A stretch of DNA of 41,150 nt from NCBI GenBank assembly GCA_016882415.1, contig VGQL01000006.1, forward strand, positions 1 through 41,150, written 5' to 3'. The stretch is from Cyanobacteria bacterium M_DeepCast_200m_mx_001 (GTDB taxonomy: Bacteria > Cyanobacteriota > Cyanobacteriia > PCC-6307 > Cyanobiaceae). The position numbers and the translations under genes were made by a program. Positions 1 through 41,150 of this stretch are shown piece after piece. Under the pieces are notes generated by a model that was not told where the DNA came from, did not search any database, and saw only the letters and a list, made by a program, of their open reading frames with translations. Position 1 is the first letter of the stretch, and each line of letters begins with the position of its first letter.

Positions 1-88
1 CTGGGCAGAATTCAGAGATCGGGGGGTGTCGAAGTGATCTCAAAAAAATTGCCTGACTAGACCAAGCTTGCGACGAAAACGAGACAAT

Positions 89-1120
89 CTAGGCAGCTCG
101 GCGGTAGCGTTCCTTGAGAAATTGGTAGGCCTCGTTCAGGCGGCGCATCGCCTCCGCTGATCCCCCCGCATCGGGGTGATGGCACTGTGCCTGTTCCCGG
201 TAGGCCTCGCGGATGTCCTTGAGGGAATAGGGGCGGTCCGCCACCGTGGACAGCTGCAACAGGCGCAGGGCGCCGTGCACGGTCATCGTTTGATCGATGG
301 CCTCAAACGAGGTCGTGCGCTTCTGCCGGCTGCGGTGTCGCTGCACGAAGCGCGTGATCAGGTTCGGGATTCGCAGCACGAGGCTGGCGCCGCTGAAGGG
401 GTCCTCCAGGACCCCCGCCGCCACCACGATGCGTTCCAGGTTGGGGTCGCCGTCGGGCCAGCTTGGGCAGAAGGAGCACACCACCTGCTGGGCCAGGTTC
501 CAGCTGAACGGTCGGCCGTCGCTGGGGTCGCATTGGGGCCAGATGTCGCGGGCCAGCCACACCATCGCCGCTTCGCTCACCGCCTCGGTGGGGGGCTGGC
601 CGTACACCTCGAGCCAGTGCTGGTGAACGGCCGCCAGGGCCTCGTGCAGTTGGGAAGGCCCCAGGAGCTCAAGTCCCTGGTCCGTGGGGTCACGGCGCGG
701 TTCGGCCCTCAGGCTGCGCTGCACCTCACGGGCCTGTTGTCGCACGAATCCGGGCAGCTGAATGCCTGAGGCGGGACGCCGCCGCCCGCCACCCTGGGGG
801 ATGCCGAATGACTCGCTCTCGTGAGTATCGGCTGAGAATGGATTCTGGTCTCGTAGTGAGACGAGGTCGCCCTGAATGAGCACGATGGCCCGGCTGTCCG
901 GGTCCCCGTGGTCTGACGGTTCGGCGCCCTGGGCCTCCGCCTCGTGATCGGTGCTGTCGTCGTCCCCATCTTGGGTGTCCAGCACCTCCCGCAGCAGCTG
1001 CTCCACGGCGGGGCCTCGGCTACGGAATCCCAGTTGCGCCTTGGCGGCATCAATGGCCTGCAGCAGCTCTTCGCTGAGCTCCAGCGTGATACGACGCTTG
1101 TCGGTCTCCCGCTGCCCCAC
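89..1120 (-). CDS. Ribbon-helix-helix / J-domain fusion protein
   Basis: A protein of about 343 residues. The N-terminal ~45 residues (KRRITLELSEELL...FRSRG...) look like a ribbon-helix-helix DNA-binding fold. An acidic, probably disordered linker follows, then a folded middle region I cannot name. The last ~65 residues are a J-domain with HPD at about residues 315-317. J-domains stimulate the ATPase of Hsp70 (DnaK). There is no G/F-rich region or zinc finger, so this is not DnaJ itself. The frame is open further upstream into the DUF3370 gene. I chose GTG at 1120, just after that gene's stop at 1147, because it lies immediately before the conserved RHH start. It is probably co-transcribed with the DUF3370 gene (26-nt gap). 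The J-domain call is firm, the RHH call good, and the cellular role unknown. Confidence 0.8.
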   Translation of the reverse strand: MGQRETDKRRITLELSEELLQAIDAAKAQLGFRSRGPAVEQLLREVLDTQDGDDDSTDHEAEAQGAEPSDHGDPDSRAIVLIQGDLVSLRDQNPFSADTHESESFGIPQGGGRRRPASGIQLPGFVRQQAREVQRSLRAEPRRDPTDQGLELLGPSQLHEALAAVHQHWLEVYGQPPTEAVSEAAMVWLARDIWPQCDPSDGRPFSWNLAQQVVCSFCPSWPDGDPNLERIVVAAGVLEDPFSGASLVLRIPNLITRFVQRHRSRQKRTTSFEAIDQTMTVHGALRLLQLSTVADRPYSLKDIREAYREQAQCHHPDAGGSAEAMRRLNEAYQFLKERYRRAA

Positions 1121-1146
1121 GCTGCCCTGGAATGTCCTCCCTGAGG

Positions 1147-2721
1147 CTATCGGCCCATCAGGGATTCGATGAAACGTTGCTGCGCTTCCACCGCCTGTTG
1201 ATACCGCTCCATCAGGCTCTGGCCCATGCGCATGGGTGGGGCCACGGTGGGCGGAGCAGCCACCCATCCCGGAGCCATCACCACCTCCGGTTCCACGGGC
1301 CGCTGCCGCACCGCCGCTTCCGGCAGGTTGAGGGGGGCCATCATGCCGTTGGCCGCCTGCAGCTCAGGCTCGGCCAACACGGGCACCGTGGGCTTCGGAC
1401 GCGGTTTGGTGGGTTTGCTCTGGGCTGCCGCCAACAGCCGTTCCCGTTCCCGCAGCTCCGCCAGCTGCTGTTGGGGGACCACGCTAAGCAGATGTCCAGG
1501 TGTGGCATCCGCGGGATACACCAACGTCACGCGCACCCGATTCGGTTGCCCCGCCTTGAGGTTGAGACTGGTTAGGGGCAAGCTCTGGCCAGAACGCATG
1601 CCCACATGCACCTCCTGGTAGCCCTCGTCGGTCTGGATACCGATGGAGCCCCGGAAGGCAGTGAAATGGCGACCATTCGGTGCGGGATGGCTCAGCACGA
1701 TTTCATAGGGGCCACTGCCCCGCAGCTGCAGGTCCACCGTGAAGCGCACGCCATAGGTGCCCACGTTGTTGAGGGATGAATCCACCATCCGTGACGCCAG
1801 CGGATTCACCTGCACCTCCCCGGTGCCGAAGTGGTGGCGGTTGGTGCTGGTGAGGGGAACGTGCAGCGGTGACGTGTCGAGATCGTGCTCCAGGCTCGCG
1901 TCATAGCGGTCCCCGAGGGCGACGCCCGCCACCCTGGAGAACACCTGTCCGTTCTGGATCTGGTGCACCCGGCTCAGGTAGATCCGACCAGGGGCCAGCC
2001 GGGCGCTGTCGAGCACTGCGAGGATGTCGGCATCACTGGTGGGGTCTTCCGCGGCCACCACGGCCATCTGGAAGGGGCCATCGCTGCGGCCCTTCAGCAG
2101 ACCGTTGGCAATCCCCTTGGCGGGCAAGGCGGTGCTGAACAGCACCAGGCGGCTGTAGGGGGGAATGGTGATTTCATCCGCCAGGCGGCGGTCCAACTGC
2201 TGCCGCAGCATCTGCACGGCGGTGGCATCACCGGGGCCCGTGTTCCAGGGCCGTGGTCCCAGGGGCTTCACCCCCATCAGATTGGTGGCCCGATAGGGGG
2301 CTTCGAAGCTGTTGCGCACCGCCCCTTCGCTGAAACGCAGGTGAACCGGCGTGGCCCCCGGGTTGATCAGGATCGTGGCCAGGGTCAGTTCACCGCGGCG
2401 ACCGCCGGGCAGGTGAATGCGGCTGCGGTCCTGCGGGTGGTACTTGTGGTGGACATGCAGGCCGAACTCACCGTTGAAGGTGTAGGTGGCGTTCTCCAGC
2501 GGCTCCTGGGTTTCGGCGCTGATGCCGCTGCCCGGGGTCGTGGTCACCAGGATCCCGGGGCCCAGCACCTCCTCCGGCTGGTTGGAGTGGAGCACCGGAA
2601 TGCTGTTGAACTGCCCCTGCAGGGGCTTGGCCTGTTGTCCCGCCATCAGGGCCACGTAGGCCTGGGCAGGGATCGGTGCCACCAACACGGTGCCAACCAG
2701 GGCGAGCGTCAACGGCCGCAT
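1147..2721 (-). CDS. DUF3370 family exported protein
   Basis: About 524 residues. The N-terminus is a typical signal peptide (MRPLTLALVG..., ending with an AQA-type cleavage site about 22 residues in), so the product is exported. The rest matches my memory of the cyanobacterial DUF3370 family: a LHSNQPEEV-type segment, a GxFGLHVHHKY segment and a beta-rich body. The C-terminal ~120 residues are Pro/Ala-rich and end in a helical QQRFIESLMGR segment. The biochemical function is unknown. The frame extends upstream to 2790, but ATG at 2721 places the signal peptide at the very N-terminus and is preferred. It is probably first in a two-gene unit with the J-domain gene downstream. Confidence 0.8.
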   Translation of the reverse strand: MRPLTLALVGTVLVAPIPAQAYVALMAGQQAKPLQGQFNSIPVLHSNQPEEVLGPGILVTTTPGSGISAETQEPLENATYTFNGEFGLHVHHKYHPQDRSRIHLPGGRRGELTLATILINPGATPVHLRFSEGAVRNSFEAPYRATNLMGVKPLGPRPWNTGPGDATAVQMLRQQLDRRLADEITIPPYSRLVLFSTALPAKGIANGLLKGRSDGPFQMAVVAAEDPTSDADILAVLDSARLAPGRIYLSRVHQIQNGQVFSRVAGVALGDRYDASLEHDLDTSPLHVPLTSTNRHHFGTGEVQVNPLASRMVDSSLNNVGTYGVRFTVDLQLRGSGPYEIVLSHPAPNGRHFTAFRGSIGIQTDEGYQEVHVGMRSGQSLPLTSLNLKAGQPNRVRVTLVYPADATPGHLLSVVPQQQLAELRERERLLAAAQSKPTKPRPKPTVPVLAEPELQAANGMMAPLNLPEAAVRQRPVEPEVVMAPGWVAAPPTVAPPMRMGQSLMERYQQAVEAQQRFIESLMGR

Positions 2722-2744
2722 CGGACCTATGGGACCAACTGCTC

Positions 2745-2954
2745 TCAACCTGGGAGTGAATGGGGGTGGTGCCGACCGGGCGGACGACATGTCTTAAGGG
2801 TTGGCGCCAGCCCACGATGGGGACGCGATCGCCAAGGGGGGATCGCTAGAACGGCGTTGGCTCGCCCCATTTTTCCATGTTCCCGCCCTTCTTTGGTTGC
2901 TCCGATGAGGGCAATGCCGCCCAGTGCCGCCGCCGCCACCAGCAGCGCAAGCAC
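2745..2954 (-). CDS. Doubtful small ORF with one hydrophobic segment
   Basis: This frame, between the sigma-factor gene and the DUF3370 gene, encodes a ~20-residue hydrophobic stretch (LVLALLVAAAALGGIALIGA) followed by a basic tail. The open frame continues upstream past the GTG at 2954 with sequence that also looks protein-like (QLTLQPITPEDQRL), but it has no ATG and no Shine-Dalgarno sequence. Third positions are less G/C-biased than in neighbouring genes and the C-terminal half looks random. On the opposite strand, 2877-3059 encodes a competing frame whose last 30 residues look like an amphipathic coiled coil (LERQLAAINAAISTLERQMQ). At most one is likely real, and neither may be. Confidence 0.22.
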   Translation of the reverse strand: MLALLVAAAALGGIALIGATKEGREHGKMGRANAVLAIPPWRSRPHRGLAPTLKTCRPPGRHHPHSLPG

Positions 2955-3015
2955 CAGACGCTGATCTTCTGGCGTGATGGGCTGGAGCGTCAGCTGGCCG
3001 CCATCAATGCCGCCA

Positions 3016-3597
3016 TCAGCACCCTCGAGCGGCAGATGCAGGATTCAGCGGACGCCTGATCGTCTCCAGGGCCCGCTGCAACCGACGGTGCACCGTGCTG
3101 GCGCTGGTGCCAAGGCTTCGGGCCACGCTGCGCAGGCTCTGCCCCCGCAGCACCACCTGCACCACCAGCTGGCGTTGGGCCGGCGTCAAGGCCGCCAGCA
3201 GGTCGTCGATGCTGGGCCCCAACCGCTCCGCCGCCACCGGTTCGCACCAGCTGGTTTCCAGGGCCATCGTGTACGGCACCCGGCGCAGCTTGGGCTGCAC
3301 CCCCGCGGACCGCTGTTCCTGCACACGACGGGGGATCCGGATCACGTGGGCCTGGTCCCGGAGGTAATGGAGCAGGGCACCGCGAATGTGGGGTCGGGCA
3401 AAGGCGGCGAATGGCACCTGTTGGTTGCCGTTGAACCGCTCCGCCGCGCGGATCAACCCCAACACAGCCACCTGCCTGAGGTCCTCCGCCGGCTCCCCTG
3501 AGCAACGGCTGTAATGGCGCACCCAGGGTTCCACGAGCGGTAGATGCTCGGTGATGCGGCGGTTGCGCGACGCCGTTGACCGTTGTGAGGGCCCCAT
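3016..3597 (-). CDS. Small sigma-70 family RNA polymerase sigma factor (group 3, SigF-like)
   Basis: About 193 residues. Region 2 spans roughly residues 17-95 and includes the -10-recognition and melting segment (EDLRQVAVLGLIRAAERF, then FAAFARPHIRGALLHYLRD). Region 4 is near residues 133-180 (LTPAQRQLVVQVVLRGQSLRSVARSLGTS) and forms the -35-binding helix-turn-helix. Region 1 is absent and region 3 is abbreviated, as in alternative (group 3) sigma factors of the SigB/F/G type rather than the housekeeping SigA. I chose ATG 3597. An in-frame TTG lies 10 codons upstream. No anti-sigma gene is adjacent. A hairpin at 3649-3668 separates it from the operon upstream. Its regulon cannot be inferred from this window. 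Confidence 0.87.
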   Translation of the reverse strand: MGPSQRSTASRNRRITEHLPLVEPWVRHYSRCSGEPAEDLRQVAVLGLIRAAERFNGNQQVPFAAFARPHIRGALLHYLRDQAHVIRIPRRVQEQRSAGVQPKLRRVPYTMALETSWCEPVAAERLGPSIDDLLAALTPAQRQLVVQVVLRGQSLRSVARSLGTSASTVHRRLQRALETIRRPLNPASAARGC

Positions 3598-3648
3598 GGT
3601 GCACCACTTGCCTGATCTTGCAGCCAAGCTGCGGCGGGGTCACCGCCA

Positions 3649-3668
3649 CATCCGTGCAACCACGGATG
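3649..3668 (-). terminator. Stem-loop just downstream of the Ap4A-phosphorylase-like gene
   Basis: A perfect 8-bp inverted repeat (CATCCGTG / CACGGATG) with a 4-nt loop begins two bases after the stop codon of the gene ending at 3671 and before the sigma-factor gene. There is no T-tract, so it is not a classical intrinsic terminator. It could be a 3' stabiliser or a transcript boundary. Confidence 0.4.
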
Positions 3669-3670
3669 GC

Positions 3671-4507
3671 TCAGGCCTGAAGCGGGGCCGCCACCGCCTG
3701 CAGCAGCTCCCAGGGGCCATGGCGCTGCAGCCAGTCCAGGTCGGACCCCTGGGTGATCAGCAGGTATCCAGCAAAGCCGAGGGCATTGATGCTGAAGCCG
3801 GCCCAATGCTCCTGAACCCGCTCCACGGTGAGCACCCAATCGGGGCCGATCAGCAGGTTGTAGGGGCGCCGGGGGGCGGGGTCCCGTTGCGGCTCCCCCA
3901 ACTCCAGCTCCTGGAGGTGCTGCCGGTAGAGCTGCTCCAGCTCGACCGCCCCATCGGCCTCACCCTGGCCACGGCGGCGGCTGAGCCGATAGCGCCAGGG
4001 CCAGGCGGGGCCCTCTCCCGCCAGCTGGGCCTCCATCCAGGGCTGCAGGGGGCAGGCCAGTTGCTCCGGCCCCCGGGGCAGCAGTTGCAGGTGGCGATGG
4101 GGCTGGCTGGCCCCGGCCGCTGCGCAGCTGTTGAAGAACCACAGCCCGGGGCTGTCCTGGTCGATCTGGTGAAGAGCATTCCAGTCGTCACTGTCCAGCC
4201 AGCCCGCCTGGGGGGCCCAGCGTTGGGTGATCAGCAGCAGGTGCCCTTCCTGCACCGGATACTTGTTGAGCAGTACGAGGTGGGTCTCACCCAGGCGCTC
4301 CACCTCCAGGTCCGGATCCCAGGGCAGAAAAGGGTTGGGTTTCGGCCCCGCACTGCGTAGGTGCTTGGGGGTGGCCGACAGCAGTCGCCGCAACACGAAG
4401 GGGCCCTGCCCGAGCTGCTCCACCCGTTCCGTGGCCAGGGGCACCAGGGCACCGCGGGCCAGGGCCCGTTGGCTCCGCTCCAGCCCCAGGGTGGCGTAGC
4501 GCCCCAT
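3671..4507 (-). CDS. ATP adenylyltransferase family protein (Ap4A phosphorylase-like)
   Basis: A 278-residue protein related to the ATP adenylyltransferase / Ap4A phosphorylase II family of the HIT superfamily. These enzymes phosphorolyse diadenosine tetraphosphate to ADP plus ATP. The HIT-like catalytic motif HRHLQ (HxHxQ) is at residues 137-141. It is preceded by FLPWDPDLEV and a segment (LVLLNKYPVQEGHLLLITQ) typical of the N-terminal half, and followed by a C-terminal half with PYNLLIGPDWVLTVER. The length fits the family. The start ATG at 4507 overlaps the stop of the spoIID-like gene in a TGATG junction, so translation is probably coupled. It is last in the five-gene unit starting at 7662. 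Confidence 0.88.
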   Translation of the reverse strand: MGRYATLGLERSQRALARGALVPLATERVEQLGQGPFVLRRLLSATPKHLRSAGPKPNPFLPWDPDLEVERLGETHLVLLNKYPVQEGHLLLITQRWAPQAGWLDSDDWNALHQIDQDSPGLWFFNSCAAAGASQPHRHLQLLPRGPEQLACPLQPWMEAQLAGEGPAWPWRYRLSRRRGQGEADGAVELEQLYRQHLQELELGEPQRDPAPRRPYNLLIGPDWVLTVERVQEHWAGFSINALGFAGYLLITQGSDLDWLQRHGPWELLQAVAAPLQA

Positions 4508-5535
4508 CAACGGCCGCCGCTGCGCAGCCGTGCCAGGGCCGCCCCGGGGTAGTAGCGCGCCAGGATCTGGCTGTACTGCAGACCACGGCTGGCCAGTTCC
4601 TGGGCGCCGTGCTGGCTCATGGATGCCCCCAGGTGGCCATGGGCCTCCAGGGTGAGGGCCGTGGTGGAGGCGTAGAGACTTTCCACGATGCCCCCCTGAT
4701 AGCTCAGGATCAGCCCGATGGTCTCCAGGGTGGCGGCCTGGGTGCGGGCGGTGGCGCTCTCCAGGCCGCGGTAGGCCTGCCAGCGGGTGGTGCTGCCCAG
4801 GTGCCAATGGCGGCTGGCCGGCCGTGCCATGTGGGCCAGGGCATAGGAGCGGGCCGCCACCGCCTGGGCCTTGAGGGCCTCACGGTTCCAGGAACTGGGC
4901 ATCTCCGCCCCCACCACTGAGGCCACGTAGTCCTCCAGCGGCAGATGGTTCACCGCCAACAGCCCCTGGGGCTGCTGCAGCAGCCGCAGACGGCCGCGGT
5001 AGCGGCGCCCGTCGAGGCTGACGGCGGACTCCGCCGTGGTTTCGAGGGTCAGGTCGGGGGCCGGCAGCTGGCCGGAGCGCAACTGGAGCCCTTGCTGGGG
5101 TCCCCCCTGGCCCACCACGGCACCATCGGGCCGGCGCAACCACCAGGGGCCGGTGCTGCCCACCTGCAGGCTGCTGGCGTCGCGAGCCACGGCCACGCGG
5201 ATGTCCAACTGGAGCGGGGTGCCCCGTTCCGGTTCCACCAGGCCGTAGCCCGCTCCGCGGGGGCGGGAGCGTTGGGCCTGCACCCCCCGCAGATCCTCGC
5301 GGGAATCGGCGGCCGCACGGCCCATGGGCGGCGGGGTCTGGAGCATGGCCTCCAACAGGGCCCCATTCACGGGGCTGGTGCTGGGCATCAGCCCCTGCAA
5401 CCAAAACCCCGCCGCCAGGGCACCGAGCCCCATGGGCGTTCCCATCAGCAGGCTGCGCAGCCTCAGCTGCTGCTGCACACCCGCCAGCCGTCGGCATCGT
5501 GACCGCAACCAGGGGCGTGGATCTGTCCGTCCCAT
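4507..5535 (-). CDS. SpoIID/LytB domain protein
   Basis: The C-terminal ~140 residues carry a clear SpoIID/LytB domain (LPLEDYVASVVGAEMPSSW, then LKAQAVAARSYAL, then GGIVESLYASTT). In sporulating bacteria SpoIID is a lytic transglycosylase that works with an amidase. In cyanobacteria the domain is found without sporulation and is assumed to act in peptidoglycan remodelling. A hydrophobic segment (GLGALAAGFWLQGL) near the N-terminus suggests a membrane anchor or signal peptide. The start is uncertain. ATG 5535 gives an arginine-rich n-region before the membrane segment but overlaps the phzF-like gene by 73 nt. GTG 5481 and ATG 5445 are alternatives. None has a good Shine-Dalgarno sequence. Confidence 0.83.
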   Translation of the reverse strand: MGRTDPRPWLRSRCRRLAGVQQQLRLRSLLMGTPMGLGALAAGFWLQGLMPSTSPVNGALLEAMLQTPPPMGRAAADSREDLRGVQAQRSRPRGAGYGLVEPERGTPLQLDIRVAVARDASSLQVGSTGPWWLRRPDGAVVGQGGPQQGLQLRSGQLPAPDLTLETTAESAVSLDGRRYRGRLRLLQQPQGLLAVNHLPLEDYVASVVGAEMPSSWNREALKAQAVAARSYALAHMARPASRHWHLGSTTRWQAYRGLESATARTQAATLETIGLILSYQGGIVESLYASTTALTLEAHGHLGASMSQHGAQELASRGLQYSQILARYYPGAALARLRSGGR

Positions 5536-6359
5536 AGGAGGTGGCCCGTGCCGCTCAGGCGCACGGCGCCTGGGGTGGCGGCTTCGCAAAGCATTCCACC
5601 ACGGCGTTGTGAGGCCTGCCAGCCACGCACGGCGGATCGTTGCAGCCGCTCCATCCACCAGGGGGCCACCAGGGCGTGGGCGGAGCCCGTCACCGGATCC
5701 TCCTCAATGCCCAGATCGGGCGCGAAAAAGCGCAGCTGGTAGTCGCAGGCTTGCCCCGCCAGCGTTGGGGTGCCCTCGGGGGCTGCTTGCATCAACACCA
5801 GCCCGCGGCGGTCCGGGCCCTGCAGGTCGCCACTCGCCAGGGTGAGGGCGGCGAGGGGCCAGCCATCGGGAAGCAGTAGCACCCGATAGCCCAGGGCGCT
5901 GCTCCAGTAGGCCAGCGGCTCCACCCCCAGCAGCGCGGCAAGGTAAGCCGGTGCTGCAGGCTCCGGCACCAGCCCACCGCCGGGCAGGGTGAGGCTCACC
6001 CTGGGGCCCTCGCCATCGCCCTCGCCAATGTTCACCTCCACCGCCAGGCCGCCGCTGCGGGTGGCCAAGCGCAGGCCCTGGCCCTCCGCCAGCAGGCCCC
6101 AGCGGTGCAGGGCCAGGGTGGCCGCCAGGGTGGCGTGGCCGCAGAGCGGCACCTCACAGGTGGGTGTGAACCAACGCAGCTGCCACGCGCCCTCGGGTGC
6201 ACGCCAGAGAAAGGCGGTTTCCGATTGCCGCAGACTGTTGGCCACGCCCTGCATCCAGGGGGCCTCTGCGGCCTGCTCCAGGCGCACCACCGCCGCTCCG
6301 TTGCCCCGCAGGGCCTCACTGGTGAAGGCTTCGATCAACAGGGCTGGACAGGCCGCCAT
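5463..6359 (-). CDS. PhzF family isomerase/epimerase
   Basis: A 298-residue protein of the PhzF (phenazine biosynthesis-like) fold, a duplicated diaminopimelate-epimerase-like architecture. Supporting motifs are a RGNGAAVV segment near residue 20 (GNPAAVV in most members), SETAFL with the presumed catalytic Glu at about residue 47, a CEVPLCGHATLAA segment near residues 68-80, and DPVTGSAHALVAPWW in the C-terminal half. In general family members isomerise or epimerise small acids, and no phenazine genes are present here. The substrate is unknown. It starts 3 nt after the gpsA stop, consistent with one operon. Confidence 0.9.
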   Translation of the reverse strand: MAACPALLIEAFTSEALRGNGAAVVRLEQAAEAPWMQGVANSLRQSETAFLWRAPEGAWQLRWFTPTCEVPLCGHATLAATLALHRWGLLAEGQGLRLATRSGGLAVEVNIGEGDGEGPRVSLTLPGGGLVPEPAAPAYLAALLGVEPLAYWSSALGYRVLLLPDGWPLAALTLASGDLQGPDRRGLVLMQAAPEGTPTLAGQACDYQLRFFAPDLGIEEDPVTGSAHALVAPWWMERLQRSAVRGWQASQRRGGMLCEAATPGAVRLSGTGHLLWDGQIHAPGCGHDADGWRVCSSS

Positions 6360-6362
6360 AGC

Positions 6363-7286
6363 TCAGCTGGGGAGGTCCTCATCCTTGAGGTGGCGCTCCA
6401 TCAGCCGCCGCACCGCATCCGCGGGCCCCACGCGCCCCTCCATCAGGGCCACCACCTCATGGCAAATGGGCAGATGCCAGTGGTGTTGCTCCCCAAGCCG
6501 CAGCACCGCCTCGGCCGTACTGGCCCCCTCCACCGTCGCCCCCACCTGCTGCAGCGCCTCGGCACGGCTGCGGCCCTCCGCCAGGGCGAGGCCGAAGCGG
6601 TAATTGCGACTCAGGTGGCTGTTGGCGGTGGCCAGCAGATCCCCCAGGCCGGCGAGGCCATAGAGGCTGCCGGGGTGTCCGCCCAGCCCCTGGATCACCA
6701 CCCCCATTTCCACCAGACCGCGGCAGAGCAGCGAGGCTTTGGCATTGGCGCCCAGCTGCAGCCCGTCGCAGATGCCGGCGGCGATGGCCATCACGTTCTT
6801 GAGGGCACCCGCCACCTCCGTGCCCACCGGGTCCTGGTTGCTGTAGAGCCGCAGCCGCTCGCTGCTGAGCTGGTGCTGCCAATGGCGGGCCAGGTCGCGG
6901 TCGGCGCTGGCGAGCACGCTGGCGGCCGGCAAGCCGGCGGCCAGTTCCGTGGCCAGGTTGGGGCCGCTCAGCACCAGCAGCTCCAGCTGCGGGTTCTGCC
7001 GCAACCAGAGTTGTCCGGGGGTGCAGCGTTGCTCCAGGTTGATGCCCTTGGTGCAGCTCAGCAGGGGGAGCCCCTTGGGCCACCGTGCCGCCAGGGAGGG
7101 GGCCAGGGCTTCAACGCCGGCCATGGCCATGGCCACCACCGCCAGATCCGTGCCGTTCAGCAGGGCAGTGGGGTCGTTCCCCTGGCGGCGGCTCCAGCCC
7201 CGCACCGCATGCCCCTGCTGCTCCAGCAAGGCGGCCAGGGTGGTGCCCCAGGCACCCATGCCAATGACCGCGATGCGCAGAGCCAT
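6363..7286 (-). CDS. gpsA: Glycerol-3-phosphate dehydrogenase [NAD(P)+]
   Basis: A 307-residue cytosolic enzyme that reduces dihydroxyacetone phosphate to sn-glycerol 3-phosphate, the backbone of membrane glycerolipids. The dinucleotide-binding motif GMGAWG is at residues 9-14. The substrate-domain motifs are present: LSGPNLATELAAGLPAA, then the lysine-containing LKNVMAIAAGICDGLQLG, then LYGLAGLGDLLAT. The length is slightly short but complete for GpsA. ATG 7286 directly precedes the Rossmann strand. The gene lies 7 nt downstream of the DUF2237 gene and 3 nt upstream of the phzF-like gene. Confidence 0.96.
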   Translation of the reverse strand: MALRIAVIGMGAWGTTLAALLEQQGHAVRGWSRRQGNDPTALLNGTDLAVVAMAMAGVEALAPSLAARWPKGLPLLSCTKGINLEQRCTPGQLWLRQNPQLELLVLSGPNLATELAAGLPAASVLASADRDLARHWQHQLSSERLRLYSNQDPVGTEVAGALKNVMAIAAGICDGLQLGANAKASLLCRGLVEMGVVIQGLGGHPGSLYGLAGLGDLLATANSHLSRNYRFGLALAEGRSRAEALQQVGATVEGASTAEAVLRLGEQHHWHLPICHEVVALMEGRVGPADAVRRLMERHLKDEDLPS

Positions 7287-7293
7287 GGGGCCA

Positions 7294-7662
7294 TCATGCG
7301 GCAGGGCTGGCGTGGGCCTGAAGCACCTCCAGGGGGATCAGCTGCAGAGTGGATTGCTCACAGGCCTCCAGCTTCACCGCCGGTGCCATGCCGTCCTCGT
7401 AGGCCTCGAGCCAACGGCCGGCACAGACGCACCAGTGATCGCCGGGCTTGAGCCCGGGGAAGCCGTATTGGGGTGCAGGGGTGCTGAGGTCGTTGCCCTG
7501 GGCCCGGGTGTAGGCCAGAAAGCGCTCATCCACCACGCAGCAGACCGTGTGACGTCCCAGGTCGGCCCCATCGGTGCGGCAGTGGCCATCGCGATACCAG
7601 CCAGTCATGGGCTCGCAGCCGCACAGCTGCAGGGGTTCCCCCAGAACATTGAGCGCTGACAT
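7294..7662 (-). CDS. DUF2237 family protein
   Basis: A 122-residue protein matching the DUF2237 family along its whole length: NVLGEPLQLCGCEPMTGWYRDG, then GRHTVCCVVDERFL, then GNDLSTPAPQYGFPGLKPGD and WCVCAGRWLEA. The many conserved cysteines (CGC, CC, CVC) could bind metal, but no function is established as far as I know. ATG 7662 starts exactly at the family N-terminus, although the frame is open further upstream. It is first of the five-gene unit running to 3671. No Shine-Dalgarno sequence is visible. Confidence 0.9.
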   Translation of the reverse strand: MSALNVLGEPLQLCGCEPMTGWYRDGHCRTDGADLGRHTVCCVVDERFLAYTRAQGNDLSTPAPQYGFPGLKPGDHWCVCAGRWLEAYEDGMAPAVKLEACEQSTLQLIPLEVLQAHASPAA

Positions 7663-7749
7663 GGGTGGGCGACGCAACGAAACGGGCTGGTTCAAGCCAG
7701 TGCTGGCGTGCAGTCTGACGACGGACTGGCACAAAACGCGATCAGACAG

Positions 7750-7779
7750 TTGACGGAACCTGGGGGGCAGGCGTTAAAG
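7750..7779 (+). promoter_or_regulatory. Candidate promoter for the 75-aa gene
   Basis: TTGACG at 7750-7755 is a good -35 match. TTAAAG at 7774-7779, 18 bp further on, is a weak -10 match. A short inverted repeat (GGTCT / AGACC, 7779-7794) lies between it and the ATG at 7802. No -10-like element is obvious for the divergent DUF2237 gene. Confidence 0.33.
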
Positions 7780-7801
7780 GTCTTTCAGCAGACCCCCCTA
7801 C

Positions 7802-8029
7802 ATGAGCTGGGACTTCACCGAAGACGGCGCCTTCCTGGCCCTGTGCGATGCCTTCAAGGAAAGCGGCGAGAGCTCGGCGATCGAGTTCCTGGCCAACGGT
7901 GAAGGGGCTTTTCACTTCCAGGAGCTGGCCCAGAACGCCGCCGGTGAGGGGATCGATCTCTCCGACTCCACCGACCTCGAGGAGTTCCAACAGGAGGTGA
8001 TCGAAACCCTCGAGGACCTCTGCGGCTGA
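7802..8029 (+). CDS. Small acidic protein of unknown function
   Basis: A 75-residue protein, strongly acidic (repeated DE-rich segments such as SDSTDLEEFQQEVIETLEDL) and without a signal peptide or membrane segment. The N-terminus MSWDFTEDGAFLALCDAF and the C-terminus LEDLCG look like a compact helical protein. Third-position bias matches the neighbours, supporting real coding. I recognise it only as the kind of small conserved cyanobacterial hypothetical protein seen in this group. It is a single gene, convergent with the 91-aa gene (8-nt gap), with a plausible -35 element upstream. Confidence 0.72.
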   Translation: MSWDFTEDGAFLALCDAFKESGESSAIEFLANGEGAFHFQELAQNAAGEGIDLSDSTDLEEFQQEVIETLEDLCG

Positions 8030-8037
8030 AGCAGGGC

Positions 8038-8313
8038 TCAGGCCCCGTAGAAGAAGGCGATTTCCTTGTCCTTCAGCCCCTCCCATCCAGCCGCCTTGAG
8101 GCGCGCATCGAGGGTCTGCTGATCGAAATGCTTGGAGCCGGTCTTGACGATCCGGTTGCGCATGGATTTTTTGACGCCACTGCGGGCGCGCTGGCTCTCC
8201 AGATCCATCACCTCTCGGTAGAGGCTGAGCATCTCAGCGGGGATCGGGGTGCCATCCAGGTCGAGGCCTGCGGCAATGGCGTCGTCAACGCCGCCGGGTC
8301 CGGCAATGGCCAT
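8038..8313 (-). CDS. Conserved small protein of unknown function
   Basis: A 91-residue soluble protein. The C-terminal half is basic and well structured-looking (VKKSMRNRIVKTGSKHFDQQTLDARLKAAGW), ending in KEIAFFYGA. No signal peptide, membrane segment or known motif is seen. It starts 29 nt after the metH stop on the same strand, so it is probably the last gene of an ilvE-metH unit. Function unknown. Confidence 0.72.
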   Translation of the reverse strand: MAIAGPGGVDDAIAAGLDLDGTPIPAEMLSLYREVMDLESQRARSGVKKSMRNRIVKTGSKHFDQQTLDARLKAAGWEGLKDKEIAFFYGA

Positions 8314-8342
8314 GGGTGGGGGAGGCTCAGGGCCCGACGACC

Positions 8343-11300
8343 CTAGGCGCTGAAATAACGGGCCTGGCTGTGCAGGGCCACCAGGGCTGTGGTGCTCTGC
8401 TCCGGTTCCAGTTGGTCGCTCTCATCCATGGACAGGCCGATGCGATCGGACTGGAGCCAAGCCAGTTGCTGGCGGGAATCGGCCACGTTGGGGCAGGCGG
8501 GATAGCCGAAGGAGTAGCGGCTGCCGCGGTAGCGCTGGGCCAGCACATCCCGCAAGGGCATGTCGCCGGGATCGCCGTACCCCAGTTCGCTGCGGATGCG
8601 GGCATGCACCCATTCCGCCAGGGCCTCCGCCATCTGCACGCCGAGCCCATGGAAATAGAGGTAATCGCTGTACTGGTCGCCCTGGAACAGCTGCTGGGCG
8701 AAGGCCGTGGCCCGCTCCCCCATGGTGACCGCCTGCATGGGCAACACATCGGTGGGCTGGCCATCGGCGAGATCCTGGTAGAAGTCGGCGATGCAGTAAC
8801 GGTTGCCGGAGCGCTGCCGGGGCAGGGCGAAACGGCCCAGTTCTCGGCTGCGCTGCTCCGGATCAAACACCACCACGCTGTTGCCCTCGCGCCCGCAGGG
8901 GAAGTAGCCATAGGCCACCCTTGGGGTGAGTAGCTGTTCCTCCAGACAGCGGTCCATCCACTGCTGCAACACCGGCTCGGCCTTGGCCGCGAGCATGGCT
9001 TCGTAGTCCTCCCGGGATTGCCCCTGGGCCTTGCGCAGCTGCCATTGGCCGGCGAACAGGGCATTGCGGTCCAGATAGGCGAACACCTGCTCCAGGGGGA
9101 TCTCCGCTTCGGTGAGCACCTGGCTGCCCCAGAAGGGCGGCGTCAGGGTCGGTTCCTCCGGCACGGCGTCGGAGCGGTGGTCCCCCGTGGACAGCTCCGC
9201 TGCGGGCACGGTGTTGGTCTCCTGTGCGGCGGCCTCCATGGGCTCGGCTTCCGCCGCCGCCACAGAGGCCTCAAGCCCCAGCCCCTCGGGTGCTCCTGCC
9301 AGGAAGCCACGGCCGTTGTCCCACTGCTGGGCATCGCGGGCCGCCACGTAGGCGTCCATGAAGCGCAGGTCGGCGAAGGCGTCGCGGCCGTAGATCACCT
9401 GGCCGCGGTACACCTCACGGCAGTCCTTGTTCACAAAGCGGGGGGTGAGGGCGGCGCCGCCGAGGATCACCGGCACGTCGATCCCCGCGTCGTTGAAGGC
9501 CGCGAGGTTGTCCTTCATAAACGCGGTGGATTTCACCAGCAGACCGCTCATGGCGATGCAATCGGCCCGGTGCTTGTGCTGTGCCTCGATGATCGCCTCC
9601 ACCGGCTGCTTGATGCCGAGGTTGATCACCTCGTAGCCGTTGTTGGTGAGGATGATGTCGACGAGGTTTTTACCAATGTCGTGCACGTCGCCCTTCACCG
9701 TGGCGATCAGAAACTTGGCCTTGGCTGAGCTCTCGCCTTCCACCTTGTCCATCAGCGGCTCCAGGAACGCCACCGCGGATTTCATGGTTTCAGCGCTCTG
9801 CAGCACGAAGGGCAGTTGCATCTGGCCCGAACCGAACAGCTCCCCCACCACCTTCATGCCATCCAGCAGGAAGGTGTTGATGATTTCCAGGGGCTGATAG
9901 CGCTCCAGGGCGATCTTGAGGGCATCCTCCAGGCCGATGCGCTCGCCATCGATGATGTGCTGCTTGAGCCGCGCCTCGATCGGCAGGTCGCTGAGCTGAG
10001 GGCCTGAGGCCCGGGCCTCCTTGGCGCTGACCCCCTCAAACAGCTTGGTGAGTTCGGTCAGTGGGTCGTAGACGCAGACACCGTTGTCAAAGCGACGGTT
10101 GTCGTGGATCAGATCACGGCACACCTGCTGGTGCTCCTCGCTGATCTTCACCAGGGGCAGGATCTTGGCGGGGCTGACGATGGCCGCATCCATGCCCGCT
10201 TCGCAGCAGTCGTGCAGAAACACGGAATTGAGCACAATCCGCGCCGCCGGTGAGAGCCCGAAGCTGACGTTGCTTACCCCCAGTACCACGTGCACCCCAG
10301 GCAGGTTCTGGCGGATCAGCCGGATCGCCTCCACCGTGGCCAGGCCGTTCTCGCGGTCCTCCTCGATGCCGGTGGAGATGGGCAGTGCCAATGGGTCATA
10401 GAAAATTTCATGGGCCGGGATGCCGAATTCGAGGGCATCGCGGTAGGCCCGCTGGGCGATGGCGAACTTGCGCTCCGCCGTGCGGGCCATGCCCTGTTCA
10501 TCGATGGTGCCCACCACCACGCCGGCGCCGTAGGCACGGGCCAGCTCCAGCACCTTGAAGAAGCGCTCATCGCCGTCTTCGTAGTTGGTGGAGTTGAGGA
10601 TGCATTTGCCACCGGCCACCTTGAGACCGGCCTCCATCTTCTGCCACTCGGTGGAGTCGAGCATCAGCGGCAGGTTGACGTTGGTGACCAGACGGCTCAC
10701 CAGCGCCTTCATGTCCCGTTCGCCGTCGCGACCCACGTAGTCGACGTTCACATCGAGCACGTGGGCGTTCTCCTTCACCTGGCCCCGGGCCACGGCCACC
10801 AGGCCATCCCAGTCCTCCTCCGCCAGCAGATCCCGCACCTTCTTGCTGCCGCTGGCATTGAGCCGCTCGCCAATGATCAGGAAGGAGTTGTCCTGCAGGT
10901 AGGGGGTGGTGCCGTAGAGCGAGCTGGCGCTGGGCTCATAGGCCAGGGCCGGGCGGGGATCGGCATGGCTCTGCCGCAATTCAGGGGTCCGCACCCGCCG
11001 TGGTGCGGGCTTGAGTTCGGAGGCCAGCTCCGCCAGGGCGGCGATGTGGGCGGGGGTGGTGCCGCAGCAGCCGCCGATCACCTGAACCCCCAGGTCTTCG
11101 ACGAAATGCATCAGCTGCATCTTCATTTCCACCGGTGTGAGCCGGTAATGGGCCACCCCGCCGATGTTCTCCGGCAAGCCGGCGTTGGGGATGCAGCTCA
11201 CCACGAAGGGGCTGTGCTCGCTGAGGTAGCGCACGTGCTCCTTCATCAGATCGGGGCCCGTGGCGCAATTGAGCCCGAGCACATCAATCGGGAACGGCTC

Positions 11301-11960
11301 GAGAATCGCCACCACGGCGGCGATGTCGGAGCCCACCAGCATCGTGCCGGTGGTTTCCATGGTGACGCTCACCATCAGCGGGCGCCGCTGGCCGGTTTTG
11401 GCGAACGCCTGCTCGATGCCCTGCAACGCCGCCTTGATCTGCAGCACGTCCTGGCAGGTTTCAACGATGAACAGGTCGACATCACCGGCGATCAGCCCCT
11501 CCGCCTGTTCAGCGAAGGCATCGCGTAGTTCATCGAAGCCGATGTGCCCCAGGGTGGGCAGCTTGGTGGTGGGCCCCATGGAGCCCGCCACAAAGCGGGG
11601 CTTCTCCGGGGTGCTGTAGGCATCCGCCATGTCGCGGGCCAGCTCGGCGGCGCGCTTGTTGATGGCGAAGGCCTGATCCTGCAGGTCGTATTCAGCCAGC
11701 ACGGTGGAGGCCGCCCCGAAGGTGTCGGTCTCGATCACGTCGCAGCCGGCATCCAGGAACAGCCGGTGCACCGCCTGCACCGCATCCGGGCGGGTGAACA
11801 CCAGGTTCTCGTTGCAGCCCTCCAGGGCAGCACCGCCGAAATCCTCGGCGCTGAGGTCCATCTGCTGCAGGGACGTGCCCGTGGCGCCGTCGAACACCAG
11901 CACCGGGTGGTCGGGGCTGTGCAGCCGTTCGAGGAATCCGATCCGTTGGGTCGTCAGCAT
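8343..11960 (-). CDS. metH: Cobalamin-dependent methionine synthase
   Basis: A 1205-residue enzyme that transfers a methyl group from methyltetrahydrofolate to homocysteine. All four modules are present. The homocysteine-binding barrel (1-310) has zinc ligands C232, C298 and C299 (NCATG, GGCCG). The pterin-binding barrel is at about 355-640. The cobalamin-binding module (about 655-890) has the cobalt-coordinating His760 in DVHDIG. The C-terminal SAM-dependent reactivation domain (about 950-1205) has [11 protein letters not shown]. An Ala/Glu-rich linker at about 895-940 joins the last two. ATG 11960 overlaps the ilvE stop (TGATG), so I prefer it to the TTG one codon upstream. A divergent cobN nearby fits a need for cobalamin. 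Confidence 0.97.
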
Positions 11961-12877
11961 CAACCGTTCAGACGCACGCGGGTGACCCAGTGGTCATAGG
12001 CGGGATCGCGGCCTTCCGTGATGGCGGTGAGCCGTTCACGGATGGCGTCCATCACCGGCCGCTGCGACCGCAGATCGGTGCTCTCCACACGCCGCACCGG
12101 GGTGACCTTGGCGGCGGTGCCGCTCAGGAACACCTCATCGGCAATCAACAGCTCGCTCTTGTCCACCGGGCGCTCCAGGGTGGGGATCCCCATGGCCTGG
12201 GCCAGCTCCAGCACGCTGGCGCGGGTGATGCCTTCGAGGATGTCCTGGTCGACGCCGGGGGTGATCAGCACGCCATCGCGCACGATGAACAGATTCATGC
12301 CGCTGGCTTCACTCACCTTGCCGCGGCTATTGAGCAGCAGGGCCTCATCGAAGCCGCTCTTCACCGCTTCGGTTTTGGCCAGGGAGCTGGTGATGTAGGC
12401 GCCACTGATCTTGCCCCGCAGGGGCAGGGAGCGGTCCTCCTGGCGGGTCCAGGAGCTGATCCGGCAACTCACCCCTTCGGGAGAGAGGTAGTCGCCGAGT
12501 TCGAGGCCATAGATCAGAAAGTCGGTCTCGATGTTGTGCAACCGCGGGGCAATGCCCAGATCGCTGGTGTACACAAACGGCCGCAGATACACCGGACAGG
12601 TGGGCTGGTTGGCCTGCAGAAACTGCTGAATGGCGCCGTGGATCGTCTCCTCCCTGAGCTCGGTGAGCAGCAGTCGGGCGCTCTGGCTCAGGCGCTTGAC
12701 GTGGCGGTCGGCGCGGAACAGCAGGATCTCCCGGGCATCCACGGGGTTCGGGATCGCCCGCATGCCCCCAAAGGCCCCGGTGCCGTAGTGCAGGGCATGG
12801 GTGGCCACCGACAGGGTGGCCTCCGCAAAGGGCACGCAGCGGCCACCGAACCAGGCGTAGGGCAGGAATTGGTGCAT
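11960..12877 (-). CDS. ilvE: Branched-chain amino acid aminotransferase
   Basis: A 305-residue fold-type IV PLP enzyme that interconverts Leu, Ile and Val with their 2-oxo acids. Landmarks are [15 protein letters not shown] near residues 27-41, [10 protein letters not shown] near 97-106, the PLP lysine at K156 in RGKISGAY, the SEASGMNLF segment, [10 protein letters not shown], and the C-terminal [16 protein letters not shown]. The length is normal. It overlaps metH by one nucleotide (TGATG) and is divergent from cobN (92-nt gap). D-amino-acid and aminodeoxychorismate lyase relatives share the fold, but the motifs fit IlvE best. Confidence 0.94.
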
Positions 12878-12969
12878 GGATCCGGCGGGCGGTGGGGGCC
12901 ACAGCTGCAGCCGATCTTCTCACCGCCGCCCCCCGCCCTGCGAGGCTGCCACCACAGCAAGATGGGCCC

Positions 12970-15900
12970 ATGCACCGTCTTGCCGCCGTGCCTGGCAGCA
13001 CCAGCCCCTCCGATGGGCTGGTGTTCATCGAGCAGCCGCCGGCGGAGGTGGTGCTGCTCAGCAGCGCCGACAGTGATCTCTCTGCCCTGGCGGCGCTGCT
13101 CGACCGCGACCCCCGGCCCCTGGGAGGGGCGATCGCGATCCGGGCCCTGAATCTGGCGGCCCTGCAGCACCCGGCGGTGCTGGACCATTACCTGCGCACC
13201 AGCCTTCAGGACACCCGCTTGGTGGTGGTGCGGCTGCTGGGGGGTCGCAGCCACTGGGGTTACGGGCTTGAACAGCTGCAGCGCTGGGCCGCTGGGCGGC
13301 CCGGCCGGCAGCTGCTGGTGCTGGCGGGCACCGCCGACCAGGAGATGGAGCTCCTACCCCTGGGCACCCTGGATTCCGCCTTCAGCCTGGCCTGCAGCCG
13401 CTGTCTGCTGGAGGGGGGAACGGAGAACCTGCGGCGGGTGCTCGTCAGCCTGCGGCATCCGCTGGAGGGGACGGCGCTGCGGCCCCCTGTTCCGGAGCCG
13501 TTGGCGGATCCCCTCCCCCATGACTGGCGCCAGGAGCCGGGCCCCCGGGTGGGGGTGGTGCTGTACCGAGCCCTGCTGCAGGCGGATGACCTGGCCCTGG
13601 TGGAAGCCCTGCTGCAGGCCCTGCGGCAGCGGGGTCTGGCCCCCAGGGCCCTGTGGGTCAGCAGCCTGCGCAGCGCTGCCGTCCAGGGGGGTGTGAGCGA
13701 CCTGCTGCGGCGGGAGGCGGTGCAGCTGGTGCTCTGCACCACCTCCTTTGCTTCGGTGCAGCTGAGCGAGGCGGGCCTGGGGGCGCCCCTGTGGGATGGG
13801 TTGGGGGTGCCGGTGCTGCAGCTGCTGTGCAGCACCCAGAGCCGGGAGGCCTGGGGGGCCAGCAGCCTTGGACTCTCCCCGCTGGACCTCAGCCTCCAGG
13901 TGGCGCTGCCGGAGCTGGATGGCCGTATCACCACCCGGGTGGGGGCCTTCAAGCAGCCGCGCCAGGCCGACGCGCGGCTGGCCACCGCCCTGCAGGGCTA
14001 TCTGCCCGACCTGGACCGCCTGGCCTGGGTGGCAGACCTGGCGGCCCACTGGTGCGACCTGCGCAGTACGCCACCGGATCAGCGCCGGTTGGCCCTGGTG
14101 CTCGCCAACTACCCCACCCGCAACAGCCGCCTGGCCAATGGTGTGGGGCTGGACACCCCCGCCAGCTGTGCCGCCATGCTCGGCTGGTTGCGGCAGGCGG
14201 GGTACGACCTGGGCCAGGCCCCCTTGCCTTCCGACGGTGATGACCTGATCCGCGCCCTGTTGGCGGGGCGCAGCAACGACCCGGAGAGCCACCACCGCCC
14301 CGCCTTGTCCCACCTGTCCCTGGCGGACTACGAAGCCTGGTGGGCCACCCTGCCGGCCGACGGCCGGGAGCGGTTGGAACGCCAGTGGGGCCCACCGTCC
14401 ACAGACCCGATGCTGGAGCCGCAGGGGTTTCCGATCCAGGGCCTGAGCTACGGCCGACTGGTGCTGCTGATTCAGCCGGAGCGGGGCTATGGACGGGATC
14501 CGGCCCTCAGCTACCACAGCCCCGATCTACCCCCCACCCATCTCTATCTGGCCCAGTACCTCTGGCTGCGCCAGGTGGCCCGCGTGCAGCTTGTCTGCCA
14601 TGTGGGCAAGCACGGCAACCTCGAGTGGTTACCGGGTAAGGGGCTCGGCCTGTCCGCCAGCTGCTTCCCGGAATGGGCCCTGGGGCCCCTGCCCCATGTC
14701 TATCCCTTCATCGTCAATGACCCCGGCGAGGGCTCCCAGGCCAAGCGCCGCGCCCAGGCCGTGATCCTGGATCACCTCACCCCCCCCCTGGGCCGCGCCG
14801 GCCTGCATGGGGACCTGCGCCAGCTCGAGGCCCTGCTGGATGAGTACTGGGAGGCGGCCCAGCTCGGCAGTGAGCGGGCCGAGGGGCTGCGGCAGAGCGC
14901 CCTGCGCCAGTTAGCCCAATTGGAGATGCCCCTGGGGCCGGGGGATGACCCCCTGGACGCCGCGGAGGGGTACCTGTGTGAGCTCAAGGAGGCCCAGATC
15001 CGCACCGGGCTGCATCGCTTTGGCGAGCTGCCATCGGCCCCGCAGCTGCTGGAGCTGCTGGCCTGTCTGGCCCGTCCACCGGTGGCGGACGGCCAGGGTC
15101 TCACCCAGGCGCTGGCCCGCGACCTGCAGCTGCGGTTTGACCCCTGGGGCGACGAAGAGGCCGAGCCCCTGGAGGACGCCGATCGGCGTCGCCTGCGGGA
15201 GCTGGGCTGCACCAAAGCCCGCCAGGTGGGGGATGGGGTGGAGTGGTTGGAGGCCCAGGCGCTTGATCTGCTGCAGCCCCTGCTGGAGGGGAACACGCCC
15301 AGCGCGATCCCGGGTCCCCACACCGCCGCTGTTCTGGACCGTTGTGCCGCCGGCCTGCTCCCCGATCTGCTCCGCTGCGGCGAGGCCGAGCACCGCAGCT
15401 TTCTCACCGCCCTCGCCGGGGGGCGCATCGCCGCCGGGCCCTCCGGTGCCCCCACCCGCGGGCGCCCCGATCTGCTGCCCACGGGACGCAATTTCTATAG
15501 CGTCGATCTACGGGGCCTGCCCACCGAGGCCGCCTGGGACCTGGGCCGCCGCAGCGCTGAGCTGCTGCTGGATCAGCACCGCATGGAGCAGGGGGAACCC
15601 CTGCGCAGCCTGGCCCTCTCCGTGTGGGGCACCAGCACCATGCGCAACGGCGGTGAGGACATCGGCCAGGCCCTGGCGCTGCTGGGGGTGCGCCCCGTGT
15701 GGGATGGCCCCAGCCGGCGGCTGGTGGACCTGGAGCTGATCCCCCTCCCCCAGCTGGGGCGGCCCCGGGTGGATGTGACCCTGCGCATCTCCGGTTTATT
15801 CCGCGATGCTTTCCCCCAGTTGGTGGCCTGGTTCAACCGGGCCACAACGCTGGTGGCCCAAAGCGGTGAGGCGGACGCTGACAACCCCCTGGCTGCGGCC

Positions 15901-16665
15901 TTCCGCCGGGATGGTCAGCCCTGGCGGGTCTATGGCTCAGCACCGGGGGCCTACGGCGCCGGCCTGCAGGGTTTGATCGACAGCGGCGACTGGGAGAGCC
16001 GGGCCGACCTGGCGGAGGCATTCCTCAACTGGAGCAGTTGGCGCTACGAGGGGCTGGGTGGGGCCGATGGGCTGGGGGGCAGCCTGAGCATCAGCCCCGA
16101 TCGCCCCGGGTTGGAGCAGCGGCTGGCGGGGGTGCAGGTGGTGCTGCACAACCAGGACAACCGGGAGCACGACCTGTTTGATTCCGACGACTACTACCAA
16201 TTCCAGGGCGGCCTCAGCGCCGCGGTGGAACAGGTGAGTGGCCAGGCACCGCAGCTGTGGTTCGGCGACCACTCCCGCCAGCAGCGGCCGCGCATGCACC
16301 GCTTGGAGCGGGAGTTCGACAAGGTGCTGCGCTCACGCCTGCTGAACCCCCGCTGGATCGAGGGGATGCAACGCCATGGCTACAAGGGGGGGTTCGAGAT
16401 GGCCGCCAGCCTCGACTACCTGTTTGCCTACGACGCCAGCACGGACCGGGTGCCCGACTGGGGCTACGGGGCGGTCTGCGACCAGTGGCTCGGGGATGAA
16501 GCCGTGTTGGCGTTCCTGCGCCGCAGCAATCCCTGGGCCCTGCGGGACATGGCGGAGCGGCTGCTGGAGGCGCACCACCGCGGCCTCTGGGAGGGGGCGG
16601 CGGCGGTGCAACTGCAGCGCCTACGGGAGTTGGTGCTGGAGTCCGAGGCCCTGGTGGAGGGCTGA
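12970..16665 (+). CDS. cobN: Cobaltochelatase subunit CobN
   Basis: A 1231-residue large subunit of the ATP-dependent cobaltochelatase, which inserts cobalt into hydrogenobyrinate a,c-diamide in the aerobic cobalamin pathway. CobN/ChlH-superfamily landmarks are CHVGKHGNLEWLPGKG, YPFIVNDPGEG, GRNFYSVDLRG, VWGTSTMRNGGEDIGQAL and NREHDLFDSDDYYQFQGG. The arrangement and length fit CobN better than the Mg-chelatase subunit ChlH. No AAA+ partner (CobS/CobT, or ChlI/ChlD serving both) lies in this window. ATG 12970 follows a frame open from 12892, and the N-terminus HRLAAVPGS... looks right. It is divergent from ilvE-metH. I saw no cobalamin riboswitch upstream. Confidence 0.94.
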   Translation: MHRLAAVPGSTSPSDGLVFIEQPPAEVVLLSSADSDLSALAALLDRDPRPLGGAIAIRALNLAALQHPAVLDHYLRTSLQDTRLVVVRLLGGRSHWGYGLEQLQRWAAGRPGRQLLVLAGTADQEMELLPLGTLDSAFSLACSRCLLEGGTENLRRVLVSLRHPLEGTALRPPVPEPLADPLPHDWRQEPGPRVGVVLYRALLQADDLALVEALLQALRQRGLAPRALWVSSLRSAAVQGGVSDLLRREAVQLVLCTTSFASVQLSEAGLGAPLWDGLGVPVLQLLCSTQSREAWGASSLGLSPLDLSLQVALPELDGRITTRVGAFKQPRQADARLATALQGYLPDLDRLAWVADLAAHWCDLRSTPPDQRRLALVLANYPTRNSRLANGVGLDTPASCAAMLGWLRQAGYDLGQAPLPSDGDDLIRALLAGRSNDPESHHRPALSHLSLADYEAWWATLPADGRERLERQWGPPSTDPMLEPQGFPIQGLSYGRLVLLIQPERGYGRDPALSYHSPDLPPTHLYLAQYLWLRQVARVQLVCHVGKHGNLEWLPGKGLGLSASCFPEWALGPLPHVYPFIVNDPGEGSQAKRRAQAVILDHLTPPLGRAGLHGDLRQLEALLDEYWEAAQLGSERAEGLRQSALRQLAQLEMPLGPGDDPLDAAEGYLCELKEAQIRTGLHRFGELPSAPQLLELLACLARPPVADGQGLTQALARDLQLRFDPWGDEEAEPLEDADRRRLRELGCTKARQVGDGVEWLEAQALDLLQPLLEGNTPSAIPGPHTAAVLDRCAAGLLPDLLRCGEAEHRSFLTALAGGRIAAGPSGAPTRGRPDLLPTGRNFYSVDLRGLPTEAAWDLGRRSAELLLDQHRMEQGEPLRSLALSVWGTSTMRNGGEDIGQALALLGVRPVWDGPSRRLVDLELIPLPQLGRPRVDVTLRISGLFRDAFPQLVAWFNRATTLVAQSGEADADNPLAAAFRRDGQPWRVYGSAPGAYGAGLQGLIDSGDWESRADLAEAFLNWSSWRYEGLGGADGLGGSLSISPDRPGLEQRLAGVQVVLHNQDNREHDLFDSDDYYQFQGGLSAAVEQVSGQAPQLWFGDHSRQQRPRMHRLEREFDKVLRSRLLNPRWIEGMQRHGYKGGFEMAASLDYLFAYDASTDRVPDWGYGAVCDQWLGDEAVLAFLRRSNPWALRDMAERLLEAHHRGLWEGAAAVQLQRLRELVLESEALVEG

Positions 16666-16667
16666 AA

Positions 16668-16684
16668 CCGCCACGAGGGGGCGG
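16668..16684. terminator. Short stem-loop between convergent genes
   Basis: CCGCC (16668-16672) and GGCGG (16680-16684) can pair in the 22-nt gap between the cobN stop and the stop of the convergent 174-aa gene. There is no T-tract on either strand. It is a weak candidate bidirectional terminator. Confidence 0.25.
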
Positions 16685-16687
16685 CGA

Positions 16688-17212
16688 TCAGCCGTTGAGA
16701 TCCTTGGCCCAACCCTTGAAGGCGTTGATGTCGCCGGGCTTGGCGGAGGAGGGGTTGCTGATCTGCGGTTGGCTGTCCTCAGCGGCGCCGCTGGCCTTCT
16801 TGGGGGCGGCAACGCCGGGGGTGTTCACGGCCACGGCCGAGCCCTTCATGCGCTGATCCAGTTCCGCCTTGCTCATCGGCTCGGCGAAGGTCTTCTTCAC
16901 CGGCTTGGGCACCCCGCCGGTGAGGTTGATCTCTTCCTCCACCGTGACGCTGCCCCCCAGGCCAGGGGTCATCTTCTCGAGGCGCGATTCCATCGACGCC
17001 ACTTCCTCAACCCGCTCGCCGCCGGCTGGGTTGGCGGCGGTGCCGGGGAAGGTGCGGCGGATCGTGTTGGAGCGCCGCATGAAGTTCACATCGCCCATGC
17101 TGCTGGAGGCATCGGCGTCCAGGAAGAAGGCGTCCTCCTTCTTGGCGGGCTTGGCCTGGGTGTTGGTGGTCACCGATTTGGAACCACCGAGCAGACGATC
17201 AAACAGGCCCAT
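16688..17212 (-). CDS. Low-complexity conserved protein of unknown function
   Basis: A 174-residue protein with a short helical N-terminus (MGLFDRLLGG). It then has a long Ala/Pro/Ser/Lys-rich, probably disordered body with a few ordered-looking islands: DAFFLDADASSSMGDVNFMRRSNTIRRTFP, and SVTVEEEINLTGGVPKP. It ends in DINAFKGWAKDLNG. There is no signal peptide or membrane segment. The amphipathic start and the NFMRRSNTIRRTFP island could be binding elements, but I do not recognise the family. It is last gene of the seven-gene unit that starts at 22833, 27 nt after the PHP gene. Confidence 0.75.
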   Translation of the reverse strand: MGLFDRLLGGSKSVTTNTQAKPAKKEDAFFLDADASSSMGDVNFMRRSNTIRRTFPGTAANPAGGERVEEVASMESRLEKMTPGLGGSVTVEEEINLTGGVPKPVKKTFAEPMSKAELDQRMKGSAVAVNTPGVAAPKKASGAAEDSQPQISNPSSAKPGDINAFKGWAKDLNG

Positions 17213-17239
17213 CGACGGGGAGCAATGGCTGCGGGAACC

Positions 17240-17887
17240 CTAGCGGCCGCGCAGCTCCAGACCATGGGTATCGGTACCGCAACTTCGCAGAAGTCCGTGC
17301 CGGCCGAGTTGCTCGGCGATGGCCTCACACACGTGGGGCGTCGGCGCCCAGCGGGCCTGCATGCCGTAGTCGTAATAGGCCTCCGCCCCGTCAAACCCCA
17401 GCCGCTGGGCCGCATCGATCAGGCGCGAAAAGGGCAGGCGGTAGCGCCCCGGATGGGCCAGCAGGGCCAGGCCATCGGCGTCCTGGATCCGTCGGCGCAC
17501 CTCATCGGCCTGCAGGGCCTCCCCCACGGCGGCCTGCCCCTGCCGGTAGGGCTCAAGGGCGGGGTGCCCTAGATCGAACCCCAGGGCCAGCACGTGCACC
17601 AGGCACCCCTCCAGCAGACAACTGATTTCCATGCCGCTCCACAGGGTGGGCACCGTGGCCCCCCGTTGGCGCTCCGCCTCAAACCACGCCGCCAGGGGTG
17701 CGTGGGCCGCCACGCTGTGGTGGTCGGTCACCGCCAGGTGCTGAAGGCCGATGGCCTGGGCCTGTTGCCCGAGCTGGTAGGGCTGCAGGCTGCCGTCGCT
17801 GCAGGTGGTGTGGCAGTGGAAGTTGAGGTCGGTGGGGCAGCTGCCGGGGTGCACCTGCTCCAGCACAGCCCGCAGCGGATGGGTCAT
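17240..17887 (-). CDS. PHP domain phosphoesterase
   Basis: A 215-residue protein of the PHP superfamily. The metal-binding signature is complete: NFHCHTTCSDGS (residues ~22-33), TDHHSVAAH, SGMEIS, LLAHPGRY and CGTDTHG. The architecture resembles TrpH/RNase AM-type 5'-3' exonucleases and 3',5'-nucleoside bisphosphate phosphatases, though at 215 residues it is shorter than those (about 280), so the substrate is uncertain. ATG 17887 overlaps the hemJ stop in an ATGA junction, indicating translational coupling. Confidence 0.87.
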   Translation of the reverse strand: MTHPLRAVLEQVHPGSCPTDLNFHCHTTCSDGSLQPYQLGQQAQAIGLQHLAVTDHHSVAAHAPLAAWFEAERQRGATVPTLWSGMEISCLLEGCLVHVLALGFDLGHPALEPYRQGQAAVGEALQADEVRRRIQDADGLALLAHPGRYRLPFSRLIDAAQRLGFDGAEAYYDYGMQARWAPTPHVCEAIAEQLGRHGLLRSCGTDTHGLELRGR

Positions 17888-18468
17888 GGGGAGGCGGCCA
17901 GCCGTTCGGCCCGCAGCCGGCGCCAGCGGGCATAGAACTGAATCGAAGCCGCCATGAACACCACCAGGGCCACCAGGAACCAGGTGGCGGCGCTGGTGGG
18001 GAATTGGTTTTTGAACACCACCAGCATCACCACCACCACCAGCAGCAGCGTGGGCAGCTCATTGAGGGCCCGCAGCTGTTTGGGGCTCCACTGGCAGCTG
18101 CCCCCCTGCAGCTGCCCCATCAGGCGATAACAGAAGGCGTGGTAGGCCAGCAGGGCGGCCACGAAACCGAGCTTGGCGTGCATCCATCCCTGATGCAGCC
18201 AGGCGGGGTTGCTCACCAGCAAGCCGACGGCCATGGCCACCGCCACCACCATGCCGGGGGTGGTGATGATGTTGGCCAGGCGCCGCTCCATCAGGGCGTA
18301 TTGCGCCTGGAAGGCGGTGCGAAGGTCCGGGGAGAGTTCCTCGGCTTCGCGGTGGTAGATGAACAACCGCACCAGATAGAACAACCCGGCAAACCACACC
18401 ACCACCCCCACGATGTGGAGGGTCTTGAACCAGAGGTAGGCCTCAGGGGGCAGGGCCGCCAGGGTCAT
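17884..18468 (-). CDS. hemJ: HemJ-type protoporphyrinogen IX oxidase
   Basis: A 194-residue integral membrane protein with four predicted helices. It converts protoporphyrinogen IX to protoporphyrin IX for haem and chlorophyll, and is the form used by most cyanobacteria in place of HemG or HemY. Hallmarks are YLWFKTLHIVGVVVWFAGLFY with the conserved His18, LANIITTPGM, GWMHAKLGF with Lys99, and LRALNELPT. No other tetrapyrrole gene is adjacent. It sits 24 nt after the photolyase gene and overlaps the PHP gene by 4 nt. Confidence 0.92.
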   Translation of the reverse strand: MTLAALPPEAYLWFKTLHIVGVVVWFAGLFYLVRLFIYHREAEELSPDLRTAFQAQYALMERRLANIITTPGMVVAVAMAVGLLVSNPAWLHQGWMHAKLGFVAALLAYHAFCYRLMGQLQGGSCQWSPKQLRALNELPTLLLVVVVMLVVFKNQFPTSAATWFLVALVVFMAASIQFYARWRRLRAERLAASP

Positions 18469-18492
18469 CAGGCACGGGGGCCAAACAGGTCC

Positions 18493-20040
18493 TCAAGGTA
18501 AGGCGGGCACGAGCTGCTGGCGGTGCTCGGTGGCGGCCCGACGGATGGCGGCGAGCTCATCAGGGGGCAGCTTGTCCAGCTGCTTGAACACCAGCGCCAT
18601 CCGTGGATTGCCCCGCAACCGCTCCCGGTGGCGGGCCAGGAAATCCCAGTAGAGGCTGTTGAACGGACAGGCGTTCTCCCCATGGCGCCGCTTGACGTCG
18701 TAGCGGCAGCCCTGGCAATAGGTGCTCATGCGCCGGATGTAGTTGCCACTGGCGGCATAGGGCTTGCTGGCCAGACGACCCCCATCGGCGAACAGACCCA
18801 TGCCGAGCACGTTGGTCTGCATCACCCAGTCGTATCCGTCGATGAACTGGCGGTGGAACCAGGCCGTGAACGCCTGGGGGTTGAGGCCGGCCAGCAGCCC
18901 GTAATTGGCCAGCACCATCAGCCGCTGGATGTGATGGGCGTAACCGCTCTCGGCCAGCTCCTGCAGCACCGTATCCATGCAGGCCATGCCGCTGTGCCCG
19001 TGCTCCAACCAGGCCGGCAGTGGGGTCTGGGCCTCCAGGTGGTTGCTGGCGCCGTAATCGGCGCCAAACCAGTGGTAGAGCCCATGGGTGTATTCACGCC
19101 AACCGAGGATCTGGCGGATCACCCCCTCGAGGCCCGCCAGCGGCACCGCCCGATGCAGCCCTTCCCGCTCCAGGCGTCGGATCACCTCCAGGGGATGGAG
19201 CAGACCGAGGTTGAGATAGGGGGAGAGCAGCGCGTGCCAGAGGGTTGGCTCACCAGCCACCATGGCGTCCTGGTAGGGGCCGAAACCGGCCAGTCGGGTG
19301 TCGATGAAGCGATCCAACACCTGCAGCGCCTGCTGCCGTGTCACCCCCCAGCGGAAGTGATCCAGCTGCCCCGGCAAAGCATGTTTCCCCTCCCCCTGGC
19401 GCTGCTGGTCGAGGGCCTGCACCCGCTCGATCACCGCCCGTGTGATGGCATCCGGTTCGAACCACAGCGGTTCGGGCCCCCGTAGCCCCTTGGTGGGGGG
19501 GCGGCGGTTGTCATGGTCGAAATTCCATTGGCCACCCAGGGGTTGCGCCGTGGCTCCTTCCCCCTCCATCAACACGCCGAAGCGGCGCCGACCCTCCCGG
19601 TAGAACAGCTCCAGGCGCAGTTGCCGGTAGGGGGCCGCCCAGGCGGCGAACGCGGCACGGCTCCACAGGAAGGCGTTGCTGTCGAGCCAGCGCACCGATA
19701 CCGGCAGGTTGAGGGCTTCGATGGAGCTCTGGAAGCCCCGTTCCGCCGGCTGCATCAGCCGCAGCTCGGTGATGCCGTGGTCCTGGATCCAGGCCCGCAG
19801 ACTGTCTCCGAATCCCTCGCCGATGCAGTAATCGACGCGCCAGCCCGCAGCCCGCAGCTCCTCAGCGAAATGCCGCATGGCGCTCCACACCAGCACCAGC
19901 TTTTGACGGTGGTAGGCCCGATGGGCCAGCACCGAACTGCTCTCCACCAGCAGCACCCGCGCGTGCGCGGGGCTGGTACTCGCCAGGGCCGCCTGGGTGG
20001 CGGACAGCTGATCCCCCAGCACCCACACGCCGAGGCTCAT
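18493..20040 (-). CDS. Fe-S cluster photolyase/cryptochrome (PhrB-like, FeS-BCP group)
   Basis: A 515-residue flavoprotein of the deoxyribodipyrimidine photolyase-related group, represented by the (6-4) photolyase PhrB of Agrobacterium. Cysteines at 354, 442, 445 and 458 (MACMD, YCQGC, ENACPF) have the spacing of the four [4Fe-4S] ligands I recall for PhrB. Other landmarks are VWVLGDQLS at the N-terminus, GQWNFDHDNRRP, and the FAD-region segments LSPYLNLGLLHP, ILGWREYTHGLY and DGYDWVMQTNVLGMGLFADGG. The expected role is light-driven repair of UV photoproducts, or photosensing. ATG 20040 overlaps the preceding gene by 4 nt, and uvrC is two genes upstream in the same unit. Confidence 0.93.
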   Translation of the reverse strand: MSLGVWVLGDQLSATQAALASTSPAHARVLLVESSSVLAHRAYHRQKLVLVWSAMRHFAEELRAAGWRVDYCIGEGFGDSLRAWIQDHGITELRLMQPAERGFQSSIEALNLPVSVRWLDSNAFLWSRAAFAAWAAPYRQLRLELFYREGRRRFGVLMEGEGATAQPLGGQWNFDHDNRRPPTKGLRGPEPLWFEPDAITRAVIERVQALDQQRQGEGKHALPGQLDHFRWGVTRQQALQVLDRFIDTRLAGFGPYQDAMVAGEPTLWHALLSPYLNLGLLHPLEVIRRLEREGLHRAVPLAGLEGVIRQILGWREYTHGLYHWFGADYGASNHLEAQTPLPAWLEHGHSGMACMDTVLQELAESGYAHHIQRLMVLANYGLLAGLNPQAFTAWFHRQFIDGYDWVMQTNVLGMGLFADGGRLASKPYAASGNYIRRMSTYCQGCRYDVKRRHGENACPFNSLYWDFLARHRERLRGNPRMALVFKQLDKLPPDELAAIRRAATEHRQQLVPALP

Positions 20041-20366
20041 GCCGGTGCTTCCCCCGCCAGACGGCAGGCCTTGAGGGCCACGGCCCGGGCATGACCCCGC
20101 TCCACGGGGCCGAAGGCGGGGCTGAGTTCGGCGTGGCGGCAATCGATGGTGACGCGCTCCCATTGGCCCCGCTGGTCGCTCAACCGCAGCCGCAGTTGCC
20201 AATGGTGCTTGGCACTGCGGGTGATCTCATCGCCGCAGACGGGGCCGATGCAGAGGCCCGGGGCGGCCCCGAGGCCCGTGGGGTGGAGCAGCACAGCCGC
20301 CGCCAGCAGCAGCAATCCGCACAGCTGGGCCAGGGCCCGTCGAACAGCGGTGGCGGGGCGCGTCAT
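20037..20366 (-). CDS. Small exported four-cysteine protein, unknown function
   Basis: A 109-residue product with an N-terminal signal peptide (Arg-rich start, then LCGLLLLAAAVLL) followed by a ~75-residue mature part. It has four cysteines outside the signal (LCIGPVCGDEI, IDCRHAEL, KACRL), which suggests two disulfides in the periplasm. I do not recognise a named family. ATG 20366 shares a TGATG junction with the uvrC stop, so it should be translated with uvrC. Its own stop overlaps the photolyase start (ATGA). An exported protein between two DNA-repair genes is unexpected. Confidence 0.77.
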   Translation of the reverse strand: MTRPATAVRRALAQLCGLLLLAAAVLLHPTGLGAAPGLCIGPVCGDEITRSAKHHWQLRLRLSDQRGQWERVTIDCRHAELSPAFGPVERGHARAVALKACRLAGEAPA

Positions 20367-22342
20367 CAACCGGCGATCCGCAGCGGGGTGGGATCGCCGA
20401 GGTCCTGTCCATCTTCGGGCAACGGATCATCGGCCGGGGGATGAAAATGGCTCCACACCTGCTGCGCCAGGCCCGGCCCCAGCCCCGGCGCGGCCTGCAG
20501 GGCCTCCAGGCTCGCCAATTGGATGGCATCCACGGAGCGGAAATGGGCCAGCAACTCACGGATTCGCTTGGGGCCCAGACCGGGAATGTCGGAGAGGCGC
20601 GAACGGGTCATGCGTTCGCCGCGCTGCTGCCGGTGGAAGCTCACCGCAAAGCGATGCGCCTCATCCCGCAACCGCCGCAACAGCTGAACCCCCAGCTGGT
20701 CGGCCTCGCTCTCCAGGGGGGTGGAGGCGCCGGGCAGAAACACCTCCTCCCGTTGCTTGGCCAGGGAGCACACCACCAGCTCTTGGTCGAGGTCCAGTTC
20801 CCGCAACGCTTCCATCACCGCTGAGAGCTGGCCCTTGCCGCCGTCGATCATCACCACATCGGGCCAGTCGTTGAGCCCGCCGGTGTGCAGGGTGCTGGCG
20901 GCTGCGCGCCGCAGATCCCGCAGGTCAGCCCCCTCCGCCTTGGCCTGGGCCCAGCGGCGAAAGCGCCGACGGATCACCTCCGCCATGCTCATGAAGTCGT
21001 CGGAATGGCCGGCCCGCACCGAGGCACTGCGGATCTTGTAGTTGCGGTAGTGCTGCTTGGCGGGCAGCCCGTCGACGAACACCACCTGGGAGGCCACCGC
21101 ATCGCTCCCCTGGATGTGGCTGATGTCGTAGCCCTCGATCCGTCGGGGTGGGGTGGGGAGATCCAATAGCTGGGCCAGGTCCTCCGTGGCCAGCAGGTTC
21201 TGCTCACTGGCCCGCTGGGCCCGCTGCAGTTCGTACTGGGCGTTGCGCTCCACCAGGTCGATCAGATCCGCCTTCTGCTGGCGCTGGGGTACGGCGAGGC
21301 GCACCCGCCGGCCCCGTAACTCGCTGAGCCAGTCCTGCAGCAGTTCCTGTTGGGGCAACGCGTGCTGCAGCAGCAGTTCGGGGGGAATCTCCACCCCCTC
21401 CACCTGGGAGTAGTGCTCCTCGATCACCGTTTGCAGGATGCGGCCCGGCTCCGCCAGGGCCTCGGCGGTGAAGCCCAACCGGCCCACCAACTTGCCGGCG
21501 CGCATCTGGAACAGCTGCACCGCCGCCACCCGTTGGTCCGCCGCCAGGGCGATCACGTCACGGCTCACGGAGCTGTCGCCGATGCTCATTTTTTGGTCGG
21601 CGGTGAGGGTGCCGATGCCCTGCAACTGGTCGCGCACACGGGCTGCACTTTCGAAATCCAGCCGTTCGGCGTAGCGCTGCATCTGCTGGTCCAGCAGCTC
21701 CAGCAGTTCCTCATTGCGCCCCTGGAACACCATCGCCACCTGGCGCAGGGTGCGGTGGTAGTCCTCGGAACTGATCTTCTGCTGACACACCCCCGGGCAG
21801 CGGCCGATGTCGAAATTGAGGCAGGTGCGATCCCGGTACAGGGGTTGGGGACGCTGCCGCAGGGGGAACACCCGTTTCACCAGGGCCAGGGTGCGCCGCA
21901 GCAGGCCCACATCCACATAGGGGCCGTAAAAACGATCCAGGGGGGAGCGGAACCGGCGCCGCCGGGTGATGAAGATGCGGGGGTAGGCCTCGCTCCAGGT
22001 GATGCAGAGATAGGGGTATTTCTTGTCGTCCTTCAGCAGCACATTGAAATGCGGCTGGTGGTTCTTGATCAGGTTGGCCTCGAGGGCCAGGGCTTCCGCC
22101 TCGCTGTCGGTGACGATGAATTCGATCTCGCACACCTGCCGCACCATCAGGGCGATGCGGGGGCTGTGGCCGTGGCCGCTGCCCGCCTGGAAGTAGCTGC
22201 GCACGCGATTGCGCAGCACCTTGGCTTTGCCGATGTAGAGGATGCGGTCCTCCCCATCGCGCAGCAGATAGCAGCCCGGCTCCGCGGGCACCTCCTTGAG
22301 CCGCGCCTTGAGTCGCGCCGGTTCCTGGAGGAGGGGGATCAA
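20366..22342 (-). CDS. uvrC: Excinuclease ABC subunit C
   Basis: A 658-residue nuclease that makes both incisions around lesions bound by UvrB. The GIY-YIG domain is at the N-terminus (PGCYLL..., [18 protein letters not shown]). The UVR motif for UvrB contact is near residues 200-240 ([18 protein letters not shown]). The RNase H-like domain carries [14 protein letters not shown] and [13 protein letters not shown]. Tandem helix-hairpin-helix motifs ([28 protein letters not shown]) are near the C-terminus. The start is TTG 22342 in a 4-nt overlap with the flavin-reductase stop. No ATG sits near the conserved N-terminus, so coupling probably sets its translation. Confidence 0.96.
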
Positions 22343-22833
22343 CCGCCGTACTGCCAGCCCGTGCTGCCGAGTTCGAGGGCGGGTCCATCCCGGTGCAGGG
22401 TGGCGCTCTTCACCTCACCCACGAACACGGTGTGGTCGCCGTGGGCCACCTGGCCCACCAGCTCGCACTCCACGGCCCCGAGGGCGTCCTGCAGGATCGG
22501 CAGCCCCAGGTCGCCCAATTGGAAGGGGGCGGCATCGAAGCGCCCCCCGACCCCCTTCTGGGGTTTGAAGAACACCGCCGCCAGGTCCTTCTGATCGGCG
22601 GACAGGACGTTCAGCGAGAAGCGGCCGCTGCGCTGGATCATGCCGTTGCTGGTGCTGTCGGCCCGCACCGCCATCACCACCAGGGGCGGCTCAAATGACC
22701 CCTGGGTGACCCAGCTGGCGGTGAAGCCATTCACTTCATCCCCCTCGGCCACCCCGCAGATGAACACCCCATGGGGGATCTTGCGGAGGAGAACCTTCTT
22801 GGCCTCGGCATTCAGGCTGGGGGTGGTGGCCAT
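22339..22833 (-). CDS. Flavin reductase-like domain protein
   Basis: A 164-residue FMN-binding split-barrel protein: [39 protein letters not shown] near the N-terminus, [18 protein letters not shown] in the middle and [13 protein letters not shown] near the C-terminus. This is the stand-alone version of the flavin-reductase module that also forms the C-terminus of cyanobacterial flavodiiron proteins. Members reduce free flavin or pass electrons to a partner. It is the first gene of the seven-gene unit and overlaps uvrC. A reduced-flavin supply to the photolyase in the same operon is imaginable but speculative. Confidence 0.88.
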
Positions 22834-22867
22834 CGGTGTGGAACTGCTGGTCGGACTCTAGAAACCA

Positions 22868-22882
22868 TCCGCCAGGGGCGGA
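22868..22882. promoter_or_regulatory. Inverted repeat in the coaD / flavin reductase divergent region
   Basis: TCCGCC / GGCGGA with a 3-nt loop lies in the 70-bp gap between the divergent starts at 22833 and 22904. It could be an operator half-site pair or an RNA hairpin. The plus-strand AGGA at 22893-22896 is a plausible Shine-Dalgarno sequence for coaD. Confidence 0.25.
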
Positions 22883-22903
22883 CACGCTCCATAGGATCGG
22901 GCC

Positions 22904-23398
22904 ATGCGCGCCCTGTACCCCGGCAGCTTCGACCCGCTCACCCTGGGGCACCTCGACCTGATCGAGCGCGGTGCCCTGCTGTTTGACGGACTGGTGGTGG
23001 CGGTGCTGCGCAACCCCAGCAAGAACCCCTGCTTCAGCGTGGAGCAACGGCTGCGACAGATCCAGCTCGCCACGGCCCATCTGCCCTCGGTGGAGGTGGC
23101 CGCCTTCGATGGCCTCACGGTGGATTTCGCCCAGCGCTGCGGGGCCGGGGTGATCCTGCGCGGTCTGCGGGCCCTCAGCGATTTCGAATACGAGCTGCAG
23201 ATCGCCCACACCAACAAGAGTCTGGCCCCCCGGTTGGAAACGCTGTTCCTGGCCACGGCCACGGCCCACAGCTTCCTGAGCAGCTCCGTGGTGAGGGAGG
23301 TGGCCCGCTTCGGGGGGGCCGTTGATCACATGGTGCCCACAGGAGTGGCGGAGGATCTGGCCAGGCTCTTTAATCAGTCATCCCCCGCAGCACCGTGA
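22904..23398 (+). CDS. coaD: Phosphopantetheine adenylyltransferase
   Basis: A 164-residue enzyme that adenylates 4'-phosphopantetheine to dephospho-CoA, the penultimate step of CoA synthesis. The nucleotidyltransferase motif TLGH follows YPGSFDP at the N-terminus. Also present are [17 protein letters not shown] with the substrate-binding Arg, and the C-terminal [11 protein letters not shown] (the ISSTxxR-type motif). The length is standard. AGGA lies 7 nt before ATG 22904. The stop shares a TGATG junction with the coiled-coil gene downstream. Confidence 0.96.
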
Positions 23399-24345
23399 TG
23401 TCCGAGGCTCCGCTCAGCTCCCCGGTGAGTTCCGTGCTGGATCAGCTCGACCAGCTCGAGGAGATCGTGCTGGACGGCACCCGGGTGCCCTTCAGCGGCG
23501 GCCGCCTCGTGAATGAGCAGGACGCCATCGAACTGATGGATGCGGTGCGCGAGGCCCTCCCCGGCCAGCTCAGCCAGGCGGAGGCCCTGGTGCGTCAGAA
23601 GGAAGACTTCATCGGCACGGCCCGCCAGCAGGCTGACGAGATCCTGCAGCAGGCGCGGCAGCAGCGGGAACAGCTGATCAACGCCCAGGCGGTGCGCCAG
23701 GAAGCGGAGCGACAGGTGGCCGAACTGCGGGACCAGGCCCGTCAGCAGTGCGAGCAGATGATCGGCCAGGCCCGCCAGCAGGTGGCCCGGGCCGAACAGG
23801 AGCATCAGGCCCGGCTGGCCCAGCTGGAGCAGCAGTTCGCCCAGCACCGCCAGCAGCTGGAACAGGAGGCCCTGCAGCGGCGCCAACAGCTGGACCAGGA
23901 GTCCATCGAGCTGAAGCGGCAGCTCACCGAACAGCATGAGCAATCCCGTCAGCAGAGCCTGATGGAACTGGACAAGATCCGCCAAGAGGCCCTGCGCCTG
24001 CAGCAGAGCAGCCAGGCCGAAGCCGAGCGGGTTCAGGCCGATGCCCTGCAGTTCCGCCAACAGACGCAGCAACAGTGCGAGGCCCTGATCGCCCGCACCC
24101 GCTCGGAGGCTGCCGGTGTCCAGGAGGGCGCCAACCGTTACGCCGAACAGGTGCTCGGTGAACTGGAGGGGCGCCTGCGGGAGATGGGGCAGGTGGTGGT
24201 GGCGGGGCGCCGTGAACTGGTGCGTCTGCAGGCGGTGGACAACGCCGCCGCGGCACCCCAGGGCCGCCCCCAGGAGCAGGCCGTCTCCATCAGCAGGGCC
24301 CGCCGGGCCGCCGAACGGCTGCGGCGGGCGGCGGGCCAGGGTTAG
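23398..24345 (+). CDS. DivIVA-like coiled-coil protein
   Basis: A 315-residue protein. A short conserved N-terminal part (VLDQLDQLEEIVLDGTRVPF...DAIELMDAVREALP) is followed by about 200 residues of almost unbroken Gln/Arg/Glu-rich coiled coil. The N-terminal pattern resembles the DivIVA-like cell-division initiation proteins of actinobacteria and firmicutes, which organise at membranes or septa, and also ATP synthase b-type stalks. There is no membrane segment. ATG 23398 overlaps the coaD stop by one base and is preferred to the GTG at 23395. I am confident about the coiled coil, moderately so about the DivIVA-like relation, and the role is inferred. Confidence 0.8.
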   Translation: MSEAPLSSPVSSVLDQLDQLEEIVLDGTRVPFSGGRLVNEQDAIELMDAVREALPGQLSQAEALVRQKEDFIGTARQQADEILQQARQQREQLINAQAVRQEAERQVAELRDQARQQCEQMIGQARQQVARAEQEHQARLAQLEQQFAQHRQQLEQEALQRRQQLDQESIELKRQLTEQHEQSRQQSLMELDKIRQEALRLQQSSQAEAERVQADALQFRQQTQQQCEALIARTRSEAAGVQEGANRYAEQVLGELEGRLREMGQVVVAGRRELVRLQAVDNAAAAPQGRPQEQAVSISRARRAAERLRRAAGQG

Positions 24346-24364
24346 GGCCAGGTCTGAGGCCTAA
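24342..24364. terminator. Stem-loop spanning both stop codons of convergent genes
   Basis: TTAGGGCC (24342-24349) and GGCCTAA (24358-24364) pair with one bulged G across the 15-nt gap between the coiled-coil gene and dacB. Both TAG stops lie in the stem. It lacks a T-tract. It is a candidate bidirectional terminator or 3'-end stabiliser. Confidence 0.38.
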
Positions 24365-25599
24365 GGCGGGCAGAGGCCCGGCTGCTGGACGTCCCGCAAC
24401 ACGGCGCCGATGGTGCTGTTCGGGGAACCTGCCCCGTTGGACACGAGGCTGACGTAGCGGGTGCCCTCCGGCGTGTCCAACACGCCGCTGATGGAGCGCA
24501 CGCCTCGGATGGTGCCGGTCTTACCGCGGAAGTGACCCTCCAGCTCGGTGCCGCGCCAGAGGCTGCGCAGGGTGCCGCGCTGGCCGGCGATGGCCATGGA
24601 GGCGGTGTACTGGTGGGCATAGGGGTGCTGGGCCATGCGCAGCAGCAGAGCCGCCAGCAGGCGGCTGGTGACCCGATTGCCGCGGTCGAGGCCACTGCCA
24701 TCCACCACGTTCACGCCCGCCATGGGCAGGCCCTGGGCGGAGAGCCACAGCATCGCCCGCTGACGGGCCTGGGGGAGATCCCAGCTGCCCGTGCCCTGGC
24801 GCAGCAGCACCTCGGAGGTGAAGTTGTGGCTGTCGGTGTTGGCCAGGCTCAACAGGCCGTGCATGCCGATGGAGCGCTCCTCATGCAGCAGTTCGGCCCC
24901 ATCGCCGGCGGCGCCTGCGGCGGACACCAACGTGATGGCGGCGCTGCCCCCCTGGCGTTTGATCTCCTGGCTGAGCAGCCGCTGCAGGCGGCTGGGGGGA
25001 TTGGGCACCGCCATGTCCAGCGCATTGCTGGTGAGGGCCAGGCGTGTGATCGGCGCCCCATAGGCCTCATAGCGGTCGGCCCACTCCCAGCCCTGGGGCC
25101 ACCAGCGCTGTTGGGGTTCTTCCACCAGCAGGATGCGGCCGTTGCCGGAGCCGAGGGCCAGCTTGGCGAAGCGGCGTAATTGGGCCAGGTCCAGATCGGG
25201 ATCCCCCTCCCCGGTGATGCGCAGGCTGCCATCGGGCTGGCGCCACAGGCGCGTGCCCAGGCGGTAATCGGGGCCCAGGCGATCCAGGGCAATGGCGGTG
25301 CTGATCAGCTTCTGGTTGGAGGCCGGCACCCGCGGCCGGGTGCCGTTCACATCCGCCAACAGGCGACCGGCTCCATCGGCGACGGTGACGCTCCAGACCT
25401 GCTGCTCACCGCCGAGGGCCGCCCGTAGGCGCTGTTGCAGGGCCGGACAACTCACCTGGCTCTGCAACAACGGCAGACCCACCGGTGGGGGCGCAGCCGG
25501 CAGGGAGCTGGCCGCAATCTGAGGGATCGGTGTTGCAGCCACCGCGAGGGTGGGAACGCCGCTCAGCAGCAGGGTGACCAGGGCCGGCGTCACCCTCAC
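24361..25599 (-). CDS. dacB: D-alanyl-D-alanine carboxypeptidase / endopeptidase (PBP4, S13 family)
   Basis: A 412-residue exported penicillin-binding protein with a signal peptide (ALVTLLLSGVPTLAVAA). All three active-site motifs are present: SNQK (S94 and K97), the SxN element in TDSHNFTSE, and KTG in FRGKTGTIRG near the C-terminus. It removes terminal D-Ala from stem peptides and cleaves cross-links in the periplasm. GTG 25599 starts one base after the DUF4330 stop. The overlapping GAGGTGAGG could act as ribosome-binding sequence. It is last of the five-gene unit headed by dapF. Confidence 0.94.
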   Translation of the reverse strand: MRVTPALVTLLLSGVPTLAVAATPIPQIAASSLPAAPPPVGLPLLQSQVSCPALQQRLRAALGGEQQVWSVTVADGAGRLLADVNGTRPRVPASNQKLISTAIALDRLGPDYRLGTRLWRQPDGSLRITGEGDPDLDLAQLRRFAKLALGSGNGRILLVEEPQQRWWPQGWEWADRYEAYGAPITRLALTSNALDMAVPNPPSRLQRLLSQEIKRQGGSAAITLVSAAGAAGDGAELLHEERSIGMHGLLSLANTDSHNFTSEVLLRQGTGSWDLPQARQRAMLWLSAQGLPMAGVNVVDGSGLDRGNRVTSRLLAALLLRMAQHPYAHQYTASMAIAGQRGTLRSLWRGTELEGHFRGKTGTIRGVRSISGVLDTPEGTRYVSLVSNGAGSPNSTIGAVLRDVQQPGLCPP

Positions 25600-25600
25600 C

Positions 25601-26116
25601 TCAGGAGGCCCCGAGGCGCAGGCCGGTGACGGAGCCGATCACCCGGAAATTGCTGCCCTCCAACTCAATCGGTGCGCCGATTTTGAGGTTCTGGTTGCCG
25701 AAGACCACGCCATCGGCCCCCTTGCGGCCCTCGCCCTGGAGCACGAAACGGGCGTCGATGGTGGCGAACTGCTCCTGGTTGGGGTCGGGGGCACTGACGA
25801 CGCGCCCATCGGCGAACACGGCGGAAAGCTTGCGCTGCAGCGGGATCACCTGCTTCACCGCCACGGCGCCGTGGGGCTGGTTGCGGATCACGATGTTCAC
25901 GGAGCCGCTGCTGCGGGCAGCCTTCAAGACGTCGTCGGGATCGGCCACCGGCACCCCGCGCACATCCACCATCACCGTGACCGGTTGCAGCTTGCCGGTG
26001 GCGCGGGCCACGGCGCCGCTCAGCTTGGGGCTCCAGAGCACCCCGGCCGCCGCCAGCAGCACGGCTGCCCCGGCCCCCAGATCCAAGGGTGACCAGCGGC
26101 GGGAACCTTCAGCCAT
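25601..26116 (-). CDS. DUF4330 domain membrane-anchored protein
   Basis: A 171-residue protein with a single N-terminal membrane segment (LDLGAGAAVLLAAAGVLWS) and a beta-rich outer part. Landmarks are PVTVMVDVRGVPVADPDDVLKAARSSG and the C-terminal IELEGSNFRVIGSVTGLRLG, matching the cyanobacterial DUF4330 family. Function unknown. ATG 26116 starts 57 nt after the DUF1995 gene, and dacB begins one base after its stop, so a link to envelope work is likely but unproven. Confidence 0.85.
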   Translation of the reverse strand: MAEGSRRWSPLDLGAGAAVLLAAAGVLWSPKLSGAVARATGKLQPVTVMVDVRGVPVADPDDVLKAARSSGSVNIVIRNQPHGAVAVKQVIPLQRKLSAVFADGRVVSAPDPNQEQFATIDARFVLQGEGRKGADGVVFGNQNLKIGAPIELEGSNFRVIGSVTGLRLGAS

Positions 26117-26173
26117 GGGGACTCAGCAGAGCCCGGAGTGTACGGAGCCTGGACGGTGCAAACAAGCCGTGGC

Positions 26174-26812
26174 TCAGCCCTTGGCCGCCTGCTCCAGGGC
26201 CAGCAGGAGCTGTTCGGTGTCGGGTTTGCTGTCGAAACGGCAGAGGCTGCGGTAGCCGTCGGGATCACGGCGGTAAAAGCACCAGTCCTCGGGGTAGGCA
26301 TGGCGCAACGCCCCATCGGCGGTGGGGATCAGGGCATAGGCCGATTGCCAATCGCCGAGGAAGCCCTTGCGGCGCTCACGGGCCACGGTGCCGATGCCCA
26401 CGGCGGCATCCTCCAGGCGTCCGTTGAGCAGCACCACCGGCCCACGGTGCTGACCGCAGGTTCGCTCCACATCGTCGTAGTCCGCCGGGGTCGGGGCCAC
26501 GATCAGCAGCACGCCATCACTGCCACCATCGGCCTGCTGCAGGCGTTGCACGTCCCCCAGGCTGGTGATGGCGGGGGCCAGATCCGGCGCATCCCGTTTG
26601 GCCAGGGCCGTGGCACCGGCGTCGGGGCACACCAGACGGAGGTCGCTGAACCGGGGCAGCAGAGCCGCCGACAAACGCAGGGCCACCGGCAGGATCCGCA
26701 GCCCCTCGAAGCGCAACTCCGCGGTCCAGCGTTGGCGTCCCCCCTTGGCCAGCGCCGCCGCCACGGCGGTGAGCAGCTCCGCTTCAGCGGTGCGGAGATC
26801 GGCGGGGAGCAT
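26174..26812 (-). CDS. DUF1995 family protein
   Basis: A 212-residue soluble protein of the DUF1995 family, shared by cyanobacteria and chloroplasts: LPADLRTAEAELLTAVAAAL at the start, RLVCPDAGATALAKRDAPDL in the middle, and VVLLNGRLEDAAVGIG, then the C-terminal DWQSAYALIP and YPEDWCFYRRDPDGY. The plant relative LPA3 is reported to act in photosystem II assembly. Whether this one does is unknown. It lies 24 nt after the cysteine desulfurase-like gene. Confidence 0.85.
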   Translation of the reverse strand: MLPADLRTAEAELLTAVAAALAKGGRQRWTAELRFEGLRILPVALRLSAALLPRFSDLRLVCPDAGATALAKRDAPDLAPAITSLGDVQRLQQADGGSDGVLLIVAPTPADYDDVERTCGQHRGPVVLLNGRLEDAAVGIGTVARERRKGFLGDWQSAYALIPTADGALRHAYPEDWCFYRRDPDGYRSLCRFDSKPDTEQLLLALEQAAKG

Positions 26813-26836
26813 GGGGGCCCTGAAGCTGGCGTGACC

Positions 26837-28018
26837 CTAGAAGCCGAAGGGTTGCAGGGCCCGGGCCATCGCCGCCGGCAGCTCCTCCAGCAGGCGCTCC
26901 CCATGCCAGGGCCCAAGGCTGATGCGCATCCCAGCCTGGGCTTCCTCGGCCCCGTATCCCATCGCCAGCAGCACCGGGCTCGGGGTCTGGCGGCCACTGC
27001 TGCAGGCGGAACCGCTGCTGGCGGCGAATCCCTGCCGCCAGAGCTGCTGCACCAGCTGACGACCGGCAATGGGCTGACCCTGGGGGCTGCGGGCCAGCAG
27101 GCTGAGGTGGTGGGGCAGGCGTTGGTGCGCCTGACCCTGGCGCGGATCCACGCCGGTGAGTTCGAGGCCGGGATGCAGCAGCAGCCGCTGCAGCAGGGCA
27201 TCACGGAGGTGCGAGCTGGGATCGACACCGCCGTGGTCCAGCAGGCGCCGCTGGCGCAGCTCCACCGCCTCCACGAAGCCCGTCACCAGCTCCACAGGCT
27301 CGGTGCCGGCCCGCAGTCCCCCCTCCTGGCCCCCTCCCCCCTGCAGCGGCTCCAGGCTGTGGCCGTCGCGCACCAGCAGGGCTCCGATCCCCTTTGGTCC
27401 CTGGATCTTGTGGGCCGTCAGGCTCATCAGATCCACCGGCAGGGCATCAAAGCTGATCGGGCGGTGCCCCAGCATCTGCACCCCATCCACGTGCAAGGGG
27501 ATCCCGGCGGCGCGACAGAGGGCCCCGATGCGTTCCAGGGGTTGCACGGAGCCCACTTCGCTCTGTCCCCAGATCACCGACACCAGGGCCGTGGGGGGAG
27601 CCAACAGGGCTTGCAGGCGCTCCAGATCCAGCCGTCCCTGACGATCCACCGGCAGCAGGTCCACCACCATGCCCCAGCGGCGCAGCTGGTCCGCCGCCGC
27701 AAGGCTGGCGGGGTGCTCGACGCTGGAGAGCAACACACGGGCACCTGACGTCTGGCCCCTGCAGCTCCCCAGCAGCGCCAGGTGGATCGATTCGGTGCCC
27801 CCAGAGGTGAACAGCACTCGCCCCGCCTGGCATCCCAGCAGCCCGGCCAACCGCTGCCGCTGGCGTTCCAGCTGCTCGGCGGCCCGCAGGCCAAAGCCGT
27901 GCAGGCTGGAGGGGTTCGCCCACGCCTCAGCCCGGCAGCGCTGCATGGCCGCCAGCACCGCCTCAGCGGGGGGCGTTGTGGCGGAGCAATCCAGGTAGTG
28001 GTGGAGGTCGTGCCCCAT
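26837..28018 (-). CDS. Cysteine desulfurase family protein (NifS/IscS-like)
   Basis: A 393-residue class V aminotransferase-fold PLP enzyme. Landmarks are YLDCSATTPP at the N-terminus, FTSGGTESIHLAL near residues 70-82, SSVEHPA with His102, HVDGVQ (Asp178, Gln181), the Schiff-base lysine K204 in TAHKIQGPKG, and Cys339 in SSGSACSSGRQ, the residue that would carry the persulfide. The expected reaction is Cys to Ala, supplying sulfur for Fe-S clusters or thiolation. Cyanobacteria carry several paralogues and I cannot tell which role this one has. It follows dapF by 23 nt. Confidence 0.9.
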   Translation of the reverse strand: MGHDLHHYLDCSATTPPAEAVLAAMQRCRAEAWANPSSLHGFGLRAAEQLERQRQRLAGLLGCQAGRVLFTSGGTESIHLALLGSCRGQTSGARVLLSSVEHPASLAAADQLRRWGMVVDLLPVDRQGRLDLERLQALLAPPTALVSVIWGQSEVGSVQPLERIGALCRAAGIPLHVDGVQMLGHRPISFDALPVDLMSLTAHKIQGPKGIGALLVRDGHSLEPLQGGGGQEGGLRAGTEPVELVTGFVEAVELRQRRLLDHGGVDPSSHLRDALLQRLLLHPGLELTGVDPRQGQAHQRLPHHLSLLARSPQGQPIAGRQLVQQLWRQGFAASSGSACSSGRQTPSPVLLAMGYGAEEAQAGMRISLGPWHGERLLEELPAAMARALQPFGF

Positions 28019-28041
28019 GGCGGTTGCCTGGGCCTGGGCCC

Positions 28042-29208
28042 TCAGAGGTTGAAATCAGGCTGGCGTTCCGCCCGGGCCCGGGTGCGTGACTCCAGGGTGT
28101 TGGTGGCAAGGGTCACCAAATCGTCCAAGGAGGTGCCGTTGAGCAGGGCCTCGACGCGGGCGCGGGCCTCGGCGCTGGGGCAACGGTCCGGCCGGATGCA
28201 GCCCTGGGTGCAGACGGTGGCGCAATCAATGGCCTCCGCATCAGCAGCCGCAGACTCCGGGGCCTGGGGGTTGGCGGCCGCAGGGGGGATGGCGGGTGCC
28301 CCGGATTCGGCAGCCTGCTGGCGTGCGGCCGCCACCGCCGCAGGGTCGGGGACCACCCCATCGAACACGTGCTCCGCCGGGCCATCCATGAACACCCGAC
28401 CGCTGGCGGCATCCCAGTGGATCAACAGGGGGCCACCGGGCAGGTCCAGGCGGGCGCGGCGCTCACACAGGCCCAGGCTGTGCATGGCCACCAGGGTGGC
28501 GCAGGCCCCCGTGCCACAGGCGAGGGTTGGGCCGGCCCCCCGCTCCCACACCCGCATCTGCAGATGCTCCGGGTTGATCACCTGCACGAAATGCACATTG
28601 GTGCGCGCTGGGAAGGCGGGGTGGTGCTCCAGCAAGGGGCCAAAGCGCTCCAGATCGATTTCCTCCACGGCGGTCACAGGGATCACGACATGGGGGTTGC
28701 CCATGCCGGCGGCCGCCACCGCAAACCGCTCGCCATCCACCACCAGCTCGCCCTGGGGCACGCCCGCGTCCCCCACCTCCAGGCTGGTGGGCACCTGCTG
28801 GGGCTCCAGGAAGGGGGCCCCCATGTCCACCCGCACGGTGCCGTCCGCCAGCAGTTCCGGCACGATCCGGCCCGCCAGGGTGTCAATCGCCCAGGTGCGG
28901 CCCGGGCCATCCCCATCCACATCCGCCAGGAAGCGCGCCAGGCAGCGGATGCCGTTGCCGCACATCTCCGGCTCGGTGCCGTCGGCATTGAAGATGCGCA
29001 TGCGCAACTCACCGCCGGCGTTGGGGGGCAGGGCCAGGATCACCCCATCGCCCCCCACGCCGAAGCGGCGATCACAGAGCTGGACCACCCGTTCAGGGGT
29101 GAGGGCAAAGGCCCGTTCGGGGTTCGGGGTGGCCCGGCCATCCAGCAGCAGGAAATCGTTGCCCAGACCCTGGTATTTGCTGAAGGACAGGTTGCTGAAC
29201 TCGGACAC
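28042..29208 (-). CDS. dapF: Diaminopimelate epimerase with a Cys-containing C-terminal extension
   Basis: A 388-residue protein. Residues 1-285 are a complete DapF, which converts LL- to meso-diaminopimelate for lysine and peptidoglycan. The two catalytic cysteines are C83 (EMCGNGIRC) and C231 (ACGTGAC), and KYQGLGNDFLLLD is near the start. Residues ~286-388 are additional: an Ala/Pro-rich linker, then cysteines at 329, 333, 337 and 343 (CX3CX3CX5C) and a basic helical tail (SAEARARVEALL...SLDDLVTLA...). DapF is normally about 275-285 residues. I chose GTG 29208 at the conserved N-terminus although the frame is open to 29562. It is divergent from the Hfq-like gene by only 42 nt and heads a five-gene unit. 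Confidence 0.95.
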   Translation of the reverse strand: MSEFSNLSFSKYQGLGNDFLLLDGRATPNPERAFALTPERVVQLCDRRFGVGGDGVILALPPNAGGELRMRIFNADGTEPEMCGNGIRCLARFLADVDGDGPGRTWAIDTLAGRIVPELLADGTVRVDMGAPFLEPQQVPTSLEVGDAGVPQGELVVDGERFAVAAAGMGNPHVVIPVTAVEEIDLERFGPLLEHHPAFPARTNVHFVQVINPEHLQMRVWERGAGPTLACGTGACATLVAMHSLGLCERRARLDLPGGPLLIHWDAASGRVFMDGPAEHVFDGVVPDPAAVAAARQQAAESGAPAIPPAAANPQAPESAAADAEAIDCATVCTQGCIRPDRCPSAEARARVEALLNGTSLDDLVTLATNTLESRTRARAERQPDFNL

Positions 29209-29250
29209 GCGCGGCAGCCTGCGGAGGGGCTTGTGGGTGAGGTCGATCCT

Positions 29251-29490
29251 ATGGGGAGCAGCTCGGAGCGCCACCCCGCCGGGTTTGACCCCTCCCAGCC
29301 CGGTATCCGCTGCCTGCAGCAGTGGATTCGACGGCGCACTCCCCTGCGCATCGAACTGGCCGGTGGTGGCCAAGTGCAGGGTGTTGCGGCCTGGGTGGAT
29401 GGCGAGTTCCTGGCGCTGCAGGGCGAGGCCGGCGAGGAGCCGGTGCTGGTGAACCGCAGGGCCATCGCCCTGATCCAGGCTCAGACCTGA
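29251..29490 (+). CDS. hfq: Hfq-like RNA-binding protein
   Basis: A 79-residue protein: a short variable start, then [40 protein letters not shown] and [11 protein letters not shown]. This follows the alpha-helix plus five-strand Sm fold in the divergent form seen in cyanobacterial Hfq, which interacts with partner proteins and RNA rather than resembling the E. coli sequence closely. A good Shine-Dalgarno sequence (GAGG, 29239-29242) sits 8 nt before ATG 29251. The frame is open upstream, hiding this start. Position beside dapF is, as I recall, typical of cyanobacterial hfq and supports the call. leuS follows 38 nt downstream. Confidence 0.82.
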
Positions 29491-29528
29491 GGCTGTGGGA
29501 GCATCAGCGGCACGCACCCCTGCCAGCC

Positions 29529-32186
29529 GTGAGCGACTCCAGCCGCTACCAACCCCAGGCAATTGAAGCGAACTGGCAACGGGCCTGGCAGGACAACGGC
29601 CTGCATGCCACCCCCGCGCTGGAGGCGGGGGAGCAGGGTTTCTACGCCCTCTCGATGTTTCCGTACCCCTCCGGAAACCTGCACATGGGCCATGTGCGCA
29701 ACTACGTGATCACCGATGTGGTGGCGAGGGTGCAACGGCTCCGGGGCCGCAAGGTGCTGCATCCCATGGGCTGGGATGCCTTTGGTCTCCCCGCTGAGAA
29801 CGCCGCCATCGAGCGGGGCGTCGATCCCGGCGCCTGGACCGACCAGAACATCGCCTCCATGCGCCACCAGCTGGACCAGCTGGGGCTCTCGATCGACTGG
29901 GACCGTGAATTCGCCACCTGCCATAGCGACTACTACCGCTGGACCCAGTGGCTGTTCCTGCAGTTCCTGGAGGCGGGTCTGGCCTACCGCAAGGAGGCCA
30001 CGGTCAACTGGGACCCCATCGATCAAACGGTGCTGGCCAACGAGCAGGTGGATGGCGAAGGCCGCTCCTGGCGCTCCGGGGCCCTGGTGGAGAAGCGCAA
30101 GCTGCGCCAGTGGTTCCTCAAGATCACCGACTACGCCCAGCAGCTGCTGGATGACCTCGATGGCCTCGAGGGTTGGCCCGAACGGGTTCGCACCATGCAG
30201 GCCAACTGGATCGGCCGCAGCACCGGTGCGGAGCTTGAGTTCGCGGTGGTGGATGCCGATGGCGTCCCCAGCGGCGAGCAGATCACCGTGTTCACCACAC
30301 GCCCCGACACCCTGTTTGGCGCCACCTATGTGGTGCTGGCCCCGGAACACGCCCTGGTGCCCTCCCTCACCAGCGGCGACCAGCGGCTGGCGGTGGAGGC
30401 CTTCTGTGATCTGGTCTCTCGGCAGAGCGAACAGGACCGCACCGCCGAAGACAAACCCAAGCGGGGTGTGCCCATCGGCGCCCAGGTGCGCAACCCGGCC
30501 AACGGGGCCCTGATCCCCCTCTGGATCGCCGATTACGTGCTGGCGGACTACGGCACCGGCGCGGTGATGGGTGTGCCCGCCCACGACCAGCGCGATTTCC
30601 TGTTTGCCCGGCAATACGAGCTACCGGTGCAGCAGGTGATCATTCCGCAGGGCAGCGATGAACACGCTTTTGAAGGGGGCCCCTGGACCGAGGCCGGTGT
30701 GCTGATCCATTCCGGCCGCTTTGACGGCCTGCGCAGTGGTGAGGCCAAAACAGCCATCACCGAAGCGGCCGCCGCCGAGGGCTGGGGCCGGCAGCGTGTC
30801 CAGTTTCGCCTGCGCGACTGGCTGATCTCGCGCCAGCGTTACTGGGGCTGCCCGATCCCGGTGATCCACTGCGACAGCTGCGGCGCCGTGCCCGTGCCCG
30901 TGGACCAATTGCCCGTGGAGCTTCCGCGGGACGTGGCCTTCACCGGTAAGGGGGCTTCACCCCTGGCCCAGCTGGAGAGCTGGGTGGCGGTGGACTGCCC
31001 CTGCTGCGGCCAGCCGGCCCGGCGGGAGACGGACACCATGGACACCTTCATGTGCTCCAGCTGGTATTTCCTGCGCTACAGCGACCCCAAGAACACCCAG
31101 CTCCCCTTCAGCCGCGAAGCGGTGGATGCCTGGCTGCCGGTGGATCAATACGTGGGGGGCATCGAACACGCCATCCTGCACCTGCTCTATTCCCGTTTCT
31201 TCACCAAGGTGTTGCGGGATCGCCAGCTGCTGAGCGCAGGGGAGCCGTTCACCAAGCTGCTCACCCAGGGCATGGTGCAGGGGGTCACCTACAAGAACCC
31301 CAGCACCGGCAAATACATCCCGCCGTCGGAGGTGGCGGACAGCGCCGATCCCCGCGATCCGCTCACCGGGGAACCGCTCGACACCTTCTACGAGAAGATG
31401 TCGAAGTCGAAGTACAACGGCGTGGATCCCGCCGTGGTGATCGACCGCTACGGGGCCGACACCGCCCGCATGTTCATCCTGTTCAAGGCCCCTCCCGAAA
31501 AGGATCTGGAGTGGGATGACGCCGATGTGGAAGGGCAATTCCGCTTTCTGCAGCGCCTCTGGCGGCTGGTGGATTCGGCCCTGGAGCGGGGTTGTTCCCT
31601 GGCGGACAACGCCGGGACAGAACCAGACGTGCAGCGGGCCCTGGCGCAGGCCCAGGCCCAGGGCGGTCTCGGGGAGGCGGATCGGGCCCTGCGGCGAGCG
31701 GTGCACACCGCCATCACGGCCATCAGCGATGACCTGAGCGGCGATTACCAGTTCAACACCGCCGTGTCGGAGCTGATGAAGCTCAGCAATGCCATGGCCC
31801 CATTGCTGGCGGACAGCCAGCCCGTGTTGATCAACGAGGCGCTGCGCAGCTTGGTGATCCTGCTGGCCCCCTTCGCCCCGCACCTGGCGGAGGAACTCTG
31901 GCTGAAGCTGGGGGGCCGCTCCGCCAGCGACAGCCTCGCCAGCAACAGCGTGCATCGCCAGGCTTGGCCCGTGGCGGATGCCACCGCCCTGGTGCGCGAC
32001 ACGGTTCCCCTGGTGATTCAGATCAAGGGCAAGGTGCGCGGCAGCCTGGAGGTGCCCGCCGATGCCGACAAGGCCACCCTGGAGCAGCTGGCCCTGGGTA
32101 GCGACATTGCGATCAAATGGTTGGAGGGCAAGGCCCCCAGCCGGGTGATCGTGGTGCCCGGAAAACTGGTGAACCTGGTGCCCTGA
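29529..32186 (+). CDS. leuS: Leucyl-tRNA synthetase
   Basis: An 885-residue class I synthetase. The HIGH motif appears as HMGH (residues 52-55, in [14 protein letters not shown]) and KMSKS at 623-627 ([12 protein letters not shown]). The editing domain (CP1) lies between, including [13 protein letters not shown] and the conserved [13 protein letters not shown] zinc-site-like pair of CxxC segments (HCDSCG, CPCCGQ) is in the LeuRS insertion, and the anticodon-binding and C-terminal domains follow. I chose GTG 29529 because it starts the conserved [14 protein letters not shown] segment, although the frame is open to 29322. It is convergent with pgi (5-nt gap). Confidence 0.96.
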
Positions 32187-32195
32187 GCGCCTCAG
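32183..32195. terminator. Short stem-loop embedding the leuS and pgi stop codons
   Basis: CTGAG / CTCAG with a CGC loop spans the 5-nt gap between the convergent genes. Both TGA stops pair with each other. Part of this complementarity is automatic for two facing TGA stops. There is no T-tract. Confidence 0.22.
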
Positions 32196-33793
32196 TCGTG
32201 GATGAACACCAGGGACTCGGGTTGACCCCAGTCCCCGCGGGCATCGATATGGCGGCGGTTGGCGCAGAGGTGGCGCAGGATCCAGTACAGCGGCTCCGGT
32301 GAATCCAGCCCCATGCGGGCCTGGAGGTCCGCCAGGGTGTGTTCCCGCTGGTCCGCTATGGCCAGCTCCAGGCGGGCCTGAAGATCCAGCAGGGCTGCGG
32401 CCGCCTTCTTGCCGGCCTCCACCCCCGGTTGGTGATAGGCATTCACATTGACCAACTCGCCGTAGAGCCCAACGGCCCGCTCAAACAGGGCGATCAGGGC
32501 CCCCAGGCTGGCGGCATCGAGGCGCTGCAGGGTGATGCTCAGGTTGAGCCGCCCTTCCTCGGTGAGGGCCGAGCGGGTGCCCTGCAGGAACCCATCCAGA
32601 AAATCACCGGGGTTCTCCCCCTCGAGCGGGGGGATGTCGCCGGGGTCCTCGAGCACCTCGATGAAAGTCACAAAGAAGTTGTCGACGCCGTCGCGCAGCT
32701 GCTGCACGTAGGCGTGCTGATCGGTGGAGCCCTTGTTGCCGTACACCGCCAGGCCCTGGTGCACCACGGTGCCGTTGCGGTCGAGTTTCTTGCCGAGGCT
32801 CTCCATCACCAGCTGCTGCAGGTAGCGGCTAAACACCTCAAGCCGGTCGCGGTAGGGCAGCACCACCATGTCCCGTTGGCCCCGTCCCCCCCCAGCCTGA
32901 TACCAGGCGGCCGCCAGCAGGGCGGCGGGGTTGTGGCGCAGGGTGGGATGGCGGGTGGCGGCATCCATGGCGGCGGCACCGGCCAGGAAGGCGCGGATGT
33001 CACTACCGATCAGCACTCCGGGCAGCAGGCCCACGGCGCTGGTGACGCTGGTGCGGCCCCCCACCCAATCGAACATGTCGAAGCGGGCCAGCCAATCCCC
33101 CTGTTCCGCCTCCTGATCCAGGCGGCTGCCGAGCATGGTGACGGCCACCGCCTGTTGCATCCAGCGGCCCCCAGCGGCCTCCACGGCACGGCGGGCCTGA
33201 AGCATGCCGATGTGGGGTTCTGGGGTGCCCCCCGATTTGCTCACCACCACCACCAGGGTGGTGCGCAGACGATCCCCCAGGGAGGCGAGGGTGCGGCGCA
33301 TGCCGTCGGGATCGACGTTGTCGAAAAAGTGGAAGGGCAGTCCGGAGCCGGGGTCCTGCAGCGCCCGAATCATCAGCAGGGGCCCAAGGCCGGATCCGCC
33401 GATGCCGATCCACAGCACGTCGGTGAACGGCTGGTTGGGTGCCGCCGCGATGGCCCCGGAGAGCACATCGCGGCCGAAGCGTTCGATGCGATCCACCTCC
33501 CGGCGGATGTGGTCAGCGCTGGCGGGATCCGGTGCCAGCTCAGGGGTGCGCAGCCAGTAGTGCCCCACCTGGCGTTGCTCATCCGGGTTGGCGATGGCCC
33601 CCGCCTCGAGGGCGGCCATGGCGGCGAAAGCCTGATCAAAGCGGGGGGCCATGGCCTCCAGCTGGGGGGCATCCAGGCCCATGCGGCTGACATCCAGCCA
33701 GAAGCCCAACCCCGCGTCGTGCCAGAGCAGGTGGCAGAACCGCTGCCACTGGCTTTGGGGATCCAAGCCGGGAGCAGGGGAGAGGGGACTCAT
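32192..33793 (-). CDS. pgi: Glucose-6-phosphate isomerase
   Basis: A 533-residue enzyme that interconverts glucose 6-phosphate and fructose 6-phosphate at the branch of glycolysis, the oxidative pentose pathway and glycogen metabolism. Landmarks are DVLWIGIGGSGLGPLLM, VVVVSKSGGTPEP, GGRTSVTSAVGLLPG and the C-terminal YGNKGSTDQHAYVQQL. The compact length is typical of the cyanobacterial form. ATG 33793 is preferred. A 250-nt region with four inverted repeats separates it from the divergent gene at 34044. Confidence 0.95.
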   Translation of the reverse strand: MSPLSPAPGLDPQSQWQRFCHLLWHDAGLGFWLDVSRMGLDAPQLEAMAPRFDQAFAAMAALEAGAIANPDEQRQVGHYWLRTPELAPDPASADHIRREVDRIERFGRDVLSGAIAAAPNQPFTDVLWIGIGGSGLGPLLMIRALQDPGSGLPFHFFDNVDPDGMRRTLASLGDRLRTTLVVVVSKSGGTPEPHIGMLQARRAVEAAGGRWMQQAVAVTMLGSRLDQEAEQGDWLARFDMFDWVGGRTSVTSAVGLLPGVLIGSDIRAFLAGAAAMDAATRHPTLRHNPAALLAAAWYQAGGGRGQRDMVVLPYRDRLEVFSRYLQQLVMESLGKKLDRNGTVVHQGLAVYGNKGSTDQHAYVQQLRDGVDNFFVTFIEVLEDPGDIPPLEGENPGDFLDGFLQGTRSALTEEGRLNLSITLQRLDAASLGALIALFERAVGLYGELVNVNAYHQPGVEAGKKAAAALLDLQARLELAIADQREHTLADLQARMGLDSPEPLYWILRHLCANRRHIDARGDWGQPESLVFIHD

Positions 33794-33842
33794 GGGCCGA
33801 TGCGCAGAAGCGGCCTGGCGACGCTATCGGTGAACGGCTGTT

Positions 33843-33872
33843 GGGGATACCCCTGTTCGGGGCCAACGGCCC
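33843..33872. repeat. Two small adjacent inverted repeats upstream of pgi
   Basis: GGGG-ATA-CCCC (33843-33853) and GGGCC-AAC-GGCCC (33860-33872) can each form a short stem. They sit with the larger repeats at 33897-33914 and 33919-33948 in the pgi upstream region. Confidence 0.35.
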
Positions 33873-33896
33873 AAAAAGGCAAGTCCGAGGCGCGAC

Positions 33897-33914
33897 TGTG
33901 TGGACCGCCACACA
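33897..33914. repeat. Perfect 7-bp inverted repeat upstream of pgi
   Basis: TGTGTGG (33897-33903) and CCACACA (33908-33914) with a 4-nt loop ACCG. It could be a dimeric operator or an RNA hairpin in the pgi leader. Confidence 0.5.
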
Positions 33915-33918
33915 TCCA

Positions 33919-33948
33919 GCGCCCCCCTGGGCAAACCCAGGAGGGCGC
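33919..33948. repeat. 13-bp inverted repeat upstream of pgi
   Basis: GCGCCCCCCTGGG (33919-33931) pairs with CCCAGGAGGGCGC (33936-33948) with one C/A mismatch and a CAAA loop. An AT-rich stretch (33951-33985) follows and may hold a promoter. There is no T-tract after the stem on either strand, so a regulatory or leader structure is more likely than a standard terminator. Confidence 0.5.
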
Positions 33949-34043
33949 CGTAAGCTTTGGTTAAGACTTCAGAATCAAACTGTCCACTGGCTTCCCTGAC
34001 CCGCTGGTTGACCGCTTGGAGCCGCCCCCGCCTGGGGTGGGGC

Positions 34044-34835
34044 TTGGGATCGGCGTCCGGTCGCGCCGTTGTAGCTCCCCGCGGCCTTAAGCGTGTGCTC
34101 ACCGCCGGGCTTTTGCTGGCGTTGGGTCTGAGTGAGTGGAGCACCCCGAGCCTGGCCCCCCTGCGCAGCTTGCTGCCGGCGGCGGATCGTCTGGATCCCA
34201 CCACCTTCAGTCCCGAGGAATTGCGGGACCTCCAACGCCGATTCGGGGTGCATGGGCCCCAGCCCCGGCTGGCCCAGCTGTTCACCCACGGGGTGGATCA
34301 ACTCACCCCCGTTCGCAACCACGCCCTCACACAGTTGCAGGATCTGCAGCCGGTGATTCAGCAGGTGAGTCGCCGCAGCGGCATCAACCCGATGCTGCTC
34401 ACGGCGATCCTGTTTGATGAGATCCAGCACGCCAAGCCCGGGGAGGGGTTGCCCATCGCCGCCCATTCCGGCCTGTTCAGCACCCTGGGGCCAGCGCAAC
34501 TGGGGGTGAGTGAGATGGTGAAGCAGGGCCTGGTGCCGGAACACCCCAGCGACGAGGAGGTGGCGGCGGCCCGGGAGCAACTGCTCGACCCCGAGCGCAA
34601 CGTGGCGCTGCTGGCGGGCAAGTTGTCACGGCTGCTGCGGCTGTTGGATCAGCACCCCAACGCCACCCACGATGTGAGCCGCCAGCGTCCCCACGCCAAA
34701 ACCGTGGCCACCCTGGCCTATCTGCACAACGGCAAGCTGGACTACCCCGCCAGGATCCTCCGCTACATGCAGGATCCCGAGCTGCACGGTCTGGTGTTCA
34801 GCCAGCGCAAGAAGCCTGTCTCGCCGCTGATCTGA
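34044..34835 (+). CDS. Exported lysozyme-fold / lytic transglycosylase-like protein (DUF1402-like)
   Basis: About 263 residues with an N-terminal hydrophobic signal segment after basic residues (GLKRVLTAGLLLALGLSEW). The core SGINPMLLTAILFDEIQHAKPGEG (Glu at about residue 136), then FSTLGPAQLGVSEMV, then DPERNVALLAGKLSRLL, follows the pattern of lysozyme-like lytic transglycosylases. It recalls DUF1402 proteins. The expected role is peptidoglycan cleavage in the periplasm. The start is uncertain: the frame is open from TTG 33957, but that stretch is AT-rich and promoter-like. TTG 34044 or GTG 34095 are more plausible. It ends one base before the stop of the convergent amidase gene. Confidence 0.7.
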   Translation: MGSASGRAVVAPRGLKRVLTAGLLLALGLSEWSTPSLAPLRSLLPAADRLDPTTFSPEELRDLQRRFGVHGPQPRLAQLFTHGVDQLTPVRNHALTQLQDLQPVIQQVSRRSGINPMLLTAILFDEIQHAKPGEGLPIAAHSGLFSTLGPAQLGVSEMVKQGLVPEHPSDEEVAAAREQLLDPERNVALLAGKLSRLLRLLDQHPNATHDVSRQRPHAKTVATLAYLHNGKLDYPARILRYMQDPELHGLVFSQRKKPVSPLI

Positions 34836-34841
34836 ATCAGC
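34826..34841. terminator. Stem-loop at convergent gene ends
   Basis: GCTGAT / ATCAGC (6 bp, CTGA loop) covers the junction between the transglycosylase-like gene and the amidase gene, including most of both stop codons. A GGCCC / GGGCC pair follows at 34846-34857 within the amidase 3' end. There is no T-tract. Confidence 0.32.
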
Positions 34842-35673
34842 AGAGGGCCCCTAGGGCCGCCAGCCGCCGCTGCAGGGCCGACCAATCGAAGCTGCGGGGA
34901 TCGGCCCGCTCCAGCCCCAGATCCACGTGACGGTGCGTGGTGATGGCGTCAAAGGGAATCCGGTAGCGCCGCATCCACTCCGCCAGCACCAGGGCCAGGT
35001 GGTCGTACTGAATGGTGCTGTAACCGCTATGGCCCGCGTCGTTGTCCTCCCCATCCAGGGGTGTCTCCAGGCTGAGGTGCAGCGCGAAGTTGTTGACCGA
35101 GCCCGCCATGGACGGGTTGGTGATCACCCATCGCCCCTGGAAAGCGGAGTAGCCGGCTCCGTAGGCACGCTTGGAGGAATCCAGGGTCTCCACCACACGG
35201 CCGTGTTCGCCGAGCAGCAGGTGATAGCTCACCTGGTCACTGTCGTTGGGGTGGTGGGTGGTGAAGGTGTTGATGGCCGAGCCCAATCCGTAGACGGTTT
35301 CATGGAGCACCACCAGGGAGGGGGTGGTGTCGAGGCGGGTGCCGTAGGCATCCCGGGTTTGGCGGTCGGCGTAATTGCTCGGGTCGATGCGCAGCCGCTC
35401 CGTCCGCTGGGGCAGACCGCGCTGCAGGGCCAACAGCCGTTGGCGCAGGGTCGAATCAGCGCTGTGGCATTGGCGCTTCAGGGGGCTCACCCAGACGGCC
35501 TGGGCTGGCGGTTCCGGGGCCCGTTGGCGCGGTGATGGCAGAAGCAGCGGCCCCTGATCCCGGAGGTTCTGCAGCACCAGGGCGGCCCCCAACAGGGCGC
35601 CGCTGGCCGCCAGCCCCCCCAGGGCCAGCCCGAGGGCCCGTTGACGGCGCTGGCTGGTGAGGGGGTTCAACAC
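34837..35673 (-). CDS. N-acetylmuramoyl-L-alanine amidase (Amidase_2 type)
   Basis: A 278-residue protein with an N-terminal membrane or signal segment (residues ~12-35, LGLALGGLAASGALLGAALVL) and a C-terminal Amidase_2/PGRP-fold domain from about residue 115. Likely zinc ligands are H124 (VVLHET), a histidine of THRHVD (247 or 249) and D258 (ADPRSFDW). VSYHLLLGEHGRVVE and LHLSLETP fit the fold. It cuts the bond between muramic acid and the stem peptide. GTG 35673 overlaps the M61 peptidase stop by 7 nt (GTGTTGA), so the genes are probably coupled. The open frame continues upstream inside the M61 gene but is not coding there. Confidence 0.88.
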   Translation of the reverse strand: MLNPLTSQRRQRALGLALGGLAASGALLGAALVLQNLRDQGPLLLPSPRQRAPEPPAQAVWVSPLKRQCHSADSTLRQRLLALQRGLPQRTERLRIDPSNYADRQTRDAYGTRLDTTPSLVVLHETVYGLGSAINTFTTHHPNDSDQVSYHLLLGEHGRVVETLDSSKRAYGAGYSAFQGRWVITNPSMAGSVNNFALHLSLETPLDGEDNDAGHSGYSTIQYDHLALVLAEWMRRYRIPFDAITTHRHVDLGLERADPRSFDWSALQRRLAALGALC

Positions 35674-37397
35674 AGCGGCTCCGGGGCCAGGTGCAACCAG
35701 CGCTCCCGGGTGGCGGCCTGCTGGGCTGTGACCCCATCCATGGACACCAGGCGGTAGCGCTCCACCGCTGGGGGTTCGCAATGCAACACCAGGGTTTGCA
35801 ACTGCGAGCGACGGCTGATCAACAGCTCCTGGGGCACCCCGCTGCGTAGGGCCTGGGGCCACTGGGCCAGCTGACGCAGCCGCTGGCCGTCGAGGGCGAG
35901 GATTTCATCCCCCACCATCACCCCGGCGGTTTCGGCGGGGCCGCAGCGCCACACCCGCTGGGCCACGAGGGAACCCTCCGCCCCCGAGAGGGTCAGGCCC
36001 GCAAAGGCCGCCGTCGCCATCTCCACCTCCAGCCTCAGGCCCACATCGCACAGGTAGCTATCCAGATCCGGATCGTCGAGTCCCTGGAGCCACAACGGCA
36101 GCAGATGTGCCAGGGCAGGGCTGTGGGCGCTGAAGGCGGTGAGCAGATCCGTCTCGCTGTAGCCACGGCCCCAGCGGCCATGGCTGAGCCATAACGCCTG
36201 CAGCACCTGGGGGAGGCAGGCCCCATCACGCCGCAGCTGCAGGTCGAGGCAGAGGGCCACCACCGCCCCCTTGAGGTAGTAGCTCACCTGGCTGTCGGCG
36301 GCATAGGCGTCGGCGCGGTAGAGCTTCACCCACGCCTCCTCACTGCTGCTGCGCAGGCTCTGCACCTGGCGCCCGGGGGTCAACCGGTAGCGGCTGAGGT
36401 CGTCGCCCAGGTCCTGCAGCAGCGCTTCGGCATCGCTGAGTCCGGCCGCCAGGGGGAGAAGCTGATCCACATAGCTGGTGATCCCCTCGGCAAACCAGAG
36501 CGTGGGCACCACGCTTGGTTGCTGGTAATCGATGGGGCTCAGCTGGGCGGGGCGCAACCGCCGCACGTTCCACTGGTGCAGATATTCATGGGCCACCAGC
36601 TGCAGCAGGCGCCGGTAACCCTGGGGCTGCTCCAGCCGCTGGCGGCCGTACACGAGCACCGTGCTGTCGTTGTGTTCGAGGCCGCCGTAGCCCTCGTCCA
36701 GCAGGTGCAGCACAAACAGGTAGCCGTCGCTGGCGGGCCGCTCCACCCCCATCAGCCGGCAGCACTGCAGGCACACCTGCTCCACATCCCGGATCAACTG
36801 CGGGAAACGCTCCAGCAACCAAGCGTCCGCGCCGGGGGCACCTCCCCAGGTGACCCAGCGGTGGGGAATGCCCGCCACGGAGAACAGCTGCTCCCGGTGG
36901 GGGCCAGCCTCCACAGGGGTATCCACCAGCTGATCGAAATCGGCGGCCCGCCACCCGCCGGCGGGGTCGGCGGGCAAGGGCACGAAGGCCCCCCAGCCCT
37001 CGGGTAACTGCAGCTGCAGCCGGTGGGGTGTCCAGCGCTCCCCCTCCACCTCCAGCACCACCGCCGCCAGGGCCAGGAAGGCGTGCTGGTGATCCATGTG
37101 ACAGGTGCGCACCGACAGCTCGGTGGCCATCACGCGGTAACGCACCGTGATCGGTCCGCCCTGGGGGTTGCTGTTCATCTGCCAGCTGGAGGGCGTGAGA
37201 CGGCGCAGCGGCAGGCTGCGGCCGTCCTGCAACGCTTCCAACCCCTCCAGCTGGCGGACGTAATCGCGGATCAGATAGGACCCCGGGGTCCAGGCCGGCA
37301 GCTGCAGGCGCTGCTGGGGAGAGCGTGGCGTCAGGGTGAGCCGGACCCCCAGCAGGTGGCGCTGGGGGTCACGGCAGTCGAGATGAACCTCCACCAC
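35667..37397 (-). CDS. M61 family metallopeptidase with PDZ domain
   Basis: A 576-residue protein of the M61 (glycyl aminopeptidase) family. The N-terminal beta domain contains LPAWTPGSYLIRDYVRQLE. GGLEH is at 238-242. The zinc motif HEYLH is at 270-274 followed by WNVRRLRP, and the third ligand is Glu304 in LWFAEGITSYVD. A PDZ-like region near residues 455-530 (GVMVGDEILALDGQRLRQL) probably binds substrate. There is no signal peptide, so it is probably cytosolic. GTG 37397 starts 5 nt after the DUF1257 stop. Confidence 0.93.
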   Translation of the reverse strand: MVEVHLDCRDPQRHLLGVRLTLTPRSPQQRLQLPAWTPGSYLIRDYVRQLEGLEALQDGRSLPLRRLTPSSWQMNSNPQGGPITVRYRVMATELSVRTCHMDHQHAFLALAAVVLEVEGERWTPHRLQLQLPEGWGAFVPLPADPAGGWRAADFDQLVDTPVEAGPHREQLFSVAGIPHRWVTWGGAPGADAWLLERFPQLIRDVEQVCLQCCRLMGVERPASDGYLFVLHLLDEGYGGLEHNDSTVLVYGRQRLEQPQGYRRLLQLVAHEYLHQWNVRRLRPAQLSPIDYQQPSVVPTLWFAEGITSYVDQLLPLAAGLSDAEALLQDLGDDLSRYRLTPGRQVQSLRSSSEEAWVKLYRADAYAADSQVSYYLKGAVVALCLDLQLRRDGACLPQVLQALWLSHGRWGRGYSETDLLTAFSAHSPALAHLLPLWLQGLDDPDLDSYLCDVGLRLEVEMATAAFAGLTLSGAEGSLVAQRVWRCGPAETAGVMVGDEILALDGQRLRQLAQWPQALRSGVPQELLISRRSQLQTLVLHCEPPAVERYRLVSMDGVTAQQAATRERWLHLAPEPLC

Positions 37398-37402
37398 GGG
37401 CC

Positions 37403-37759
37403 TCAGGCCGTGACCTGAACCGAGGCCTCAACACGGGCATCACCCCAGGGCTGAGTGGCATTGCGCAGGGCCAGCAAGGTGGCGTAGCAGCGGGTGATCC
37501 GACCGATCAGCTGCTGGGGGGAATGGGCGCGCCCGAGGCGTTGGAGGTCGCCCACCAGGGCGAGGGAGCCGTCCGGCTGCCGCCGCCAACCGATCCAGGG
37601 GCCATCGGCCAGTTGGGTCTGGAGCACCACCGGCTCCCGCTCATCGGCGAAGCCCCGCAGGCATCCACCGCGCACCACCGGCAGCTGGAGTTCTTCAAGC
37701 GCTGACGCCAACAGGGTTTCGTCCCGCAGAACCGTTGGCAGGATGGAGAGATGGGACAT
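37403..37759 (-). CDS. DUF1257 family protein (Ycf35)
   Basis: A 118-residue soluble protein of the DUF1257/Ycf35 family, found in cyanobacteria and some plastid genomes. It begins with MSHLSILPTVLRDETLLASALEEL and contains a beta-rich middle (VVLQTQLADGPWIGWRRQPDGSLALVGD) and the final IGRITRCYATLLAL helix. Function is unknown. ATG 37759 lies inside the start of the divergent purN, so the two start codons overlap. The M61 gene follows closely on the same strand. Confidence 0.88.
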   Translation of the reverse strand: MSHLSILPTVLRDETLLASALEELQLPVVRGGCLRGFADEREPVVLQTQLADGPWIGWRRQPDGSLALVGDLQRLGRAHSPQQLIGRITRCYATLLALRNATQPWGDARVEASVQVTA

Positions 37760-38443
37760 GGCCCGACGCCCGCTTTTTCAGACCCTAGCGAGCTCGAAAG
37801 GGCCGTCCAGTGGCCGTTGCCACCAGTCGGGCCGGCGGCCGGCGGCAGACCCCTGCGCCTGGGGGTGATGGCCTCCGGGGAAGGCAGCAATTTTCAGGCG
37901 CTGGTGGAGGCCTGCACCAACGCCACCCTGCACGGGCGGGTGGAGCTGTTGGTGGTGAACAACCCCGGCTGCGGGGCCCAGCGCAGGGCGGAACAGCTGG
38001 GGGTGCCCTGGCGGCTTCTGGACCACCGGGCCTTCCCAAGCCGGGAGGCCCTGGATCGGGCCCTGGCGGAAGCCTTCCAGGCGGTGCCGGTTGACCTGGT
38101 GGTGATGGCGGGGTGGATGCGGATCGTCACCGCCGAGTTGATCCAGGCCTTTCCGGATCGGTTGCTCAACATCCACCCCTCACTGCTTCCGAGCTTCCGC
38201 GGCGCCCGCGCCGTGGAACAGGCCCTGGAGGCTGGGGTCACCCTCTCCGGCTGCACCGCCCACCTGGTGCGGCTGGAGGTGGACAGCGGGCCGGTGCTGG
38301 TGCAGGCGGCCGTGCCCGTGGCCCCGGGGGACACCCCCGCGACCCTTGCGGCACGCATCCACCGCCAGGAACACCGGATCCTGCCCCTGGCGGTGCAGGT
38401 GGCGGCCCAGCGCCTGGGGCTCTGTGGGCCTGCTCAGGGGTAG
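37751..38443 (+). CDS. purN: Phosphoribosylglycinamide formyltransferase
   Basis: A 230-residue enzyme that formylates GAR to FGAR with 10-formyl-tetrahydrofolate in purine synthesis. Landmarks are LGVMASGEGSNFQALVEA, VVNNPGCGA, VDLVVMAGWMRIVT, the catalytic NIHPSLLPSFRGA, and VDSGPVLVQAAVPV. The first ~35 residues are an extension relative to short PurN proteins. ATG 37751 overlaps the divergent DUF1257 start by 9 nt, so a downstream start is possible (TTG near 37816), though ATG 37751 is the only ATG before the fold. The 3' end overlaps the convergent argC by 10 nt. Confidence 0.94.
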   Translation: MGHGPTPAFSDPSELERAVQWPLPPVGPAAGGRPLRLGVMASGEGSNFQALVEACTNATLHGRVELLVVNNPGCGAQRRAEQLGVPWRLLDHRAFPSREALDRALAEAFQAVPVDLVVMAGWMRIVTAELIQAFPDRLLNIHPSLLPSFRGARAVEQALEAGVTLSGCTAHLVRLEVDSGPVLVQAAVPVAPGDTPATLAARIHRQEHRILPLAVQVAAQRLGLCGPAQG

Positions 38444-39498
38444 AAGGGCAGCAGCGGCAGGCCGGTCTCCGCGGGGAGTCCCGCCATCAGGTTGAGGCAC
38501 TGCACCCCCTGGCCCGCCTGCCCCTTCACCATGTTGTCGATAGCACTCAGCACGATCAGCTGGCCTGTGCGCGGATCCACCTGCACGGAGAGCAGGGCCC
38601 GGTTGGTCTGCCGCACCCACTTGGTGGAGGGGTAGGTGCCCACCGGCAGCACATCCACGCAGGGGGCGTGCCGGTAGGCGGCCCGCAGCACGGTGGTGAT
38701 GTCCTCGGCGGTGAGGCCGGGATCCCGCATGCGGCCGTACACCGTGGCCAGCAGGCCCCGCACCATCGGGATCAGGTGGGGGGTGAACTGCAGCTGGATG
38801 CTGGAACCCGCGGCGCGGCTGCAGAGCTGCTCGATTTCGCTGGTGTGGCGATGGCCCACCACGCCGTAGGGGGCGACCCCCTCCGAGGCCTCCGCCAACA
38901 GCAGGTGCTCCTTGGCGGCCCGGCCGCCGCCGCTGGTGCCGGTTTTGGCGTCGATCACGATGCCACCGGTTTCAATCAGACCCTGCTTCAACAGGGGGGT
39001 GAGGGCCAGCAGGCTGGCGGTGGGGAAGCAACCGGGGGCGGCCACCAAGCGGGCGGCGGCGAGGCGCTCCTGCTCCCACTCCACCAGTCCGTACACCGCC
39101 TCGGCGCAGAGCGCTTCATCGCTGCGGGGGAATTCACGGGCTTCGGAGGCGTACACCTCCTTCCATTGCGCCAGGGAGCTGTAGCGGTAGTCCGCCGAGA
39201 GGTCCACCACCTTCACGCCGCGCTCCAACAGTGGCGGCACCAGCCGTGAGGCCAGGCCATTGGGCAGGCTGAGCACCGCCAGGTCAGCGGCGGCGGCGAT
39301 GGCGTCGGGGTCGGGGGCCTGCACCACCGGGTCCCCCGGTAACGGCAGGAATGGGGTGAGTTCGCTCCAGCGCTTGCCGCTGCTGCGCTCCCCCCCCAGG
39401 AAACTCACCTCCAGGCCCGGGTGGCCCTGCAGCAGGCGCAGGGTCTGCAGGCCGCCATAACCGGAGGCTCCGATCACCGCAACCCGCTTGCTGGCCAT
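38434..39498 (-). CDS. argC: N-acetyl-gamma-glutamyl-phosphate reductase
   Basis: A 354-residue NADPH-dependent enzyme of arginine synthesis. GASGYGG at residues 10-16 binds the nucleotide. Cys157 in APGCFPTAS is the catalytic nucleophile. DAKTGTSGGGRAA and GHRHTSEIEQ with the catalytic His are present, and the C-terminal IDNMVKGQAGQGVQCLN is diagnostic. The length is standard for the dehydrogenase-type ArgC. ATG 39498 lies close to a palindromic -10-like element shared with the divergent ribBA. Confidence 0.97.
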   Translation of the reverse strand: MASKRVAVIGASGYGGLQTLRLLQGHPGLEVSFLGGERSSGKRWSELTPFLPLPGDPVVQAPDPDAIAAAADLAVLSLPNGLASRLVPPLLERGVKVVDLSADYRYSSLAQWKEVYASEAREFPRSDEALCAEAVYGLVEWEQERLAAARLVAAPGCFPTASLLALTPLLKQGLIETGGIVIDAKTGTSGGGRAAKEHLLLAEASEGVAPYGVVGHRHTSEIEQLCSRAAGSSIQLQFTPHLIPMVRGLLATVYGRMRDPGLTAEDITTVLRAAYRHAPCVDVLPVGTYPSTKWVRQTNRALLSVQVDPRTGQLIVLSAIDNMVKGQAGQGVQCLNLMAGLPAETGLPLLPFYP

Positions 39499-39532
39499 GC
39501 CTGGATTCCCGCAACGCCAGATCGTACCGGGC

Positions 39533-39540
39533 TTTATAAA
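39533..39540. promoter_or_regulatory. Palindromic -10-like element shared by argC and ribBA
   Basis: TTTATAAA is self-complementary and is the only AT-rich block in the argC-ribBA gap. It gives TATAAA as a -10 candidate on both strands: 39535-39540 for ribBA and 39538-39533 for argC. No strong -35 is evident on either side. Transcription starts near 39547 (plus) and 39526 (minus) would be expected. Confidence 0.38.
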
Positions 39541-39575
39541 AGTGGCAGTACCCGGGGCCCCGCGCCCCTCCCGCC

Positions 39576-41150
39576 CTGACCCAGCCAGCCCTGCAGTTCG
39601 ACAGCATCGCCGACGGATTGGCCGCGATCCGCAACGGCGAGATGGTGGTGGTGGTGGATGACGAGAACCGCGAAAACGAAGGTGATCTGATCTGCGCGGC
39701 CCAGTTCGCCACCCCCGAGCAGATCAACTTCATGGCCACCGAGGCCCGAGGCCTGATCTGCCTGGCCATGGAGGGGGAGCGGCTGGATGCGCTGGACCTG
39801 CCGTTGATGGTGGACCGCAACACCGACAGCAACCAGACCGCCTTCACCGTGAGCGTGGACGCCGGGCCGGAGCTGGGGGTGAGCACGGGCATTTCCGCGG
39901 AGGACCGGGCCCGCACCATCCAGGTGGCCATCCATCCCCAGACACGGCCCGCCGACCTGCGCCGGCCGGGGCACATTTTTCCGCTGCGGGCGAAACAGGG
40001 GGGGGTGCTTAAGCGGGCCGGCCACACCGAAGCCGCCGTTGACCTCTCACGGCTGGCGGGTCTCTATCCCGCGGGCGTGATCTGTGAGATCCAGAACGGC
40101 GATGGCTCCATGGCACGCCTGCCGCAGTTGGTGGACTACGCCCGCCGCCACGGGCTGCGGCTGATCAACATTGCCGACCTGATCCGCTACCGCCTCGACA
40201 CCGAGCGTTTTGTGCGCCGCCAGGCGGAGGCGGCCCTGCCCAGCGCCTTCGGCCAATTCCGCGCCATCGGCTACCGCAACGAGCTGGATGGCAGCGAGCA
40301 CGTGGCGATCGTGAAGGGGCAACCGGAGCGGGGCCAGGGGCCCGTGCTGGTGCGGGTGCACAGCGAATGCCTCACCGGCGATGCCTTCGGCTCCCTGCGC
40401 TGCGACTGCCGACCCCAGTTGGAGGCGGCCCTGCGCATGATCGACGCCGCCGGCGAAGGGGTGGTGGTGTATCTCCGCCAGGAGGGCCGCGGCATCGGCC
40501 TGATCAACAAATTGCGGGCTTACTCCCTCCAGGACGGCGGCCTGGACACGGTGGAGGCCAATGAACGGCTGGGCTTCCCGGCGGACCTGCGCAACTACGG
40601 CGTGGGGGCGCAGATCCTCAGCGATCTGGGGATCCACCGCCTGCGCTTGATCACCAACAACCCCCGCAAGATCGCCGGCCTGGGCGGCTACGGCCTGCAG
40701 GTGGAGGATCGCGTTCCCCTGGTGATGGATGCGGGGCAGCACAACGCCGCCTACCTACAGACCAAGCAGGACAAGCTCGGCCACCTGATGGATGGCGCCC
40801 ACCAGGGCAACCATGCCCCGGCGGGGCCCGCGGCGGTGCTGGCCTGGACCATGGGCGGGCCGGATGGCACCGAAACGGCCGTGGTGGCCGAACGGCTGCA
40901 GGAGCTGCGCCAGTGGGCCGAGCAGCACGGTGTGCTGCTGGAGCGGGAGGAGCACTCCCGGGTGCTGGCCCTGCTGGATCAACCGCAGCTGGCGGTGCTG
41001 GTGGAGGGCGGCACGGCGTCGCTGCTGGCGGAGGGGCTGCAACGGATGGCGGCCTGGGGATCCACCCAGAGCGTCAGCCTGTTGCTGGCCCCCGACAGCC
41101 AACGCAGCGCCCACCCCAGCAACACCCTCGAGGCCCAACGCCGGCCCCTG
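39576..41150 (+). CDS. ribBA: Bifunctional riboflavin biosynthesis protein RibBA (3' end outside window)
   Basis: At least 525 codons, open to the window edge. The N-terminal DHBP synthase domain (about 1-205) has [17 protein letters not shown]-type [13 protein letters not shown] and [10 protein letters not shown]. It makes 3,4-dihydroxy-2-butanone 4-phosphate. The GTP cyclohydrolase II domain follows, with zinc ligands C265, C276 and C278 (SECLTG, LRCDC) and [11 protein letters not shown]. About 110 further residues follow, consistent with the long cyanobacterial form. The start is a problem: the frame is closed by TAA at 39537, and between there and the conserved [16 protein letters not shown] there is no ATG, GTG or TTG. 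I mark CTG 39576. Alternatives are CTG 39591, TTG 39618 and ATG 39642. Confidence 0.93.

Follow-up and report, generated by a model that had tools for sequence, protein, structure and literature searches.

According to the accessible part of one report, the two catalytic cysteines of the epimerase DapF in Corynebacterium glutamicum form a redox switch (PMC5296763). The genomic setting of dapF in cyanobacteria has also received attention; the order dapF-hfq-leuS in two marine cyanobacteria has already been published (PMC1242208, Figure 8 legend). For Synechocystis, the available excerpt of a further source lists two IscS-like desulfurases without a visible knockout phenotype (PMC7058544). DapF, hfq and a cysteine desulfurase are ordinary, known components, and all three occur together in the window, by which we mean the whole stretch of 41,150 nucleotides that was analysed, taken from a draft genome that is 62.85% complete. 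The DapF of this locus additionally carries a C-terminal tail with a CX3CX3CX5C motif. In reciprocal sequence searches the tail proves homologous to a free cyanobacterial protein that has the same motif and is mostly single-copy; we call it the Cys4 protein. The features of the locus are given in Table 1.

Table 1. Features of the dapF locus in the window, with positions, strand and basis of assignment
Feature	Position	Strand	Basis
DapF reading frame with tail, 388 codons, GTG start at 29208, stop at 28042	28042-29208	-	translation
DapF catalytic core, residues 1-286	28351..29208	-	TIGR00652 266.6 bits over residues 8-286; PF01678 E=9.8e-58
Ala/Pro-rich linker, residues 287-326	28231..28350	-	low identity, variable length
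Cys4 domain, residues 327-388 (62 residues)	28045..28230	-	homology to stand-alone cyanobacterial protein
C329 codon	28222..28224	-	translation
C333 codon	28210..28212	-	translation
C337 codon	28198..28200	-	translation
C343 codon	28180..28182	-	translation
NifS/IscS-like cysteine desulfurase, directly downstream of dapF	26837..28018	-	PF00266 E=4.7e-59
DUF1995 protein, next in shared block	26174..26812	-	PF09353 E=5.9e-37; synteny
DUF4330 protein, further block member	25601..26116	-	PF14221 E=7.1e-34; synteny
Cyanobacterial Hfq-related protein, divergent from dapF (start codon unassigned)	29251..29490	+	PF21979 E=2.1e-15

The cysteines of the 388-residue protein lie at positions 45, 83, 89, 231, 236, 248, 329, 333, 337 and 343. 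The score against the NCBIfam DapF equivalog TIGR00652 (cut-off 114.65 bits) places the protein among DapFs, and because this match ends at residue 286, the enzyme is complete ahead of the tail, in agreement with a sequence-only reading of the locus that had put the end of the epimerase at about residue 285. We assigned the catalytic cysteines, C83 and C231, from their conserved CGNGIRC and ACGTGAC contexts, and both are invariant in a five-row DapF alignment. The protein does not qualify as a bifunctional DapF/glutamate racemase (NF038284, 98.3 bits against a required 350). The window's DapF therefore has the same full core as the DapF family (TIGR00652, PF01678), with both catalytic cysteine positions and scores over both curated cut-offs, but it differs in 102 extra residues, comprising the linker and the Cys4 domain, that lie outside the family models. 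The extension of about 100 residues that the same reading had placed at 28042-28350 corresponds exactly to residues 287-388 plus the stop codon, and the four cysteines it named (C329, C333, C337 and C343) are confirmed. Among 25 DapFs of other families, the protein ends 0-10 residues past the core match. One other DapF, L281 (genome G063, family f16), is very divergent, with 45% identity to the window's core and an extreme branch in the tree, and is possibly a replaced gene.

Within the window's genus, 24 of 25 genomes (the window's own included) have a match to the tail with E <= 2.3e-15. The sole exception, G021, is 84% complete and gives a chance-level match (0.059); this genome and incomplete bins may conceal members. 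All four cysteines are present in 23 of the 24 tail-bearing genomes, the exception being G019 (locus L030), where only the last is found. The cysteines are thus conserved in close relatives, a point on which the proposal of a functional module had been made to depend, and they are lost in several more distant members of the family. In pairwise comparisons of 21 motif-bearing DapFs of the genus, the proteins are on average 85.8% identical in the core, 34.6% in the linker (29-59 residues long) and 78.6% in the domain, and the corresponding mean pN/pS values (210 pairs each) are 0.169, 0.577 and 0.240. By this measure the domain is shown to be under purifying selection, and the constraint on it within the genus is nearly that on the enzyme. 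Because the domain is conserved at low pN/pS and the linker drifts, we picture a conserved domain hanging on a drifting linker. The proposal that the tail is a distinct small module whose four cysteines are conserved is supported. The basic helical end that had also been described exists only locally, in the last stretch (ESRTRARAER); the domain as a whole is not basic, with a net charge of -1 in the window, a mean of -4.2 in 59 aligned relatives and, across 61 distinct fused four-Cys tails, a mean of -1.75 (range -8 to +2).

Outside the window's family, the main form of the domain is a free protein of approximately 65-85 residues (start codons unassigned). The search for stand-alone homologues that the sequence-only reading had suggested was productive: with the tail as query, free proteins are found at E values down to 3.4e-10, and with a free protein as query, the window's tail is found at 1.1e-10. 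The four cysteines of the tail and of the free proteins align, in rows preselected by a Cys-motif filter, which places them in one family. The free protein is homologous over the domain and has the same four cysteines and the same (S/T/P)LD helix as the tail, but most free forms, and those of family f10, carry an extra C-terminal segment resembling PPKWVxPED that is lacking in the window's family. To judge conservation without the motif filter, we consider 26 free representatives from 25 families, found by homology rather than by motif and hand-picked from the matches at about one per family. All 26 have the four cysteines, with a glycine before the third and a proline after the fourth, and 25 have the spacing CX3CX3CX5C. 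The one spacing exception, L147 (genome G060, family f13), has an insertion in the last loop, giving CX3CX3CX10C. Among 57 distinct fused tails, a count limited to those that have the four-Cys spacing, the glycine is present in 51 and the proline in 47. In the Cys-motif-filtered alignments (20 of 59 pieces, and 59 of 76 distinct pieces), the invariance of cysteines, glycine and proline is partly due to selection; fairer counts come from the free representatives (26), the DapFs of the window's family (78, see below) and the fused four-Cys tails (57).

In a class-wide search with a free homologue, matches with E<=1e-3 occur in 229 of 291 genomes, approximately 15 of which belong to the window's own family, and 62 genomes have none. 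The matches fall at one place per genome, except in G140 and G194. A profile search of 244 genomes of the phylum yielded 86 matches, all in the window's class, although the share of other-class genomes among the 244 is unlisted. A GTDB scan confirmed 330 of 355 stretches with the pattern, and all 80 of the titles listed from these 330 are cyanobacterial. Some near-complete genomes of families other than the window's (e.g., G083, G111 and G186) also go without a profile match. Given the 62 class genomes without a match, these near-complete misses and the repeated loss of the Cys loop from retained DapFs (see below), the Cys4 protein is dispensable.

The domain does not belong to a known zinc finger or other catalogued domain in Pfam or NCBIfam. 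In Pfam, neither the tail nor one free protein has any match up to E=10; in NCBIfam, the tail has only chance-level matches to long enzymes (best E=0.047), and the free protein has none. PHROGs gave no credible match for the tail and free protein (one weak, E=0.074), the best PDB sequence-profile matches (E 0.21) are to ribosomal proteins and were taken as chance, and no Cys4 homologue was found in phage, plasmid and IMG/VR collections. Genes near the free Cys4 gene were compared at 41 loci, minus 8 where the gene pattern was missed, and no neighbor is broadly common. In seven loci (L078, L088, L095, L098, L129, L138 and L158), the free gene is close to and divergent from a gene that we take to be mnmE-like.

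The gene order around dapF offers a view of how the tail might have arisen. A block consisting of divergent hfq, dapF with Cys4, desulfurase, DUF1995 and DUF4330 is seen in the window's family (f1) and in families f10 and f11, though not at every f10 locus. In f1 and in four distinct f10 loci (L063-L066), dapF and Cys4 form a single reading frame; counts for f10 use these four loci, as three of the seven f10 contigs were repeats. In the f11 locus L145 (genome G058), hfq is followed by dapF, a free Cys4 gene and a cysteine desulfurase. Here the Cys4 gene has its first ATG 12 bases past the TAG stop codon that ends dapF, in frame with it, and the first cysteine comes eight codons after this ATG, so that the junction reads in one frame as ...SMELAA*LLPT-MSEPARVNCAVDC. 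Another f11 genome (G077) has its Cys4 match approximately 70 bases from the desulfurase, on the same strand. A near-basal clade of fused f1 sequences (L172, L235 and L240) has junctions of 10-15 residues, compared with 40 in the window. The block continues with the DUF1995 and DUF4330 genes in the window, L145, L063 and L169-L172. Matches to a desulfurase occur no more than 900 nt downstream of the dapF core at 43 of 44 f1 loci, at the one f11 locus and at two of the four distinct f10 loci, and at none of 25 loci of other families. In the f10 locus L063 the desulfurase is approximately 1.5 kb beyond the fusion, and in L064 there is none in approximately 8 kb downstream. The window's desulfurase matches TIGR03402 with E=2.6e-88, yet is under that model's cut-off; it contains SACSSG and SLTAHK motifs, which we assume to be the sites of the catalytic cysteine and the PLP lysine. 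The desulfurase-DUF1995 neighborhood might itself be functional.

We read the segment from hfq to DUF4330 as one inherited block, and judging by gene order alone, the arrangement common to f1, f10 and f11 may reflect one historical event. Given an inherited block with adjacent, in-frame genes, a fusion would need little beyond a lost stop codon. In the DapF tree, f1 and f10 are separate, although a single clade is not rejected (p-AU 0.153). Because of this test and the gene block common to the three families, one fusion and two fusions are both admissible, and we rejected two independent fusions, in f1 and f10, as a firm claim. It is important to consider that the Cys4 gene is not beside dapF in any of 25 dapF loci of other families, so the link to dapF rests on f1, f10 and f11.

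The Cys loop has a different history from the rest of the tail. The domain profile matches 145 of 251 f1 genomes, several of them in its second half only, and all but two of the listed matches lie in open frames of at least 250 residues, part of which are without the Cys loop. Tails matching in the second half end in the same SLD helix without the loop. Among 78 distinct f1 DapFs, 57 have four cysteines and the helix, 13 have the helix and no cysteine, three have the helix and one cysteine, three from small, possibly Prochlorococcus-like genomes have no tail, and two are unclassified; no classified sequence has two or three cysteines. This sample was enriched for weak matches, so these shares are not frequencies. 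The unclassified sequences are L017, whose tail has the motif, and L252 (genome G113), whose 89-residue tail has no domain: it shows no recognizable Cys4 loop and a faint trace of the helix, and is perhaps a decayed remnant. On a tree of DapF cores (46 f1 rows, 28 with and 18 without the motif, plus four outgroups), the motif state changes at least eight times, six of these changes being forced by well-supported branches, and there are still eight changes when four tail-less or decayed rows are left uncounted. The long branches of L277, L279 and L280 make deep placements unsure. The tree does not tell gain from loss; since four cysteines at such a spacing are unlikely to arise de novo, we interpret the changes as losses. 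From this pattern the four cysteines would appear to act as a set, and the helix presumably has a reason of its own to stay. In the DapF tails of L212-L226, the Cys loop is lost and the conserved SLD helix is kept; this helix may bind something by itself.

Structure prediction of the tail, which the sequence-only reading had recommended, was informative for the domain itself. An AlphaFold model built from the window's tail and 59 relatives (mean pLDDT 77.4, pTM 0.47) has a Cys loop block with pLDDT 74-78 and a block at model residues 31-60 with pLDDT 89-93. Its two predicted helices, at model residues 30-42 and 45-65 (approximately residues 346-358 and 361-381 of DapF), form a hairpin. A full-length model from five sequences was too poor (mean pLDDT 55.3) to place the domain relative to the enzyme, and we excluded it from the reading of domain contacts. 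Foldseek searches of PDB and BFVD and VIA-align found no fold similar to the tail model, so there is no structural analogue pointing to a metal. Four cysteines within 15 residues, the glycine and proline positions, and retention of all or nearly none of the cysteines argue for one metal centre, and we infer that the domain is a compact module that binds metal, as Fe-S or Zn, and sits on a helical hairpin; on this evidence Fe-S and Zn would look alike. The spacing can be compared with compact Fe-S loops that we take to be CX6CX2CX5C in endonuclease III and to include CX2CX5C in WhiB and FNR. The span is similar and the final CX5C is common to all, but the spacing otherwise differs, and there is no profile or fold match. 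The neighboring desulfurase suggests Fe-S or sulfur chemistry.

The best explanation at present, whose chances of being right and of being wrong we put about level, is that a metal-binding Cys4 mini-protein became fused to DapF through stop-codon loss and acts on it in cis by way of a docked hairpin. Loss of the dapF stop codon would have joined the two proteins across a short in-frame junction. Through its four cysteines, a compact loop packed against the helical hairpin would hold a single metal centre (an Fe-S cluster or Zn), the hairpin would provide the docking surface, and the fused module would act on DapF in cis as the free protein would do in trans elsewhere. As a first guess at its job, it might signal redox or iron/sulfur status to DapF. 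In our assessment, the regulatory step is the weakest part of this explanation; the link is drawn from the redox switch in the C. glutamicum enzyme, and an effect of the tail on DapF is presumed. A more ambitious version, in which a mini-protein with Fe-S or Zn serves throughout cyanobacteria as a sensor of redox or iron state and controls DapF, mostly in trans and in cis in f1 and f10, strikes us as improbable. If it were true, lysine and cell-wall supply would be tied to photosynthetic redox, and lineages without the loop would have dropped this control.

Other explanations deserve consideration. It is possible, though we think unlikely, that the fusion is a historical one, in which gene order and stop-codon loss joined parts that work separately, with DapF as only a carrier. 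The separate, in-frame f11 genes would be expected under this idea, as would the long, fast-evolving linker, the repeated loss of the Cys loop with the DapF core kept, and an arrangement made common by block synteny. However, the domain profile is still matched in those 145 f1 genomes (part without the Cys loop), and the helix is kept on DapF in 16 distinct sequences with no or one cysteine, which suggests a role there. Alternatively, the four cysteines could form disulfides, as a thiol-disulfide module that keeps the catalytic pair of DapF reduced or oxidizes it in the dark. The catalytic pair does act as a redox switch in C. glutamicum, as far as the accessible text describes it (PMC5296763), and a long, variable linker would suit such a module, but the domain has no CXXC pair, its spacing with fixed glycine and proline (26 of 26 free proteins) looks more like a metal loop, and the free gene is away from dapF in most families. 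We therefore consider a thiol-disulfide role rather doubtful.

The proximity of the desulfurase raises the idea that the cysteines accept persulfide from it, and the contrast between f1, f10 and f11 and the 25 loci of other families in the counts above is in keeping with such sulfur transfer. Nevertheless, the desulfurase also adjoins dapF in small, tail-less f1 genomes (L277, L279 and L280), L064 lacks it downstream, and a considerable distance separates it from the Cys4 gene in other families. Moreover, it retains its catalytic-type cysteine at 19 of the 20 loci that lack the Cys loop or the whole tail (at the remaining locus, L218, the gene is cut off there), so the desulfurase does not depend on the Cys loop. 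For this reason we rejected obligate coupling of tail and desulfurase, and we regard sulfur transfer as very unlikely. The divergent hfq (57.1 bits against a cut-off of 52 for NF047718) had prompted the earlier proposal of RNA regulation, i.e., that the tail is an RNA- or DNA-binding module linked to Hfq. However, an hfq match is beside dapF, within the available flanking DNA, in 19 of 25 loci where dapF is tail-less and the Cys4 gene is elsewhere, so adjacency to hfq is no evidence for RNA binding by the tail. Since the domain is also acidic on average in relatives, and neither tail nor free protein matches a nucleic-acid-binding family in Pfam or NCBIfam, we rejected this function as scarcely credible. 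The incompleteness of the window's genome might suggest a frameshift, missed stop codon or mis-assembly that causes intergenic DNA to be read as protein. The same fusion is found in single-contig genomes that are 99-100% complete (G004, G012, G013, G020 and G023), and the domain's pN/pS of 0.24 is a coding signature; we rejected such an artefact, whose probability is negligible.

The natural series of full tails, Cys-less tails and tail-less DapFs provides ready-made variants for probing the role of the cysteines. An odd DapF tail has become a lead on an uncharacterized protein that is widespread in cyanobacteria; its fused, adjacent and free forms suggest that DapF, and perhaps the desulfurase, may be partners of this protein, which is otherwise unannotated in the libraries searched. 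Among listings of open-licence literature, we found no paper on the Cys4 protein or the DapF fusion, and none for the term CX3CX3CX5C.

Among described proteins, the Cys4 protein can be set beside CP12, NirP1 and NblD. By its available description, CP12 has two cysteines at each end (PMC7760959), whereas the Cys4 protein has four within 15 residues. NirP1 is described, in the portion of its source at hand, as having one invariant cysteine and three tryptophans (PMC10907346), a pattern from which the Cys4 alignment differs. The Cys4 protein is thus neither CP12 nor NirP1 according to these partial descriptions. By the libraries and open-licence listings covered, it apparently represents an undescribed cyanobacterial family. 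Despite these differences, the same portion reports that NirP1 is likewise missing from Prochlorococcus and from most marine Synechococcus (PMC10907346), and we liken the Cys4 protein to all three as small cyanobacterial proteins that act by binding other proteins.
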